Origin: an uncultured Flavobacteriales bacterium
GTDB lineage: Bacteria; Bacteroidota; Bacteroidia; Flavobacteriales; Flavobacteriaceae
DNA length: 64,000 bases
NCBI GenBank assembly: GCA_913058295.1
Contig: CAJXRD010000001.1
Coordinates: 62,001 to 126,000, forward strand
Reading direction: 5' to 3'
How positions within the stretch are numbered: the stretch's first letter is position 1; the number at the start of each line of letters is the position of its first letter. Shown piece after piece: positions 1 to 64,000 of this stretch. Below the pieces are notes generated by a model. It did not search any database. It was not told the origin of the DNA and saw only the letters and a program-made list of their open reading frames with translations. Both the position numbers and the translations under genes were made by a program.

Positions 1-1590
1 TTGAAATTGAAAACTGTCTCCTTTTTTAACAGAAGCTAAACTTGGTTCAATAAATGCTTCAGATGTAGTAAGCGAATTTGTATTGATAAAGTCCATAAAG
101 GATTTGTCTTTATGGCTATCTGGAGCTTCATCTGTAAATAAACGGTCATAAGATCTTACCTCAGCCTTTAAAGCCTGTGCTATAGACACCCAGTGAAGAG
201 TTCCTTTTACTCTTCGAACACTAGCTTCTGTACCGGTACCGCTTAAACTATTTGAATCGTAAGAACATAATATTTCTGTAATATTTCCTTGGTCATCTTT
301 TAGTATAGAATCTGCTTTAATAATATAGGCGTTTTTCAAACGAACCTCTTTTCCAATGGTTAATCGAAAAAAGTTACCACTTGCTTCTTCTTTAAAATCA
401 TTTCTTTCTATATATAATTCTTTAGAAAAAGGAACTTCTCGAAAACCTGCACTCTCATCTTCAGGGTTGTTTTCAGCTTTTAAAAGCTCAACTTTACCTT
501 CAGGATAATTGGTAATTGTTAGTTTTATAGGGTTTAAAACCGCCATTACACGTGGTGCAATCTTATTTAAATCCTCTCGGATACAAAATTCTAATAAAGA
601 AACATCAATAACATTTTCTCGTTTTGCTACACCAACGGCTTCAATAAATTTCTTTATAGCATTAGGTGTATATCCTCTTCTTCGCAAACCAGATATAGTA
701 GGCATTCTAGGGTCGTCCCAACCGCTAACTATGCTTTCTTCTACCAGTTTAAGTAACTTTCGTTTACTCATAATGGTATAACTTAAGTTAAGCCTAGCAA
801 ATTCACGTTGCTTTGGTGGGTTTGGATATTCCCTAGAACAATACCTAACAACTTCGTCTCTAAACCAATTATAAAGCTTTCTATGGGGTTTAAATTCTAA
901 AGAGCATAACGAGTGTGAGATTTGTTCAATATAATCGCTTTCGCCGTGTGTCCAATCGTACATTGGATAAATACACCAATCGTTTCCTGTTCTATGGTGT
1001 GATTTTTTTAATATTCTATACATTAATGGGTCGCGCATTAACATATTAGGGTCTTCCATATCAATTTTTGCACGAAGAACATAAGTACCTTCTTCAAACT
1101 CTCCCTGTTTCATTCTTTGGAATAAATCTAGGTTTTCTTCTACAGATCGATCGCGAAAAGGACTATTTGTACCCACTTGTGTTGGAGTACCTTTCTGAAG
1201 TCTCATTTCTTCACTTGATTGAGAATCTACATAAGCTTTACCTTCTTTTATTAAAAGTATAGCCCAATCGTAAAGTTGTTGAAAATAATCTGAAGAATAC
1301 AGTTCCTTATCCCATTGATAACCCATCCAAGCAATATCTTCTTTTATAGCGTCTACATATTTCTGTTCCTCTTTTGCAGGGTTGGTGTCATCGAACCTAA
1401 GGTTAACGGGAGCATTATATTTTTCTCCCAAACCAAAACTAATTCCAATAGCCTTAGTATGACCTATATGTAAAAAACCATTAGGCTCTGGAGGAAACCG
1501 AAAACGTAAGTTTTCTTTCGGCATTCCGTTAGTTAAATCTTCTTCTATTATGTGTTCAATAAAATGAAGAGGCTCTGTTGTATTTGACAT
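1..1590 (-). CDS. glnS: Glutaminyl-tRNA synthetase (C-terminus cut by window edge)
   Basis: Charges tRNA-Gln with glutamine in the cytoplasm. The frame is open from the ATG at 1588-1590 to the window edge, giving 530 codons without a stop; bacterial GlnRS is about 550 residues, so only the last part is missing. The translation shows the class I HIGH signature (FLHIGHTKA, residues 39-47) after the typical FRFPPEPNG lead-in, and a KMSKS-type loop (IMSKRK) near residue 273. The tRNA-binding C-terminal beta-barrel region follows. Its presence implies direct Gln-tRNA charging. It is transcribed divergently from folB, with an 82-bp gap. Confident in the family. Confidence 0.96.
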   Translation of the reverse strand, partial: MSNTTEPLHFIEHIIEEDLTNGMPKENLRFRFPPEPNGFLHIGHTKAIGISFGLGEKYNAPVNLRFDDTNPAKEEQKYVDAIKEDIAWMGYQWDKELYSSDYFQQLYDWAILLIKEGKAYVDSQSSEEMRLQKGTPTQVGTNSPFRDRSVEENLDLFQRMKQGEFEEGTYVLRAKIDMEDPNMLMRDPLMYRILKKSHHRTGNDWCIYPMYDWTHGESDYIEQISHSLCSLEFKPHRKLYNWFRDEVVRYCSREYPNPPKQREFARLNLSYTIMSKRKLLKLVEESIVSGWDDPRMPTISGLRRRGYTPNAIKKFIEAVGVAKRENVIDVSLLEFCIREDLNKIAPRVMAVLNPIKLTITNYPEGKVELLKAENNPEDESAGFREVPFSKELYIERNDFKEEASGNFFRLTIGKEVRLKNAYIIKADSILKDDQGNITEILCSYDSNSLSGTGTEASVRRVKGTLHWVSIAQALKAEVRSYDRLFTDEAPDSHKDKSFMDFINTNSLTTSEAFIEPSLASVKKGDSFQFQ

Positions 1591-1672
1591 TCTATAATCT
1601 TTATCAATAAAATTAAACTTTATAAAATCCCGCATTTTGTATGGGATTTGTACCTTTACAAAAATAGTTGAA

Positions 1673-2029
1673 ATGAGCACGATACGGCTAAAAAATATTA
1701 AAATTTATGCTTTCCATGGTTGTATGATGGAAGAAGGGCAGATTGGTTCTGATTATTTGGTAAATCTAAAGGTAAGGGCCGATTTAAATAAGGCACAGGT
1801 TTCAGATGAATTACATGATACTGTAGACTATGTTTTGCTTAATAAAATAGTAAAAGAAGAAATGGCAATTCGATCTAAACTTTTAGAACATGTTGGAAAA
1901 CGTATAGTAGATAGAATACTTGCTTCTATTTCGATGGTTAGTTCGGTGGCTGTAACTGTTTCTAAAGTCAACCCTCCAATTGGTGGGGATGTTTCTGAAG
2001 TAAGTGTAACTATTGTTGCAAAAAGATAA
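1673..2029 (+). CDS. folB: Dihydroneopterin aldolase
   Basis: Folate synthesis: cleaves 7,8-dihydroneopterin to 6-hydroxymethyl-dihydropterin and glycolaldehyde. The start chosen is the ATG at 1673 (protein starts MSTIRLKNIKIYAFHGC), which matches the family N-terminus; an upstream in-frame TTG at 1637 would add 12 unlikely residues. About 118 residues, normal for FolB. The FHG motif, the conserved active-site Glu/Lys regions (DTVDY, LEHVGKRIVDRIL) and the C-terminal VTVSKVNPPIGGDV strand are visible. Single gene, divergent from glnS and upstream of tRNA-Cys. Confidence 0.93.
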   Translation: MSTIRLKNIKIYAFHGCMMEEGQIGSDYLVNLKVRADLNKAQVSDELHDTVDYVLLNKIVKEEMAIRSKLLEHVGKRIVDRILASISMVSSVAVTVSKVNPPIGGDVSEVSVTIVAKR

Positions 2030-2091
2030 TTTTTTTGTAAAACACATAAAACCCTAGAAAAATAGGAGCTTAAAGATGTAAAATAAAAGAC

Positions 2092-2120
2092 TTGTTTTAG
2101 TTATAATTTTTTTACATTTG
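2092..2120 (+). promoter_or_regulatory. Promoter of tRNA-Cys (Flavobacteria type)
   Basis: TTG at 2092-2094, an 18-nt spacer, then TACATTTG at 2113-2120. This fits the Bacteroidota consensus TTG-N17-20-TAnnTTTG exactly and lies about 40 nt before the mature tRNA. Confidence 0.75.
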
Positions 2121-2161
2121 TCGCTTCAAGAAACCTCTTTTATGAGTTTTTTGGAAATTAG

Positions 2162-2232
2162 GGCGTCGTGGCCGAGTGGCTAGGCCGGGCTCTGCAAAAG
2201 CTCTTACAGCGGTTCGAATCCGCTCGACGCCT
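2162..2232 (+). tRNA. tRNA-Cys (GCA)
   Basis: A 71-nt cloverleaf. Acceptor stem GGCGTCG (2162-2168) pairs with CGACGCC (2225-2231), and the discriminator is T. The anticodon loop CTGCAAA carries GCA inside a 5-bp stem with one G-U pair, and the T-loop reads GGTTCGAATCC. The terminal CCA is not encoded (TCA follows). Confidence 0.95.
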
Positions 2233-2233
2233 C

Positions 2234-2267
2234 AAAAAAAACCTCTTGAATATCAAGAGGTTTTTTT
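2234..2267 (+). terminator. Rho-independent terminator after tRNA-Cys
   Basis: Stem CCTCTTGA (2242-2249) with TCAAGAGG (2253-2260), a 3-nt loop, a leading A-run and a trailing run of seven T. Bidirectional in form. Confidence 0.85.
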
Positions 2268-2326
2268 ATTATATAATATTTAATGATTTAAAATGTATTC
2301 TACTTATTGGTTATGAATTAATAGGC

Positions 2327-3139
2327 CTAAAAATTGTCCTTTAAAAACATATTAAATTCTAAATCAAAAATTTGCATAGTTTCATTACCCCAATTAGAAT
2401 GCCCTTCATCAACAATTAATAATTTATTAGGAACTTTAAAGTATTTTAATTTTTCTTTTAATAATTCTGCATTGTCTATTGGCACCTTAACGTCATTAAT
2501 CCCATGAAAAATAATTGTTGGGCTACTTTTTCTAGTAATTTGGAATAATGGGCTTATTTCGCTGGTTGCGTCAAAAGAAGATGAGTAATAGTTTTTATCA
2601 ACTAATAAATCATATAAATAATCAAAATCTGGGTCGTCTCGAAAAACAGGGTGAGTGAAATCTGTTGCACCAGAAATACTACAAACTGTTTTAACACGAT
2701 CTAACTTATCAAAAGAACTATCGTACATTAACGCTAAATGTCCGCCGGCACTTTTTCCGACAAGTGCAAACTCTGGGGTTATTTTATATTCTTTATGCTT
2801 TAACGTTAACTCATTTAATACTAATTCTATATCCATAAATTGATTTGGAAAGGCAAATGTGTTTTTATTTGCCAATACATAGTTCATATTTACAATGGTG
2901 TAGTTTGGATTAGTATTTTGAATTCTTGTTAATAACCCCTCCATACTACTTTTGTCCCCATTAATCCATCTTCCGCCATGAATAAGTATAATTACTTTTG
3001 TTTTATTTACAAAAGAGTTTGTTGGTGAATAAATATCAAAAGTTTGTTTTGGGTGTGAACCATAACTTATATCCTTTATTATTTGATAAGTATTATTGTT
3101 AACTGATTTATTTAATTCTAAATCATTAACATCTAACAC
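2327..3139 (-). CDS. Alpha/beta-hydrolase esterase, lipoprotein remnant at N-terminus
   Basis: A serine esterase/lipase-like alpha/beta hydrolase (270 residues from the GTG at 3137-3139). Visible motifs are the HGGRW oxyanion-hole strand (about residues 54-58), the nucleophile elbow GKSAGG, a late Asp in HGINDVKVP and the catalytic His in DEGHSNW. The frame stays open upstream of the GTG to a TAG at 3206-3208. That extension encodes a lipoprotein signal (core LAFFSC, Cys codon at 3164-3166) but has no ATG, GTG or TTG. So either the original start was lost and the enzyme is now made in the cytoplasm from GTG, or an unusual start is used. A palindrome box and a -7-like element lie just upstream (see 3182-3229). 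Substrate unknown. Confidence 0.75.
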   Translation of the reverse strand: MLDVNDLELNKSVNNNTYQIIKDISYGSHPKQTFDIYSPTNSFVNKTKVIILIHGGRWINGDKSSMEGLLTRIQNTNPNYTIVNMNYVLANKNTFAFPNQFMDIELVLNELTLKHKEYKITPEFALVGKSAGGHLALMYDSSFDKLDRVKTVCSISGATDFTHPVFRDDPDFDYLYDLLVDKNYYSSSFDATSEISPLFQITRKSSPTIIFHGINDVKVPIDNAELLKEKLKYFKVPNKLLIVDEGHSNWGNETMQIFDLEFNMFLKDNF

Positions 3140-3181
3140 CTCTTCATTTAAGTCGTTTTTAGCACAAGAGAAAAAAGCTAA

Positions 3182-3229
3182 AGAAAATATAGAAAATATT
3201 AAAGTCTAAATATGACAAATGCTGTCATA
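3182..3229 (-). promoter_or_regulatory. Palindrome box plus -7-like element before the esterase
   Basis: TATGACA (3211-3217) and TGTCATA (3223-3229) form perfect 7-bp arms around a 5-nt centre, with the centre at 3220. On the minus strand TATTTTCT begins at 3189, exactly 31 nt from the palindrome centre. That is the same spacing as at three other copies in this window, although this -7 matches TAnnTTTG poorly (TTCT for TTTG). Transcription would start inside the decayed lipoprotein signal, which fits use of the GTG start. Confidence 0.5.
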
Positions 3230-3247
3230 GTGTTAAATATTAAAAAA

Positions 3248-3931
3248 TTATTCTATAATTTCTGTAGTTTCAGGAATACGGTCCATTTCTTTTTGAAGCT
3301 TGTCTGGGAATATACCTTGAAGTAATAATAATATACCAAAGCCAACAATTAAAGCACTTACCCATTTTTTAGTTTTTATTATAAATCGCGGAGTAAGGTT
3401 GTTTTTTAATTTTTTAGCAAGAAATATTTTGAGTAAATCGGTTAGAAATAAAGTAATTAAAACAGTGCTCAAAAATAAAAACACTCCATTTTTTTGAGTG
3501 GTTATAGCTTGAGCAATAACAATTGTAGCAATCCAAGCTGCTAATACCCCAAAGTTTACAAAATTAAGTAAGAAGCCTTTTAAAAAGAGACCCCCATGAT
3601 TTTTTTTTGTATTTACAGAATAATGTTCTCTAACAATTTTTATAAAAGATTTCGCAGTTCGTATATAAGATATTACTCCAAAAGCAATTAAAACCACTCC
3701 TCCAAATATTAATAAACCTGGATCATCTTTTACTTTTTCGAGTATCATACTAGTACTATAAAAAGCAATTAGAATAAATATAATATCAGAAAAAATAGCT
3801 CCTAAGTCAAAGAAAACTGCTGCTTTAAAACCTTTAGTAATACTAGTTTCTATAAGGGTAAAAAATACTGGGCCTATTGCAAATGCAAGAAGAAAACCAT
3901 AAAAAGCCGCGTATAATAAACCATCGAACAT
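3248..3931 (-). CDS. LysE-type membrane exporter
   Basis: A 227-residue inner-membrane protein with about six hydrophobic segments. The N-terminus carries the LysE/RhtB family pattern: a first helix ending FAIGPVFFTLIETSITKGFKAA, followed by FFDLGAIFSDIIFILIAF. The family exports amino acids or related small molecules by proton exchange; the substrate here cannot be told. A short loop after the third helix and a charged C-terminus are usual. It is downstream of the RNase R gene on the same strand, 48 bp away, so the two may be co-transcribed. Confidence 0.82.
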   Translation of the reverse strand: MFDGLLYAAFYGFLLAFAIGPVFFTLIETSITKGFKAAVFFDLGAIFSDIIFILIAFYSTSMILEKVKDDPGLLIFGGVVLIAFGVISYIRTAKSFIKIVREHYSVNTKKNHGGLFLKGFLLNFVNFGVLAAWIATIVIAQAITTQKNGVFLFLSTVLITLFLTDLLKIFLAKKLKNNLTPRFIIKTKKWVSALIVGFGILLLLQGIFPDKLQKEMDRIPETTEIIE

Positions 3932-3979
3932 AGTTATACAAAAGTAGTAAATACTTTGTTCTTGATTTATTTATATTAC

Positions 3980-6187
3980 TTATTCTTCAAAATCTTGTTT
4001 ACCACCTAACATTTCAAAATCTAATTGTTTTCTAACTAGATCTGCATTCTTTACACGCACATAAACCTCATCTCCTAATTGATAGGTTTTTTTAGACTTA
4101 TCTCCTACAGCAGCAAACTCTTCTTTATGAAATACATAATGATCGTCTTTCATATCTTGTAGACGAACCATTCCTTCACATTTATTACTCACTATTTCTA
4201 TATATATTCCCCAATCTGTTACTCCAGAAATAACCCCTAAAAAGTTATTATCTTTATGATCGGACATGTATTTTACTTGCATGTATTTTATACTTTCTCG
4301 TTCAGCTCTTGCAGCTAATCCTTCCATTTCACTGCTATGCGCACATTTATCTTCGTATAATTTACTATCTGCAGATTTTCCTTTATCTAAATAGTGCTGT
4401 AATAATCGATGTACCATTACATCGGGGTATCTTCTAATTGGAGATGTAAAGTGTGTATAATAATCAAAAGCTAATCCATAATGTCCAATATTATTGGTGG
4501 TATAAACCGCTTTACTCATAGATCGTATTGCAAGAGTATCTACTAAGTTTTGCTCTTTTTTTCCTGAAACATCTTTTAATAATTTATTTAAAGAAGCGGA
4601 AGTAGATTTTCTATCTCGCGTGTCAAGTTTGTAACCAAATTGTCTAATTATATTTTCTAAAGCTGCTAATTTTTCATCGTCTGGCTGATCATGAACTCTA
4701 TATACAAAAGTGTGTTTTACCGATTGTTTTCCTATAAATTCAGCTACACTACGATTTGCTAATAACATAAACTCTTCTATTAGTTTATTAGCATCTTTAC
4801 TTTCTTTAAAATAAACTCCCTCTGGATTATTATTTTCATCCAAATTGAATTTAACTTCTACTTTATCAAAGGATATTGCACCAGAACTCATTCTTTTTTT
4901 ACGAAGAATTTTAGCAATCTCATCCATTTTTAAAATAGCTTCTGAAATCTCTCTTTTTACTTTATAACTTTTTCCTGTGATGGAAATATTTTCTGGTATT
5001 TCATGAATTGCATCCTCTTCGTTTTCAATTAGATATTGTGCTTCTTCATAAGCAAATCTAGCATCACTATAAGTAACTGTTCTACCAAACCATTTATCTG
5101 TTACTTCTCCTTTGCTATCCATTTTAAAAACCGCTGAAAAGGTAAATTTTTCTTCATTTGGTCTTAATGAACAAGCATTATTAGATAAAACTTCTGGCAA
5201 CATTGGTACTACTCTATCTACTAAATAAACAGAAGTAGCGCGTTCATAAGCTTCATCGTCTAAAATAGTTCCTGGTACTAAATAGTGAGATACATCTGCA
5301 ATATGAATTCCTATTTCATAAGTATTATCACTTAAAATTTTAAAAGATAATGCATCATCAAAATCTTTAGCATCTTTTGGATCGATAGTAAAAGTTAAGT
5401 CTTTACGCATATCGCGCCTTTTCTTAATTTCTTCTTTATGAATTTTAGTGTCTATATTGTTAGCGTAGTCTTCTATTTCTTTCGGAAATTCATATGGTAA
5501 TCCGTATTGTGCTAAAATAGAATGGATCTCTGTATTATGATCTCCAGGTTTACCAAGTACTTTTATTACATTCCCGAATGGAGAATCTTTTTTTTCTGGC
5601 CAATCTTCTATAGATACTAGTACTTTTTCTCCATTTTTTGCACCGTTTATTTTATCTTTTGGAATAAATATATCGGTATACATTTTAGCATCAGAGCAAA
5701 CAACAAAAGCAAAACGTTCTTGTATTTGTATTACTCCTACAAACTCCGTACGTTTTCTTTGAATAATTTTTGTTATTTCTCCTTCTTGTTTACCACCTTT
5801 TCTTCTTTTAAAAACATATACTTCTACCGTATCTCCATGTAAAGTATGATTTAAGTTTTTGTTATTGATAAAAATATCTTCTTCTAAATCAGCTACAACT
5901 ATATAGGCTTGTCCTCTAGAAGTAACATCTGCAACTCCAGTATAATAATTTTTTGAGGCTTTAATAATATATTTTCCTCTTTCTATTTCTTCAATTTTAT
6001 CTTCTAATTGAAGGCTCTTTAATCGTTTTATAATTAAATTTCTAGTACTCGTATCTCTAACATCTAGGCTAGATGCTATTTGTTTATAATTTATTGGGTT
6101 TGAATTTTCTTTCCTTAAAATAGTAAGGATACTCTGGGTAAGATTGTTTGTATTAGAATTATTTCGCCTCTTATTTCTTTTCGACAT
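3980..6187 (-). CDS. rnr: Ribonuclease R (RNB-family 3'-5' exoribonuclease)
   Basis: Degrades structured RNA, including mRNA and defective rRNA. 735 residues, close to the usual size. Order: a basic N-terminal winged-helix region (residues 15-75), two cold-shock/OB domains (about 80-240), the RNB catalytic domain, and a C-terminal S1 domain (about 640-725). The catalytic signature DPKDAKDFDDALSF holds the Asp residues that bind magnesium, followed by YEIGIHIADVSHY and the HFTSPIRRYPD motif. A VacB-like basic tail is short. It is transcribed away from the candidate origin gap and from the DUF2007 gene. Confidence 0.95.
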   Translation of the reverse strand: MSKRNKRRNNSNTNNLTQSILTILRKENSNPINYKQIASSLDVRDTSTRNLIIKRLKSLQLEDKIEEIERGKYIIKASKNYYTGVADVTSRGQAYIVVADLEEDIFINNKNLNHTLHGDTVEVYVFKRRKGGKQEGEITKIIQRKRTEFVGVIQIQERFAFVVCSDAKMYTDIFIPKDKINGAKNGEKVLVSIEDWPEKKDSPFGNVIKVLGKPGDHNTEIHSILAQYGLPYEFPKEIEDYANNIDTKIHKEEIKKRRDMRKDLTFTIDPKDAKDFDDALSFKILSDNTYEIGIHIADVSHYLVPGTILDDEAYERATSVYLVDRVVPMLPEVLSNNACSLRPNEEKFTFSAVFKMDSKGEVTDKWFGRTVTYSDARFAYEEAQYLIENEEDAIHEIPENISITGKSYKVKREISEAILKMDEIAKILRKKRMSSGAISFDKVEVKFNLDENNNPEGVYFKESKDANKLIEEFMLLANRSVAEFIGKQSVKHTFVYRVHDQPDDEKLAALENIIRQFGYKLDTRDRKSTSASLNKLLKDVSGKKEQNLVDTLAIRSMSKAVYTTNNIGHYGLAFDYYTHFTSPIRRYPDVMVHRLLQHYLDKGKSADSKLYEDKCAHSSEMEGLAARAERESIKYMQVKYMSDHKDNNFLGVISGVTDWGIYIEIVSNKCEGMVRLQDMKDDHYVFHKEEFAAVGDKSKKTYQLGDEVYVRVKNADLVRKQLDFEMLGGKQDFEE

Positions 6188-6278
6188 TGTTAAATTTTAT
6201 TAATTGTAAATGTAAGACTTATAAATGTATAGAGATATTATTAAATTATTATATTAGAGTTATTAAATATTAAACGAT

Positions 6279-6518
6279 ATGGAAGATTTTATAACTGTTG
6301 CTCGATTTACTTTTACTAGTGATTATGCTGTTTTAGAACTATTACTTCAACAAGAAGAAATACGATATGTATTTTTAAATGAAACTGTAATTAATATTCT
6401 TCCTTTTCATTCTAACGCTTTCGGAGGAATTAGATTGCAAGTTCATCTTGAAGATAAAGAAAAAACTATTCAAATAATTAACGATTTAGATAAGTCTGCT
6501 TCTTTGAAAATAGTTTAG
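6279..6518 (+). CDS. DUF2007-type putative signal-transducing protein
   Basis: A 79-residue protein of the DUF2007 type: begins FITVARFTFTSDYAVLELLLQQEEI, has the central FLNETVINILP and ends in a beta strand GGIRLQVHLEDKEKT. The family has a ferredoxin-like fold related to PII and nucleotide-binding regulators; its function is not known. Divergent from rnr. Confidence 0.72.
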   Translation: MEDFITVARFTFTSDYAVLELLLQQEEIRYVFLNETVINILPFHSNAFGGIRLQVHLEDKEKTIQIINDLDKSASLKIV

Positions 6519-6998
6519 TTTTTTTGTTATTAACATATATAATATAATATTCATTTTTTTTAATAAATTTAAAAATAAAAATAGTGCTTATTATAGCTTG
6601 TTAATAGTTACTATAACTTTTTTACTATTTGTTTTGATTTTGAGTTAATCCTAATTTACATAGATTTATCAACAGTAAATGAACGTGTTTCTTCTCTGAA
6701 GAATAGGTATATAGATTATTAAACTAACAGTTGTAAACAACCTTTATAAACATACTTTTTTTAATAAGTATTTTAATTTATTTAGTTGAAAAACTACTTT
6801 TCTAAACCAATAACTTTTCTAAAATTTATAGCTAACTAATTTGCTTAATAAAATTAAAAAAGTCTATGGAATTTTTAATTCAATAATCAAAATTTAATTA
6901 TTGAAATTTGATTAACAATTATCAACACCTTGTTAACGGATAGAAATAATAAAGTAATTATTAATTATATCTAATATCTTTGTAAAAACAATCTTCTC
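6519..6998. other. 480-bp AT-rich gap; possible replication origin
   Basis: No coding potential. TTATCAACA, one base from the DnaA box TTATCCACA, occurs at 6665-6673 and 6919-6927, with a looser TTATAAACA between them. The right half has long inverted repeats in almost pure AT sequence: TCAATAAT with ATTATTGA, and AATCAAA with TTTGATT, around 6880-6912. A -7 element TATCTTTG at 6975-6982 serves rpiB with a short leader. The two exact 9-mers are more than chance predicts (I estimate about 0.015 expected here on both strands). GC skew and the position of dnaA are not visible from this window, so the origin call is tentative. Confidence 0.35.
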
Positions 6999-7430
6999 AT
7001 GAAAATAGCAATAGGAAACGACCACGCAGGTCCAGATTATAAAAAAGCGATTATAGATTTATTAACAAGTAAAGATATTATTGTAAATAACTATGGAACC
7101 AATACCTTTGATAGTGTAGATTACCCAGACTTTATTCATCCAGTAGCAGAAGATGTAGCTTCAAATAAAGTAGATTTAGGAATTATTATTTGTGGTTCAG
7201 GGAATGGTGCTGCAATGACTGCTAATAAATATCAAAAAGTTCGTGCTGCATTATGTTGGACTAAAGAAATAACAGAGTTAGCACGATTACATAACGATGC
7301 TAATATTTTAAGTATTCCTGCTCGTTATACTAGTATTCCACAAGCGGTTGCTATGGTAGAAATTTTTTTAAATACTAAATTTGAAGGTGGGCGACACCAA
7401 AATAGAGTAGATAAAATTCCCTGTTCTTAA
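6999..7430 (+). CDS. rpiB: Ribose-5-phosphate isomerase B
   Basis: Interconverts ribose 5-phosphate and ribulose 5-phosphate in the pentose phosphate pathway. 143 residues, the normal size. Starts MKIAIGNDHAG, with the phosphate-binding region; the catalytic Cys65 lies in GIIICGSGNG, and the C-terminal GGRHQNRVDKI is typical of the RpiB/LacAB fold. First gene of a tight plus-strand group with the CDF exporter (3-nt gap) and a GNAT gene (2-nt gap). Confidence 0.95.
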   Translation: MKIAIGNDHAGPDYKKAIIDLLTSKDIIVNNYGTNTFDSVDYPDFIHPVAEDVASNKVDLGIIICGSGNGAAMTANKYQKVRAALCWTKEITELARLHNDANILSIPARYTSIPQAVAMVEIFLNTKFEGGRHQNRVDKIPCS

Positions 7431-7433
7431 ATA

Positions 7434-8357
7434 ATGGGACATTCCCATTCACATAAACATTCTCAAACCCATAATAATGGTGATTTAAAAGGAAAGAAAC
7501 TTTTATTTACTATTGTACTCAATATTATTATTACCATTTCACAGGTAATTGGTGGCTTAATTTCAGGCAGTCTTTCTTTATTATCTGATGCACTTCATAA
7601 TTTTAGTGATGTTGTTTCCCTTATTATAAGTTTTATAGCAGATTTATTTACAAAAAAAGAAGCTTCCTTTAAAAGAACTTTTGGCTATAAAAGAGCTGAA
7701 ATTATTGCAGCATTTATAAACTCTTCTACCCTTATTATTGTTGCGTTTTATTTAGTATATGAAGCGGTTGAACGTTTTTTTAATCCTCAAGAAATTAAAA
7801 GTGGACTCGTAATTTGGTTGGCACTTTTAGCTATTTTTGCAAACGGATTCAGTGTGATTCTATTAAAAAGTGAAGCTAAAGAAAATATGAATATGCGTTC
7901 TGCCTATCTTCATTTATTTACTGATATGGCAGCCTCTATAGCGGTTTTAGTAGGTGGTTTATTAATGAAATATTTTCAATGGTTTTGGGTAGATAGTCTA
8001 CTTACTATATTAATTGCAGTCTATCTTTTATATATGGGTTACGATTTACTAAAAACTTCTTTTAAAGTTTTAATGTTGTTTACTCCAGAAGATATTAATA
8101 TTAAAAAAATTAATACAACGATTTTACAAATTCCAGAAATTAAAAACATACATCATATTCATATTTGGCAATTAAATGAAGAAGAAGTACATATGGAAGC
8201 ACATGTAGATTTTTATAAAAACATCACTTTAATCGAATTTGAAAAAATATTAATTCAAATAGAAGAAATACTGAATAATGATTTTGGTATCAATCATATA
8301 AATATTCAACCAGAATTTCAGAAAATGGATTCAAAAGAAATGGTTGTACAAGATTAA
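7434..8357 (+). CDS. Cation diffusion facilitator (zinc/metal exporter)
   Basis: A 307-residue CDF-family proton/metal antiporter in the inner membrane. The His-rich N-terminus (GHSHSHKHSQTH) is a metal-binding loop. Six hydrophobic segments follow; the site-A residues are visible in LLSDALHNFSDV (helix II) and in LHLFTDMAAS (helix V). The C-terminal cytoplasmic domain (about 215-300) has the HHIHIWQL and MEAHVDF strands typical of zinc-sensing CDF dimers. Zn2+ is the likely substrate; Co2+ or Cd2+ are possible. Co-transcribed with rpiB. Confidence 0.9.
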   Translation: MGHSHSHKHSQTHNNGDLKGKKLLFTIVLNIIITISQVIGGLISGSLSLLSDALHNFSDVVSLIISFIADLFTKKEASFKRTFGYKRAEIIAAFINSSTLIIVAFYLVYEAVERFFNPQEIKSGLVIWLALLAIFANGFSVILLKSEAKENMNMRSAYLHLFTDMAASIAVLVGGLLMKYFQWFWVDSLLTILIAVYLLYMGYDLLKTSFKVLMLFTPEDINIKKINTTILQIPEIKNIHHIHIWQLNEEEVHMEAHVDFYKNITLIEFEKILIQIEEILNNDFGINHINIQPEFQKMDSKEMVVQD

Positions 8358-8359
8358 TT

Positions 8360-8806
8360 ATGAATATAAGCGTAAAAACATTCGAACAACTCACTAATAC
8401 AGAACTCTACAAAATTTTACAGCTTCGTACTGAAGTTTTTGTAGTGGAACAGGATTGTGTATATCAAGATATAGACGGAAAAGATGATAAAGGACTTCAT
8501 ATTATAGGCACAAAAGAAGGTGAAATAGTTGCTTATACTCGTTGTTTTAAACCAGGTGACTACTTTAAAGAAGCCTCTATTGGGAGAGTTGTTGTAATGA
8601 AATCACAAAGAAAATACAAGTACGGAAACGATATAATGAACGCTTCTGTTAAAGCGATTAAAACACATTATAATACAAGCCTTATAAAAATATCTGCGCA
8701 ATGCTACCTCGATAAATTTTATACCAACCTTGGATTTAAAGCTATAGGAGATGGATATTTAGAAGATGGAATTCCACATATTGCAATGTTAAAAAGTGGC
8801 GATTAA
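8360..8806 (+). CDS. elaA: GNAT acetyltransferase, ElaA family
   Basis: 148 residues with the ElaA pattern: ELYKILQLRTEVFVVEQDCVYQDIDGKD at the N-terminus, then IGRVVVMKSQRKYKYG, the acetyl-CoA pyrophosphate loop region. Transfers an acetyl group from acetyl-CoA to an unknown amine. Last gene of the rpiB group; its stop overlaps the stop of the convergent YbjQ gene by 4 bp. Confidence 0.85.
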   Translation: MNISVKTFEQLTNTELYKILQLRTEVFVVEQDCVYQDIDGKDDKGLHIIGTKEGEIVAYTRCFKPGDYFKEASIGRVVVMKSQRKYKYGNDIMNASVKAIKTHYNTSLIKISAQCYLDKFYTNLGFKAIGDGYLEDGIPHIAMLKSGD

Positions 8807-9117
8807 CTTAATTTTACCGCTGTACCATAAGCAAGAATTTCCGACATACCTTGCATCACCATAGAAGTAGTAAGGCGGATATTAATTATTGCATCTGCTC
8901 CCATTTTCTCCGCATCTTGTTGCATTCTAAACATTGCTTGTTCTCTAGCTTGCGCTTGCAGTTTGGTATATTCCTCAATTTCACCTCCAACTAAACTTTT
9001 TAAACCCGCAAAAAGATCTCTACCAACATTTCTAGCTCGTACTGTACTGCCTCTAGCAACTCCTAATATTTCAACTACTTCTTTACTTGGTATTTTATCT
9101 GTTGTGGATAGTATCAT
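8803..9117 (-). CDS. YbjQ/UPF0145 family protein
   Basis: 104 residues. The pattern EVVEILGVARGSTVRARNVGRDLFAGLKSLVGGEIEEYT and the later REQAMFRMQQDAEKMGADAI and YGTAVKL segments are diagnostic of the UPF0145/YbjQ family, which forms pentameric rings. A heavy-metal-binding role has been proposed, but the function is unproven. Downstream of, and 16 bp from, a DUF302 gene on the same strand. Confidence 0.88.
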   Translation of the reverse strand: MILSTTDKIPSKEVVEILGVARGSTVRARNVGRDLFAGLKSLVGGEIEEYTKLQAQAREQAMFRMQQDAEKMGADAIINIRLTTSMVMQGMSEILAYGTAVKLS

Positions 9118-9133
9118 ATTTTTTTTTAATTAT

Positions 9134-9526
9134 TTAGTCTAATTTATCAATAACGCTTTTCATTTTTTCTTGCACCTCTAATGCAAAACCCCCTAAAGCA
9201 TCATTATTTACAGCACCCATAGATGCAATTGGATCTACTGCTGAAACTTCAATATCTCCGTTTTCATGTTCTTCAACAATAATATTACAAGGCAAAAACA
9301 CCCCTATTTTATCTTCAACCAATAAGGCTTTGTGTGCAAAATGTGGATTACAGGCTCCTAAAATCCTATATTTTTTAAAATCCACGTCTATCTTTTCTTT
9401 AAAAGCTTTTTGGATGTTTATTTCGGTTAAAACCCCAAAACCTTCTGTTTTTAATATTGCAGTGGTCTGATCGATAACAGCTTCAAAATCTTTACTTTTT
9501 ACAATTTTATTAAAATAATAACTCAT
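9134..9526 (-). CDS. DUF302 domain protein
   Basis: 130 residues. The DUF302 pattern is seen in the ILKTEGFGVLTEINIQKAF region, the GACNPHFAHKAL segment (Cys and His in the usual place) and the LPCNIIVEEHENG strand followed by VDP. No signal peptide, so cytoplasmic. Family function is unknown; a role in redox or sulfur metabolism is often guessed from gene context. Same strand as the YbjQ gene, probably one transcript. Confidence 0.85.
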   Translation of the reverse strand: MSYYFNKIVKSKDFEAVIDQTTAILKTEGFGVLTEINIQKAFKEKIDVDFKKYRILGACNPHFAHKALLVEDKIGVFLPCNIIVEEHENGDIEVSAVDPIASMGAVNNDALGGFALEVQEKMKSVIDKLD

Positions 9527-9605
9527 AATTTAAGGTTTAAATTTTAACAAAGTTAATTGAGTTTTAAAACAATAACAGTTACAAAAGTTACATAAAAAAA
9601 CAGTG

Positions 9606-10427
9606 TTATTTATCAATTGACTTTACATCCTTATTAAAAGGAATGGTTAACTGAACCAATACATTTTCATCATCGGTATGGTCTGAAGAGTCCAATCCAT
9701 ATTGAATTTTATTTGGATCATCATACACATAGGTTCCAAAAATTCGATCCCAAATAGAAAGGACATTTCCAAAATTACTATCGGTCCAAGGTAACTGATA
9801 ATGGTGATGAAACTTATGCATATTTGGAGAAACGATGACATAGCTCAAGGCTTTATCTAATTTTAAAGGCAAAGATATATTCGCATGATTAAAATAGGTA
9901 AACGGAATGGTTAACATTCTATAAAAAAAGTAATAGGATATTGGCATTCCCATTAATATAATTACGGATAGAGCAAAAGTTTCTCTAATCATAAAATCTA
10001 AAGGATGGTGACGAGTTCCTGTAGTTACATCTACATGTTTATCGGTATGATGTGTGATATGAAGCCTCCACATCCATCGTACTTTGTGTAATAAAAAATG
10101 AACAAAATATTGGGAAGTAAAATCTAAGACCAATATTGAAAGGAATAGTTTAGCCCAAACAGGAGCCTTAAAAAAATTAAGTAAACCGAAACCAGAACTA
10201 GACAACCATTCGTTTATGGCAGTTAGTATTATTCCAAAAAAAGCATTTATAATAATCACGAACAATAATAAAAAAAAGTTCGTTTTAGCATGCTTCCATT
10301 TACTTTTGGGAGGAGCATAAAACGAATAAACACCTTCTAACACCCAAAAGAAGCTTAAAAAAAATACAATCCAAGCGGCTTTTATCCATACAGGCATGGA
10401 CTCGAAAAAACTAAGAAAGGTTTCCAT
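9606..10427 (-). CDS. Sterol desaturase/fatty acid hydroxylase-type membrane di-iron enzyme
   Basis: 273 residues with four or five hydrophobic segments and the three His clusters that bind the di-iron centre: HFLLHK, HITHHTDKH and TRHHP, with a later HKFHHHYQLP. This is the sterol desaturase superfamily, which hydroxylates or desaturates lipids in the membrane. In Flavobacteria the substrate may be a carotenoid or a fatty acid; none can be assigned. Starts 4 bp after the stop of ctpA, so probably co-transcribed with the protease. Confidence 0.83.
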   Translation of the reverse strand: METFLSFFESMPVWIKAAWIVFFLSFFWVLEGVYSFYAPPKSKWKHAKTNFFLLLFVIIINAFFGIILTAINEWLSSSGFGLLNFFKAPVWAKLFLSILVLDFTSQYFVHFLLHKVRWMWRLHITHHTDKHVDVTTGTRHHPLDFMIRETFALSVIILMGMPISYYFFYRMLTIPFTYFNHANISLPLKLDKALSYVIVSPNMHKFHHHYQLPWTDSNFGNVLSIWDRIFGTYVYDDPNKIQYGLDSSDHTDDENVLVQLTIPFNKDVKSIDK

Positions 10428-10430
10428 AAA

Positions 10431-12053
10431 CTATTTTAGTATTTTACTGTATTTTTTTGGATCGTTTAAAACTTCAACCGCTTGTAAAATCTCTGGACTA
10501 TTTTTTAAATGGTAATTGTACATACCATCCCTATAAAAATAACGCTTTAAAACCTCATCTTTTAGCAGGCTAGTAATCTCGTCTTTTTTATCTATTAAAG
10601 CTTTTTCTTTAGCAACATCAATATCACTCATTAATCTAATATAAGCTTCTTTTATTTCCTTATCAATATGCTCGCTTTCCGCCTTCCGAAGCGCTTCTGC
10701 GAATTCCTTTTCGGTTTCGGTTTCATATTCAAAACTATTCTTTTTTAAGAATTGTAAAAAATCTTGAAAATCAGATTCAGAAAAACTAAATTCATTCCAA
10801 TCTTTTAAGGAATGCGAATAATAATATTTAGTTGCATAATCGAAAATTCCACGATCTTTTAACAATGCTGTGGTAATTGGACTAAACTTTGCAGATTCAA
10901 TTTCAATGTCTGGAAGTATTCCTCCACCATCATAAACAGTTCTTCCCCCTTTAGTTTTAAAAGAATTATACTCTTTTGGATCTAAACGAACAGGGTCTCC
11001 ATTTTCATCACGATTCCAATAATCTAAGGCTTGAATGCAGCGACCGCTTGGCGTATAATATCTAGATATAGTTACCTTTAATTGTGTGCCATAAGTAAGT
11101 TTTTTAGGGCGTTGTACTAAACCTTTACCAAAACTACGAGCACCAATAATTACTGCACGATCTAAATCTTGTAAGCCTCCTGAAACAATTTCACTTGCAG
11201 AAGCACTACGACCATTTACAAGAACCACTAATGGGATTTCTGTATCTACAGGCTCTAATCTAGTTTTATAGGTTTTATTGTATTTTTTTATAACCGATTT
11301 AGTAGTGGTAATCACCTCTCCTTTTGGAACAAATAAGTTAACGATATTTATAGCTTCGTTAAGTAAACCACCTGGGTTTCCTCGTAAGTCTAAGATAATT
11401 TTAGTAGCGCCTTGAGCCTTTAAATCTTCTAAAGCAGCCTTGGTTTCAACGGTTGTTTTTTGATTGAATTTTGATAGTACAATGTATCCAATGTCTTCAT
11501 TTATTAACTTGTAAAAAGGTACCGCATGCACATCTATTGCTCCTCGAGTAAGTGTTGTTGTTTCTGTTTTTCCCTGCCTAGAATAAGACAATTCTACCAC
11601 AGAGTTGGCAGCGCCTTTTAATAATTCTGTTTTATCTCCTTCAAAATCTGAAAGACTAATGTCTCCAATTTTAATAATTTCATCTCCAGCTTTTAGTCCA
11701 GCTTTATCTGCAGGAAAATCTTTAAAAGGTTCCACAATAATCACTTTATTATCTTTAGAATTTACGGTTGCACCAATACCTGTATACATCCCTGAATTAT
11801 TAATTCGAGCATCTTCCACCTCTTGTTCATTCCAAAAAACAGTATAAGGATCTAAATCCTTCAACATACCCTTAATAGCCTTATCCATAAGAACCGAAGG
11901 GGTTGTTTCGTCCACATAATTCATATTCAACTCCTTATATAGAGTTGTAAATATTTCTATCTGTTTTGCAATTTCAAAAAAATCGCCTTTAAAACTCATG
12001 GTAGTAAACAAGAGCCCTAAAGCCAGAACAGGAACTAATATTTTCTTTTTCAT
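10431..12053 (-). CDS. ctpA: C-terminal processing protease (S41, CtpA/Prc type)
   Basis: 540 residues. A signal or anchor helix (residues 3-20) directs it to the periplasm. The PDZ domain spans about 85-170 (GIGATVNSKDNK, PADKAGLKAGDEII). The S41 catalytic core follows, with the serine in GRSASASEI (Ser285) and lysine in ARSFGKGL (Lys310). A long C-terminal helical region (390-540) is common in Bacteroidota CTPs. Trims or degrades periplasmic proteins recognised by their C-terminus. Gene order rnpA-ctpA-sterol desaturase on the minus strand. Confidence 0.93.
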   Translation of the reverse strand: MKKKILVPVLALGLLFTTMSFKGDFFEIAKQIEIFTTLYKELNMNYVDETTPSVLMDKAIKGMLKDLDPYTVFWNEQEVEDARINNSGMYTGIGATVNSKDNKVIIVEPFKDFPADKAGLKAGDEIIKIGDISLSDFEGDKTELLKGAANSVVELSYSRQGKTETTTLTRGAIDVHAVPFYKLINEDIGYIVLSKFNQKTTVETKAALEDLKAQGATKIILDLRGNPGGLLNEAINIVNLFVPKGEVITTTKSVIKKYNKTYKTRLEPVDTEIPLVVLVNGRSASASEIVSGGLQDLDRAVIIGARSFGKGLVQRPKKLTYGTQLKVTISRYYTPSGRCIQALDYWNRDENGDPVRLDPKEYNSFKTKGGRTVYDGGGILPDIEIESAKFSPITTALLKDRGIFDYATKYYYSHSLKDWNEFSFSESDFQDFLQFLKKNSFEYETETEKEFAEALRKAESEHIDKEIKEAYIRLMSDIDVAKEKALIDKKDEITSLLKDEVLKRYFYRDGMYNYHLKNSPEILQAVEVLNDPKKYSKILK

Positions 12054-12083
12054 GCCAAATGCCCTTTTAGCAGGGTAACTATT

Positions 12084-12437
12084 TTAATTTATTTTGCTTA
12101 GAATCTTTTCCATTCCCTTTTCAATGGACTCATAAGGTAATTTATCTTTCCCAAGGTATAAAAAGAATAGTGCAAACTCTGAATCCCCTTCACTTTTTAA
12201 CAAATGTTTTTGAAGTCTATAAGCTTCTCTTAACTGTCTCTTTATCCTATTTCTGTCTACAGCATTTTTAAAACTCCTTTTCGGAACCGCAAATCCAGCT
12301 TGAGTTTTTTCAAAGTTTATCATTGGAAGATAAAACACTTTTATAGGAAATTTTGAAAACGATTTTCCCTCTTTAAAAAGAAGCTCTATGGTTTTTTTAC
12401 TTTTAAGTTTTTCAGATTTTGGAAAGCGAAAATTCAT
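12084..12437 (-). CDS. rnpA: Ribonuclease P protein component
   Basis: Protein partner of the RNase P RNA, which cuts tRNA 5' leaders. 117 residues, basic. Shows the family features: FPKSEKLKSKK at the start, the central GFAVPKRSFKNAVDRNRIKRQLREAYR motif (the RNR patch that contacts the RNA) and a hydrophobic C-terminal strand. It is not beside rpmH here; it precedes ctpA by 30 bp. Confidence 0.95.
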   Translation of the reverse strand: MNFRFPKSEKLKSKKTIELLFKEGKSFSKFPIKVFYLPMINFEKTQAGFAVPKRSFKNAVDRNRIKRQLREAYRLQKHLLKSEGDSEFALFFLYLGKDKLPYESIEKGMEKILSKIN

Positions 12438-12478
12438 GGAAGTAAAAGTAAGAAATATGAAAGAGTATTGGTTCTTAT

Positions 12479-13618
12479 TTAAAACCCAATATCTAAATCT
12501 AATCTAATTCTATTTCCCGTCTCTTTTGAAGCTCCAAATGGAATTAATTGTTCCACCACAAAGAACCTTGCTTTTAATCTAAAGTTTTTACGAATTAAAT
12601 AAGCAGCATTTAATTCTAAGCCTTTAAAGTTACTCAACCTACCATCTGGAGACCCATTAGAAGAGTAATCCCAACGAACCCAGTCGTTTTGTGCAAAGAA
12701 ATCTACTATGGCATATTTTTCTATATAACTAAGAGTGGTACCTACATTCCAATTTCCCCGAGTTTTTAATTCCCCTAGACTAACAGATGCAACAATTCCG
12801 TTTTTTTGATCTTTAAATATTTTTGGAATAGAGTCGTAACGATTTAAGTTTTCTAAATTATGGTAATAATCCAACCCAACTATTATTTTAGGTTTTTCAA
12901 TTATCGTTGCTTTTGTGCCAATTTGAAAAATAGAATAATCTAGTAGATAAGTTTCATTTCCATCAGGAATATTAGGCATCTCATGAAAATAATAAAAAGA
13001 CGGAAACACAGTTAGTTTTTTGTTAATATGAAAAGTGACCACCTGAAACCCTTGAAAGTATTGATCTTGATCGAAAGTAGTTCCGGATGTTCCTAATATA
13101 AAATGGCCTCCATTTAATTGAAGGGACTGTATGAATGAAGACCCAATAGGAAATAACCCACTTATAAAAACACCGTCAGGAAACACATTATCACTCCAAA
13201 ACAATTCGTTTTGTTTTATAAAGGGAAAGGTGTTTTTCCCAAGCCAACCCGAGATGTTTTTATAATGTGCTTTAAAATATAGCTTTTCAAACCCGATAGG
13301 TGTTGTACTAAACTCTTTGAACCCTTCTCCCAAAGTTAACTGTGGGTCTTGTTGTTTTTCTCTAAAACCGGTTCTAATTCGCATTCCTAATTCAGCCCAC
13401 TCTATGAGTTGATAATTCATTCCGAAGCGAAAGCGATATCTTAATCGAGAACGATTGTCGCGGTATGTACCATTTGATTTTCGAGAATTCCAATCCTGTT
13501 CTATTCTAAACCTAAAATCACCAGTAAATGTTATTTTTTTAATTTGTACTGAGTCGGTTTGAGAACAGAGAAAAGAAATATTTAATAATAAAAAGCAAAA
13601 AAGCAGAAAGCGCTTCAT
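12479..13618 (-). CDS. Putative outer-membrane porin (Porin_5-like)
   Basis: 379 residues with a signal peptide (MKRFLLFCFLLLNISFLCSQ). The mature part starts with the strand ITFTGDFRFRIEQDW followed by RDNRSRLRYRFRFG, and continues as alternating amphipathic strands to a terminal IRLDLDIGF, ending in Phe as outer-membrane barrels do. I take it for the putative porin family of Bacteroidota; the substrate is unknown. Stands 42 bp upstream of rnpA. Confidence 0.72.
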   Translation of the reverse strand: MKRFLLFCFLLLNISFLCSQTDSVQIKKITFTGDFRFRIEQDWNSRKSNGTYRDNRSRLRYRFRFGMNYQLIEWAELGMRIRTGFREKQQDPQLTLGEGFKEFSTTPIGFEKLYFKAHYKNISGWLGKNTFPFIKQNELFWSDNVFPDGVFISGLFPIGSSFIQSLQLNGGHFILGTSGTTFDQDQYFQGFQVVTFHINKKLTVFPSFYYFHEMPNIPDGNETYLLDYSIFQIGTKATIIEKPKIIVGLDYYHNLENLNRYDSIPKIFKDQKNGIVASVSLGELKTRGNWNVGTTLSYIEKYAIVDFFAQNDWVRWDYSSNGSPDGRLSNFKGLELNAAYLIRKNFRLKARFFVVEQLIPFGASKETGNRIRLDLDIGF

Positions 13619-13702
13619 AAAAAGACTAATTAGTCCTATAAAAATATGTAATTAAACCAAACTGACCAAATAATTGTTTTTCAATTTTCCTTAATATTAT
13701 TA

Positions 13703-14377
13703 TTATTTGTCGCCATAAATAAAATCCATATCAGGTTTTTCGGTGTAATAATAATGAATCCAGATATAAACATGATTAAATAATGCAATTAGTAATGCAG
13801 CTTTAGATAGAAATAAGAAACCAGGAACCCACAATATTAAAAACCCAAAAACATACATCCCATTCGAAGTATATTTAAAAATTCCCTTTGTAACCATAGA
13901 AAATAATTTTGCTTTTTCTGGTTCAAAGTGATCCACACCAAAAGCTCTATCCATTCCAAAATATTTTTTTACAGAATAAAATAAATATGCAGCTGGAATA
14001 AATAAAAGTATAGCAATAAGATAACTAACATAAGGGTTTACATCTAATGAATTAGCATTAGAAGCCGCCAACAAAGTCAATGTAACAGGTCTCGATAAAA
14101 TTAAAAATGCAAAACCAACCTTATAATAAACAAAGCCTTTATTGCCGAATGTTTTTGAAATTGTTTGGGAATACAACTCTAATCGCCAACAAAATAAAAC
14201 ATAAATTTGATGAATAATTGGCGACCCGATTGCTATGTATAACCAACATTTTGTAGAGACTCCCCATAACTCACCAGCAAGATATACGGGATAATTATCG
14301 CCTATAAACGCAATTACCCATAAAGATACTAAAAGAAAAACGAAATGAGATAATTGATCTTGAAATAGCTTTATCAT
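13703..14377 (-). CDS. Integral membrane protein, PEMT/ICMT-type methyltransferase-like
   Basis: 224 residues with about six hydrophobic segments. The C-terminal part (KGIFKYTSNGMYVFGFLILW, then a helix and YTEKPDMDFIYG) has the layout of membrane methyltransferases of the isoprenylcysteine/phospholipid type, where an R/K-P/S-N-x-Y segment and a late E contact S-adenosylmethionine. The match is by pattern only and the usual RHP motif reads YTSN, so catalytic activity is uncertain. Monocistronic on the minus strand, downstream of the sRNA genes. Confidence 0.5.
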   Translation of the reverse strand: MIKLFQDQLSHFVFLLVSLWVIAFIGDNYPVYLAGELWGVSTKCWLYIAIGSPIIHQIYVLFCWRLELYSQTISKTFGNKGFVYYKVGFAFLILSRPVTLTLLAASNANSLDVNPYVSYLIAILLFIPAAYLFYSVKKYFGMDRAFGVDHFEPEKAKLFSMVTKGIFKYTSNGMYVFGFLILWVPGFLFLSKAALLIALFNHVYIWIHYYYTEKPDMDFIYGDK

Positions 14378-14469
14378 TCTTTAAAGATACCTTCAACTGT
14401 TAACAATTCAGCTTGGACTAAAGCAGGCTGTTTAAGTAAAAGTAAGAATGTTATTTGGAGTAAAAAAAA

Positions 14470-14562
14470 TTAAATGTAAAAGGGCACTTTCGCGCCCTAA
14501 TACTTAAAATTGGATTCAATCAACCAACCAATTTTAATCAATCAACTTAAACAACTAATCAT
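14470..14562 (-). ncRNA. Candidate small RNA 1 (tandem copy A)
   Basis: Predicted transcript of about 85-93 nt on the minus strand. It starts 4-6 nt after the -7 element TAATTTTG (14567-14574). It has a 5' single-stranded part rich in TTGATTGA, a stem AAAATTGG/CCAATTTT (14506-14513 with 14528-14535) around a 14-nt loop containing GGTTGATTGA, and ends in a terminator hairpin with a GAAA tetraloop (14481-14498). The same unit recurs 180 bp away (14651-14742) with about nine mismatches in 124 aligned positions and no gap. Longest reading frame after the first ATG is six codons, so not coding. No known RNA family recognised. Confidence 0.62.
14477..14498 (-). terminator. Terminator of candidate sRNA 1
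   Basis: Minus-strand stem of seven pairs (14481-14487 with 14492-14498; one G-U pair) closed by a GAAA tetraloop. The immediate T-tail is only TTT before ACA, but a second run of eight T follows at 14462-14469. Confidence 0.7.
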
Positions 14563-14629
14563 AGCCCAAAATTACAACCACAAGCAGGTTTATTTTATGA
14601 CATCGCATGTCACTGGGAAAACTTTAACA
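14506..14629. repeat. Direct repeat, copy 1 of 2 (period 180 bp)
   Basis: A 124-bp block repeated without gaps at 14686-14809. It contains the sRNA stem-loop, its 5' end, the promoter and the palindrome box. About nine substitutions separate the copies. None fall in the palindrome or in the 8-bp stem, while the two terminators just outside the block differ. This is a gene duplication under constraint, not a random repeat. Confidence 0.88.
14567..14612 (-). promoter_or_regulatory. Box-dependent promoter of candidate sRNA 1
   Basis: Palindrome TGACATCGCATGTCA at 14598-14612 (centre 14605). On the minus strand TAATTTTG, a perfect TAnnTTTG, begins at 14574, 31 nt from the centre. No TTG lies 17-20 nt upstream of the -7, so the usual -33 element is missing and the box sits where a class II activator would touch RNA polymerase (about -42). 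Confidence 0.65.
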
Positions 14630-14650
14630 ACTTATATAAAGTTCTATGTA

Positions 14651-14680
14651 AAAAAAAAGCGGACGCTCTCACATCCGCTT
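14651..14680 (-). terminator. Terminator of candidate sRNA 2
   Basis: Minus-strand stem AAGCGGATG with CGTCCGCTT (14672-14680 with 14657-14665; one G-U pair), a 6-nt loop, then at least eight T. A strong intrinsic terminator. Confidence 0.85.
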
Positions 14681-14742
14681 TTATAAAAATTGGCATCAAT
14701 CAACCTACCAATTTTAACCTATCAACTTAAACAACTAATCAT
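14651..14742 (-). ncRNA. Candidate small RNA 2 (tandem copy B)
   Basis: Sister of candidate sRNA 1, about 92 nt on the minus strand. The -7 is TATTTTTG (14747-14754). The stem AAAATTGG/CCAATTTT (14686-14693 with 14708-14715) is conserved; its 14-nt loop also contains GGTTGATTGA although both loop ends have changed. It ends in a terminator with a different stem sequence (14657-14680) and a run of eight to nine T. Conservation of structure with change in the terminator sequence is the best argument that both are real RNA genes. Confidence 0.64.
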
Positions 14743-14809
14743 AGCCCAAAAATACAACCACAAGTAAGTTTGTTTTATGACATCGCATGTCACTGGGAAA
14801 ACTTTAACA
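14686..14809. repeat. Direct repeat, copy 2 of 2 (period 180 bp)
   Basis: Partner of the block at 14506-14629; see there for the comparison. Confidence 0.88.
14747..14792 (-). promoter_or_regulatory. Box-dependent promoter of candidate sRNA 2
   Basis: The palindrome TGACATCGCATGTCA recurs at 14778-14792 (centre 14785), identical to copy 1. TATTTTTG on the minus strand begins at 14754, again 31 nt from the centre. No -33 TTG at the normal distance. Confidence 0.65.
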
Positions 14810-14823
14810 GTTTGTTGTAAAGT

Positions 14824-14850
14824 AAAAAAAGCGGACGCTTTCGCGCCCGC
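14824..14850 (-). terminator. Intrinsic terminator of the unknown operon
   Basis: Eight-pair stem (14831-14838 with 14843-14850; one G-U pair), GAAA loop on the minus strand, tail of seven T at 14824-14830. Confidence 0.88.
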
Positions 14851-14930
14851 ATACTTAAAATTGGGGATATTAAGTAGTCTATTATAGGATACTTAAATCA
14901 ATTTATCAACTACAAACAATTGTACCTCAA
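14824..14930 (-). ncRNA. Terminator-containing 3' RNA region, relative of the two sRNAs
   Basis: On the minus strand this follows the stop of the 165-residue unknown gene at 14968. It has a 7-bp stem TTAAGTA/TACTTAA (14870-14876 with 14890-14896), then CCCCAATTTTAAGTAT and an 8-bp terminator stem with a GAAA tetraloop (14831-14850) and seven T. The CCAATTTTAAGTAT plus GGGCGCGAAAG stretch matches the 3' part of candidate sRNA 1. Either it is the operon's 3' UTR, possibly processed into a third sRNA, or a degenerate third gene copy. No palindrome box is present upstream. Confidence 0.5.
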
Positions 14931-14967
14931 GAATAAGCTTATTGTTTTTATTTGCTAAGGAAAACCC

Positions 14968-15465
14968 TTAAACTCCTATTGCATTTAATTTATTATAATC
15001 TTCTTTTTCAAATGAACTTTGGTTTAAAACTTTATAAGAGTTTCCTTTATAATCTTTAATTATTTCAGTTTTAAAGCCTTTAATTTTTTCTTTTTTATAT
15101 ACTTTTTGTTCGTATTCCAAACTGTTTAACCGTTCACCAACTTCATCTAAATAATCACCAAAAAGGACCGTTCCAGAGTTGTTGGAGTTAAACTCATTAC
15201 TTGAATAATAAATATTTAAAATAGGAATTTTAAAGCCTGAAATGTTTTTATTAATGACTTCGGTTATTGATAGTTTTAAATGGTTAGTCGTTTTACTTGC
15301 GAGATCAAACACATGCCGAAAACTTTCGTATTTATTTATTACATCACTTCGATTTTGATGTGATTTTTTTGAATTAAAAACATAATTAGATGTTTCAAAA
15401 AATGTCTTTCCTTTTTTTTCAAAAACCTGATAAACAACTTCTAGTTTGTAATTTATTTTCATCAT
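14968..15465 (-). CDS. Unknown protein, 165 residues
   Basis: I do not recognise the family. No signal peptide or membrane segment; lysine- and asparagine-rich (LKLSITEVINKNI, FNSNNSGTVLFGDYLDEVGERLNSLEYEQKV), so probably a soluble cytoplasmic alpha/beta protein. Last gene of a minus-strand operon: it begins 3 bp after the stop of the 80-residue gene at 15468 and ends before the terminator at 14824-14850. The operon's promoter carries the palindrome box, so it probably shares regulation with the two sRNAs just downstream. Confidence 0.7.
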   Translation of the reverse strand: MMKINYKLEVVYQVFEKKGKTFFETSNYVFNSKKSHQNRSDVINKYESFRHVFDLASKTTNHLKLSITEVINKNISGFKIPILNIYYSSNEFNSNNSGTVLFGDYLDEVGERLNSLEYEQKVYKKEKIKGFKTEIIKDYKGNSYKVLNQSSFEKEDYNKLNAIGV

Positions 15466-15467
15466 TT

Positions 15468-15710
15468 TTAAACAGCGATTAATTCTTCAGCAATACTTGA
15501 TTCTTCTTGAGTAAGGGTCTCCCCCTTTAAAGAAGTTAATAGCTCTTTTAACTTTTCTGTACTTTCCATTGGGACCGTTTCCGAAATAAAATCTATTTCC
15601 ATTAAAAGGTTTCTAACACTTCTTATGGTCTTTAATTTTATTGGATTTTGTACCGGGTTATTTACAGTATTATATTCTATTATTAAAAGTTTGGTTTGTA
15701 TCATAGACAC
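15468..15710 (-). CDS. Small unknown protein, paralogue 2 (80 residues)
   Basis: Soluble, mostly helical by composition. It aligns end to end with the product of 15754-15996: shared spacing of LL/LE-EY near the N-terminus, IR/IKKVxxLL in the middle, LTxLKG/LTAIKG and a closing L..E....EE. So the two are diverged tandem duplicates. No family recognised. Lies 43 bp after its paralogue and 2 bp before the 165-residue gene, implying one transcript. Confidence 0.7.
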   Translation of the reverse strand: MSMIQTKLLIIEYNTVNNPVQNPIKLKTIRSVRNLLMEIDFISETVPMESTEKLKELLTSLKGETLTQEESSIAEELIAV

Positions 15711-15753
15711 TTTAAATTGCTAGTTGTATTAAAAACTTAATTGTAATCCCATT

Positions 15754-15996
15754 TTAATTGTTAACATTAAAAATTTCTTCAATTAAATCCAGCTCTAAAT
15801 AGTTTAAGGGCCTTCCTTTAATTGCTGTTAATTTTTTTAAAATGATTTCTTTTTTTCCTTCATCTAAATCATCTATATCTAAATCTGCCGATAATAATAA
15901 TTCATTCACTTTCTTAATCGCTTCAAGCCTTTTACCGTCTTCTTCAATACGCTTTTTCACCATATATTCTAGCAAGACTAAATTTCTACGTATCAT
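15754..15996 (-). CDS. Small unknown protein, paralogue 1 (80 residues)
   Basis: First gene of the three-gene unknown operon. Starts MIRRNLVLLEYMVKKRIEEDG and ends in NYLELDLIEEIFNVNN; acidic centre (ADLDIDDLDEGKK). Helical, no membrane segment. Paralogue of the next gene downstream. It is driven by a promoter with the -7 element TACTTTTG and the palindrome box, and is divergent from the HTH regulator pair, an arrangement often seen for a regulator and its target. Confidence 0.7.
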   Translation of the reverse strand: MIRRNLVLLEYMVKKRIEEDGKRLEAIKKVNELLLSADLDIDDLDEGKKEIILKKLTAIKGRPLNYLELDLIEEIFNVNN

Positions 15997-16011
15997 ATTA
16001 TTAATTTTCTA

Positions 16012-16058
16012 CAAAAGTATTGGAGAGTCAAAACATGTAATATGACATTCAATGTCAT
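16012..16058 (-). promoter_or_regulatory. Box-dependent promoter of the unknown operon; divergent operator
   Basis: ATGACATTCAATGTCAT (16042-16058) is a perfect palindrome with 7-bp arms, centre 16050. On the minus strand TACTTTTG, a perfect TAnnTTTG, begins at 16019, again 31 nt from the centre, and lies 16-23 nt before the ATG at 15996. The same palindrome is 50 bp upstream of the plus-strand HTH gene, for which only a weaker TAATTTTA (16077-16084) is seen. It could therefore repress the HTH gene while activating the operon. Confidence 0.65.
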
Positions 16059-16107
16059 GAATTAATAAAAATTTGTTAATTTTACTTGTATCAATCTAGC
16101 CATAGGA

Positions 16108-16983
16108 ATGAAAAAATATACATCTTTAGGAGAATTAATTATAGATTTCCGAAGCTTGAACAACACATCACAAGCAGATCTTGCCGCAAAATTTGATGTA
16201 GATATTCGCACTATTATTAGGTGGGAAAAAAACGAAACCTTATTAAAACCCGATAAGGAAGAAGAAATGGTAAACATTACTTTTATCCCATATCAAGTTA
16301 TTCGTAATTTAAACGCACCAGTTTCCATACCAATATATTATGATTTTGATTTAAGAAAATATTCTTTAAGCGAATTATCAAATGAATTGCCAGACCCAAA
16401 CTGGATGAAATCTAAAATGGAGTATGGTACAGAAAGGCTAAGAGCTATAAAACATGATTCAGATATAGAAGATATTATTAAATGTTCATTAGTTCAAAAA
16501 CACATTTCAAAACCAATTCGAAAGGACTTAATTTATAAAGCTATTGAATTTCTTCCTGAATTAAACTTAATTATTTTTGACACCTCTGGTTATTATTCTG
16601 GACATTGTGTTTTTTTTCCTTTAAGCCAAAAGACTTATCAAAAAATTAGAAACAAAACACTTAAAGAAGAAGACTTGTCTGAACACAACTTTGTGAATTA
16701 TAAAAACGAAGAAACCCCTGTGTTTTATGCATATGATATTAATGCAGATTGTAATGAAAACATTTATTATATAACAGGAGCGATCATGAAGTTTCTTAAA
16801 GAACTGTCAAATAAAAAACATTTATTCGCTAGTTATACCTCGAGACATGATACTTATGAAATAAATGAAAAATTGGGCGCCACTATGGTGTGGGAAGATA
16901 AACAAGAACAAGCTAAAATAAAAAGTAAAGCACCCCCAAGACTTTATGAACATAATTTTACTGCATTTTTAGAAAGCAAATAA
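16108..16983 (+). CDS. HTH (XRE-type) regulator with GNAT-like C-terminal domain, copy 1
   Basis: 291 residues. An N-terminal helix-turn-helix (about residues 18-60) has the pattern TSQADLAAKFDVDIRTIIRWEKNE of XRE/Cro-type DNA-binding domains. After a linker (70-125), the C-terminal half has a strand order resembling an acetyltransferase fold: ELNLIIFDTSGYYSGHCVFFPLS, then VFYAYDINAD, a helix AIMKFLKEL, and YTSRHDTYEINEKLG. This domain might sense an acyl-CoA or modify a partner; that is inference. The next gene is a paralogue 7 bp away. Divergent from the small unknown operon, with the palindrome box between them. Confidence 0.72.
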   Translation: MKKYTSLGELIIDFRSLNNTSQADLAAKFDVDIRTIIRWEKNETLLKPDKEEEMVNITFIPYQVIRNLNAPVSIPIYYDFDLRKYSLSELSNELPDPNWMKSKMEYGTERLRAIKHDSDIEDIIKCSLVQKHISKPIRKDLIYKAIEFLPELNLIIFDTSGYYSGHCVFFPLSQKTYQKIRNKTLKEEDLSEHNFVNYKNEETPVFYAYDINADCNENIYYITGAIMKFLKELSNKKHLFASYTSRHDTYEINEKLGATMVWEDKQEQAKIKSKAPPRLYEHNFTAFLESK

Positions 16984-16990
16984 TGGTCTA

Positions 16991-17863
16991 ATGAAAAAAT
17001 ACATCTCCTTAGGAGAGTTACTAATTGGTTTTCGAAACCTAAACAACATATCACAAGCAGATCTTGCAGCAAAATTTGATGTTGATATTCGTACAATTAT
17101 TAGGTGGGAAAAAAACGAAACCTTATTAAAATCTGAAAAGGAAGAGGAAATTGCAAACATAACTTTTATACCAAATCAGGTTATTAGAAATCTAAATACT
17201 ACGAATCCGATTCATACTTATTATGATTTTAACCTAAGAAAATATTCTCTATCACCTTTGTTTCAAAAACTACCTGAAGTAAGATGGATTAAAGAAAGTA
17301 TAGACAGTATTCACAATAATATAAGGCCCATACAAACCGAAAAAGATATTGAAAATATTATCAGATATACACAATTACAGGGGGATTCATTAAAATCAAT
17401 CTCTCGGCAATTAATACGAGAAACTGCAAGAATTTTTCCTGAACTTAATTTAATTGTAACGGATGTACTTGGGAATTATGCCGGTCATAGTTTATACTTT
17501 CCATTGAGTTTTGAAACCTATAAAAAAATTAAAAATCAAAAACTAATGGAAATTGATTTAACCATTAGTGATTTAGTAAATTATAAAATGCAAACTCCCC
17601 CGGTTTTTTATTGCCATAGTATAACGGCAGATTCAAACGAAAACTTTTTTATTATAATTGGGGCAGTCTTAAAGTTTTATAGGGACACTGCCATAGATAA
17701 AAACTATATTTATTCTATAATAACCTCTAGGCACGATTCGTACGACATGAACAAAAGTTTAGGAGTTGCTCTAATTTGGGAAGACCTCGATCAACAAAAA
17801 AAACTAAATTTAAAGGTCCCGCCAAGACTTTACGAAGGTAATTTCACAGAATTTTTAAAATAA
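16991..17863 (+). CDS. HTH (XRE-type) regulator with GNAT-like C-terminal domain, copy 2
   Basis: 290 residues, paralogue of the previous gene along its full length. The HTH part is the most conserved: SQADLAAKFDVDIRTIIRW is identical in both, and a 36-nt DNA stretch within it is also identical, which points to a recent duplication or gene conversion. The C-terminal domains have diverged but keep FPLS.TY.KI, ITADSNEN, SRHDSYDMNKSLG and the ending PPRLYEGNFTEFL. Probably co-transcribed with copy 1 and possibly forms a heterodimer with it. Ends at a strong bidirectional terminator. Confidence 0.72.
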   Translation: MKKYISLGELLIGFRNLNNISQADLAAKFDVDIRTIIRWEKNETLLKSEKEEEIANITFIPNQVIRNLNTTNPIHTYYDFNLRKYSLSPLFQKLPEVRWIKESIDSIHNNIRPIQTEKDIENIIRYTQLQGDSLKSISRQLIRETARIFPELNLIVTDVLGNYAGHSLYFPLSFETYKKIKNQKLMEIDLTISDLVNYKMQTPPVFYCHSITADSNENFFIIIGAVLKFYRDTAIDKNYIYSIITSRHDSYDMNKSLGVALIWEDLDQQKKLNLKVPPRLYEGNFTEFLK

Positions 17864-17903
17864 CAAAACCCTAAAAACTTATAAGGAAGCGTCTAGGGTT
17901 TTG
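17864..17903. terminator. Bidirectional terminator between HTH copy 2 and the M1 peptidase
   Basis: Perfect 10-bp stem CAAAACCCTA (17864-17873) with TAGGGTTTTG (17894-17903) and a 20-nt loop. It separates the convergent plus-strand HTH genes from the minus-strand peptidase. Confidence 0.7.
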
Positions 17904-17926
17904 GTTTTCTATTAGAAAAACAGAAG

Positions 17927-19729
17927 CTATTTCACAGTATAACTATTGTTTTCTAAATTAATATCTGCCATTAACTGAGAAGCATCTATAGTGATGCTTT
18001 TAACTTTTTTATTTTCTTCAATGGTAAAAGAGTAATTTGGATTTGCCCAAGCCCATCCAGTTAAAACAGTTCGGTCCTCAATTGAACTTGGTTTGTTTTT
18101 ACGCATCATTTGTAAAGGAACATAATAGGTTCCAACAGATCCATCTTCAAAAGTTACATTAATATCTAACGGCATTGGCATTAAACCAATACGTTCAAGT
18201 GAAACTGTAGTTTTGTTTCCTTCAGTTGTCACATTTTTAATTCCGTAATCTATAGTGTTTGTGGTCTGTGCAAAATCCATTAAGTACCAATCTAGTTCCG
18301 CTCCAGATACTTTTTCTGCAACACGAATAAAATCGTTTGGCGTTGGATGCTTAAATTTCCATTCGCTATAATAACGTTTAATAGTTTCGTCTAGGTTTTC
18401 TTTTCCTATAACATAGCCCAATTGAGCTAGAAAAACAGAACCTTTACTGTAGGCGTTAATTCCATAACCTTGATTAGTTAGATAGCGATCTGCATGAGTA
18501 CTTAAGGACTGCTCATTTCCGGTACTAACATTGTAATTATATCCACGATAAGAATTTGAAACAGGGTTTTCTTTGTTTTCTTCCATCACCTCATTCATAG
18601 CCCATCCCGAAATATAACTCGTAAACCCTTCGTCCATCCACTCATGTTTTAATTCATTTGTAGCTAACAAAAACTGAAACCAAGTATGTGCCATTTCATG
18701 CGCAGTAACGCCAATAAGACTGTTTAGTTTTCTTTCCCCAGTAATTAAAGTACACATTGCATACTCCATACCTCCATCACCACCTTGTATCACTGAGTAT
18801 TGCTTATAAGGATACTCACCAATATGAGTATTAAAATAAGTCAGTAAATCGGCTGTAATAGGCTGAAGTGCTTTCCAGTTTTCAAGAATCTCTGGATTAT
18901 TTTTATAGTAAAAATTTAAAGTTACCTCATTTGGTCCCTCAATACTGTCATGAATATATTCATTATCTGCTGCCCAAGTAAAATCATGAACATCTGGAGC
19001 ATTAAAATGCCAAGTTCTTGTTTTTCCTTTAGATTTTTTACCAAGACCATCTTTATCTCCATTTTGAAGATATCCAGTACCTCCAATGATATAATCTTTA
19101 TCCAACTTAATCTTTACATCAAAGTCTCCCCAAACGCCATGAAACTCACGACCTATATAAGAATCTGCATGCCAACCTTCGAAATCGTATTCCGCTAATT
19201 TTGGATACCATTGTGTCATGGAGTATGCTACACCTTCAGAACTATTTCTTCCAGAACGTCTAATTTGTAAAGGCACCTGTGCATCCCAATTCATATTAAA
19301 AACTGTGGAAGAACTAGGCGGAATTGGAGTGTTTAATGAAACTTCTAAAACTGTACCAACAATTTTATATTTTAATCCCTTCCCGTCTTGAGTAAGTTTT
19401 GTTGGTTTAATATAACCAATCTCTTCAGGAGAAAGTTTCGAAATTCGATCCCCAACTCTACCGTCTGGATCAGAAATAGTTAAAGACCTAACATCCATAT
19501 CACTTCCTGGCTGAAAAGCATTAAAGTATAAATGATAAAACACCCGATAAATAGTATCGGGTGAATTATTTGTATAGGTTAACTCTTGAGTTCCTTTATA
19601 TTGATGGGCTTCGACATCTAAATCGATTTCCATTTTATAATCAACCTTTTGTTGCCAATAACTAGTATTATTTTGTGCTGTAGCAATAGTAATAAAAAGG
19701 GCGAAAACGCCACCAATAAAAATTTTCAT
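17927..19729 (-). CDS. M1-family metallopeptidase (exported)
   Basis: A 600-residue zinc aminopeptidase-type enzyme with an N-terminal signal (first about 18 residues ending TATAQ), so periplasmic or secreted. The zinc site is HEMAHTW (residues 344-348) with the third ligand Glu367 in WMDEGF; the substrate-recognition loop reads GGMEYAM (319-325) in place of GAMEN. The N-terminal beta domain (30-230) is present; the long C-terminal helical domain is short, as in the Bacteroidota members. Probably trims peptides in the periplasm. 6 bp downstream of the S8 protease stop on the same strand. Confidence 0.9.
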   Translation of the reverse strand: MKIFIGGVFALFITIATAQNNTSYWQQKVDYKMEIDLDVEAHQYKGTQELTYTNNSPDTIYRVFYHLYFNAFQPGSDMDVRSLTISDPDGRVGDRISKLSPEEIGYIKPTKLTQDGKGLKYKIVGTVLEVSLNTPIPPSSSTVFNMNWDAQVPLQIRRSGRNSSEGVAYSMTQWYPKLAEYDFEGWHADSYIGREFHGVWGDFDVKIKLDKDYIIGGTGYLQNGDKDGLGKKSKGKTRTWHFNAPDVHDFTWAADNEYIHDSIEGPNEVTLNFYYKNNPEILENWKALQPITADLLTYFNTHIGEYPYKQYSVIQGGDGGMEYAMCTLITGERKLNSLIGVTAHEMAHTWFQFLLATNELKHEWMDEGFTSYISGWAMNEVMEENKENPVSNSYRGYNYNVSTGNEQSLSTHADRYLTNQGYGINAYSKGSVFLAQLGYVIGKENLDETIKRYYSEWKFKHPTPNDFIRVAEKVSGAELDWYLMDFAQTTNTIDYGIKNVTTEGNKTTVSLERIGLMPMPLDINVTFEDGSVGTYYVPLQMMRKNKPSSIEDRTVLTGWAWANPNYSFTIEENKKVKSITIDASQLMADINLENNSYTVK

Positions 19730-19735
19730 AGAGTA

Positions 19736-21400
19736 TTAAATTTTACTTGCCATAATTAAGGCGTTATATAAGTTTGCTGTATTACCAGATTTTGAAATAG
19801 CATCAAAAGGCTGAACATCTGTATCTTCTCCTCCTACAATAACTGGAGCTGAAGTATGTAATCCACTATCCATTAAAACTTGTTTTACTTGTGCCGCAGT
19901 TAGTTTTGGAAAATAAGAACGAATCATAGCAGCCATACCAGCTACATTAGGAGATGCCATTGAAGTTCCTTGTAAATACTTATAAGTACTCAATGGTGTA
20001 GTTGACCAAATCTTTACTCCAGGAGAAAATAAATCTACATTAGCAACACCATAGTTTGAAAACGTTGCAACCATTTCTTTACCATACTTATAATTTAAAG
20101 CACCAATTGAAAGGTAATTATCGCTAATTTCTTTACTAGTTCCCATATGGTCATTTGGATAATTTTCTGCTATATCAATATTCTTTCCATCATTTCCGGA
20201 AGCATGAACGATTAACACATCGTTTTTTGCAGCATATTTAATTGCATCCCAAACCCATTCAGGGTTTTGAGTATAGCTTTTTCCGAAACTAGCATTTATT
20301 ACTTTAGCCCCATTGTCAACCGCATAACGAATAGCCAATGCTACATCTTTATCATATTCATCACCATCTGGCACAGCACGAACTACCATAATTTCAGTGT
20401 TATGAGCAACACCATCCATACCAATACCGTTTCCTCTTTGTGCAGCAATAATTCCCGCTACATGAGTACCGTGCATCGCATCTTCTTTTTTAGGATCTGG
20501 ACCATCAACATCATTATTTCCGTAGTTGGTATCTGTAATATCATAAGGATTGTCACCTAATACCGATCTGAAGTCTTTCTCTACATTAAAGTGAGTGTCC
20601 ATTCTTCCCCCAAAATATTCTACTCCTCCATTTAATTGTTCAATAAGTTCAGGTATTGAACTACCATAACCTAACATTTGTGTAAGGATTCCTATTTGAA
20701 CTTTTTCTTTCTCATTAGGATTACTTATTGCTGCTAATTCTACAGCAGTATAATCTTCTTTTCCAACTTTTTTTGAAATGGTTCTATGTGCTGGTTTTAT
20801 TTCAGACAACATTTTACCATATCGTTCTTTATTTGAATTGGTTTGAACCGTTTCTGTATCAAGTTCTGCTTTTGCTTTCTGATACATTGCATATAAAGCC
20901 TTGTTTTCTTCGCTAATATCAGATTCCTTTTTTCCTGAAAATTGAGCATCATATCTTCTTATGATACGAGTAAACTCTAAATTTTCACCAACAATATCTC
21001 CAAGAAAATTCCAACCGTGAATATCATCTATGTATCCATTTTTATCATCATCAATACCGTTATTAGGAATCTCTCCTTTGTTTACCCAAATCACATTTTT
21101 AAGGTCTTCATGCTCAATGTCAATACCACTATCAATAACCGCAACGATAACATTAGTTCCTTTTATATTAGGAATAATCTCAGCATAAGCTCTATTTACA
21201 CTCATTCCAGGAATAGTGTCATTAGCTAAATCTGCATAAGACCAGGTCTTAAGCTGATCGCCTTCTACGGTAGCTACTTTTGAATGTTGACTTTCAATGT
21301 TTTTAAGAGGTGCTGTTGAAATAGGTGCAACACTACTACCACAACTTGCAAGAAATAATGCTGTTGAACCTGCAAAAAATAAGGATTTTAAATTTTTCAT
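19736..21400 (-). CDS. S8 (subtilisin-type) serine peptidase lipoprotein
   Basis: 554 residues. Lipoprotein signal with lipobox LASC at Cys20. Catalytic triad: Asp90 in AVIDSG, His313 in HGTHVAG, Ser480 in GTSMASP; oxyanion Asn403 in HASGND. The Asp-to-His distance is about 223 residues, against roughly 40-50 in plain subtilisins, because of an inserted lysine/glutamate-rich helical region (150-290). No secretion-system C-terminal sorting domain, so it stays on the membrane through the lipid. Forms a probable operon with the M1 peptidase, suggesting a peptide-degradation pair, and with the MBL gene upstream. Confidence 0.92.
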   Translation of the reverse strand: MKNLKSLFFAGSTALFLASCGSSVAPISTAPLKNIESQHSKVATVEGDQLKTWSYADLANDTIPGMSVNRAYAEIIPNIKGTNVIVAVIDSGIDIEHEDLKNVIWVNKGEIPNNGIDDDKNGYIDDIHGWNFLGDIVGENLEFTRIIRRYDAQFSGKKESDISEENKALYAMYQKAKAELDTETVQTNSNKERYGKMLSEIKPAHRTISKKVGKEDYTAVELAAISNPNEKEKVQIGILTQMLGYGSSIPELIEQLNGGVEYFGGRMDTHFNVEKDFRSVLGDNPYDITDTNYGNNDVDGPDPKKEDAMHGTHVAGIIAAQRGNGIGMDGVAHNTEIMVVRAVPDGDEYDKDVALAIRYAVDNGAKVINASFGKSYTQNPEWVWDAIKYAAKNDVLIVHASGNDGKNIDIAENYPNDHMGTSKEISDNYLSIGALNYKYGKEMVATFSNYGVANVDLFSPGVKIWSTTPLSTYKYLQGTSMASPNVAGMAAMIRSYFPKLTAAQVKQVLMDSGLHTSAPVIVGGEDTDVQPFDAISKSGNTANLYNALIMASKI

Positions 21401-21409
21401 TTTTTATAA

Positions 21410-22270
21410 TTAATTAAAGAATTCATTTATTGTAAAACACTCGTTTAGCCGAACTCCTTTTTCAGTATGTTTTACGGTAATAATTGGATTATGAGCATCG
21501 TGCTCTAAAAATAAATAGTAATTATTGTCGGCTGCCAAATTTAGAAATTTTTCTTTTTCCGGCATAGTTAATAAAGGTCTTGTATCGTATCCCATTACAA
21601 AAGGAAGAGGTAAATGCCCTGCGGTAGGTAATAAATCTGCCATAAAGACAAGAGTCTTTCCTTTGTAATTAATATGAGGTATCATTTGTTTTTCGGTATG
21701 GCCGTCTGCGAAGAAAATACCAAAATCTAATTCTTTTGCTTCGGAAAAATCTGAAACAGGATCTCCCACAAATTTTAATTGACCACTTTCTTCCATCGGA
21801 AGAATATTTTCAGTTAAAAAAGAAGCTTTTTCTCTTCGGTTTGGTTTTGTGGCCCAATCCCAATGTCTTTGATTGCTCCAATAGTTTGCATTTTTAAATG
21901 CCGGTTCGTAACCTGTTCGAGTATTATTCCACTGTACAGCCCCCCCACAATGATCAAAATGTAAATGTGTTAAAAACACATCGGTGATATCGTTTTTATG
22001 AAAACCATGTTTTTTTAAGGAATTTTCTATGGAATGGTCCCCCCAAGGAAAGTAATATCCATAAAATTTATCGGATTGCTTATTTCCCATTCCAGTGTCG
22101 ATAAGCGTTAGTCTGTCGCCATTCTCTATTAAAAGGCAACGCGCAGCAATATCAATCATATTCTTGGAATCTGCAGGATTTGTTCTAGACCAAAGAGATT
22201 TAGGTACTACGCCAAACATAGCGCCTCCATCCAACTTAAAATTTCCCGCTTCAATAGGGTATAAATTCAT
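21410..22270 (-). CDS. MBL-fold metallohydrolase
   Basis: 286 residues, cytoplasmic. The metal site is clear: THLHFDHCGG (HxHxDH), a later TEKQMIPH.. region with Asp in FADGH, and the final HDAHNP. Two-metal beta-lactamase fold. The specific activity is not evident; the length and the NYKGKTLVFMADLLPTAGHLPLPFVMGYDTRP stretch resemble quorum-quenching-type or general MBL hydrolases. 9 bp upstream of the S8 protease start, same strand. Confidence 0.85.
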   Translation of the reverse strand: MNLYPIEAGNFKLDGGAMFGVVPKSLWSRTNPADSKNMIDIAARCLLIENGDRLTLIDTGMGNKQSDKFYGYYFPWGDHSIENSLKKHGFHKNDITDVFLTHLHFDHCGGAVQWNNTRTGYEPAFKNANYWSNQRHWDWATKPNRREKASFLTENILPMEESGQLKFVGDPVSDFSEAKELDFGIFFADGHTEKQMIPHINYKGKTLVFMADLLPTAGHLPLPFVMGYDTRPLLTMPEKEKFLNLAADNNYYLFLEHDAHNPIITVKHTEKGVRLNECFTINEFFN

Positions 22271-22386
22271 AGGCCTGCAAAATAAGAAATCATGTTAAAT
22301 TATAAAGCATTGTTAAGGAATTATTATGACATGATTTAATCAATATATTATACCCATTGAAAAACCAAAATATTCTATAAAATGAT

Positions 22387-24621
22387 TTAAGAAATACCTT
22401 TAAGATTCATGTGTTTCAATAAATTAAGACCGAAGGTTAACATATTTTGAACTTCATCCGTTTTAGCGATATGTAGATATTTAAATATCATTAAAGCTTC
22501 TCCATTGCTTTCAATATGGTGAATTTCATTTTCTTCTAAAAAATGAATAAGGTCTTTAGTGAAAAATTCACGTATATCTTCTTCACTTTCTCCACTCAAT
22601 AAAAATTTATTAGAAAAATCTTTATTCTTTTTAAAGTTAATATCACCGTTAGCACCAGACAAGACTTTTACTTTATTAAAAATCTTATCAAATAAACCCT
22701 CTTTATCAATTATAAATTTAGGTATAGATGTAGGTAGTCGGATTATTTGGACAGTAGTTTGATAAACTTCAAGTGCCAACAACGCTCCTTCATCAAAAAC
22801 AATATCAGCTATTTCCCATTGTGCGTTATTCTCAACATCTAACCCCTGTAAGGAATTACTTTTCATTTCAATCGGACGTGAGTCAAAGAAATGGAAATTT
22901 CTTAAGTATGAAGTATTCCAATCCACCTCTCGTTCAAAAGACCAACCATTTAGGTTTGCCAATTTTTGTAATCGTATTTGTCGTTTTGAAATACGCTTCT
23001 TAATTCGACCAGTAACAATTTTTAGGGCTCTATTATGACTTGTTGAAGCAACATGATTGTCTAAACCAACAAGCCTTACTTCTCCACCAAAATCATCATG
23101 AATTCGTTTAAAATCAATAATATTCTCCATTATTGAAAGATCAACTAGTCGCGTTTGTGACATATCAATAATAACATTTGATCCATTAGGAATATCCTTA
23201 AGTAATTTATCTAACTTTAATGAATATAAAAAATTAGTAATTCCCTTTAACTTAACATCATAAGTCCCGTTCTCTAAATGATATACTTTTGATCCGGATT
23301 TATAAATCATTTTAAAAAACTGAATAAAACCGACCTTTGCTAATAACATTTGTAATACAAGAGTTACTAATATTCCTCCAATTATTCCATAAAGTAAATC
23401 TGTAAATAATGTTATTATAAGTGTTGAGCATAGAAATAATAACTGCTCTACTCCCTGATCATAGGCGTGTTTAAAAACTTTTGGGGAAGCTAATTTATAT
23501 CCTGTATGTACTAAGATTGCAGCTAATGCTGCCAGCGGGATACTCCTTAAAATTGGCGCTAAAATTAGCACAAAAAGAATTAATAATACCCCATGAAATA
23601 AATTCGACCACTTCGTTTTAGCTCCACTATTAACATTAACCGTACTTCTTACAATAACTGTAATAATCGGCAAGCCGCCTAAGGCACCTGAAACCATTGT
23701 ACTTAAGCCCACTCCGACTAAGTCTTTGTTTAAATTACTTGTGCGCTTAAAGGGATCTAATTTGTCTATGGCGCGAGCACTTGCCAAAGTAACTACAGAA
23801 CCAATAGTAGTAATTGACAATACAGTTAACCAAAAGGCACTAGAGCCTATCATTGCAAAATCTGGATGCATGATACTATCCAATGGATTATTTGGAATAT
23901 CTATAAGTAGTTTTGAGCCTATAGAATAATCATTCCCTAAAAAAGACAAGGTTTTTTCTGTAAAAAAATCAAAGCCAAAAACAAAAGGTAAGGCTATTAA
24001 TAACACCCACATTGGAGCTGGAATGATTCTAACAAACTTATAGTTTACCTTCTTATAAAAAATAAGAACCAAAACACCTAAAAAAGAAATTATAAAAACA
24101 AAAGGATTAATCTCTGGAAGCTTATAAATTACATCTAATAAGGTACCAATTATAGTGTCAGCATCAGACTTTGTCCCTAAAGCATAATGTATTTGTTTCG
24201 CAAAAATTATAACTCCAATTGCAGCCAAAATCCCATGCAATACCGAAGAAGGCAACAATTTAGCAAACCTGCCCATTTTAAAAAGCCCCAGAAGAGTTAA
24301 TATACCTCCTGAAACTACCACAGCTCCTAATACATAATTAATATTCCCGTCTAAGCCAGCAAGTCCTCCCAATATAGCCGCAATCAAAGCCGCTCCTGGA
24401 CCATTAATAGATAAGTTAGATCCTCTGAAAAAAGTAGTTACTACTCCTCCTATGATAGCAGATAATACGCCAGCCATAGGAGAAAACCCTGATGCCACAG
24501 CAATTCCCAAGGCCAATGGCAAAGCAACCAATGACACACTTATTGCCGCAGAAAAGTCGCTTCTCCAATTTTCTTTTAGTCCTTTAAAGCCTGTGGATGG
24601 GATTTGGTTGTTAATTTTCAT
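22387..24621 (-). CDS. SulP-family anion transporter with STAS and extra C-terminal domain
   Basis: 744 residues. The first about 420 residues form the SulP membrane domain, starting with RSDFSAAISVSLVALPLALGIAVASGFSPMAG and continuing with SINGPGAALIAAILGG. STAS follows (about 430-540; IDMSQTRLVDLSIMENI with the phosphorylatable-loop region). About 200 further residues form an extra soluble domain (FEREVDWN, FFDSRPIE, WEIADIVFDEGALLALEVYQ). Substrate may be sulfate or bicarbonate; none of the usual operon partners are beside it. The gap to the MBL gene is 116 bp. Confidence 0.88.
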   Translation of the reverse strand: MKINNQIPSTGFKGLKENWRSDFSAAISVSLVALPLALGIAVASGFSPMAGVLSAIIGGVVTTFFRGSNLSINGPGAALIAAILGGLAGLDGNINYVLGAVVVSGGILTLLGLFKMGRFAKLLPSSVLHGILAAIGVIIFAKQIHYALGTKSDADTIIGTLLDVIYKLPEINPFVFIISFLGVLVLIFYKKVNYKFVRIIPAPMWVLLIALPFVFGFDFFTEKTLSFLGNDYSIGSKLLIDIPNNPLDSIMHPDFAMIGSSAFWLTVLSITTIGSVVTLASARAIDKLDPFKRTSNLNKDLVGVGLSTMVSGALGGLPIITVIVRSTVNVNSGAKTKWSNLFHGVLLILFVLILAPILRSIPLAALAAILVHTGYKLASPKVFKHAYDQGVEQLLFLCSTLIITLFTDLLYGIIGGILVTLVLQMLLAKVGFIQFFKMIYKSGSKVYHLENGTYDVKLKGITNFLYSLKLDKLLKDIPNGSNVIIDMSQTRLVDLSIMENIIDFKRIHDDFGGEVRLVGLDNHVASTSHNRALKIVTGRIKKRISKRQIRLQKLANLNGWSFEREVDWNTSYLRNFHFFDSRPIEMKSNSLQGLDVENNAQWEIADIVFDEGALLALEVYQTTVQIIRLPTSIPKFIIDKEGLFDKIFNKVKVLSGANGDINFKKNKDFSNKFLLSGESEEDIREFFTKDLIHFLEENEIHHIESNGEALMIFKYLHIAKTDEVQNMLTFGLNLLKHMNLKGIS

Positions 24622-24826
24622 GGGCCTTAATATACATCTTTGTAGAAAAAAATGCCTTTATAAAAGTAAAACTTTTGTGCATCTTGTTTTATCAGAAACA
24701 AAACTTGGGTATTTAAGCTATCAAACTACTTGTTTAGGCTTTAATTAATAATGGGAAATTTAAAGGCAATTAAATTAATGTCCTACCAAATTAAATTAAT
24801 TAGTATTTTTAACACAAACTTTTTAA

Positions 24827-26659
24827 ATGTTAGAACTAGGTGGAATTATAATACTAGGAATATTAGCACAATGGTTTGCCTGGAGATTAAAAATCCCGGC
24901 AATTTTACCTTTGTTGTTAATTGGTTTATTGGTGGGTCCCATTTCTGCTGAATTTTTATCTGCAGATGGGACTAAATGGATAGAACCTGTTTGGAACGGT
25001 GAAGAAGGATTATTTGGAGGTAAAAATTTATACTTTTTTGTTTCACTCTCTATAAGTATCATTCTTTTTGAAGGCGGTTTAACCTTAAAATTCAAAGAAA
25101 TAAAGAGTGTTGGACCCCTTGTTATCACAAAATTAATAACTTTAGGGTCCTTAGTAACCTTCTTTTGTGCTGGAATAGCAGCTCATTTTATTTTTAATTT
25201 AAGCTGGGAGATTTCCTTTTTGTTTTCAGCATTAATTATTGTTACAGGCCCTACTGTAATAACCCCAATATTAAGAAACATACCTCTTAGAAAAGACATT
25301 TCAGCAATTTTAAAATGGGAAGGAATTTTAATAGACCCCATTGGTGCATTAGTTGCGGTTTTAGTTTTTGAATTTATCAGCGTAGGAGCTGGAGGCGAGT
25401 ATACAAAAACAGCTCTAATTGAATTTGGAAAAATAGTATTATTCGGTTCTACTTTTGGGTTTACTTTCGCACACGCCTTAAATTTTGCAATTAACAAACA
25501 ATGGATTCCTCATTATTTATTAAATGTTTTTGCATTGGCTTCCGTATTAGGGGTCTTTGTTTTATCAGACAGTTTTTCTCATGAATCAGGGCTGCTTGCT
25601 GTTGTAATAATGGGTATGGTTTTAGGAAACTCTCAATCTAAATATTTAAAAGAATTACTATATTTTAAAGAATCGTTAAGTATTCTATTAATTTCAATAT
25701 TGTTTATACTCCTTTCTGCAAACATTAATTTTGAAGATTTACTATTAATTTATCATTGGAAAACTTTGGGGATTTTCGCAATTGTAGTTTTTATTATTCG
25801 TCCATTAGGAGTGTTTTTAAGCACCTACAATTCTACATTAACTTTTAAGGAAAAAATGTTTATTAGCTGGGTAGGACCAAGAGGGATAGTCGCAGCAGGA
25901 ATTGCATCGTTATTTGGCTTAACTTTAGTTTTTAAAGGTATTAAAGACGCAGAATACATAACTCCATTAGTCTTTATGATTGTAATGGGAACAGTTTTGT
26001 TAAACGCTACAACCGCACGCTTATTTGCAAAATTAACTGGTGTTTTTTTAAAGAAATCCAATGGAATTTTGATAGTTGGAGCCTCAGAAGTTTCTCAATT
26101 AATAGGTGCTTATCTTAAAAAGAACAATCGCCATGTAGTATTAATAGATAGCAACCATACCAATATTGCTAAGGCTAAAGAAGCAGGATTAGATGCAATC
26201 ACCACAGATATTTATTCAGATAACTTAGAAGACAATATAGAACTAAACGACATCGGATTTTTAATGGCATTAACGGGAAGTGTAGATATTAATAAATATG
26301 CGATTCATAAGTTTAAAGATCATTTTGGTGAAAATGGAGCTTTTAGATTAGTTACTGAAGAAGAAAAAAATGATCCAACAAACAATCCAAAAGAAGGCTT
26401 GTTTTCTCATACGGATGATTTTACCTTATTAACTAAAACAACACAAGAATACCCAACAATAAATGAAGTGCCAATTATAGACAACGCTCATTATAAGAAA
26501 CTGATGGAAGCAACCATTGCAAATAAAAACACAATCCCAATATTTTTGAAAAATAAAAACGGAGAACTGTCTATAATTTCTTCCCACAACAAAGAAGTTG
26601 AAAAAACAGAAAAAGGATTTACGTTGATTTATCTAGGAAAACCTATAATGTTAGAATAA
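24827..26659 (+). CDS. Cation/proton antiporter with TrkA-N (RCK) domain
   Basis: 610 residues. About eleven or twelve hydrophobic segments (1-390) with the CPA-type core: IPAILPLLLIGLLVGP, VTGPTVITPILR and WVGPRGIVAAGIASLFG. After residue 395 an NAD-binding Rossmann domain of the TrkA-N type (GILIVGASEVSQLIGAYLKKNNRHVVLID) gates or regulates it, then a short tail. Na+/H+ or K+/H+ exchange is expected. Divergent from the SulP gene, 205 bp apart. Confidence 0.9.
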   Translation: MLELGGIIILGILAQWFAWRLKIPAILPLLLIGLLVGPISAEFLSADGTKWIEPVWNGEEGLFGGKNLYFFVSLSISIILFEGGLTLKFKEIKSVGPLVITKLITLGSLVTFFCAGIAAHFIFNLSWEISFLFSALIIVTGPTVITPILRNIPLRKDISAILKWEGILIDPIGALVAVLVFEFISVGAGGEYTKTALIEFGKIVLFGSTFGFTFAHALNFAINKQWIPHYLLNVFALASVLGVFVLSDSFSHESGLLAVVIMGMVLGNSQSKYLKELLYFKESLSILLISILFILLSANINFEDLLLIYHWKTLGIFAIVVFIIRPLGVFLSTYNSTLTFKEKMFISWVGPRGIVAAGIASLFGLTLVFKGIKDAEYITPLVFMIVMGTVLLNATTARLFAKLTGVFLKKSNGILIVGASEVSQLIGAYLKKNNRHVVLIDSNHTNIAKAKEAGLDAITTDIYSDNLEDNIELNDIGFLMALTGSVDINKYAIHKFKDHFGENGAFRLVTEEEKNDPTNNPKEGLFSHTDDFTLLTKTTQEYPTINEVPIIDNAHYKKLMEATIANKNTIPIFLKNKNGELSIISSHNKEVEKTEKGFTLIYLGKPIMLE

Positions 26660-26691
26660 ACAAAGGTTAAAGAATAACATTAAAAAAGGAA

Positions 26692-26943
26692 TTGCGTTAT
26701 AACGAAACAAAACTCAAAGCATTGAAAAAATCATTATTTATTATAGCCATACTTATTACTATTATTTCTTGTAAAGAAGACGACTCTGTATCTTGTACAA
26801 CTTGTAATTCCTCTCAAACAATTGCATTTGAGGTTTGTCAAGAAAGCAATGGAAATGCTTCTGTAAATGGGGAAGATACTGGCACGAGTTATGATACTTA
26901 TATAGCGGACTTACAAGAAGCTGGTGCTACTTGTGGAAGTTAA
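26692..26943 (+). CDS. Small cysteine-rich lipoprotein
   Basis: 83 residues from a TTG start; a second TTG at 26722 (MKKSLFIIAIL) gives a more typical signal peptide. Lipobox IISC (Cys27 or 17), then two CxxC-type cysteine pairs (SCTTCNSS, FEVCQES) and a final ATCGS. Extracytoplasmic. The pattern Cx2C...FxVC...DTGTSYDTYIADL...C is one I associate with small Bacteroidota lipoproteins, but no function is known. Ends convergently, overlapping the next gene's stop by 4 bp. Confidence 0.6.
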   Translation: MRYNETKLKALKKSLFIIAILITIISCKEDDSVSCTTCNSSQTIAFEVCQESNGNASVNGEDTGTSYDTYIADLQEAGATCGS

Positions 26944-27260
26944 CTTTTCCAGTATTGCGGGGCTGTTTCTTCAGAAATTTGATTCCAATAATCTGGAGTT
27001 ACTTTATGGCCATCAAAAGTTTTTAACCTTCTATTAAACACCCAAAGGGTAGGGTTAAAAACCATATCGGTTACTGCAACCGTGTAGAGTTGTGGCTCTT
27101 CTTCTGTTTTTCTTTTTTCTTCTTGAATTACTACTTCAAACCCATTGTGTTCTAATAATTTTTTCAAAAAATCTTTTCGAACTTCTTCAATTTTTTTTTC
27201 AACAAAAGTTACTCTTTGTTCCTCGATACTTCCAAATAAGTGTTTTCCTCCTAATCCCAT
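26940..27260 (-). CDS. Unknown 106-residue protein at the end of the nuo operon
   Basis: No known family recognised. Starts MGLGGKHLFGSIEEQRVTFVEKKIEEVRKDFLKKLL, then KRKTEEEPQLYTVAVTDMVFNPTLWVFNRRLKTFDGHKVTPDYW. A charged helical N-terminus with a mixed alpha/beta C-terminus and no membrane segment. The start lies 6 bp after the nuoN stop on the same strand, so it is the last gene of the complex I operon and may be an accessory or assembly factor; this rests on position only. Confidence 0.65.
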   Translation of the reverse strand: MGLGGKHLFGSIEEQRVTFVEKKIEEVRKDFLKKLLEHNGFEVVIQEEKRKTEEEPQLYTVAVTDMVFNPTLWVFNRRLKTFDGHKVTPDYWNQISEETAPQYWKS

Positions 27261-27266
27261 AAAACA

Positions 27267-28694
27267 TTACATCAAGTTACTACTAAGTTCAAATATATAT
27301 TCATATAACGGACTGTATAGCCCTAAGGTTAAAATACCTAAAACAGTAAGAATTAATCCAATTCTCATATATAATTTACTGTTAAAAAACGGTATTGCAT
27401 TTTCGCTTTTACGCAAGAACATTGCCCGAATTACCAATAAATAATAATATAATGAAATAGTTACGTTCACTACCGCTAAGAAAACCAACAAATAATACCC
27501 TTTACTTGCTGCTGCTGTAAAGAGGAAAAACTTTCCGAAGAAACCTGCAACAGGAGGAATTCCTGCTAAGGAAAATAAAGCCAACATCATCACCAAACTT
27601 AACTTAGGGTTCGTTCTATAAAGCCCTTCATAATCGTTCCTGTTCTCTTTACCTGTTTGTAAAGAAATTGCCTGAACCACACCAAATGCTGCAAGATTAG
27701 AAAACACATATACCAACACAAAATACACCACAGTAGCTAAACCTAATTGATCCCCAGTTATAATGCCCAATAATATAAATCCTGCCTGTGCAACGGATGA
27801 AAATGCTAAAAAACGTTTCATGTTTTGTTGTCTTAGGGCAAATAAATTACCAATAAACATAGTTGCTATTGCAATGACATACACCATATTTTCCCAAACA
27901 AACATCAAGGGTTTAAAAACAGTAAATAATAAAATCATTAAGATAAAAACCGCTGCTCCTTTCGATATTACTGATAAATATGAAGCAATACTTATGGGCG
28001 CACCTTCATATACATCTGCTGTCCAGAAATGAAACGGAACTAAGGATATTTTAAATGCCAATCCGGTGAAGAATAAAATCAATCCTAAGATGGATAAATT
28101 ACTTACTGAAATAACCTCCAAGATATCATTAAAGTAAATAGAACCAGTTGTTGCGTATAATAATGAAATACCAAATAGTGATACTCCTGAAGCTAATGCA
28201 GCGGATAAGATTAATTTAATTCCTGCTTCACTAGATATTCTTTTTGAAACTTCGAAAGCCGCTAAGGCAGCAACAGGAAGTGTAGATAACTCAAGACCTA
28301 AATAAAACATTAGAAAATCTCCTGCAGAAATCATGAAATACATTCCCAATAAAGAAGAGAATAATAACACAAAAAACTCTGTACCCCTCTGTTGTTCAAC
28401 AATTTTTTCTTGTAGCCAATCTGCCGATTGTAATAACAGTATTAACACACCAACATTTAAAACATTTTTAAAGAAATGAATCATTTCATTGGTTCTAAAC
28501 ATTCCTCCAAATAAGCTGCTTTCCGCTAATCCTAAAAACCCAAGAACAGTGTGAATTCCGAATAAGAAAATAGCTAAATGTACAATGTTGCTCTTTTTGT
28601 GATGAGGTATAAAGATTTCGGCAATGATCAACAATAATGTAATTGTCAACAATATTAGCTCGTGCCTCATTAATAAAAAACTACTAAAATCCAT
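27267..28694 (-). CDS. nuoN: NADH-quinone oxidoreductase subunit N
   Basis: 475 residues, about fourteen hydrophobic segments. Antiporter-like proton-pumping subunit of complex I: conserved Glu and Lys in the helices around LGLELSTLPVAAL and KISLVPFHFWTADVYEGAP, with the second half SVAQAGFILLG. In the membrane arm next to NuoM and NuoK. Stands 13 bp after nuoM. Confidence 0.95.
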   Translation of the reverse strand: MDFSSFLLMRHELILLTITLLLIIAEIFIPHHKKSNIVHLAIFLFGIHTVLGFLGLAESSLFGGMFRTNEMIHFFKNVLNVGVLILLLQSADWLQEKIVEQQRGTEFFVLLFSSLLGMYFMISAGDFLMFYLGLELSTLPVAALAAFEVSKRISSEAGIKLILSAALASGVSLFGISLLYATTGSIYFNDILEVISVSNLSILGLILFFTGLAFKISLVPFHFWTADVYEGAPISIASYLSVISKGAAVFILMILLFTVFKPLMFVWENMVYVIAIATMFIGNLFALRQQNMKRFLAFSSVAQAGFILLGIITGDQLGLATVVYFVLVYVFSNLAAFGVVQAISLQTGKENRNDYEGLYRTNPKLSLVMMLALFSLAGIPPVAGFFGKFFLFTAAASKGYYLLVFLAVVNVTISLYYYLLVIRAMFLRKSENAIPFFNSKLYMRIGLILTVLGILTLGLYSPLYEYIFELSSNLM

Positions 28695-28707
28695 TTTTTA
28701 TAAATTT

Positions 28708-30195
28708 TTATAAAACGCCCTGTATAAAAGGCTGTATACTTTCTAAAATCATATCACTTAACCAAAGTGGTGCAACTCCCATTCCTACTATCGGAATTAA
28801 CAGTAATAATATTCCTGTTTTTTCGAACCAAGTAACTTTCTCTAATTGTAAAAATGCTTCATTCTTCACGGGTCCCATCAACATAATCCCAACCACTCTT
28901 AATATATAAACAGCGGTTACTACAATAGCCGAAACCGAAACAATAGTTGCTATCCTATAAAACATTTCTTCATGTTGAAATGCTCCTACAAATATGTTCA
29001 TTTCAGCAACAAATCCACTAAACCCAGGTAAACCTAGAGAAGCCAATCCAGCGATGACATAGACTACCGATATAAAAGGAATCACTTTTAATAAGCCACC
29101 AAGCTTGGTAATATCTCTAGTGTGAGTTCTTCCATAGATCATTCCGATTAAGGCAAAGAATAATGCAGTCATAAAACCGTGAGAAAGCGATTGTAAAATG
29201 GCCCCATTCCATGCAGTTTTGTTCAACATTAGCAGGGCGAATAATACCAATCCTAAGTGACTTACTGAAGAATATGCATTGATATATTTTAAATCGGTTT
29301 GTTTTAAGGCTCCAAATGCTCCGTAAATCACTCCAGTTGCAGATAAAATAATAAAAAACCAAGACCAATCGACAGCTCCTTGTGGAAGTAAAAACATCGC
29401 TACTCTAAAAACACCATAGCCTCCTAATTTCATTAATACTCCAGCGTGAAGCATGGAAACTGCTGTTGGCGCAGACGCATGACCATCTGGAGACCAAGTA
29501 TGAAAAGGAAACAAAGCACCAAGTACTGCAAAGCCAATAAAGGTTAATGGAAAAAATAATTTTTGTGCTTCAAAAGGAATGTTTACTTGTGCTATTTCTA
29601 AAATATTAAAAGTAAGTGGACCTCCGTCTGCATTGGAATTGAAGTAAATCCCTAATATTCCCACTAACAATACAGCAGATGCCCCCATTAACATTAAAGT
29701 TAATTTCATGGCAGAATATTCTTTCGGGCCAGTTCCCCAGATTCCTATTAAGAGGTACATCGGGATTACTGCAATTTCGAAGAAAACAAACATCGTAAAC
29801 AGGTCTAAAGAAATAAAGAAACCATATACTCCCGTAGCTAAAACCAATAGAGATATAAAGAACTCTTTAGGCAAGTCGTCCATTTTCCATGAAATAAAGA
29901 CACCTGCAAGCACTACAATAGCAGTTAATAACAATAGAGCTACCGATATTCCATCGACTCCAATAGCATAATGAATGTTAAAGCTTTCATACCAAATAAG
30001 GTCTTTAGTAAAGACCATAATACTGTCATTAACAGCTCTTTCTTTAAAATAAGCAAAGACTAAATTAATTGCCATTCCTAATTGAAAGATACTTCCAACC
30101 ATCGAAATCAACCGGGATTGCTTTAAATCTTTCGCAAAGACCAAAGCTAAAATGGTAACGATAGGAACGATTAAAAAAAGCGATAAAATATCCAT
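28708..30195 (-). CDS. nuoM: NADH-quinone oxidoreductase subunit M
   Basis: 495 residues, about fourteen hydrophobic segments. Antiporter-like subunit: IAVIPMYLLIGIWG, LGALFPFHTWSPDGHASAPTAVSMLHAGVLMKLGGYG (channel Lys and His) and SSVSHLGLVLFALL. Pumps protons in the membrane arm of complex I. Nine bp after the nuoL stop. Confidence 0.96.
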   Translation of the reverse strand: MDILSLFLIVPIVTILALVFAKDLKQSRLISMVGSIFQLGMAINLVFAYFKERAVNDSIMVFTKDLIWYESFNIHYAIGVDGISVALLLLTAIVVLAGVFISWKMDDLPKEFFISLLVLATGVYGFFISLDLFTMFVFFEIAVIPMYLLIGIWGTGPKEYSAMKLTLMLMGASAVLLVGILGIYFNSNADGGPLTFNILEIAQVNIPFEAQKLFFPLTFIGFAVLGALFPFHTWSPDGHASAPTAVSMLHAGVLMKLGGYGVFRVAMFLLPQGAVDWSWFFIILSATGVIYGAFGALKQTDLKYINAYSSVSHLGLVLFALLMLNKTAWNGAILQSLSHGFMTALFFALIGMIYGRTHTRDITKLGGLLKVIPFISVVYVIAGLASLGLPGFSGFVAEMNIFVGAFQHEEMFYRIATIVSVSAIVVTAVYILRVVGIMLMGPVKNEAFLQLEKVTWFEKTGILLLLIPIVGMGVAPLWLSDMILESIQPFIQGVL

Positions 30196-30204
30196 ATTAG
30201 TCTT

Positions 30205-32124
30205 TTAATTTGTCCATAAATAAATAAATACTATTGCCAGTACAACTACCCCAGCAATAAACGCAAATGCATAATCTTGGAGCTTACCAGACTGTATTCC
30301 TTTAATTTTTTCTGAAACAACTACTGTTTTATTTCCAATCCCCTCCATAGTTCCATCTACTATCTTTTTATCGAACTTGGCAATAGGTGCTGAAATGCGA
30401 TTGAAAATTATTTTTTTAGTAATGAACAGGTACACTTCATCAAAATAAAATTTATGATATGCCCATTTGTATAAAACACCGAATGATTTCGCGTATTTAT
30501 CAGACAAGCTATTTTCTTTTTTATAGAATATCCACGCCAGTGCAATTCCTATCACTCCTACTCCAACAGCAATTGCTGCAAGCGGATAGTTTAAATGCGT
30601 TTCAAAGCCTTTATTATCGGGGGTAACATATTCACTAAATGGAATAAACCCGGCAACCACACTCATTCCTGCCAAAAACAGTAATGGAAAGGCCATAGAT
30701 ATCGGGGATTCGTGAGGGGCCTGTTCGTAATCTTTTTCTTTTCCCCAGAAAATCCCGAAGTAAATTCTAAACATATAAAAAGCGGTTAATCCAGCAACAA
30801 ATACTCCTATATAATATAGAAACTGATTGTGCTCAAAGGCAGCTACTAATATTTCATCCTTACTCCAGAAACCTGCAAAAGGAGGAATTCCAGCGATTGC
30901 TAAAGCAGCAATTAAAAAGGTAATATTGGTAATTGGCATGAACTTTCTAAGCCCACCCATGTCTTTTAAATAATTACTATGAACTGCGTGGATTACTGAA
31001 CCAGCACCTAAGAACAACAATGCTTTAAACATAGCATGAGTAAACAAATGGAACATCGAGGCCATATACCCAACACCTTCGTGTCCATCGTATCCTGAAA
31101 CCCCTAGAGCCATCATCATATACCCTAGTTGAGACATGGTTGAAAATGCCAAGACTCGTTTAATATCGGTTTGGGTTATCGCAACAATGGCTGCAAATAG
31201 AGAAGAAATACCTCCAACATAAGCCACAATGTTAAGCGCAAAACCTTCTTCTACAAAATAGAACATAGGGAATAAACGAGCTACTAAATATACCCCAGCA
31301 ACTACCATAGTAGCAGCGTGAATTAATGCTGAAACAGGTGTTGGTCCTTCCATTGCATCTGGTAACCATATATGAAACGGAAGCATTGCAGATTTACCAG
31401 CACCACCAATAAAGATTAAAATAAGACCCCAAGTAATAACTGATAAGCCCATAAATGAAGTAGAAGCCCAGTTTAAAATGGCGGATCCTTCTGGGTTGTT
31501 AAGTGTTTCAAAATCAAAAGTTCCAGTGTAATAACCCATAATTAAGATCCCGATTAAGAACCCTAAATCAGCAAAACGAGTTACTATAAATGCTTTTTTA
31601 GCTGCTGCTACTGCCGAAGGTTTTGTGTAATAATATCCAATTAATAAATAGGAGGAAACCCCGACTAATTCCCAAAATATATAAATCTGAAATAAGTTAG
31701 TAGCTAACACTAATCCAAACATAGAGAATGAAAACAGTCCTAAGAAAGCAAAAAACTTGGTATACCCAGGATCTCCTTTCATATAGCCACGACTATAAAT
31801 GTGTACCATTAATGAAATAGTTGACACCACCACCAACATCATTACAGAAATAGAATCTACCAATATTCCCATATCAATTTTAAGGGTATCGGTGAAATTC
31901 ATCCAAACCGTTTTATCTATAAACCGTTGGTATTTTCCATCTACTTTTCCAGAAACAAAGAAATATTGATAAGCTGCGTAGAAGGAAAGTATGGTAGAGC
32001 TCAATAAGCCTAGCACACCAATATATCCAGAAATTGCTGGCTTAATTTTTTGAAAATTAATTCCTAATAGCAGAAATACCGCTAGAGGAATAATTGGAAT
32101 TAAATAAATATATGTTATGTCCAT
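30205..32124 (-). CDS. nuoL: NADH-quinone oxidoreductase subunit L
   Basis: 639 residues with about sixteen hydrophobic segments, the distal proton pump of the membrane arm. Seen: IFWELVGVSSYLLIGYYY, GAGKSAMLPFHIWLPDAMEGPTPVSALIHAATMVVAG, SQLGYMMMALG. The long lateral helix HL is in the C-terminal part (about 500-620). The gene is separated from nuoK by 141 bp, the only clear gap in the L-to-N direction. Confidence 0.96.
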   Translation of the reverse strand: MDITYIYLIPIIPLAVFLLLGINFQKIKPAISGYIGVLGLLSSTILSFYAAYQYFFVSGKVDGKYQRFIDKTVWMNFTDTLKIDMGILVDSISVMMLVVVSTISLMVHIYSRGYMKGDPGYTKFFAFLGLFSFSMFGLVLATNLFQIYIFWELVGVSSYLLIGYYYTKPSAVAAAKKAFIVTRFADLGFLIGILIMGYYTGTFDFETLNNPEGSAILNWASTSFMGLSVITWGLILIFIGGAGKSAMLPFHIWLPDAMEGPTPVSALIHAATMVVAGVYLVARLFPMFYFVEEGFALNIVAYVGGISSLFAAIVAITQTDIKRVLAFSTMSQLGYMMMALGVSGYDGHEGVGYMASMFHLFTHAMFKALLFLGAGSVIHAVHSNYLKDMGGLRKFMPITNITFLIAALAIAGIPPFAGFWSKDEILVAAFEHNQFLYYIGVFVAGLTAFYMFRIYFGIFWGKEKDYEQAPHESPISMAFPLLFLAGMSVVAGFIPFSEYVTPDNKGFETHLNYPLAAIAVGVGVIGIALAWIFYKKENSLSDKYAKSFGVLYKWAYHKFYFDEVYLFITKKIIFNRISAPIAKFDKKIVDGTMEGIGNKTVVVSEKIKGIQSGKLQDYAFAFIAGVVVLAIVFIYLWTN

Positions 32125-32265
32125 ATTTAAGCTTTATTTTTTAGTGCCTAAAGTTGAAAGTATTTAGAGTGCCTAGAGTTTTTACTTTATCATTTAATTG
32201 CTTCATTTCTTTTTTATTTTAACTTTAAATACTTAAGCGCACTTTAGTTGCATTATAAGTACTTG
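32125..32265. repeat. 141-bp noncoding insert between nuoK and nuoL
   Basis: No reading frame of note. It holds two related short units, AGTGCCTAAAGTT (from 32141) and AGTGCCTAGAGTT (from 32168), of the kind that occurs as dispersed heptad-like tracts in Flavobacteria. Elsewhere the nuo genes touch or overlap, so this looks like a later insertion that left the operon intact. Confidence 0.5.
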
Positions 32266-32583
32266 TCAATATTTCATAATTTCAGTATCCTTTACTTCAA
32301 CAGAACTAATCTGCCTGTAAAGGTTTATAATAATCGAAATTGCTAATGCAGCTTCAGCAGCAGCAACAGCTATTATAAATATGGAAAATATAACACCTTG
32401 TAATATATCTGGATATAAATATTTGTTGATAATCACAAAGTTTATAACCGAAGCATTCATTATTAATTCCACTGAAATTAATATGGAAATCAAGTTTTTT
32501 CTTGTAATAAACCCATAAATTCCAATAAAAAACAGAACTGTAGTTAGGGTTAGTATTTCGTATATGCTAATTCCGGCGATCAT
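32266..32583 (-). CDS. nuoK: NADH-quinone oxidoreductase subunit K
   Basis: 105 residues, three hydrophobic helices. The conserved proton-path residues lie in LISVELIMNASVINF (helix 2, Glu) and AAAEAALAISIIINLYR (helix 3, Glu). Overlaps the nuoJ stop by 4 bp, so coupled translation. Confidence 0.95.
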   Translation of the reverse strand: MIAGISIYEILTLTTVLFFIGIYGFITRKNLISILISVELIMNASVINFVIINKYLYPDILQGVIFSIFIIAVAAAEAALAISIIINLYRQISSVEVKDTEIMKY

Positions 32584-33104
32584 GATGTTTCTTCGTTTTT
32601 ATCGGTTAGCTTATTTCCTTTAGCAATTACTATTGCTCCAATCATAACTGCTAATAATAGCACAGAGATTACTTCAAAAGGCAATACAAAACCACCTTCA
32701 CCATAATTTAGTAGTTTTTCACCAATTTCGGCAGTAGTTGTTGTCTTTGTGTTTTCTACTACATTAAAATTATAGGAATATATGGTACTTAGAAAAACTC
32801 CAATTCCTATTAAAGAAGCAATTGCAGTAAGAATTCGTTTTGAAGTTTTAGCAATCGCCATTTCTAATTCAATATGATGTACTAATAAAACTGAAAATAT
32901 CATTAATACAATAATTCCCCCCGCATATACTGTTAGTTGAATTGCAGCAAGAAAATTATAATCTATTAAAAAGAAAATCCCCGCAACACCCATTAAAACA
33001 AAAAGCAAATAGATAACTGAACGCATCATTTTACGGCTATTTACTGCAGCGATTGCAAAAACAATCATGATAACAGCTACAATGTAAAATATATATCTTT
33101 CCAT
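32580..33104 (-). CDS. nuoJ: NADH-quinone oxidoreductase subunit J
   Basis: 174 residues with five hydrophobic segments, including the VYAGGIIVLMIFSVLLVHH region (helix 3 with its pi-bulge) that follows the quinone reaction. Overlaps nuoK by 4 bp and begins 4 bp after nuoI stops. Confidence 0.94.
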   Translation of the reverse strand: MERYIFYIVAVIMIVFAIAAVNSRKMMRSVIYLLFVLMGVAGIFFLIDYNFLAAIQLTVYAGGIIVLMIFSVLLVHHIELEMAIAKTSKRILTAIASLIGIGVFLSTIYSYNFNVVENTKTTTTAEIGEKLLNYGEGGFVLPFEVISVLLLAVMIGAIVIAKGNKLTDKNEETS

Positions 33105-33108
33105 AATA

Positions 33109-33585
33109 TTAATCTTCTACTCCGTCCATTAATTTTGATTCTGGTTGGTTTAACACCTTGGTTAAATAAGACCTGTCATATACAGAGTTTTCATAATTTT
33201 GAGCCCAAACAATAGCGTCTGTAGGACAAGCCTCAATACACAAACTACACATTGTACAAAGTCCTAAATGGTATACAAACTTGTCTATTTCTTTTTTCTT
33301 TTTCCCTGTTTCTGGATTTACAACTCTATCCCAAACAATCTCAATACTTCCATTTGGACAAGCAATTTCACATTTCTGACAACCGGTGCAACGATGTTCA
33401 TTTTCCTTGTCGTGAGGCATCACTACTTCTCCACGAAAACGGTCGAACATTTTTAAAGTTTCTCGATTTTCTGGATATTGTTGTGTAATGGTTCCTTTTC
33501 TGGCATTTAAAAATACTTTTCCAGTAACACCCATACCGGTTAGTAGTGATTTGATTCCGTTATATATATTTGAAAAATAGCTCAT
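33109..33585 (-). CDS. nuoI: NADH-quinone oxidoreductase subunit I (two 4Fe-4S clusters)
   Basis: 158 residues. Two ferredoxin motifs, CTGCQKCEIACP and CTMCSLCIEACP, carry clusters N6a and N6b that pass electrons toward NuoB. In a complex without NuoEFG this subunit and NuoB/CD would be near the point where reduced ferredoxin donates. The N-terminal helix (about 1-35) contacts NuoH. Confidence 0.96.
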   Translation of the reverse strand: MSYFSNIYNGIKSLLTGMGVTGKVFLNARKGTITQQYPENRETLKMFDRFRGEVVMPHDKENEHRCTGCQKCEIACPNGSIEIVWDRVVNPETGKKKKEIDKFVYHLGLCTMCSLCIEACPTDAIVWAQNYENSVYDRSYLTKVLNQPESKLMDGVED

Positions 33586-33589
33586 ATTT

Positions 33590-34654
33590 TTATAACTGAA
33601 TTATTAAATTTTGCCAAACAATAAATGCCATAACGACTATGTTTACCAAATTAATTGGCAATAAATACTTCCATTCAAGTGTAAGTAATTGATCTATTCG
33701 AAGCCTTGGAAATGTCCATCGAAACCACATCATTAAGAACACGATGACAAATACTTTTCCTAAAAACCAAAATACTCCTAACCAAGGTATAGACTCTGTA
33801 ATTCCAAAAGGGGATAACCAAGCCCCAAAAAATACAGTGGTAGCTATTGCCGAAATGATAAACATATTTATAAATTCGGCCAAAAAGAAGTAAGCAAATT
33901 TCATCCCCGAATATTCAGTATGGAAGCCTGCACCTAATTCCGATTCTGCCTCAACCATATCAAAAGGCGCTCTATTGGTTTCTGCAGTACCTGCTATCAT
34001 ATATATCATAAAAGCTATAATTGCTGGAATATGTCCTTGAACTATTAACCAACCGTTTTTTTGTACCTCAACAATTTCTGAAAGTTGTAAAGACCCAGTT
34101 ATTAATACCATTGTTAATAATGATAATCCAATGGATAATTCATAACTAATAGTTTGTACACCACTACGCATTGCTCCAATTAGAGCAAATTTATTGTTAC
34201 TACTCCACCCTCCTAATAAAATTCCGATTACACCTATAGAAGAAATGGCAATTAAAAAGAAAATTCCAATATTAATATCGAATGCTTGAAACTCCTGAGT
34301 AAATGGAAATACAGCCAAAGCCATTAATGCCGAAATGATTACGAAATAAGGGGCTAAATTGTATAAGAATTTATCTGCCTTTTCTGTCCCTGTAAGCTCT
34401 TTTGAAACTAATTTAAGCGCATCTGCTAGTGTTTGTAATAAGCCTTTAAAACCAACTCTATTTGGCCCCATTCGCAACTGAAACCAAGCTGCTACTTTTC
34501 TTTCTAATAAAACTAAATACAAACCAAATACAGCAAATACAGCTAAGTAAACAGCAGCTATTAATACCATTTCTGTAATACTCGCTAAGCCTTCAGGCAT
34601 GACACTAAAGAGCCAATCGTGAATAGTTTTTGTGATGCCTAATGAAATATTCAT
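33590..34654 (-). CDS. nuoH: NADH-quinone oxidoreductase subunit H
   Basis: 354 residues, about eight membrane helices. The quinone-chamber signature is present: AWFQLRMGPNRVGFKGLLQTLADALKLVSKE and GTAETNRAPFDMVEAESELGAGFHTEYSGMKFAYFFLAEF. Follows nuoD with a 9-bp gap, in the position where E. coli has nuoEFG; nothing of those genes is left. Confidence 0.96.
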   Translation of the reverse strand: MNISLGITKTIHDWLFSVMPEGLASITEMVLIAAVYLAVFAVFGLYLVLLERKVAAWFQLRMGPNRVGFKGLLQTLADALKLVSKELTGTEKADKFLYNLAPYFVIISALMALAVFPFTQEFQAFDINIGIFFLIAISSIGVIGILLGGWSSNNKFALIGAMRSGVQTISYELSIGLSLLTMVLITGSLQLSEIVEVQKNGWLIVQGHIPAIIAFMIYMIAGTAETNRAPFDMVEAESELGAGFHTEYSGMKFAYFFLAEFINMFIISAIATTVFFGAWLSPFGITESIPWLGVFWFLGKVFVIVFLMMWFRWTFPRLRIDQLLTLEWKYLLPINLVNIVVMAFIVWQNLIIQL

Positions 34655-34663
34655 TTTTAATTT

Positions 34664-35785
34664 TTATCTATCAATATCTGGAACAACAATATCTAATGTT
34701 GCCATAGATGCTACTAAATCTCCAATTTTCCCTCCAACCGCAATATGATTCAATAAGGAAATATTTGAAAAACCTGGAGATCTAAATTTTAAGCGGTAAG
34801 GATTTTTAGTTCCTGTGCTTATTACATAAACACCTAATTCTCCTCTGGCCGCTTCTACTTTTTGATAATACTCTCCTTTGGGTAATTTAATAACCGCTTT
34901 GGTTGTTACTTTATAATCTCCCTCAGGTATATTGTCTATTAATTGTTCTATTATGGATAAGGACTCCCACATTTCCATGATTCTCACTTCGTAACGAGCT
35001 AAGGAGTCCCCAGCTGTTTTAAGCGATTCATTAAAAGTCACTTTATTTAATGCACTATAAGGATGGTGTTTTCTTACATCGCAAGAATATCCCGATCCAC
35101 GTCCAACAGGTCCTGAAGCACCAAAGGAAATAGCATCTTCTTTAGATAAAATTCCAACTCCTTTCATTCTTTTCTGAAAAATTACATTTCCAGTTAGAAG
35201 CTTATCGTATTCAGGAATTTTAGTTTTAAAATGTGCAACAAAATCTTTGGTTCTTTGAATAAAATTAGGGTGAATATCATACATTAACCCACCAGGAATA
35301 TTATAATTCATGGTTAATCTCGCTCCACAAGTTTCTTCAAAAATATCATTGACCATTTCTCGATCCCTAAAACCATAGAAATAAGTGGTTAATGCTCCAA
35401 CGTCCATTCCCATAACTCCCCACCAAAGACAATGTGAAGCAATTCGAGTAAGTTCTCCTATAATTGTTCTTATTACTTTTACACGTTCTGGGACTTCTAA
35501 TTCTAAAGCATTTTCAACGGTTAAACAAACCGCCTCATTATTAATATGAGAGGATAAATAATCCATCCGGTCTGTTAAATGAACGATTTGTTGATAGCTA
35601 TCTCGTTCACACATTTTTTCGATAGAACGATGAATATATCCCAAATCGGGCTCTACTTTTTTGATAATTTCGCCATCTATGGTTAGTAAAAGCCTAAGCA
35701 CTCCATGTGTTGCTGGATGCTGAGGCCCCATATTAATGAAATACTCTTCAGATTTAAAATTGCTATTTACCGTAGTTGTATCCAT
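34664..35785 (-). CDS. nuoD: NADH-quinone oxidoreductase subunit D
   Basis: 373 residues from the ATG at 35783-35785; the in-frame TTG at 35797 would only add MREK. The 49-kDa subunit lines the quinone pocket: FINMGPQHPATHGVLRLLL with the quinone-ligand His, RIASHCLWWGVMGMDVGA and the final LVASMATLDIVVPDIDR. NuoC and NuoD are separate genes, unlike the fused nuoCD of E. coli. Confidence 0.96.
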   Translation of the reverse strand: MDTTTVNSNFKSEEYFINMGPQHPATHGVLRLLLTIDGEIIKKVEPDLGYIHRSIEKMCERDSYQQIVHLTDRMDYLSSHINNEAVCLTVENALELEVPERVKVIRTIIGELTRIASHCLWWGVMGMDVGALTTYFYGFRDREMVNDIFEETCGARLTMNYNIPGGLMYDIHPNFIQRTKDFVAHFKTKIPEYDKLLTGNVIFQKRMKGVGILSKEDAISFGASGPVGRGSGYSCDVRKHHPYSALNKVTFNESLKTAGDSLARYEVRIMEMWESLSIIEQLIDNIPEGDYKVTTKAVIKLPKGEYYQKVEAARGELGVYVISTGTKNPYRLKFRSPGFSNISLLNHIAVGGKIGDLVASMATLDIVVPDIDR

Positions 35786-35872
35786 TTTTTCTCGCAAAGG
35801 CGCTAAGCCACAAAGTTTTTATAATTTCTCAATTCTTTTCTCTATTAATATCTACCGTCCATCTTCTAGCAT
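35786..35872. repeat. 87-bp gap between nuoD and nuoC with CGCAAAGGCGCTAAG tract
   Basis: Contains the run CTCGCAAAGGCGCTAAGCCACAAAG (positions 35791-35815), a short-period tract often seen dispersed in Bacteroidota intergenic DNA. No reading frame. As with the nuoK-nuoL gap, it interrupts an otherwise compact operon. Confidence 0.45.
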
Positions 35873-36430
35873 CTATTTTATTACCATATTTATTTCATCT
35901 ACATAATCTTTTCTAAGCGGATAACCCTCCCAGTCTTCCGTTAAAAAAAGGTATTTTAAATTGGGATGATTATTAAATTTTACACCAAAGAAATCAAACA
36001 CCTCCCGTTCATGAAAATCAGCTGTTTTCCATATATTAGAAACAGTATCAAAATTTGGGCCTTCTCTATCGGCTGTTTTTACCTTTACGACTATACGATG
36101 CCTGTGGGTTGTAGATTCTAGATGATATACAATTCCTAATTCAGCACCCCAATCCACTCCACTTAAACAATATAAATAATCAAAGTTTGTTTCTGAATTA
36201 CTTTTTAATTGCTTCATTAAAGAATGAAGCTGTTCCGGTTGAACAAGAATATTTAAAAATTGTGATTCTTCTTCTGAAAACTCTAAGAGACTAGGGTTAA
36301 TAGGTTCTTGAGTTTTTGTTTCTTCTGAACCCTCTTCGGTTTCAGTAATTTCAACAACATTAGAAACTTTATCAGCATCAGGATTGGGGAACCAAAGTCC
36401 GATTAAATTTTGTAAAGCTTCGTTTGTCAT
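35873..36430 (-). CDS. nuoC: NADH-quinone oxidoreductase subunit C
   Basis: 185 residues. The 30-kDa subunit: FDYLYCLSGVDWG, ADFHEREVFDFFGVKFNNHPNLKYLFL and EGYPLRKDY at the end. The N-terminus contains an acidic low-complexity insert (about residues 25-42: ETEEGSEETKTQEP) that I would not expect in the core fold. Ten bp after nuoB. Confidence 0.95.
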   Translation of the reverse strand: MTNEALQNLIGLWFPNPDADKVSNVVEITETEEGSEETKTQEPINPSLLEFSEEESQFLNILVQPEQLHSLMKQLKSNSETNFDYLYCLSGVDWGAELGIVYHLESTTHRHRIVVKVKTADREGPNFDTVSNIWKTADFHEREVFDFFGVKFNNHPNLKYLFLTEDWEGYPLRKDYVDEINMVIK

Positions 36431-36440
36431 AATCTTTTAT

Positions 36441-37058
36441 TTATAATCCTTCATCAAAACCGTCAATGGGATTTTTTTTATGTTTCATGTTTTCGGTTCT
36501 TATTTTATCTTGAAGCATCAACATTCCTTCTAGTAAAGCTTCTGGGCGTGGCGGGCAGCCTGGCACATAAACATCTACCGGAATTACATGATCTGCTCCT
36601 TTTACTACAGAATATGAATTATAGAAAAACGGACCTCCAGAGATGGCACAAGCACCCATAGCAATAACATATTTAGGTTCCGCCATCTGGTCGTATAAAC
36701 GCCTTAAAACAGGAGCCATTTTATTAACAATTGTTCCGGCAATAATAATTAAATCAGCTTGTCTAGGGGAAGGTCTGGCTACTTCAAAGCCAAATCTTGA
36801 ATAATCGTGACGAGAAGCTCCCGTTTGCATCATTTCTATGGCACAACAACTCGTGCCAAAATAAAGAGACCAAAGGGAATTGGACCTACCCCAGTTTATG
36901 ATTTTATCTAAGGAGGTTACCATGATATTAGCACCATTACCAGCAGGAATAACTTTTCCAGGAAAATCCTTAGGAATAACTTGTTTTAAGCCATCGGGTT
37001 CTACTTCTTTTAAAAAACTTTTTTTATCTATTCCCATTTCAACGCTCCTTTTTTCCAT
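36441..37058 (-). CDS. nuoB: NADH-quinone oxidoreductase subunit B (N2 cluster)
   Basis: 205 residues from the outer ATG; an inner ATG at 37035-37037 (MGIDKK) gives 198 and fits better with the nuoA overlap. The N2 cluster ligands are in [11 protein letters not shown] and [12 protein letters not shown]. The N2 cluster hands electrons to quinone. Its start overlaps nuoA by 10 or 31 bp, so translational coupling. Confidence 0.96.
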
Positions 37059-37378
37059 GCATATAATAACCCTATTCCTAAGATGATTAAAAACACGAGT
37101 ATTTCAATAAAAGCCACAGCTCCTAGGTCTTTGAACACAACTGCCCAAGGTACTAAAAAAGCCACCTCTACATCAAAAATTAAAAATAAAATGGCAAACA
37201 AATAATAACCTACTTTAAACTGAACCCAAGTGGGGCCAATAGTAACCATGCCACTTTCATAGGGTTCTCTTTTTTGTGGGTTATCAGATTTATGGGAAAT
37301 TAAACCGGACAAAAAGTTTGCTCCAGCAACTAAGACAATCCCTGCAATTAAAAATACAATAATGGCTTCCGATCCCAT
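37028..37378 (-). CDS. nuoA: NADH-quinone oxidoreductase subunit A
   Basis: 116 residues, three hydrophobic helices. [40 protein letters not shown] is the family signature, carrying the Glu/Asp loop that lines the quinone cavity. First gene of the nuo operon, 76 bp after the kor genes on the same strand. Confidence 0.95.
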
Positions 37379-37453
37379 TTCTTAGTTTTTAAAGTTTAAA
37401 AGTAATTGAATACTTTTAGTAGAATAATGATTTATGTCAGTTAATATACAAAT

Positions 37454-38467
37454 TTATTCAACTTTATAAGTTTCACCAGAGAACAACAAATCGTCCACTT
37501 TTGAAAAACTTGAATTTGCTTTTACTTCTGCTGTTAAAGCATCTTCTCTTTCTTCTAAAGTAACATCTTCATAAGCTCTTATTATTCCAGTAACAGTTGG
37601 GTTTACTAATCGAACCAACATTTGGTGTAAGGTTGGGTCTTGTTCATTCGCATTATGAACTAAAAGATCCTCTTGAGTAACTCCATTTTCACCAATTGTA
37701 ACCACTTCTAATTTTAGGCGATTAAGTACGAGGCCTTTATTTCGTTCTTTTCCAAAAATCATAGGCTTCCCATGTTCTACATACAATTGTTTATCTGCTC
37801 TTACAGCTTTGTCTGTAACACCAGCATAACAACCATCATTGAATATTGGGCAGTTTTGTAAAACTTCGATTAGAGAAGTTCCTTTAAATTTCTCAGATTC
37901 TATAAAAAGCTGAGTCATTTCCTTAGGGGTATTTCCCCCAATTCTTGCAAAGAAACGAGCTTGAGCTCCTAAAGCCAATTCACCTGGAGAAAAAGGCGGC
38001 TGAGTATTGCCATAAGGCGATGATTTTGTTTTTTGTCCAACTAGAGATGTTGGTGAAAACTGTCCTTTAGTTAAGCCATAAATTTCATTATTAAACAAGA
38101 TGATATTTAAATCTAAGTTTCTTCTTAAAACATGAATAAAATGGTTTCCACCAATTGCCATAGCATCTCCATCTCCAGTAATCACCCAAACACTTAAATT
38201 TGGGTTTGCTAATTTAACTCCAGATGCAATCGCAGGAGCCCTACCGTGAATACTGTGCATTCCATAAGTATCCATATAATATGGAAACCGTGAAGAACAT
38301 CCAATTCCAGAAATAAATACCACGTCTTCTTTGTTTACTCCAATTTCTGGCAATGCTTTTTGCATAGCTCTTAAAATAACATAGTCATCACAACCCGGAC
38401 ACCATCTTACTTCTTGATCGCTCGAAAAATCTTTAAATGTGTATTTTTTATCAATTGTAGTTTCCAT
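37454..38467 (-). CDS. korB: 2-oxoacid:ferredoxin oxidoreductase, beta subunit
   Basis: 337 residues. Thiamine diphosphate-binding subunit: RWCPGCDDYVILRAMQ and ISGIGCSSRFPYYMDTYGMHSIHGRAPAIASG hold the cluster-binding Cys residues, and GDGDAMAIGGNHF with NNEIYGLT is the TPP/Mg site. Makes succinyl-CoA (or acetyl-CoA) and reduced ferredoxin together with the alpha subunit. Pairing with a fused gamma-alpha subunit is the 2-oxoglutarate type in aerobic Bacteroidota; pyruvate cannot be excluded, but nifJ already covers it. Two bp after korA and directly upstream of nuo. Confidence 0.88.
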   Translation of the reverse strand: METTIDKKYTFKDFSSDQEVRWCPGCDDYVILRAMQKALPEIGVNKEDVVFISGIGCSSRFPYYMDTYGMHSIHGRAPAIASGVKLANPNLSVWVITGDGDAMAIGGNHFIHVLRRNLDLNIILFNNEIYGLTKGQFSPTSLVGQKTKSSPYGNTQPPFSPGELALGAQARFFARIGGNTPKEMTQLFIESEKFKGTSLIEVLQNCPIFNDGCYAGVTDKAVRADKQLYVEHGKPMIFGKERNKGLVLNRLKLEVVTIGENGVTQEDLLVHNANEQDPTLHQMLVRLVNPTVTGIIRAYEDVTLEEREDALTAEVKANSSFSKVDDLLFSGETYKVE

Positions 38468-38469
38468 AA

Positions 38470-40326
38470 TTATTTTAAAAATTGTTTAAATTTTTCAATT
38501 AGTTCATTACTTCCAAAAGGTAATCCCTGTACTTTATTGAATTGTAAAAATTCATAACCATCAAAATTCATTTTTAAAACCTTAGAAAATTGACCACTGT
38601 TTAATTCACAAACTATAATTTTTTTAAATTTTTTCAAGACCTCTTCTGTGTTTTTAGGGAGAGGGTTGATATAATTAAAATGAGCAAAACCGACATTTTC
38701 GTATCCATTATCATTCATCTCCTTAACTGCAGAATGCAAAGAGCCATAAGTACCTCCCCATCCAATAACTAATAAATCTCCTTTATCAATAAATTCAGTT
38801 TCAAGATCTGGTATAATGTTTTGTACTCTTTTAATTTTTTCAGCTCGAATATTAGTCATGTATTCATGGTTTTCAGGAACATAAGAAACATTTCCTGAAA
38901 CACGATCTTTTTCTAAACCACCTACTCTATGTTCTAACCCTGGGGTTCCAGGAATAGCCCAATTACGGGCAAGAGATGCATCATCCCGATCATAGGGATG
39001 CCAAGTATCGGTTGCTTCACCAATGATATGATTATTAATTTTAGGCATATCCGCAACGGTTTTAATTTTCCATGGAGCAGAGCCATTGGCAATATATCCA
39101 TCGGTTAACAAAATAACGGGAGTCATATGCTCTAAGGTAAGTTTTGCTGCTTCATAAGCATAATCAAAACAGTTTGCAGGAGTACTTGCAGCAATAACTA
39201 TTACTGGACTTTCCCCGTTTCTTCCATAAAGCGCTTGTAATAAATCTGATTGCTCAGTCTTCGTTGGCAAGCCTGTTGAAGGCCCTCCTCGTTGGACATT
39301 TACCACAACTAAAGGAAGTTCTATCATCATTGCGAGTCCTAAAGCTTCTCCCTTAAGTGCTAAACCAGGGCCAGAGGTTGTGGTTATCGCTAAATCTCCA
39401 GCAAAGGAAGCTCCAATTGCGGATGAAATTCCTGCAATTTCGTCTTCAGCTTGAAAAGCTTTTACCCCAAAATGTTTATGTTTTACCAATTCGTGTAAAA
39501 TATCTGTAGCGGGTGTTATAGGATAAGACCCTAAAAATAATTCTAAACCTGATTTTTCAGCAGCTGCCAAAAACCCCCATGCAGTGGCAGTATTACCCAT
39601 TACAATTCTATAAGTTCCTGGTGCCATTTTTGCAGGAGTAATGGTATATGCGTTAGGTATCAGCTCCAATGTTTCTGCAAAATAATAACCTGCATTTAAA
39701 ACTTTGGTATTTGCTTCTATTAACTCTGGTTTTTTCTTAAACTTTTCTTTAAAAAAGTTAGTGGTATAATCTGTAGATCGATCATACATCCAATAAACCA
39801 TACCTAAAGCAAACATATTCTTACTTCGGGTGATACTTTTATTATCTAAGCCAGCAACATCTTTAAGTGTTTCTTTGGTTAAAGAAGTCATCGTAACTTC
39901 AATTACGCGATAATTTTCTAAACTTCCATCTTCTAACGGATTCGATTCATAAAGCGCCTTCTCTAAGTTCTTTTTTGTAAATGAATCTGTATCCACAATA
40001 ATCGTATGCCCCGGCTTTACCGCCTGAAGATTTGTTTTTAAACCTGCAGGATTCATAGCAACTAATAAATCTACAGTATCTCCTGGAGTACTTATTTCAA
40101 CACTTCCTATATGTACCTGAAAGCCAGACACTCCATATAAACTTCCTTGTGGAGCTCTAATTTCCGCGGGGTAATTTGGAAAAGTAGCAATATCGTTTCC
40201 AAACATTGCAGATGTGTCAGAAAATTGGGTTCCTGTTAACTGCATTCCATCACCTGAATCTCCTACAAACCGTATGATAACAGCTTCTAAAATTTCTGGC
40301 TTTTGTTTCGTTTTACTTGTTAACAT
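38470..40326 (-). CDS. korA: 2-oxoacid:ferredoxin oxidoreductase, fused gamma-alpha subunit
   Basis: 618 residues. The N-terminal third (about 1-200) is the gamma domain, with IRFVGDSGDGMQLTG. The alpha domain follows (GSYPITPATDILHELV; AEDEIAGISSAIGASFAG; TTSGPGLALKGEALGLAMM; RGGPSTGLPTKTEQSDL), with the CoA-binding half ending LPKNTEEVL. Oxidative decarboxylation of 2-oxoglutarate reduces ferredoxin. It has its own promoter at the divergent border with the ferredoxin gene. Confidence 0.9.
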   Translation of the reverse strand: MLTSKTKQKPEILEAVIIRFVGDSGDGMQLTGTQFSDTSAMFGNDIATFPNYPAEIRAPQGSLYGVSGFQVHIGSVEISTPGDTVDLLVAMNPAGLKTNLQAVKPGHTIIVDTDSFTKKNLEKALYESNPLEDGSLENYRVIEVTMTSLTKETLKDVAGLDNKSITRSKNMFALGMVYWMYDRSTDYTTNFFKEKFKKKPELIEANTKVLNAGYYFAETLELIPNAYTITPAKMAPGTYRIVMGNTATAWGFLAAAEKSGLELFLGSYPITPATDILHELVKHKHFGVKAFQAEDEIAGISSAIGASFAGDLAITTTSGPGLALKGEALGLAMMIELPLVVVNVQRGGPSTGLPTKTEQSDLLQALYGRNGESPVIVIAASTPANCFDYAYEAAKLTLEHMTPVILLTDGYIANGSAPWKIKTVADMPKINNHIIGEATDTWHPYDRDDASLARNWAIPGTPGLEHRVGGLEKDRVSGNVSYVPENHEYMTNIRAEKIKRVQNIIPDLETEFIDKGDLLVIGWGGTYGSLHSAVKEMNDNGYENVGFAHFNYINPLPKNTEEVLKKFKKIIVCELNSGQFSKVLKMNFDGYEFLQFNKVQGLPFGSNELIEKFKQFLK

Positions 40327-40380
40327 ATTTTAAAATTATTTTTTATAAATTTATGAATAATTTAAATGAAAAGAAAAAAC

Positions 40381-40388
40381 CAAAAGTA
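40381..40388 (-). promoter_or_regulatory. -7 element upstream of korA
   Basis: TACTTTTG on the minus strand, a perfect TAnnTTTG, about 55 nt before the korA start. The matching -33 TTG is not at the standard distance, so the -33 part is unclear. Confidence 0.45.
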
Positions 40389-40478
40389 TTTTTAGATTTT
40401 CAATAAAATTATGATGAATGTCACTTAATAATAAAAAGATAAATTTTAGCTTAGCGGATTAATTAAAAGCAGATAACA

Positions 40479-40829
40479 ATGGCAATTATAATAACAGACG
40501 AATGCATAAACTGCGACGCTTGTGTTGCAGAATGTCCAAACAATGCAATTTACGAACCAGATCAAGAATGGTCTTACTCAGATGAAACTACTTTAAGCGG
40601 AATGGTAACATTACCTAAAGGAGGAGAAGTTGATGCAGATGCCGAGAACGAACCTGTTTCTGATGAATTTTATTTTATTGTAACCGATAAATGTACAGAA
40701 TGTAAAGGTTTTCATGATGAGCCTCAATGCGCTGCTGTTTGTCCAGTGGATTGTTGTGTTCCTGATGAAGATCATGTAGAATCTGAAGAAACATTACTTC
40801 AAAAGAAGGAATGGATGCATGGAGAATAA
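40479..40829 (+). CDS. 2[4Fe-4S] ferredoxin (Alvin/YfhL type)
   Basis: 116 residues. Cluster 1: CINCDACVAECP (about 10-21). Cluster 2 has the wide-spaced CTECKGFHDEPQCAAVCPVDCC motif of the Allochromatium/YfhL group. A 35-residue insertion between the clusters (QEWSYSDETTLSGMV) is acidic. The location between the kor genes and nifJ makes it the likely electron carrier for both oxidoreductases and the donor to complex I. Divergent from korA. Confidence 0.9.
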   Translation: MAIIITDECINCDACVAECPNNAIYEPDQEWSYSDETTLSGMVTLPKGGEVDADAENEPVSDEFYFIVTDKCTECKGFHDEPQCAAVCPVDCCVPDEDHVESEETLLQKKEWMHGE

Positions 40830-40857
40830 AGAATAATATTTTACCATATTTTATTTA

Positions 40858-40885
40858 AAGACCGCTTCATAAGCGGTCTTTTTTT
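40858..40885 (+). terminator. Rho-independent terminator after the ferredoxin gene
   Basis: Stem AAGACCGCTT (40858-40867) with AAGCGGTCTT (40871-40880), loop CAT, then at least five T. The stem is perfect. Confidence 0.9.
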
Positions 40886-41047
40886 GCTTTATAGCTTTAT
40901 TAAAACTATCTGATTATTTTATATTCAACTGATAATCATCATAGTTTATAACTTTTTGGTATGGTAAATTTAACCCAATCTTTATAGGGCGCTTACCCTA
41001 ATTATTGATTTAAATTTATTTTAATAGTTATCATAGAACGCTATACC

Positions 41048-44000
41048 ATGAAAAAAACATTTCCTAAAATTATTTGTGATGCTAATGAAGCAGTTGCTAA
41101 AATATCACATAAGACAAATGAAGTTTGTGCAATTTACCCAATTACTCCAGCTTCCCCTATGGGCGAACATGTTGATGTTTACAGTTCAAACGGGCAAAAA
41201 AATATATGGAATAATATTCCAAGAATCATCGAGATGCAAAGTGAAGGCGGAGCTGCAGGAGCGGTTCATGGTGCATTACAAGCAGGAGCATTAACGACGA
41301 CTTTTACAGCTTCACAGGGTTTGTTGTTAATGATTCCGAATATGTATAAAATAGCAGGAGAATTATTACCCACTGTTATCCATGTGGCAGCTAGAACAAT
41401 TGCTACTCATGCCCTATCCATTTTTGGAGATCATTCAGATGTGATGGCAACAAGACAAACAGGGTTTTCAATGTTATTTGGTGGGACCGTTCAGGAAGCA
41501 ATGGATTTTGCTTTAATCGCTCAAGTTGCTACATTAAAATCTAGAATTCCCTTTTTAAATATATTCGATGGGTTTAGAACTTCTCATGAAATTTCTAAAA
41601 TAGACGCTATTCCAGATGATATTATTAAAGCAATGATGCCTGAAGATAAAATAATGGAGCACAGAAAGAGATCCTTAGATCCAGACAATCCTGTGATTAG
41701 GGGAACGTCTCAAAATCCGGATGTGTTTTTCCAGTCTAGGGAAGCAGCAAACTTGTATTATGAAAGAGTTCCAGGAATTGTTCAAGATACAATGAATGAG
41801 TTTTATAAGTATACTGGTCGTAGATACAGCTTGTTTTATTATGTAGGACATTCAGATGCGGAGCGAGTGATTGTAATTATGGGTTCTGGTGAAGGGCCGG
41901 TGAAAGAAACTGTGGACACTATGGTAAATAATGGGGAGAAAGTAGGAGCATTATTTATTCGATTGTTTAGACCTTTTTCTATAAAACATTTTATAAATGA
42001 ATTGCCAAAATCTGTTCAGAAAATAGCAGTTTTAGACAGAACAAAAGAACCAGGAAGTATAGGAGATCCATTATATTTAGATGTGGTTGCAGCTTTTGCT
42101 GAAATTTCTATAAAAACCCCAATTATTGTAGGAGGTAGATATGGTTTATCTTCAAAAGAATTTAACCCTGCAATGGTTAAAGGGATTTATGATGAATTAG
42201 AAAACAACAAGCCTAAAAATCATTTTACTATTGGAATTAAAGATGACGTAAGCTATACAAGTATAGATTATAAAAGTGTTTTTAAAACTGAAAAATCAAC
42301 CATTAATTGTGTGTTTTATGGTTTAGGTTCAGATGGTACTGTAGGAGCTAATAAAAACTCTATTAAAATTATTGGAGAAACTACAGATAATTATGTACAA
42401 GGATATTTTGTGTACGATTCAAAAAAAGCAGGGGCTCAAACTATTTCCCACTTACGGTTTGGTCCAGAACCAATTTATTCAAGTTATTTAATTAATAATG
42501 CAGACTTTATTGCTTGTCATCAATACAATTTTACTGAGAAATATGACATTTTAAGTAAGGCTAAAAAAGGAGGAACGTTCTTGTTAAATTCTCCATATTC
42601 TAATACAGAGATTTGGAATAAACTTCCAAAATTAATGCAAGAAGAAATACTTGAAAAAGAATTGAAATTTTATGTAGTGGATGCCTCCAAAGTTGCTTTG
42701 GAAGCAAAACTAGGAAAGAGAACAAATACCGTTTTACAGACTTGCTTCTTTGCGATTTCAGGTGTTATCCCAAGAGAAGAGGCAATTCAAAAAATTAAAG
42801 ATGCCATTGTAAAATCATATTCTCATAAAGGAGATGCCGTAGTGCAAATGAACTTTAATGCAGTAGATAAATCCTTAGAAAACCTTCAGGAAGTAGATTA
42901 CCCTAAGAATGTTTCAAGCTCTATGGAACTAAAACCAATGATGACTGGTAACCCAGACCCTTTTGTTGAAAGGATATTAGGAACAATTTTAGCTGGGAAA
43001 GGAGATGAGCTTCCGGTAAGTGCTTTTCCTGTAGATGGAACTTTCCCTACCGGCACTACTCAATTTGAAAAACGAGGTATTGCAGATTTTATTCCTGTTT
43101 GGGACGACGAGAAACTGTGTACTCAATGTAATAAGTGTGTCGTAATATGTCCACATGCTGCTATTCGATCTAAAGTAATTTCTAATGATGAGTTGAGCAA
43201 CATTCCGGATTCTTTAAAAACGGTATCTCCAATTGGAAGACCATTTAATAGTGAAACAGAATCTTATATTTTACAAGTATCTCCGGAAGATTGTACCGGA
43301 TGTGATCTTTGTGTTGAGGTTTGTCCAGCTGAAAGTAAAGAAATTGAAAACTTTAAAGCTATCAACATGCGGAAAAAACTAAATGTTGAAGTTGAAGAAA
43401 ACACCAACTGGGATTACTTTGAATCATTGCCCTATTATGAAAAAACAAAATTAAAAACATCCAATGTAAAAGGGTCTCAGTTTTTAGAACCTTTGTTTGA
43501 GTTTTCTGGAGCCTGTTCAGGTTGTGGAGAAACCCCTTATATTAAATTGCTTACTCAATTATATGGAGACAGTATTTTAATTGCCAATGCAACGGGATGT
43601 TCTTCAATTTATGGAGGGAATTTACCAACAACGCCTTATAAAACAAACAAATTTGGTAGAGGTCCTGCTTGGGCAAATTCCTTGTTTGAAGATAACGCAG
43701 AATTTGGTTTAGGAATGAAATTAGCTCTTTCTAAAAAACAAGAAATAGCCGTCGATTTGTTGAAATCTTTAGAACTGTTAGTTGGTTCTGAAATAGTAAA
43801 TGCCATACTTAACAATCCTGAGGAGAATGAAATTCAAAAGGCTAAAAAGTTTGAAGATCTTGAAAAATTAGAAAAAACATTGGCTCTAATTGACAATGAT
43901 CCAGATGCGGTTAAATTAATTCAATTGACAGAGTACTTACGTAAAAAAGATGTTTGGATTCTTGGAGGAGATGGCTGGGCATACGACATTGGATTTGGAG

Positions 44001-44581
44001 GAGTAGATCACTTGCTTTCTACGGGTGAAAACATTAATATTTTGGTAATGGATACCGAAGTGTATTCCAATACTGGAGGGCAAACCTCTAAAGCAACACC
44101 TTTAGGAGCAAGTGCTAAATTCTCAGTTTCAGGAAAAAGAACTAGCAAGAAAAGTTTAGCATTGCAGGCGGTATCTTATGGAAATGTATATGTAGCCCAA
44201 ATTGCAATGGGAGCAAAAGACATTCAATCCCTAAAAGCTATTGAAGAGGCAGCTGCTTATCCAGGGCCATCCATAATAATTGCTTATTCTCATTGTGGTG
44301 AACATGGCTACGATTTAAAACATGGAGCAACCCAACAAATAAAAGCTGTGGAGACAGGATATTGGCCATTGTTTAGGTTTGATCCTTTAAAACCAAAAGG
44401 CAAAAAATTCAAATTAGATTCTAAAGCTCCAAGCGCTCCTTTGAGTGACTTTATGTATAATGAAACCAGATTTACAAGAGTGGTTAAAGAGAATGCAGAA
44501 TTAGGAGCAGAACTTCTAAAAAAAGCCCAAGATGAGGTTGAAACCAATTGGGAAAGATTAGAGTTATTCAGAAATATTTAA
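41048..44581 (+). CDS. nifJ: Pyruvate:ferredoxin (flavodoxin) oxidoreductase
   Basis: 1177 residues, the usual size of the single-chain homodimer. Converts pyruvate and CoA to acetyl-CoA, CO2 and reduced ferredoxin. Domain order: I and II (CAIYPITPASPMGEHVD; MQSEGGAAGAVHGALQAGALTTTFTASQG), the gamma-like domain III (GLGSDGTVGANKNSIKII), the ferredoxin domain with CTQCNKCVVICP and CTGCDLCVEVCP (about 695-775), and domain VI with the TPP site (ACSGCGETPYIKLL; GDGWAYDIGFGG; YSNTGGQTSKATP). A presence in a flavobacterium suggests life at low oxygen at times. 218 bp downstream of the ferredoxin gene. Confidence 0.96.
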   Translation: MKKTFPKIICDANEAVAKISHKTNEVCAIYPITPASPMGEHVDVYSSNGQKNIWNNIPRIIEMQSEGGAAGAVHGALQAGALTTTFTASQGLLLMIPNMYKIAGELLPTVIHVAARTIATHALSIFGDHSDVMATRQTGFSMLFGGTVQEAMDFALIAQVATLKSRIPFLNIFDGFRTSHEISKIDAIPDDIIKAMMPEDKIMEHRKRSLDPDNPVIRGTSQNPDVFFQSREAANLYYERVPGIVQDTMNEFYKYTGRRYSLFYYVGHSDAERVIVIMGSGEGPVKETVDTMVNNGEKVGALFIRLFRPFSIKHFINELPKSVQKIAVLDRTKEPGSIGDPLYLDVVAAFAEISIKTPIIVGGRYGLSSKEFNPAMVKGIYDELENNKPKNHFTIGIKDDVSYTSIDYKSVFKTEKSTINCVFYGLGSDGTVGANKNSIKIIGETTDNYVQGYFVYDSKKAGAQTISHLRFGPEPIYSSYLINNADFIACHQYNFTEKYDILSKAKKGGTFLLNSPYSNTEIWNKLPKLMQEEILEKELKFYVVDASKVALEAKLGKRTNTVLQTCFFAISGVIPREEAIQKIKDAIVKSYSHKGDAVVQMNFNAVDKSLENLQEVDYPKNVSSSMELKPMMTGNPDPFVERILGTILAGKGDELPVSAFPVDGTFPTGTTQFEKRGIADFIPVWDDEKLCTQCNKCVVICPHAAIRSKVISNDELSNIPDSLKTVSPIGRPFNSETESYILQVSPEDCTGCDLCVEVCPAESKEIENFKAINMRKKLNVEVEENTNWDYFESLPYYEKTKLKTSNVKGSQFLEPLFEFSGACSGCGETPYIKLLTQLYGDSILIANATGCSSIYGGNLPTTPYKTNKFGRGPAWANSLFEDNAEFGLGMKLALSKKQEIAVDLLKSLELLVGSEIVNAILNNPEENEIQKAKKFEDLEKLEKTLALIDNDPDAVKLIQLTEYLRKKDVWILGGDGWAYDIGFGGVDHLLSTGENINILVMDTEVYSNTGGQTSKATPLGASAKFSVSGKRTSKKSLALQAVSYGNVYVAQIAMGAKDIQSLKAIEEAAAYPGPSIIIAYSHCGEHGYDLKHGATQQIKAVETGYWPLFRFDPLKPKGKKFKLDSKAPSAPLSDFMYNETRFTRVVKENAELGAELLKKAQDEVETNWERLELFRNI

Positions 44582-44591
44582 AAGACTTATT

Positions 44592-44966
44592 ATGAAAAAT
44601 AGAGCGCGTGCCTTATTTAGTGAAGCGGTTAAAAACGTAAATGAAGCTAATGATGAGTTGTGTAGACCTAAAGAAGATGTAGTTTCGGTTTTAGTTTGTA
44701 AAAAAGCCCAACGAGCCACCGAAAACTTTCTAAGGGGATTTTTATTAGACCATGGAGTTGAACCCAAAAACGAGAGTAATCTTAATGATCTTTATTTGGA
44801 ATGTAAAAAACTAAAGCCCAATTTAAGCAAGGTGAGTTTAGCAAGTTTTGATTGCCTTTCAGACAGGTTAGATTCAAAAACATGTAATGAACCTGTAAAG
44901 GTGAATAGTTGCTATAGTACTGCAACTAATTTAGACACGTTTTTAAGAGACGAGAAAATTATTTAA
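44592..44966 (+). CDS. HEPN-like domain protein
   Basis: 124 residues, all-helical by pattern. The stretch CKKAQRATENFLRGFLLDHGVEPKNESNLNDLYLECKKLKPNL resembles the HEPN core (helix with repeated Ala/Lys contacts, a bend and an LNDL-type segment), as in nucleotide-handling and toxin proteins. The canonical R-x4-6-H catalytic motif is not evident, so an RNase role is doubtful. It starts 10 bp after the nifJ stop and probably rides the same transcript. Function unknown. Confidence 0.55.
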   Translation: MKNRARALFSEAVKNVNEANDELCRPKEDVVSVLVCKKAQRATENFLRGFLLDHGVEPKNESNLNDLYLECKKLKPNLSKVSLASFDCLSDRLDSKTCNEPVKVNSCYSTATNLDTFLRDEKII

Positions 44967-44969
44967 ATG

Positions 44970-45054
44970 GTCTTTGCGAACGATTAAGGAGTGAAGTAGT
45001 CTTTTGAAATTAGAAAATATCCTCATGAGATTGCTTCGCTTTGCACGCAAAGAC
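44970..45054. repeat. Palindromic dispersed repeat between HEPN-like gene and lepA
   Basis: Ends are inverted copies: GTCTTTGCG (44970-44978) and CGCAAAGAC (45046-45054), with GAAGTAGTCTT on one side and AGATTGCTTCGCTTTGCACG on the other. This resembles a REP/MITE-type element known from many Bacteroidota chromosomes (TCTTTGCG...CGCAAAGA). No protein inside. Confidence 0.6.
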
Positions 45055-45072
45055 AATTCTGTTGAGGAGTTT

Positions 45073-46869
45073 TTAATCGTTCAATTTTAAAACGGCCATA
45101 AATGCTTCCTGAGGGATTTCTACATTACCAACTTGTCGCATACGTTTTTTACCTTTTTTCTGCTTTTCGAGTAGTTTCCTTTTACGAGAAATATCCCCAC
45201 CATAACATTTAGCGGTAACATCTTTACGTAAAGCTTTAACTGTCTCTCTAGAGATTATTTTTGCTCCAATCGCTGCTTGTATTGGAATATCAAATTGTTG
45301 ACGTGGGATTAATTGTCGTAATTTTTCGCACATTTTCTTTCCAATATCGTAGGCATTGTCTTGATGAAGTAATGCAGATAAAGCATCTACAGCATTACCA
45401 TTTAATAATACATCTACTTTTACTAATTTTGAGACACGCATTCCAATTGGGTGATAATCAAAAGAAGCATATCCTTTAGAAACGGTTTTTAAACGATCAT
45501 AGAAATCGAAAACAATTTCTGCCAAAGGCATATCAAAAGAAAGCTCAACACGTTCTGGCGTTAAGTATGTTTGGTGAGTAATTTGTCCGCGTTTACTAAT
45601 ACAAAGCGACATTACAGGTCCAACAAAATCAGATTTTGTGATGATAGAAGCTTTAATATATGGCTCTTCAACTCTATTTAAACTGGAAGGTTCTGGTAAA
45701 TCGGATGGATTGTTAACCAATAAAATAGCATCAGGATTTCTATTGGTATATGCGTGATAAGATACATTAGGAACCGTGGTTATTACGGTCATGTCAAACT
45801 CACGCTCTAGTCTTTCTTGAATAATTTCAAGATGTAACATTCCTAAGAAACCACATCGAAAACCAAATCCTAATGCTGCTGAACTTTCAGGCTGAAAAAC
45901 TAAAGATGCATCATTTAACTGAAGCTTTTCCATAGAGTTTCTTAGCTCTTCATAATCCTCTGTATCTACAGGATATATTCCTGCAAATACCATTGGCTTT
46001 ACATCTTCAAAACCATCAATTATGTTTTTAGTAGGGTTTTTAAAATCTGTAATGGTGTCTCCAACTTTTATTTCTTTGGCTTCCTTTATTCCTGTTATTA
46101 AATATCCAACATCCCCAGCCTTTACACTGGTTTTTATTTCTTGTTTTAATTTTAGAGCCCCTACTTCATCTGCAAAATAATCTTTTCCAGTAGCCATAAA
46201 TTTAATATGCTGCCCTTTTTTAATCTCACCATTAATAATTCTAAAATAGGTTTCAACCCCTCTAAACGGATTGTAAACAGAATCAAATATTAAAGCTTGA
46301 AGTGGTTCGTTTAGGTCTCCTTCAGGATGAGGGATTCTATCTATAATTGCATGTAGAATATCTTCAATACCAATTCCGGTTTTTGCACTGGCTGGAATTA
46401 TCTCATCAAGTTCACAACCTAACAATCCAACGATATCGTCTGATACTACTTCTGGATTCGCAGAAGGAAGGTCAATTTTATTTAATACAGGAATAATTTC
46501 TAAATCATTTTCTAATGCTAAATATAAGTTGGATATGGTTTGTGCTTGAATACTTTGTGCAGCATCTACAATTAATAATGCGCCTTCGCAAGCGGCAATA
46601 GATCTTGAAACTTCATATGAAAAATCAACGTGACCAGGAGTATCAATAAGATTTAAAACATATTGTTCACCTTTGTACTCATAGTCCATTTGAATAGCGT
46701 GACTTTTTATAGTAATACCTCGTTCTCGCTCTAAATCCATGCTATCTAACAATTGATTTTGTTGTTCACGAACAGTTACCGAACCAGTAGCCTCTAAAAG
46801 ACGATCTGCCAAAGTACTTTTACCGTGATCGATATGTGCAATGATGCAAAAATTACGGATGTTTTTCAT
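45073..46869 (-). CDS. lepA: Elongation factor 4 (LepA)
   Basis: 598 residues. Ribosome-bound GTPase that back-translocates tRNA. Motifs: [10 protein letters not shown] (G1), RERGITI (G2 region), DTPGHVDF (G3), NKIDLP (G4), SAKTG (G5). Followed by domains II-IV and the C-terminal LepA domain ([32 protein letters not shown]). Monocistronic on the minus strand. Confidence 0.97.
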
Positions 46870-47162
46870 ATAAAAATCCTAAATAGGTTTAATCTGCAAA
46901 TATAGAACAAAAGGAAGGAAACTATACCTAAAGAGAATAAGCCTTAATTAATTTTTTTTTTTTTAAATTAAGAAATAAATATTATAAATATCACGTCCGT
47001 TTATCGAAAAAATACCGATAAATTCGATAAGCTGCAATATTATTTTCATATTTGTGCAAGAAGCGTTTTTTATATGAAAGTTTTTTCGTCTCCCCAAATG
47101 AAAAAACGCTAAAGCTTTTTAAACCCAAATCAAGGATATTGAATTAATATCTGCATTTGAAT
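46870..47162. other. 293-bp gap upstream of the TonB-receptor-like gene
   Basis: No gene. It holds a long T tract (around 46951-46964) and a hairpin with 10-bp arms, AGCGTTTTTT (47062-47071) and AAAAAACGCT (47101-47110), with a 29-nt loop. A second T-run (47081-47086) can pair with the same A-run, so two alternative folds are possible. TGCATTTG (47152-47159) is a partial -7 element just before the ATG at 47163. Confidence 0.5.
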
Positions 47163-49568
47163 ATGAGAAATTTATTTTTTCTGCTTCTATTAATCACCCC
47201 ATTTGCATTGTTTTCGCAAGATGCTTCTGTTGAGGGTCAAGTTTTAGATTCTAAGAATAACTCAATCTCTTATGTAAATATTTTGATATTTGAAAAAGAA
47301 GGTGATACAGCTATTGGAGGAACAGTAACAGACGAAGATGGTTTCTTTATAATTTCAGACTTAAAGGGTCAAGATTATTATGTTGAATTTTCTATGGTAG
47401 GGTTTTTAACGATTTCAAAAACTATAAATTCATTAAATTCTTTCCCTCAAAAAATAACTTTAATTAAAAACGTTGAAGAATTGGGCGAGACAATTATTAC
47501 AGTAAAAGCCCCACACATCAGACGAGAACCAGGAAAACTGGTTTTTAATGTAGAGAACACTTCTATATCTACTGGTGACGCGTTCAATTTATTAAAGAAA
47601 ACACCGGGGGTTTTAATTATTGGGAATCAGATACAAATTAAAAACACATCTCCTATTATTTATTTAAATGATAAGCGAGTGTACTTAACTTCATCTGAGT
47701 TAGTAGGACTTTTAAAAAGCATGGATGCTTCAGATATAAAATCAATCGAGGTGATTACCAACCCTTCTGCAAAGTATGATGCCGAAGGAAGCTCGGTATT
47801 AAATATTATTACATCAAAAGCGATTTCTATTGGCTACAAAGGCTCTGTAAACGCCACTTGGGAACAGGCAACATTTTCTAAATATTTATTTGGCACGTCT
47901 CATTTTTATAAAAACGATTGGCTTAATTTATATGCAAACTATAGCTACAGCCCAAGGAAAGAGTTTAAACATGACGATAATAATATTCGGTTTTTTAATA
48001 CAGACAATGTTTCAACTAAATCTATTTGGGAGTCTGATTTTGAAAAAGTAACACATTCTAATGCCCATCAGGGAAATATTATTTTAGACTTTACATTGAA
48101 TGATAAGAACTCCTTAAGCTTTTCTTCAACAGCTTTAATTTCACCAAACAAAACATTTGACAATAATGTGGAAGGGGAAATATATAATGCACAACGACAA
48201 TTAGATTCTGTTTTTACTACAGTAAGTTATTTAGAAAACGACACCTCTAATCTATCTTTTAATTTAGAGCATAAAGTTAAAATTGATGAAGAAGGAACTA
48301 GTTTAACGACTTCGGTTAATTTTATTAATTATGACCAAGCACAAATTCAAGAGTTAAATACCGATTATAAATTACCAACTGGCGAATTAACAAAGAATGT
48401 TGAATTTTTTACAGACGCAGAACAAGACAGCAATATATTTACTGGGCAAACCGATTTTAAAAATAGCCTTGGAAACGGAATTTTTGAAACGGGAATAAAA
48501 TATTCATATATCAATACCGAAAGCTCTTTAGATTTTTTCAACATTGAGGATGACGAGCCTATTCATGAAGAGGAACACTCAGATTTATTTATTTATACGG
48601 AATCTATTTATGCAGCTTATATTAATTTTTCTAAAACCTTTGGAAAATGGGATATTGATGCAGGTTTACGTGGAGAATACACAGACGCAAAAGGAGATTC
48701 GAAATCTTTAGGGATCATTAACAATCAAGATTATTTAGATGTTTTCCCTTCAATTTCAGCGTTATTTAACCAGAATGACGATAATATTTTCGGAATAAGT
48801 TATAGAAGAAGTGTAGAAAGGCCAAGATATCAAAGCTTGAATCCATTTACATATTTTATAACTGACAATATTGCAAATAATGGAAATCCAAATTTGGTTC
48901 CTTCAATTAAAAATAAATATATGCTAAGCTATTCGTTGAAAAACAAATGGTCTTTTGAAGCCTATTATATTTATAAAAAAAATCCTTTAGCAGTATTGTC
49001 TTTTCAAGATAACGAAAATAGTACTACTCAAAATTTGGACGCAAATATTATTAGCGATATTAATTATAGTCTTGACATCTTATATTCATCATCTCTTTAT
49101 TCCTGGTGGTATTTATGGGTATATACTTCAGGTTATTATTTAGAAAATGAGTTTTTGGCATTAGCCAGTCCTCAAGAAACCTATATGAATGACACATTTG
49201 GGTTTCACATTCAGGTTTATAGTGGCTTTACATTATCTAAAGACGGAACCCTTACCAGCGATGTTAATTTAATGTATACTTCAGATATGATTATTGGTTC
49301 TTTAGATCTTAAAAATCAATTTGAATTTTCTTTTTCTTTCAGGAAATCTCTTTGGAATAATAGAGCGAGTATAACGATTGGTGTTGACGATATTTTTGAC
49401 ACCAATAACATTCCAGTTACCTCAAGATATTTCAATCAAGATAACAGTTATTTTGCAAAACCAGAATCTAGATTATTTAGAGTAGGTTTTAAGTATAACT
49501 TCGGAAATTACAAACTTAAAAATAACACAAGATCTCATAAAACTGACGAAGAGCATCGATTAGATTAA
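47163..49568 (+). CDS. TonB-dependent receptor-like outer-membrane barrel
   Basis: 801 residues from ATG 47163 (an upstream TTG at 47157 would add two). Signal peptide MRNLFFLLLLITPFALFSQ, then a carboxypeptidase-regulatory-like beta domain (EGQVLDSKNNSISYVNILIFEKEG), a plug-like region (IYLNDKRVYLTSSELVGLLKSMDASDIKSIEVITNPSAKYDAEGSSVLNI) and a beta-barrel of the OMP_b-brl_3 type. No SusD partner gene lies beside it, so it is not a classic polysaccharide locus; the ligand is unknown. Confidence 0.85.
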   Translation: MRNLFFLLLLITPFALFSQDASVEGQVLDSKNNSISYVNILIFEKEGDTAIGGTVTDEDGFFIISDLKGQDYYVEFSMVGFLTISKTINSLNSFPQKITLIKNVEELGETIITVKAPHIRREPGKLVFNVENTSISTGDAFNLLKKTPGVLIIGNQIQIKNTSPIIYLNDKRVYLTSSELVGLLKSMDASDIKSIEVITNPSAKYDAEGSSVLNIITSKAISIGYKGSVNATWEQATFSKYLFGTSHFYKNDWLNLYANYSYSPRKEFKHDDNNIRFFNTDNVSTKSIWESDFEKVTHSNAHQGNIILDFTLNDKNSLSFSSTALISPNKTFDNNVEGEIYNAQRQLDSVFTTVSYLENDTSNLSFNLEHKVKIDEEGTSLTTSVNFINYDQAQIQELNTDYKLPTGELTKNVEFFTDAEQDSNIFTGQTDFKNSLGNGIFETGIKYSYINTESSLDFFNIEDDEPIHEEEHSDLFIYTESIYAAYINFSKTFGKWDIDAGLRGEYTDAKGDSKSLGIINNQDYLDVFPSISALFNQNDDNIFGISYRRSVERPRYQSLNPFTYFITDNIANNGNPNLVPSIKNKYMLSYSLKNKWSFEAYYIYKKNPLAVLSFQDNENSTTQNLDANIISDINYSLDILYSSSLYSWWYLWVYTSGYYLENEFLALASPQETYMNDTFGFHIQVYSGFTLSKDGTLTSDVNLMYTSDMIIGSLDLKNQFEFSFSFRKSLWNNRASITIGVDDIFDTNNIPVTSRYFNQDNSYFAKPESRLFRVGFKYNFGNYKLKNNTRSHKTDEEHRLD

Positions 49569-49600
49569 TAGTTGTCTAAAATTTAACTCTTTAATTTTCC

Positions 49601-49608
49601 TATTTTTG
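49601..49608 (+). promoter_or_regulatory. -7 element before dusB
   Basis: TATTTTTG, a perfect TAnnTTTG, 8 nt before the ATG at 49617. A TTG at 49572-49574 is about 26 nt upstream, farther than the norm. Confidence 0.45.
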
Positions 49609-49616
49609 CAAAATAT

Positions 49617-50609
49617 ATGATTAAAATAGGAGACATAGAGTTAGGAGAATTCCCTTTATTATTAGCACCCATGGAGGATGTTAGTGATCCACCCTTTAGG
49701 GCGCTTTGCAAAGAATTAGGTGCAGATGTAGTTTATACAGAATTTATTTCTTCAGAAGGACTTATTCGGGATGCTGCTAAAAGCGTTATGAAACTAGACA
49801 TTTATGAAAAAGAACGTCCAGTTGGAATACAAATATTTGGAGCAAACTTAGACTCCATGCTTCGAAGTGTTGAAATTGTTGAAGCTTCTAAGCCAGATAT
49901 TATCGACATAAATTTTGGCTGTCCAGTAAAAAAGGTAGTAAGTAAAGGTGCAGGAGCAGGGATATTAAAAGATATTGATTTAATGGTATCTCTTACCGAA
50001 GCAATGGTAAAACACACCAATCTTCCTGTCACTGTTAAGACACGATTAGGTTGGGATGAGGATACTATAAAAATTGTTGAAGTAGCAGAAAGGCTTCAAG
50101 ACGTTGGTTGTAAAGCGATTTCTATTCACGGCCGTACCCGAAAACAGATGTATAAGGGGGATGCCAATTGGGCTCCGATTGCTGAGGTTAAAAACAACTC
50201 AAGAATGCATATTCCAGTATTTGGCAATGGAGATGTAAATACTCCAGAAAAGGCTAAAGTAATGAGAGATGATTTTGGATTAGATGGCGCAATGATAGGT
50301 CGCGCAAGCATTGGTAACCCTTGGTTTTTTAATGAAGTTAAACATTTTCTTGCTACTGGAGAACACTTATCTAAACCAACAATGATAGAGCGAGTAGCCG
50401 CTGCAAGAAGACACTTAGAGATGGCTATTGATTGGAAGGGCGAACGTTTGGGAGTTTTTGAAACACGTCGTCATTATACCAATTATTTTAGAGGAATTCC
50501 TCACTTTAAAGAATACAGAATGAAAATGGTAACCAGTGATGAATCAGAAGATGTTTTTAAAGCGTTTGAAGAAGTATTGTCTAAATTTAAAGACTTTCAG
50601 TTCGATTAA
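49617..50609 (+). CDS. dusB: tRNA-dihydrouridine synthase
   Basis: 330 residues. FMN enzyme that reduces uridines in the tRNA D-loop. Starts with LLLAPMEDVSDPPFRALCKELGAD (TIM-barrel start), catalytic Cys in NFGCPVKKVVSKGAGAG, FMN/tRNA contacts in VKTRLGWD, SIHGRTRKQMYKG and the GNGDV region. DusB type judged from length and motif set. Its stop overlaps the convergent permease stop by 4 bp. Confidence 0.93.
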   Translation: MIKIGDIELGEFPLLLAPMEDVSDPPFRALCKELGADVVYTEFISSEGLIRDAAKSVMKLDIYEKERPVGIQIFGANLDSMLRSVEIVEASKPDIIDINFGCPVKKVVSKGAGAGILKDIDLMVSLTEAMVKHTNLPVTVKTRLGWDEDTIKIVEVAERLQDVGCKAISIHGRTRKQMYKGDANWAPIAEVKNNSRMHIPVFGNGDVNTPEKAKVMRDDFGLDGAMIGRASIGNPWFFNEVKHFLATGEHLSKPTMIERVAAARRHLEMAIDWKGERLGVFETRRHYTNYFRGIPHFKEYRMKMVTSDESEDVFKAFEEVLSKFKDFQFD

Positions 50610-51805
50610 GAAATAAGTTTCCCTGTAACTCTTGTTGCAGATATTTTGGAAGCGATAGCCCCCAAAACACTAATAGTAACAAAGACAATAGCCACATTTA
50701 TAAACTCAAACCTAACAGGGTAGGGAAGTGTTGGGGTTATTAGCACAAAGCCAAACTTTTGTTGTACTAATATTGCAATTATTCCAATTAGTAAGCCTAT
50801 AGCTAAACCGATAAGAGTCATTAACAAACCTTTTAAAAAGAATATTTTCCGAATATCCTTTAAAGTTAAACCCAAAGATGACATTGTTTTAATATTTGAT
50901 TGCTTTTCGAGGATAGTCATAATTATAGTTCCAGCAATATTGAAAATTGCAATGGCTGCAATCAAGCTTACAAAAATATAAACAAACAAATTTTCTATAT
51001 TCAACATTTTATAAAGACCGTCGTTTTGTTGAATTCGGTTTTTAATACGAATGTTTTCAGGAAAAATTTCTTTTAATTGGTCCCTAATATTTTCTTCAGA
51101 AGAATTTGGCGCTAATTTTAATTCAATAGAAGTAACACTTGTAGAGTCCATATTAAGTAAGGATCTAGCAAAACCAATATCAGAGAAAACATATTTGCTA
51201 TCTAAACTTTCGTTTACTTGATACATTCCCGAAGCTACAGCACGTTTTTTTGTAAAAGCACTCGAAGGATCATTAACCTGACCAACACCTGGTTTTGGGA
51301 CATAAATCTCTAGTAAATTGCTATAATCTAGAACCCCCATAGAAAGTTTTTGAGAAGTTCCTAAACCAATAACAACTTCATTTTGATTGGGAACAAACCA
51401 TTTATTTAAAAACAAGATACTGTCTAGAGGTACAATATTTCCAAAATTATTATCCACTCCTTTTATAGAAGCGATATGATTTTTACCTCTATAATTAAGA
51501 AAAACCTTTTCTTCGATTATTTTGGAATAGCCTTCAATTCCAATAATTTTCTTTAATTTTAATTCTGAATTTTTTGAGAATGAAATTGTTTTCCCATTTG
51601 AGGGATAAATTTTTAAATCGGAATCAAAAATATTGGTAAACTGTAGACTAAAATCTCGTAGACCAGAAAATCCAGATAGTACTATAAACAAAGCCAAGGA
51701 GCCTACAAAAACAGCAGAAATAGCTATTCGTGCAATAATATTTATTGCATTTTTACTGCTTTTTGAAAACAAATATCTTTTTGCAATATATAGCGGGAAA
51801 TTCAA
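50606..51805 (-). CDS. LolC/FtsX-type ABC transporter permease
   Basis: 399 residues. One N-terminal helix (about 20-45: NIIARIAISAVFVGSLALFIVLSGFSGLRDFSLQFTNIF), a large extracytoplasmic domain, then three C-terminal helices (from about 275) with the FtsX core IAAIAIFNIAGTIIMTILEKQSNIKTMSSLGLTLKDIRKIFFLKGLLMTLIG. This is the lipoprotein-releasing/MacB-like permease type; the ATPase gene is not in the window. Abuts rbfA on the same strand with no intergenic gap. Confidence 0.87.
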   Translation of the reverse strand: MNFPLYIAKRYLFSKSSKNAINIIARIAISAVFVGSLALFIVLSGFSGLRDFSLQFTNIFDSDLKIYPSNGKTISFSKNSELKLKKIIGIEGYSKIIEEKVFLNYRGKNHIASIKGVDNNFGNIVPLDSILFLNKWFVPNQNEVVIGLGTSQKLSMGVLDYSNLLEIYVPKPGVGQVNDPSSAFTKKRAVASGMYQVNESLDSKYVFSDIGFARSLLNMDSTSVTSIELKLAPNSSEENIRDQLKEIFPENIRIKNRIQQNDGLYKMLNIENLFVYIFVSLIAAIAIFNIAGTIIMTILEKQSNIKTMSSLGLTLKDIRKIFFLKGLLMTLIGLAIGLLIGIIAILVQQKFGFVLITPTLPYPVRFEFINVAIVFVTISVLGAIASKISATRVTGKLIS

Positions 51806-52201
51806 TTACAATTTTTTACGTTTTTCAATAATGTTTGGGTCCTTAATAGGATCCTCTTCCCCCTTAACAGCATTCTCAATTTTCCCGATATACTCTAAAG
51901 AGTCATCGTTATAAAAAACAAGGTCCGGCATTTTTCTAAGTTGATGCTTTGTTTTTTGAGCTATTTGATTTTTTATTATAGGCTTTAGAACATTTAATTC
52001 CTCAACCATTGTTTCGGCTTTATCTGGAGGAAAAACACTTACATATACCTTAGATAAGGATAGGTCTGTGGTAACTGTTACCTTGGATACCGATATAATA
52101 ATTCCTAACTGTCCAGACTCTCTCAACATTTTTTGTAAAACCAAAGCAAGGTCGTTTTGTAAAACTCCAGCTATTTTTTTCTGTCTATTACTTTCTTCCA
52201 T
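51806..52201 (-). CDS. rbfA: Ribosome-binding factor A
   Basis: 131 residues. Binds the 30S subunit during 16S rRNA maturation. KH-like fold: RQKKIAGVLQNDLALVLQ, GIIISVSKVTVTTDLSLSKVYVSVFP and QIAQKTKHQLRKMPDLVFYNDDS. Directly upstream of the LolC-type permease on the same strand. Confidence 0.93.
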   Translation of the reverse strand: MEESNRQKKIAGVLQNDLALVLQKMLRESGQLGIIISVSKVTVTTDLSLSKVYVSVFPPDKAETMVEELNVLKPIIKNQIAQKTKHQLRKMPDLVFYNDDSLEYIGKIENAVKGEEDPIKDPNIIEKRKKL

Positions 52202-52311
52202 ACTGCAAAAATAACATATTTAATAGTATAAAGATTTATATACTAACGCTGTTTGTAAATTATCAAAGGAGTATTTATTATTTTTGAATATTAAACCTGA
52301 ACTTTAAATAC

Positions 52312-52725
52312 ATGAAAAAAATTGAACACATAGGAATTGCCGTTAAAGACATGGAGAAAGCGAAGGCTGTCTATAAGAGTCTTTTAGGAGAACCTTCTTA
52401 TAAAACTGAGGCTGTAGAAAGTGAAGGGGTATCTACTTCTTTTTTTAAGTGTGGAGACAGTAAAATAGAACTATTAGAAGCTACGAACGAAAACAGTCCT
52501 ATTGCAAAATTTATAGAGAAGAGAGGGGAGGGGATACACCATATTGCTTTTGCGGTTTCCGATATAGATTCGGAAGTAAAACGGCTTAAAAGTGAGGGTT
52601 TTAGGGTCTTGAATGAAATGCCAAAAATAGGTGCAGACAATAAGAAAGTAGTGTTTTTGCACCCAAAGTCAAGTCATGGTGTTTTAGTTGAATTATGTGA
52701 GGACATAAATAATAATGAAAAATAG
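52312..52725 (+). CDS. mce: Methylmalonyl-CoA epimerase
   Basis: 137 residues, VOC (glyoxalase-like) fold. Interconverts R- and S-methylmalonyl-CoA. Metal-binding and catalytic positions: EHIGIAVKDM (His), IELLEATNENSP (Glu), EGIHHIAFAVSDID (His) and GVLVELCE (Glu). Divergent from rbfA; TATTTTTG at 52279-52286 is a good -7 element. Confidence 0.92.
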   Translation: MKKIEHIGIAVKDMEKAKAVYKSLLGEPSYKTEAVESEGVSTSFFKCGDSKIELLEATNENSPIAKFIEKRGEGIHHIAFAVSDIDSEVKRLKSEGFRVLNEMPKIGADNKKVVFLHPKSSHGVLVELCEDINNNEK

Positions 52726-52726
52726 C

Positions 52727-52756
52727 TTGTAGAATATGTAAAGAGTTTTAAATTTG
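52727..52756 (+). promoter_or_regulatory. Promoter of tRNA-Met (Flavobacteria type)
   Basis: TTG at 52727-52729, 19-nt spacer, TAAATTTG at 52749-52756. A full match to TTG-N17-20-TAnnTTTG, about 33 nt before the tRNA. Confidence 0.7.
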
Positions 52757-52789
52757 CAAACCGATTAAGATAAATAGTCTTAGTCAATA

Positions 52790-52863
52790 GGTCCCATAGC
52801 TCAGCTGGTTAGAGCACCTGACTCATAATCAGGGGGTCCATGGTTCGAGCCCATGTGGGACCA
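52790..52863 (+). tRNA. tRNA-Met (CAT, elongator-like)
   Basis: A 74-nt cloverleaf. Acceptor stem GGTCCCA with TGGGACC, discriminator A. The anticodon stem CCTGA/TCAGG closes loop CTCATAA with anticodon CAT. The TAGCTCAGCTGGTTAGAGC D-arm and GGTTCGAGCC T-arm fit an elongator methionine tRNA. A tRNA-Ile with modified CAT is possible in principle, but the A discriminator and D-arm agree with Met. Confidence 0.85.
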
Positions 52864-52872
52864 CAAGTAACA

Positions 52873-52902
52873 AAAAGCCTTACAGATATGTGAGGCTTTT
52901 TT
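52873..52902 (+). terminator. Rho-independent terminator after tRNA-Met
   Basis: Stem AAAAGCCTTACA (52873-52884) with TGTGAGGCTTTT (52889-52900; one G-U pair), GATA loop, then more T. Strong. Confidence 0.88.
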
Positions 52903-53008
52903 CGTATTTCACAAGAGGCTATATATCAATATTATACCCTGTCGCTTTATAGATAAATTAAAACTTTTTAACATTTGTTAATAAAAATTTAGTACTTTAG
53001 ACGCCTGT

Positions 53009-53236
53009 ATGCGACCCCAAATCGTTAAAATATTAACCGTAGTGCTATTTATATTTAATAGTGCGATTATGCTTGCACAGTCTAAGGACAGTGCCTCAGG
53101 CCCACCATCACCTGGTCAAAGAAGACCTCCTCAAGCACCAATCGATGATAATATTTTAATTTTAATCTGTATTGGATTATTATATGGAGCATATATAGCT
53201 TATAAAAAACACCAATCTAAGAATACTGCTGCATAA
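53009..53236 (+). CDS. Short exported protein with PID-type C-terminal sorting signal
   Basis: 75 residues. Signal peptide (first about 22 residues, ending MLAQ), a proline-rich middle (SGPPSPGQRRPPQAP), then PID, a hydrophobic helix (NILILICIGLLYGAYIAY) and a basic tail KKHQSKNT. This motif-helix-basic order is what I know as the PID-CTERM signal of Flavobacteria, thought to be handled by an exosortase-like enzyme. The start ATG at 53009 has TACTTTAG 8-15 nt upstream. Its end overlaps the convergent ribE end by 20 bp. Confidence 0.7.
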   Translation: MRPQIVKILTVVLFIFNSAIMLAQSKDSASGPPSPGQRRPPQAPIDDNILILICIGLLYGAYIAYKKHQSKNTAA

Positions 53237-53807
53237 GTCTTTTTAAGTATTTACCTACAACATCAAATTCTAGATTTACCTTTGTGCCTATTTCAAAGGT
53301 TTTAAAATTTGTATGTTCAATGGTATATGGAATAATAGCAACACTAAACTCATTTTCTTTAGAATCTACAACAGTTAAACTAACGCCATTTATAGTAATC
53401 GATCCTTTTTCAATAGTTATGTTTTCTTGCTTTTTGTCGTATTTAAAAGTAAAACGCCAACTACCATCTGCCTCCTTAATTGAAGTGCAGATTGCTGTTT
53501 GGTCTACATGTCCTTGAACAATATGACCATCTAATCTTTCTCCTAGTTTCATAGATCTCTCTAGATTAACAATACTTCCTACTTTAAGTTCACCAATATT
53601 TGATTTGTCTAAAGTTTCTTTAATTGCAGTAACCACATAGCTCTCTTCGTTTATTTTAACTACTGTTAAACAAACACCATTATGAGCAACACTTTGATCT
53701 ATTTTTAATTCAGAAGTAATCGCACTTTTAATTTCGATATGAATATTACTTCCCTCTTTTGTGAGAGAACAAATTTCCCCCATTACTTCAATTATTCCTG
53801 TAAACAT
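53217..53807 (-). CDS. ribE: Riboflavin synthase, alpha chain
   Basis: 196 residues. Makes riboflavin from two lumazine molecules. Two tandem lumazine-binding domains: MFTGIIEVMGEICSL and later GERLDGHIVQGHVD start the repeats; the VAHNGVCLTVV and ITINGVSLTVV strands repeat as expected. No FMN riboswitch seen upstream; the gap to pdxA is only 57 bp. Monocistronic on the minus strand. Confidence 0.95.
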   Translation of the reverse strand: MFTGIIEVMGEICSLTKEGSNIHIEIKSAITSELKIDQSVAHNGVCLTVVKINEESYVVTAIKETLDKSNIGELKVGSIVNLERSMKLGERLDGHIVQGHVDQTAICTSIKEADGSWRFTFKYDKKQENITIEKGSITINGVSLTVVDSKENEFSVAIIPYTIEHTNFKTFEIGTKVNLEFDVVGKYLKRLMQQYS

Positions 53808-53864
53808 GATAACTATTAATTACATTTGTACAACAAAAGTAATCATATAAGGGTTCTTTAAATA

Positions 53865-54908
53865 ATGGATGAACAAAAAAAAATAATAGTAGGAATTTCA
53901 ATCGGAGATTTAAACGGAATAGGAAGTGAAGTTGTTTTAAAAACATTAAATGATTCTAGAATATTAGATTTTTTTACACCTGTAATATTTGCTTCCCAAA
54001 AATTGATGCAGCATTTCAATAAGACCTTTGAGCTAGATTGTAGCCTTCATGGCATTAATAGTTTAAATAATCTATCTCATAATAAAATAAACGTATTTAA
54101 TGTTTGGAACGAATCTGTTTCTATAAATTTTGGAAAAGAAGATCCAGAAATTGGTACTTATGCTATTAAATCATTGAAATCTGCAGTTTCTGCCTTAAAA
54201 GAGAAAAAGATTGATGTTCTTGTTACGGCACCTATTCATAAATCAAACATTCAGTCTAAGGAATTTAATTTTCCAGGGCATACCGATTTTCTTAATCAAG
54301 AATTGGAAGGGAATAGCTTAATGTTAATGATTTCAAAAAAATTAAGAGTAGGGTTATTAACAGACCATGTTGCCGTTAAGGATATAGCAAATACTATCAC
54401 AAAGGAATTAATTGAAAATAAAATAAACACCATCCACAAAACATTAATTCAGGATTTTGGAATTTCCAAACCCAAAATTGCGGTGTTAGGAATAAACCCT
54501 CATAATGGAGACCAAGGCGTTATTGGTAATGAAGATGACACAGTATTGAGGCCAACATTAGATGCTTTCCGAAAAAAGGATATGTTGGTATATGGACCTT
54601 ATGCAGCTGACAGTTTTTTTGGTTCCGGGAATTATGAAAAGTTTGATGCAATAATTGCATCGTATCATGATCAAGGTCTAATTCCTTTTAAAACACTTTC
54701 TTTTGGTTTGGGAGTAAATTTTACTGCGGGTTTAAATGGGGTTCGAACTTCACCAGATCACGGAACTGCTTTTGATGTTGCCGGCAAGAATATTGCTAGC
54801 TCTGAATCCTTTAAAGAAGCATTGTTTAGCGCAATAAGTATTTATAAAAAAAGGCAAGAATTTATGGAATTATCCAAGAACCCTTTAAAATCAAGAGGTG
54901 CAAAATAA
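53865..54908 (+). CDS. pdxA: 4-hydroxythreonine-4-phosphate dehydrogenase
   Basis: 347 residues. Vitamin B6 synthesis (deoxyxylulose pathway). Motifs: GISIGDLNGIGSEVVLK, VTAPIHKSNIQ, FPGHTDFL, LLTDHVAVKD and YHDQGLIPFKTLSFGLGVNFTAGL with the metal-binding His and NAD contacts. A TACATTTG at 53821-53828 is a perfect -7 element upstream. Stands before the DUF177 gene. Confidence 0.94.
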   Translation: MDEQKKIIVGISIGDLNGIGSEVVLKTLNDSRILDFFTPVIFASQKLMQHFNKTFELDCSLHGINSLNNLSHNKINVFNVWNESVSINFGKEDPEIGTYAIKSLKSAVSALKEKKIDVLVTAPIHKSNIQSKEFNFPGHTDFLNQELEGNSLMLMISKKLRVGLLTDHVAVKDIANTITKELIENKINTIHKTLIQDFGISKPKIAVLGINPHNGDQGVIGNEDDTVLRPTLDAFRKKDMLVYGPYAADSFFGSGNYEKFDAIIASYHDQGLIPFKTLSFGLGVNFTAGLNGVRTSPDHGTAFDVAGKNIASSESFKEALFSAISIYKKRQEFMELSKNPLKSRGAK

Positions 54909-54951
54909 TTTGAGACTAAAAGTTTCATTAAAAAGAAATGCAAAAACCTAT

Positions 54952-54979
54952 TTGCAGTTTAATATTTTTTTTATCTTTG
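54952..54979 (+). promoter_or_regulatory. Promoter of the DUF177-rpmF gene group
   Basis: TTG at 54952-54954, 17-nt spacer, TATCTTTG at 54972-54979. A complete Bacteroidota consensus; transcription would start near 54985-54990, about 35-40 nt before the start codon. Confidence 0.75.
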
Positions 54980-55024
54980 CACCCGCCTTATTTACAAGGT
55001 GATTGAGTTAAACAGAGTGTGATT

Positions 55025-55564
55025 ATGAAGGAATTGAAAGAATTTACTATCCAATTTGTGGGATTGAAATTAGGAGAACATCGGTTTGACTTTAAAATAA
55101 ATAAATCGTTCTTTGAGCATTTTGAGTATGAAGAGTTTAATGACGTTGACATTAAACTGGATGTTATACTAACCAAAAAAAACACAATGCTAGAGTTTGC
55201 ATTAGCCTTTAACGGTTTTGTAAAAGTGAATTGTGACATTACAAATGAACCTTTTAATCAAATGGTTAAAGGTGATTATCATTTTGTTGTTAATTTTGGA
55301 GAAGTTTTTAATAATGAAAACGAGGCTTTAATAATATTGCCTCACGGAAGTTATGAAATAAACATCCAGCAATACATTTATGAATCTATAGTCTTGGCAT
55401 TACCAACACGAAGGATTCATCCAGGGATTGAAGACGGCACATTAAAATCTGAAATACTTACTAAACTTGAAGAATTACGCCCTAAACTAGATGCAAATTT
55501 TGATGAAGGCGAAACAACTGACCCAAGATGGGACGAATTAAAAAAATTATTAACAGACAAATAA
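55025..55564 (+). CDS. DUF177/YceD-type protein (23S rRNA accumulation)
   Basis: 179 residues from ATG 55025; GTG 55019 would add two. The YceD/DUF177 pattern: KELKEFTIQFVGLKLGEHRFDFKIN and VNCDITNEPFNQMVKG, with a late LPTRRIHPG and a final DPRWDELKKLL. The family is linked to 23S rRNA synthesis and precedes rpmF in many bacteria. 8 bp before rpmF. Confidence 0.85.
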   Translation: MKELKEFTIQFVGLKLGEHRFDFKINKSFFEHFEYEEFNDVDIKLDVILTKKNTMLEFALAFNGFVKVNCDITNEPFNQMVKGDYHFVVNFGEVFNNENEALIILPHGSYEINIQQYIYESIVLALPTRRIHPGIEDGTLKSEILTKLEELRPKLDANFDEGETTDPRWDELKKLLTDK

Positions 55565-55572
55565 TATAAGTA

Positions 55573-55770
55573 ATGGCACATCCAAAAAGAAAAATCTCAA
55601 GAACAAGAAGAGATAAAAGAAGAACGCATTACAAAGCAACAACACCTCAAATTGCTACTGATCCTACAACAGGAGAAGCTCATTTATATCATAGAGCACA
55701 TTGGCATGAAGGGAAATTATACTACCGTGGTCAGATTGTAATCGACGCAGTAGAAGAAGTAGAAGCATAG
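55573..55770 (+). CDS. rpmF: Ribosomal protein bL32
   Basis: 65 residues. [21 protein letters not shown] start and [15 protein letters not shown] end match bL32. The zinc-binding Cys pairs of some relatives are absent, so this is the Cys-free form. The gene is followed by a strong terminator and then fabH. Confidence 0.95.
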
Positions 55771-55789
55771 TAATACTTTTTATAAAGAA

Positions 55790-55823
55790 CAAAGAAACTC
55801 CCACAGATGTGGGAGTTTCTTTG
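55790..55823 (+). terminator. Rho-independent terminator after rpmF
   Basis: Near-perfect stem CAAAGAAACTCCCACA (55790-55805) with its complement (55808-55823), closed by a very small loop. Very stable, though its T-tail is interrupted. Confidence 0.85.
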
Positions 55824-55857
55824 TTTGTCAATAATTTTATTTTAAATTATTGACAAA
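55824..55857. promoter_or_regulatory. 14-bp inverted repeat upstream of fabH
   Basis: TTTGTCAATAATTT (55824-55837) and AAATTATTGACAAA (55844-55857), perfect arms, 6-nt spacer. It directly follows the rpmF terminator and precedes a promoter with TTG at 55874-55876, 18 nt, TAATTTTC at 55895-55902. Placement about 50 nt upstream of that -7 would suit an operator for a fatty-acid regulator; it could instead be a second terminator. Confidence 0.5.
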
Positions 55858-55950
55858 AACGACTACTTTTCGCTTGTTATTGGCGAATTTTTAGTAATTT
55901 TCGCTCAGTTTTAAGGGATTTACCCTTTTTTGTGAATATAATTCAATTTT

Positions 55951-56946
55951 ATGAGTAAGATCACAGCAGCAATAACAGCTGTAGGGGGCTATGTCCCTGA
56001 CTATGTTCTCACCAACCAGATTCTGGAAACCATGGTGGATACTAATGATGAATGGATTACAACCCGTACTGGTATAAAAGAACGCAGAATATTAAAGGAT
56101 AAAGACAAGGGAACTTCCTTTCTAGCAATTGAAGCAGCAAAAGACCTGCTTAAAAAAAACAACACCGATCCTAGTGAAATAGACATGGTTATCTTAGCGA
56201 CAGCTACTCCAGATATGCCTGTCGCTAGTACAGGAGCTTATGTAGCTACGGAAATTGGAGCAGTAAATGCTTTTTCTTACGATCTTTCTGCTGCTTGTTC
56301 TAGCTTTCTATTTGGAATGTCTGTAGCAGCTAAATATATCGAATCAGGAAGTTATAAAAAGGTTCTTTTAATAGGAGCTGATAAAATGTCTTCTATTCTA
56401 GATTATACAGATAGAACTACTTGTATTATTTTTGGTGACGGTGCAGGAGCAGCACTTTTTGAACCAAATAATGAAGGGTTAGGCGTTCAGGATGAATTTT
56501 TAAGATCTGATGGCGGCGGAAGAGAATTCCTAAAAATTGATGCTGGAGGATCTTTATTACCTCCTTCAGAAGAAACTCTAAAAAACAACCAACATGTTGT
56601 TTTTCAGGATGGAAAAACAGTTTTTAAGTTTGCTGTAACAAAAATGGCAGATGTTTCAGAAAAGATGTTAGTTCGAAACAATATTACTGGGGATGACTTA
56701 GATTGGTTGGTTCCACATCAAGCAAATAATAGAATTATTGAAGCCACAGCAAGAAGAATGAAACTTCCTGAGGATAAAGTAATGAAGAACATTCATAGAT
56801 ATGGAAATACTACTTCAGCTACTTTACCTTTGTGCCTTTTTGATTACGAAAAAAAGCTAAAAAAAGGAGATAATTTAGTGTTTGCTTCTTTTGGAGGAGG
56901 CTTTACATGGGGTGCCATTTACCTAAAATGGGCATATAATTCCTAG
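55951..56946 (+). CDS. fabH: 3-oxoacyl-ACP synthase III
   Basis: 331 residues. Starts fatty acid chains by condensing acetyl-CoA with malonyl-ACP. Catalytic triad: Cys116 in LSAACSSF, His in VPHQANNRI, Asn in HRYGNTTSA. Leads a cluster with accB and accC, which supplies malonyl-CoA. Confidence 0.95.
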   Translation: MSKITAAITAVGGYVPDYVLTNQILETMVDTNDEWITTRTGIKERRILKDKDKGTSFLAIEAAKDLLKKNNTDPSEIDMVILATATPDMPVASTGAYVATEIGAVNAFSYDLSAACSSFLFGMSVAAKYIESGSYKKVLLIGADKMSSILDYTDRTTCIIFGDGAGAALFEPNNEGLGVQDEFLRSDGGGREFLKIDAGGSLLPPSEETLKNNQHVVFQDGKTVFKFAVTKMADVSEKMLVRNNITGDDLDWLVPHQANNRIIEATARRMKLPEDKVMKNIHRYGNTTSATLPLCLFDYEKKLKKGDNLVFASFGGGFTWGAIYLKWAYNS

Positions 56947-56976
56947 ACAATAATTGATATTTTAAAAACCAAGATT

Positions 56977-57462
56977 ATGAATATAAAAGAGATTCAAAAC
57001 TTAATTAAGTTTGTAGCAAAATCTGGAGCAACCGAAGTTAAGCTCGAGATGAATGATGTGAAAATAACTATTAGAACAGGAGAAGGTCATACAAAAGGGG
57101 AAACTACAATAATTCAACAATTACCAAATATGGGTTCTGTAGCACCACAAGCAATTGCACCGCTTCAACCTGAAACGGCATTATCGACTGGAACAGATAC
57201 AGGGGCTAGTGAAGATTCAAAATATATCACAGTAAAATCACCTATCATAGGAACATTCTACAGAAAGTCATCACCAGACGTACCTTCATTTGTTGAAGTT
57301 GGTGATAGTATAAAAGAAGGAGATGTGCTTTGTATTATAGAGGCAATGAAACTATTTAACGAAATTGAAAGCGAAGTTTCTGGTAAAATTGTAAAAGTAT
57401 TAGTGGATGATGCTACACCAGTAGAATTTGATCAGCCTTTATTTTTAGTAGACCCATCTTAA
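56977..57462 (+). CDS. accB: Acetyl-CoA carboxylase, biotin carboxyl carrier protein
   Basis: 161 residues. Biotin attachment Lys125 in CIIEAMKLFNEIESEVSG; Gly/Pro/Ala/Thr-rich linker (about 40-80). N-terminal MNIKEIQNLIKFVAKSGATEVKLEMNDVKITI is the AccC-contact part. Co-transcribed with accC 106 bp downstream. Confidence 0.96.
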   Translation: MNIKEIQNLIKFVAKSGATEVKLEMNDVKITIRTGEGHTKGETTIIQQLPNMGSVAPQAIAPLQPETALSTGTDTGASEDSKYITVKSPIIGTFYRKSSPDVPSFVEVGDSIKEGDVLCIIEAMKLFNEIESEVSGKIVKVLVDDATPVEFDQPLFLVDPS

Positions 57463-57567
57463 TTTGTTAAATCCCCTCCCGAGAAATTGGGCTAAAAACT
57501 AAATTTCATATAATTTGAAATTTGGTATTTGATCTTCTTAGATATCGGGAATGTAATTTCAGAAATT

Positions 57568-58926
57568 ATGTTTAAAAAAATATTAATTGCCAATAGAGGA
57601 GAAATAGCATTACGGATTATTCGCACTTGTAGAGAGATGGGTATAAAATCGGTTGCTGTTTATTCTAAAGCAGATGAAGAAAGCCTTCATGTACGTTTTG
57701 CTGATGAAGCTGTATGTATAGGACCTGCACCTAGTAGCGAGAGTTATTTAAAAATTCCTAACATTATTGCAGCAGCAGAAATTACCAATGCTGATGCCAT
57801 ACACCCTGGATATGGATTTTTATCTGAAAACGCCAAGTTTTCAAAATTATGTAAAGAACATAATATTAAATTTATTGGCGCTTCTTCAGATATGATTGAT
57901 CGTATGGGAGATAAAGCTTCTGCAAAATCTACAATGATCGAAGCAGGAGTACCTTGTGTTCCTGGAAGTGAAGGAGTAATTCCAGATTTTAAAACTTGCA
58001 TTAAAGTTGCAAAAGAAACAGGGTACCCTGTTATGCTTAAAGCAACTGCCGGTGGTGGTGGAAAAGGAATGAGAGCAGTTTGGAAAGAAGAAGATTTAAA
58101 AAATGCTTGGGATTCTGCTAGATACGAAAGTAAAGCTGCTTTTGGGAATGACGATATGTACATGGAAAAGCTTATTGAAGAGCCAAGACATATCGAAATT
58201 CAAATTATTGGAGATAGCGAAGGGAATGCTTGTCATTTAAGTGAACGAGATTGTTCCATTCAAAGACGTCACCAAAAGCTTGCCGAAGAAACTCCGAGTC
58301 CGTTTATGACGGATAAACTTAGAGAAGATATGGGCTTAGCTGCTGTAAAAGCTGCCGAGTATATAAAATATGAAGGCGCTGGAACGGTAGAGTTTTTAGT
58401 AGATAAGCACAGAAACTTCTATTTTATGGAAATGAATACCCGAATACAAGTAGAGCATCCTATTACTGAACAAGTAATTATAGATTTTGACTTAATAAGA
58501 GAGCAAATTAAAGTTGCTGCTGGGATTCCTATTCTAGGGATTAATTATTTTCCAAAACTTCACTCTATAGAATGTAGAATCAACGCGGAAGATCCTTATC
58601 ATGATTTTAGACCATGTCCAGGGAAAATTACCGAATTACATTCTCCAGGAGGTCATGGTGTACGATTAGACACTCATGTATATGCAGGATACACAATTCC
58701 GCCTAATTATGACTCTATGATAGCAAAGCTTATTACAACTGCTCAAACAAGAGAAGAAGCGATAAGTAAAATGCGTAGAGCTTTAGACGAATTTGTAATT
58801 GAAGGAATAAAAACAACGATTCCTTTTCATCGACAATTAATGGATCATCCAGATTTTGTATCGGGTGATTTTACAACTGCCTTTATGGATAGCTTTGAAA
58901 TGAGCGAACCAGAAGAGGAAGAATAA
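57568..58926 (+). CDS. accC: Acetyl-CoA carboxylase, biotin carboxylase subunit
   Basis: 452 residues from ATG 57568, where the family's [17 protein letters not shown] starts; an upstream TTG would add 13 residues with no homology. ATP-grasp enzyme that carboxylates biotin. Seen: [49 protein letters not shown] and the late RINAEDP. A weak 8-bp hairpin (57501-57522) lies before the start. Ends before a strong terminator. Confidence 0.96.
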
Positions 58927-58932
58927 TATTTT

Positions 58933-58970
58933 AAAACTCCGAACTTAATTAGTTCGGAGTTTTTTTTTAT
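58933..58970 (+). terminator. Rho-independent terminator after accC
   Basis: Stem AAAACTCCGAACT (58933-58945) with AGTTCGGAGTTTT (58951-58963), a short loop and a run of T. Confidence 0.88.
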
Positions 58971-59041
58971 TCATATTTTCCATTCTACGATAGTTCCAAA
59001 GGAACTTGTTATTCACATAGGAAAGAAGTATTTTCATTTTT

Positions 59042-59713
59042 GTGAAGAGGTTTTCTAGATTCTTATTAAAAATTATACTGTGGTTTGTTAGCCTTAGTAT
59101 TCTTTTGATATTGGTTTATAAATTTGTGTCAGTTCCTTATACTCCATTAATGGTTCTTAGGTCAATTGATGCTGATGATTCTTTTAAGTTAAAACACCAG
59201 TGGAAACCTATAGATGAAATTTCTACGGAACTTCAACTCGCTGTAATCTGCTCTGAAGATCAAAATTTTTTAACTCATAATGGTTTCGATGTAAAAGCAA
59301 TTAAAAAAGCTATGTTAGAAAATGAAGAAGGAAAAAGATTAAGAGGAGGCAGTACCATTTCACAACAAACGGCTAAAAATGTTTTTTTATGGCAAGGAAG
59401 AAGTTGGTTTCGGAAAGGATTGGAAGTTTGGTTTACCCTTGGGATAGAATTATTATGGACTAAAGAACGAATTTTAGAAGTTTACCTAAACAGCATAGAA
59501 ATGGGAGACGGTGTCTTTGGAGCAGAAGCAGCATCAAAATACTGGTTCAATAAATCGGCAAAAAGCCTAAACAGAAATCAAGCTTCTGCGATAGCTGCCA
59601 TATTACCAAACCCTAGAAAATACAAAGCACATCCAACTTCTGATTTTATTAATTCTAGAAAGAGTTGGATACAAAGACAAATGAGAAATCATGGAAAATT
59701 CAGCTTAAAATAA
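59042..59713 (+). CDS. mtgA: Monofunctional peptidoglycan glycosyltransferase
   Basis: 223 residues from GTG 59042. One N-terminal membrane helix (about 8-27), then the GT51 domain: AVICSEDQNFLTHNGFDVKAIKKAM (catalytic Glu in EDQNF), GGSTISQQTAKNVFLW, ERILEVYLNSIEMG. Polymerises lipid II in the cell wall. An AGTTCC-N3-GGAACT palindrome sits at 58992-59006 upstream. Confidence 0.93.
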   Translation: MKRFSRFLLKIILWFVSLSILLILVYKFVSVPYTPLMVLRSIDADDSFKLKHQWKPIDEISTELQLAVICSEDQNFLTHNGFDVKAIKKAMLENEEGKRLRGGSTISQQTAKNVFLWQGRSWFRKGLEVWFTLGIELLWTKERILEVYLNSIEMGDGVFGAEAASKYWFNKSAKSLNRNQASAIAAILPNPRKYKAHPTSDFINSRKSWIQRQMRNHGKFSLK

Positions 59714-59720
59714 ATTAGCT

Positions 59721-60179
59721 ATGACCATTTTAGATATTAAATACCAACTGCAAGAACAATGCTCCAACCTTATTTCTATAAGGCTGGATAGTATCCAAAA
59801 AACAATTAAAGACATTGAGACATCACTTAAGGAAGAGTCTAAGGGCACCAGTGGAGATAAACATCATACAGGCAGAGCGATGCTTCAGATTGAAAGAGAA
59901 AAGGCAGGAAATCAATTAAGAGAAATTGAAAAAGTAATGCGACAATTAGATAAAGTAGATGTGGAAAACCCTTCAGAATTTGCTAGATTAGGTAGTGTCA
60001 TTGAAACGAATCAAGCAATATTTTTTATAAGTATTTCTGTTGGAAAATTAGAAGTAAATAAAACTATTTATTTAGGTGTTGCTCCTAATTCTCCCATCGG
60101 ATTAAATCTTTTGGGAAAGAAAAACGGAGAACAATTTAATTTCAATAGTAGAATTTATAAAATAATATCAATTAAGTAA
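59721..60179 (+). CDS. GreA/GreB-like elongation factor homologue
   Basis: 152 residues. N-terminal coiled coil (about 10-95) and a C-terminal beta domain (IYLGVAPNSPIGLNLLGKKNGEQFNF) of the Gre type. The coiled-coil tip has GTSGDKHH rather than the acidic DE tip that Gre factors use to cleave backtracked RNA, so its activity may differ. Such proteins are often mislabelled 3-oxoacyl-ACP synthase. 7 bp after mtgA. Confidence 0.65.
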   Translation: MTILDIKYQLQEQCSNLISIRLDSIQKTIKDIETSLKEESKGTSGDKHHTGRAMLQIEREKAGNQLREIEKVMRQLDKVDVENPSEFARLGSVIETNQAIFFISISVGKLEVNKTIYLGVAPNSPIGLNLLGKKNGEQFNFNSRIYKIISIK

Positions 60180-60192
60180 TTTCCTAAATTCT

Positions 60193-62352
60193 TTATTTCT
60201 TAATCTCAGCACCTACTTTTTCAGGAAGAACACGATAGCCCATATTGTATAAAGTAAATCCAAAAACATCTACATACTGCTCAATAGTTTTACTAACTGG
60301 AGTTCCAGCACCATGACCTGCATCGGTTTCAACTCTAATTAAGGTCGGGTTACTCCCTCCTTGTTTTTCTTGAAGTTCAGCAGCAAATTTAAAACTATGT
60401 GCAGGAACAACTCTATCATCATGATCCCCAGTGGTAATTAAAGTTGCTGGATATTCAACCCCTTCTTTTACATTATGAACAGGGGAATACCCTTTTAAAT
60501 ACTCAAACATTTCTTTGTTATCATCGGCCGTTCCATAGTCATATGCCCAACCTGCACCTGCAGTAAAAGTGTGGTATCGCAACATATCTAAAACTCCAAC
60601 AGCAGGTAATGCTACTTTCATTAAATCTGGACGTTGCGTCATAACTGCACCAACTAATAAACCACCATTAGATCCTCCACGAATTGCAAGATAATCTGTG
60701 GAAGTATAATTATTATCTATTAAATATTCAGCAGCTGCAATAAAGTCATCAAACACATTTTGTTTTTTTAATTGTGTTCCGCCATCGTGCCATTCTTTAC
60801 CATATTCTCCACCACCTCTAAGGTTAGGGACAGCATATACTCCTCCTTGTTCCATCCATACAGTATTTGTAATACTAAATCTTGGAGTTAAACTAATATT
60901 AAAACCTCCATAGCCATAAAGAATAGTTGGGTTTTTTCCATCGAGTTTTAATCCTTTTTTGTGGGTAATGATCATCGGAACTTTTGTTCCATCCTTTGAA
61001 GTATAAAAAACCTGTTTACTTTCAAAATCATCAGAATTAAAATCAATTTTAGATTTCCTGAATAATTTTGAAGTTCCTTTGGCAACATCATAGGTATAGA
61101 TACTACCTGGAGTTACATAGTTGGTAAAAGAATAATATAATTCGGTTTCTTCTTTCTTTGAACTGAAACCACTAATAGTTCCAATTCCTGGAAGCTCAAC
61201 GTTTCTAATTAATTTACCATTATAATCGTATTGTTTTATTTTTGAAACAGCATCCACCATATATTCTGCAAAGAATGAACCTCCACCTGTAGAAGGACTC
61301 AATACATTTTTAGTTTCAGGAATAAAATCCACCCAATTATCTGAAGTAGGATTTGAAGCATCTACAGTTACAATTTTTTGATTAGGAGCTTCTAAATTTG
61401 TAACGATATAAAGTTTTGTACCAACGTTTTCAATAATATAAGAAGAGCTTTCTGTATGATCTAAAATAGTCACTAAGGGACTATTGGGTTTGGTAAGATC
61501 TTTTAAAAATAATTTATTTCCAGAAGTAGAAACACTTGCTGTTATGGTTAGATACTTATTGTCTTCGGAAACATAACCTCCAACATAGCGATGCTTTTCA
61601 GCTTCAGTTCCTCCAAAAACGAGTACGTCTTCTTTTTGTGAAGTTCCTAGTTTATGATAATATAACTTATGTTGGTCTGTTTTTGCGGATAGTTCACTGC
61701 CTTCTGGTTTATCATAACTTGAATAATAAAAACCCTCGTTTTCTTTCCAAGAAACTCCACTAAATTTTACATCGATTAAAGTGTCTTCAATTATTTTTTT
61801 GGTTTCAGAATTCATGACCAATACTTTACGCCAATCACTCCCTCCTTCAGAAATACTATATGCAGCAACTTTTCCATTTTCAGAAAAACTCAAGCTTCCT
61901 AGCGAAACAGTTCCATCTTCTTTAAATGTATTTGGATCTAGAAATACCTTTGCTGTATTGGAGTCTTCTCCAGTTTTATATCTATAAATTACATATTGAT
62001 TTTGGAGTCCATCATTTTTATAAAAATAAGAATAGTCTCCTTCTTTAAAAGGAGCTCCAACTTTTTCGTAGTTCCAAAGTGCAGTTAAACGTTCTTTTAG
62101 TTCTTCTCTAAAAGGAATTTGATCAAGGTAATTAAAGGTAACTTCATTCTGATTTTCTACCCAAGCTTCTGTTTCTTTACTTCGGTCATCTTCTAACCAG
62201 CGATATGGATCTTTAACATCTGTGCCAAAATAATTGGTGACAGTGTCGCCTTTTTTTGTTTTTATATAATTCAAATTGATGGATTCATTTTTTTCTTGAG
62301 CAACAAAAATAGAAGTAATTGCTAAAAATACTATAGCTGTTAATTGTTTCAT
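60193..62352 (-). CDS. Prolyl oligopeptidase (S9A), exported
   Basis: 719 residues from ATG 62352 (signal peptide [19 protein letters not shown]); the longer frame from 62388 would add 12. N-terminal seven-bladed propeller (about 70-420) then the alpha/beta hydrolase domain: active Ser in [10 protein letters not shown], Asp in [10 protein letters not shown], His in TDAGHGAG. Cleaves Pro-containing peptides in the periplasm. Confidence 0.92.
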
Positions 62353-62414
62353 TCTAATACAATTTATTAGCATAAAAGTACAAAACAAATAGTTTATACT
62401 ATCAAGAAGCTATT

Positions 62415-62813
62415 CTATTTAAAAAGAGGCTTATAGGCGTTCCAATTTTTATACATTAAATAAGCATTTAATAGAAGTATCAGTATTGCTGGTCCTATGG
62501 AAGCTAGATTTAAAAAAGCATGAAAAAGCACTAAATTGATAGATATAGGCACTAGCATTACTAAGGCAAATGGAACCCATTTTTTAATAACTAATAACAA
62601 CCCAACAATAATTTCTACTAGACCTACGAGGTTCATTAGATAGCCTTTCCCAGCAGATTCTGACCAAGAATATCGTAAGGAGTTAAATAAATATTCAGCT
62701 TCAGAATATCCCGAAAAATCAAAATCCTGTAAAAACCAGAAAAATTTATTGAAACCAAATAATAACAATAATAACCCTAATCCAATTCTAACTAATAGCG
62801 GTATTTTTTTCAT
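62415..62813 (-). CDS. DoxX-family membrane protein
   Basis: 132 residues with four hydrophobic helices. Pattern of the DoxX/DoxD-like family: LVRIGLGLLLLLFGFNKFFWFL and LVGLVEIIVGLLLVI. Function unclear; often linked to redox balance. Confidence 0.72.
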   Translation of the reverse strand: MKKIPLLVRIGLGLLLLLFGFNKFFWFLQDFDFSGYSEAEYLFNSLRYSWSESAGKGYLMNLVGLVEIIVGLLLVIKKWVPFALVMLVPISINLVLFHAFLNLASIGPAILILLLNAYLMYKNWNAYKPLFK

Positions 62814-62874
62814 AATAAAATATTTATGTTTAAAAAAGTCGCATAAAAAGGAACAGTCTTACAACAACTAGTAA

Positions 62875-63864
62875 TTAAATTAGTTTATTATCTACAAGAT
62901 ATTCAGCAATTTGTATTGCATTGGTAGCGGCACCTTTTCTTAAGTTATCACTAACGATCCACATATTTAAGGTATTCGCTTGAGTTTCATCCCTTCGAAT
63001 TCTCCCCACAAACACATCGTCTTTCCCATTAGCATAAATAGGCATAGGATAGGTGTTGGTATCAGGATTGTCTTGTACAGTAATCCCGGAAGTTTCATGA
63101 AGTATTTTACGAATATCCTTGAGGTCAAAATCATTTTCAAAAGCCACATTTACAGATTCACTATGTCCGCCTGCTGTTGGAATTCTAACTGCAGTAGCAG
63201 TGATAGAAAAAGAAGAGTCCCCTAAAATTTTTCGAGGTTCCCGAGCTAATTTCATCTCCTCTTTAGTGTAACCATTGTCTTCAAAATCATCACAATGTGG
63301 AAGCGCATTTTTATGTATAGGATAAGGATATGCCATTTCGGATTTAATCCCTTTTATTTCATTTTCTAATTGATTTACCGCTTTAACACCCGTACCCGAA
63401 ACCGATTGATAGGTGGAAACCACTATACGTTTCATCTGATACTTTTTATGTAAAGGTGCCAAAGTCAGGACTAGTTGTATGGTAGAACAATTTGGGTTTG
63501 CTATAATCTTATCTTCAGAAGTTAAGGACATTGCATTTATTTCTGGCACTACCAGTTTTTTGGTAGGATCCATTCTCCATGCCGAAGAATTATCGATTAC
63601 AGTAGTTCCTGCTTCTGCAAATTTTGGAGCCCATTCTAAAGAGGTATTTCCTCCAGCTGAAAAAATTGCAATATCAGGTTTTTCTGAAACAGCCGTTGAA
63701 AGTCCAATAATAGTAATTGGATCTCCTTTAAAAATAATTTCTTTTCCTATAGATTTTTCAGAAGCGACAGCTAATAATTGTGATACTGGGAAATTACGCT
63801 CTTCCAGCATTTTAAGCATAATAGTACCTACCATTCCAGTAGCTCCAATAACAGCAATTTTCAT
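62875..63864 (-). CDS. asd: Aspartate-semialdehyde dehydrogenase
   Basis: 329 residues. NADPH-dependent reduction of aspartyl phosphate in the lysine, threonine and methionine pathway. NADP site IGATGMVGTIML, active Cys126 in ANPNCSTIQLV, and the late HGHSES-like AGGHSESVNVAF. The -7 element TACTTTTG lies on the minus strand at 63881-63888. Confidence 0.95.
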   Translation of the reverse strand: MKIAVIGATGMVGTIMLKMLEERNFPVSQLLAVASEKSIGKEIIFKGDPITIIGLSTAVSEKPDIAIFSAGGNTSLEWAPKFAEAGTTVIDNSSAWRMDPTKKLVVPEINAMSLTSEDKIIANPNCSTIQLVLTLAPLHKKYQMKRIVVSTYQSVSGTGVKAVNQLENEIKGIKSEMAYPYPIHKNALPHCDDFEDNGYTKEEMKLAREPRKILGDSSFSITATAVRIPTAGGHSESVNVAFENDFDLKDIRKILHETSGITVQDNPDTNTYPMPIYANGKDDVFVGRIRRDETQANTLNMWIVSDNLRKGAATNAIQIAEYLVDNKLI

Positions 63865-63922
63865 AGGAATTAATTTTTTTCAAAAGTACAGATTAGCATC
63901 TACAATTTTTAGAAATTATTAT

Positions 63923-63957
63923 AAAAAAACCCCCTTTTGCTGAAAGCTAAAGAGGGC
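63923..63957 (-). terminator. Rho-independent terminator for a minus-strand gene beyond the window
   Basis: On the minus strand GCCCTCTTT-A-GC pairs with GC-A-AAAGGGGGT around TTTCA (one A-A mismatch, G-U pairs), followed by seven T (63923-63929). It faces asd from upstream, so a gene at the far right edge likely ends near 63960-63990 and continues outside. Confidence 0.75.
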
Positions 63958-64000
63958 ATTAATTAATATAGAGTAGTGGAACTATATTTACTTTTTAAGA

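Follow-up and report, generated by a model that had tools for sequence, protein, structure and literature searches.

The window analysed here, a 64,000-nt stretch of a contig from an uncultured Flavobacteriales bacterium, contains a 124-nt block that occurs twice (14506–14629 and 14686–14809) with 93% identity, the 180 bp period claimed in a preliminary description of the sequence being real. Each copy has the same layout on the minus strand, where a palindrome, TGACATGCGATGTCA, is followed after 23 bp by the element TAnnTTTG and then by approximately 90 nt that terminate in a hairpin with a T run. In unit 2, the palindromic box lies at 14778–14792 and the -7 element, TATTTTTG, at 14747–14754, 31 bp from the box centre; the small RNA predicted downstream (14651–14743, with a predicted start) carries its terminator at 14655–14682. 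Unit 1 is built likewise, with the box at 14598–14612, the -7 element TAATTTTG at 14567–14574, again 31 bp from the box centre, and a small RNA at 14475–14563, for which both start and end are predicted and whose terminator hairpin (14481–14498) is followed by an interrupted T run. Both boxes are exact palindromes, each being one of three such sites in the organism's own assembly. The perfect TAnnTTTG element described for each copy was recovered in both, on the minus strand, and the proposed activator-type box proved to be the strongest element of all. Directly upstream of the two boxes, a conserved GTTAAAGTTTTCCC-like element was observed (14618–14631 and 14798–14811), which occupies the same place in loci L083 and L091–L094 of the window's genus.

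Three terminator-like hairpins were found between 14400 and 16150 (14655–14682, 14481–14498 and 14831–14850), compared with a mean of 0.4 (sd 0.7) in shuffled sequences. Both units are also predicted to fold more stably than shuffled counterparts, with z-scores of -4.36 for unit 2 and -4.22 for unit 1. Two hairpins with GAAA loops had been pointed out and both exist, but only the one at 14481–14498 belongs to a repeat copy, while that at 14831–14850 ends a third unit. The AAAATTGG/CCAATTTT stem with its GGTTGATTGA loop, stressed in the preliminary description, is present in both copies. Apart from these, the AAAATTGG stem occurs in L098, the closest relative, and is absent from the other aligned members of the genus. 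The part retained by relatives in the window's genus is instead the terminator, in whose stem 5 of 8 pairs have changed on both sides. No ORF of at least 60 aa lies inside either unit, in line with the lack of coding potential noted earlier, though ORFs of 20–58 aa overlap units 1 and 2 on either strand, including minus-strand ones of 20–29 aa.

The third unit (14820–14905, minus strand) corresponds to the 3′ half and terminator (14831–14850) of an older sRNA, as judged by alignment with L083 and L091–L094, and has a fold z-score of -4.31. Compared with the intact single sRNA genes in those loci, it keeps CTACTTAATATCCCCAATTTT and the terminator but has lost the box and the -7 element, which are likewise gone from the third unit of L098. 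The older sRNA may thus have been replaced by the sibling pair.

The exact sequence TGACAT-N3-ATGTCA occurs at three places in the 3.07-Mb assembly, all of them in this cassette, with four more places at one mismatch. Two of the exact sites are the sRNA promoters, and the third (TGACATTGAATGTCA on the minus strand, 16043–16057) lies between the XRE-type regulator gene, which starts at 16108 on the plus strand, and a group of small-protein genes on the minus strand. At all three, the distance from the box centre to the first base of a perfect TAnnTTTG is 31 bp on the minus strand, the third such element being TACTTTTG at 16012–16019, in front of the presumed small-protein operon. The first gene of this operon, sp80a (15754–15996, minus strand), encodes a predicted three-helix protein of 80 aa with homologues in relatives (model pLDDT 88.8). 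It is followed on the same strand by sp80b (15468–15710), an ORF of 80 aa similar to sp80a, and by sp165 (14968–15465), an ORF of 165 aa for which no family was found. Other members of the window's genus have relatives of sp165, which in G017, the closest of these genomes, is broken across two frames (L074, 2819–3267). For the small proteins, no family was matched at a trustworthy score in Pfam, NCBIfam, PADLOC or PHROGs. A complete ORF of 60–110 aa was found close to the promoter at 41 of 53 regulator-divergent sites, and 32 of these ORFs were aligned with sp80b (33 rows; nine different-looking ones were left out). The resulting sp80 family is predicted to form three helices (pLDDT 88.8), and a fold search with it returned no relative (best E 0.63).

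The regulator gene is present in two plus-strand copies, 16108–16983 (291 aa) and 16991–17863 (290 aa), which are about 54% identical. A predicted structure (AlphaFold2 with a 33-row alignment, from which three homologues with a stop or of only partial length were left out; pLDDT 89.1) shows an XRE-type HTH at the N-terminus of copy 1, with a GNAT fold making up the C-terminal half. The C-terminal domain of the model superimposes on Naa50 (6z00) with Z 14.1 and an rmsd of 2.9 over 150 aligned residues, and Foldseek gave E 1.4e-4 against Ard1. Enzymes of the GNAT fold bind acyl-CoA through the motif Q/R-x-x-G-x-G/A, and this motif is missing past residue 150 in 32 of the 33 regulator rows, the sole match being at residue 266. 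The missing motif makes it more likely, judging from these sequences, that the C-terminal half of the regulator is a sensor rather than an enzyme. No relative of the regulator was matched among 50,697 phage and 72,556 plasmid records or in viral contigs, and no defence model was clearly matched, the PADLOC and PHROGs hits being weak and lying in the HTH part. In a phylum-wide profile search, 29 of 395 genomes matched at E 0.001, with full-length matches only in the organism's own genome and mainly the HTH part matched in the others. Two homologues look degraded, one in L015 with an in-frame TAG and one in L072, which has no HTH part.

When genomes of the family were compared, the composite promoter, its rigid spacing and its co-occurrence with the regulator gene all recurred, together with terminated non-coding units. 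The regulator is present in 24 of 397 sampled Flavobacteriaceae genomes, including G282, where the N-terminal part is missing, and G173, where a contig ends and the match comprises 43 residues. The exact composite GACAY-N3-RTGTC-N24-TANNTTTG was found in 23 of the 397 genomes, all within these 24, and in none of the 373 others (Fisher p 2e-36, a statistic that ignores shared ancestry; the two draws of 397 genomes were taken as identical, as their size and handles agree). The remaining regulator genome, G362, has the composite at one mismatch, while a reversed control pattern appeared once each in four of the 397 genomes, none of them regulator-bearing.

The spacing was assessed over 738 kb, comprising a stretch of the window and the regulator loci of 80 relatives retained out of 89, where the box occurs 113 times compared with once for the reversed pattern. 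TAnnTTTG stands at exactly 31 bp on one side of 103 of the 113 boxes, and on both sides of none; between 12 and 59 bp, no other distance was seen more than twice, and six of the ten boxes lacking TAnnTTTG at 31 bp carry TAnnTTTA there. The usual -33 TTTG, expected 17–21 bp upstream, is absent from all 118 sites picked by their -7 element with a box of up to one mismatch. The box stands where the -33 element should be, which would fit a class II activator. In 28 of the 81 loci there is no composite (up to one mismatch) directly divergent from the regulator; 65 loci have one somewhere in the analysed stretch and 16 have none. Some of the loci without one are short contigs or second copies. Decay of the block in relatives, which the preliminary description had named as evidence against small RNA genes, was seen for the AAAATTGG stem, lost beyond L098, while the box, the exact spacing, the -7 element and the terminators recur family-wide. 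This comparison supports the view that the two units are sibling small-RNA genes.

The boxed promoters of the 81 loci were further sorted by what lies downstream, and of 117 sites (the 118 less one, for length) 59 were coding and 58, spread over 42 loci, non-coding. Roughly one boxed promoter in two is followed by an ORF (counts from 41/77 to 58/117), and sRNAs are therefore not the sole output. A terminator was called for 36 of the 58 non-coding units and not for the other 22. A non-coding unit with a strong terminator within 190 nt followed 32 of the 117 boxed sites, compared with 37 of 574 box-less -7 sites (p 1e-9). In 20 stretches distant from the regulator, chosen from places with the composite, 27 sites were found; 19 are non-coding, and a terminator was called for 17 of the 19. 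Tandem non-coding units are also found elsewhere, 180, 180 and 188 bp apart in Aestuariibaculum sediminum (L132) and 181 bp apart in L200, from G347, a genome of the same genus as the Tamlana genome G141. Exact composites number 12 in G141 and 13 in G347, most of them away from the regulator. In these two genomes (L191–L200), the sRNA is present in many almost identical copies behind the composite promoter, dispersed genome-wide, and in L191 and L199 two sRNA copies lie on either side of a 200-aa ORF that itself has a boxed promoter.

No Rfam family was matched by the predicted RNAs: at gathering score, Rfam 15 returned only tRNAs in the window, and only tRNAs and one SAM riboswitch in 14 related loci, the sRNA units remaining unmatched, as the preliminary description had anticipated. 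The best sub-threshold match was L20_leader, at 27.8 bits compared with the required 58.7. The stretches preceding the terminators are C-poor (7.7% C compared with 17.9% G, from 28 of 47 units after removal of redundancy). Two 8-mers, TTAATAGC (11 of 28 units, 0.12 expected) and TTTTCATA (9 of 28, 0.24 expected), exceed the top 8-mer count of 200 shuffles (8; mean 5.5), while TTTGGTTA (8 units, 0.41 expected) and TTGATTGA (6 units, 0.28 expected) beat their own expectation but not the shuffle maximum of 8. The seed sequences vary from lineage to lineage. Two-sided changes were also found in the Aestuariibaculum terminator stem, at 3 of 10 pairs, and, at 8 of 15 pairs, in the closing stem of a class of approximately 200 nt that is represented by 13 sequences and occurs in Lutimonas and in uncultured genomes. 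Members of this structured class (L105 5841–6101, L113 5939–6199 and relatives) have the same composite promoter and a conserved TTAGACA, and no Rfam match was obtained for it in the loci scanned.

The sharing of TTAATAGC and TTTTCATA by lineages whose RNAs otherwise differ could mean that the RNAs act as a CsrB-like sponge, titrating an RNA-binding protein through repeated C-poor motifs (UUGAUUGA, GGUUAGUU and UUAAUAGC) with no pairing to mRNA, and sp80, whose genes stand behind the same type of promoter, could then be their partner. We consider this unlikely: sp80 has no similarity to known RNA-binding proteins, and pairing is favoured by TTTTCATA, which is complementary to a frequent type of gene start, TATGAAAA. 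It is highly improbable that the tandem boxes, multiplied close to the regulator, are operator decoys which titrate it while their transcripts are functionless, since decoys would need neither a -7 element at one exact distance nor terminators, and regulator-distant copies retain both. There is little to recommend reading the repeat as a merely duplicated terminator region which shields the downstream gene from read-through; the repeat does lie directly downstream of the small-protein operon, with three terminators, but both copies come with a box and a -7 element of their own, and other genera have such units far from any operon of this type. Least credible is that the units encode very short proteins, as coding sites elsewhere and the overlapping minus-strand ORFs might suggest, since no ORF of at least 20 aa starts and ends within either predicted transcript and the aligned units share no reading frame by eye.

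Possible targets of the sRNAs were searched for at several levels. Over 42 loci, cognate pairs of sRNA and regulator leader scored slightly ahead of swapped pairs (permutation fraction 0.0028, ignoring phylogeny). When the HTH leader was set against the remaining gene starts of its locus, no preference for it emerged over 38 loci (mean fraction 0.42, with 0.5 expected; 0.1 or below in six of the 38). The earlier suggestion that TTGATTGA is an antisense seed for this leader was therefore dropped, as was antisense action on the regulator's own leader in general. Genome-wide, the seed complement TCAATCAACCWACC was found with up to two mismatches at 28 + 23 places, the two sRNA genes included, compared with 25 + 27 for a reversed control.

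None of three individual candidates was established as a target. An (ATCA)n repeat leads into the ATG of a TPR/LuxR-type gene on another contig of the own genome (C32; L238, 1208–1267), with a similar repeat in G017, and may reflect phase variation or an sRNA target. At E 1e-60, this gene was found only in the own genome and G017 among 19 genomes of the genus. The second candidate, an ECF sigma gene with a leader matching that of unit 2's RNA, is present in 17 of the 19 genomes and shows no co-change; in genomes with other sRNAs, its leaders are alike except at the matching bases. Finally, a LytTR-type gene start in G367 matched with 2 mismatches of 20, but the reversed control also gave 4 + 2 hits.

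Taken together, the two units are probably sibling small-RNA genes in a local, activator-controlled regulon of the neighbouring XRE-GNAT regulator, judging from genome comparison. In this marine bacterium and its relatives, members of a single regulator family seem to turn on groups of short non-coding RNAs via a rigidly spaced DNA switch. The regulator would bind the palindrome, whose centre precedes the predicted start by approximately 43 bp and takes the position of the absent -33 element, and would there activate rather than repress, recruiting sigma-A polymerase to the -7 element at the fixed 31 bp in the style of a class II activator. A single signal, perhaps sensed by the GNAT-fold domain, would turn on transcription of both sRNAs together with the sp80a/sp80b/sp165 operon, whose genes would be co-transcribed. 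For the sRNAs, action in trans would be the most likely mode, with single-stranded stretches poor in C (UUGAUUGA, GGUUGGUU) pairing with the translation starts of mRNAs. A broader scheme, put forward tentatively, is that of a Flavobacteriaceae signalling module in which a one-component regulator of the XRE type, its GNAT-fold sensor being non-catalytic, has as its main output fast-evolving, multicopy, C-poor sRNAs, both tandem and dispersed, and an 80-aa helical protein, maybe their partner; acting at start codons, the RNAs might silence genes for surface or regulatory functions, among them genes with repeat-based (ATCA)n leaders that may be phase-variable.

The literature searches turned up no description of this regulator family, of the box-and-spacing rule or of these RNAs. 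Small RNA biology in the Bacteroidota is known chiefly from Bacteroides, and the present host group consists of widespread marine bacteria. Genome comparison here links a regulator with sets of predicted sibling sRNAs through an exactly searchable promoter, which offers a directly testable riboregulatory regulon; the rule of box, 31 bp and TAnnTTTG finds such candidate RNAs without RNA-seq, and the promoters make a clear candidate case of activator dependence without a -33 element.

Several similar non-coding units are predicted here behind one regulator-linked promoter, an arrangement of the csRNA and Qrr kind. LuxO, the activator of the Qrr genes, works through sigma-54, and unlike such sigma-54-type promoters, the present ones carry a TAnnTTTG -7 element. 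Nearer relatives by taxonomy can be compared by description. The FopS and GibS sRNAs of Bacteroides thetaiotaomicron, treated together with RbpB, belong to the same phylum, within which FopS is the closest working analogue, and, like the present units, are multicopy and paralogous; there are 14 FopS, which bind near start codons, and the excerpts of the source drawn on here describe canonical promoters with a transcriptional regulator termed unknown and, unlike in the present case, no box or adjacent regulator (PMC11697453). The sRNAs of Flavobacterium psychrophilum, including Rfp18, come from the same bacterial family and share the sigma-A -7 box TAnnTTTG, while no XRE-GNAT regulator, box or tandem siblings are described in the passages cited (PMC9723704).

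Closer in arrangement are the Qrr sRNAs of Vibrio, which, in the account cited, are multiple homologous sRNAs under a single activator, LuxO, a two-component response regulator whose own mRNA is also paired by Qrr (PMC4211561). The present regulator is in contrast a one-component protein, and feedback on it is unsupported here, its leader not being preferred locally. In streptococci, CiaR is described as driving several similar csRNAs of 87–151 nt, some tandem and some distal, parts of which are proposed to base-pair in the region of AUG start codons (PMC4507080, PMC4211561). The likeness lies in one transcription regulator with several similar sRNAs, some in tandem and some distal; CiaR is, however, a two-component response regulator, the present XRE-GNAT protein is predicted to recognise another box, and pairing by the present RNAs, which are predicted units, is putative. 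One regulator with several sibling sRNAs is a kind already known, and by analogy the predicted regulon would work like CiaR/csRNA or LuxO/Qrr, its closest working analogues.
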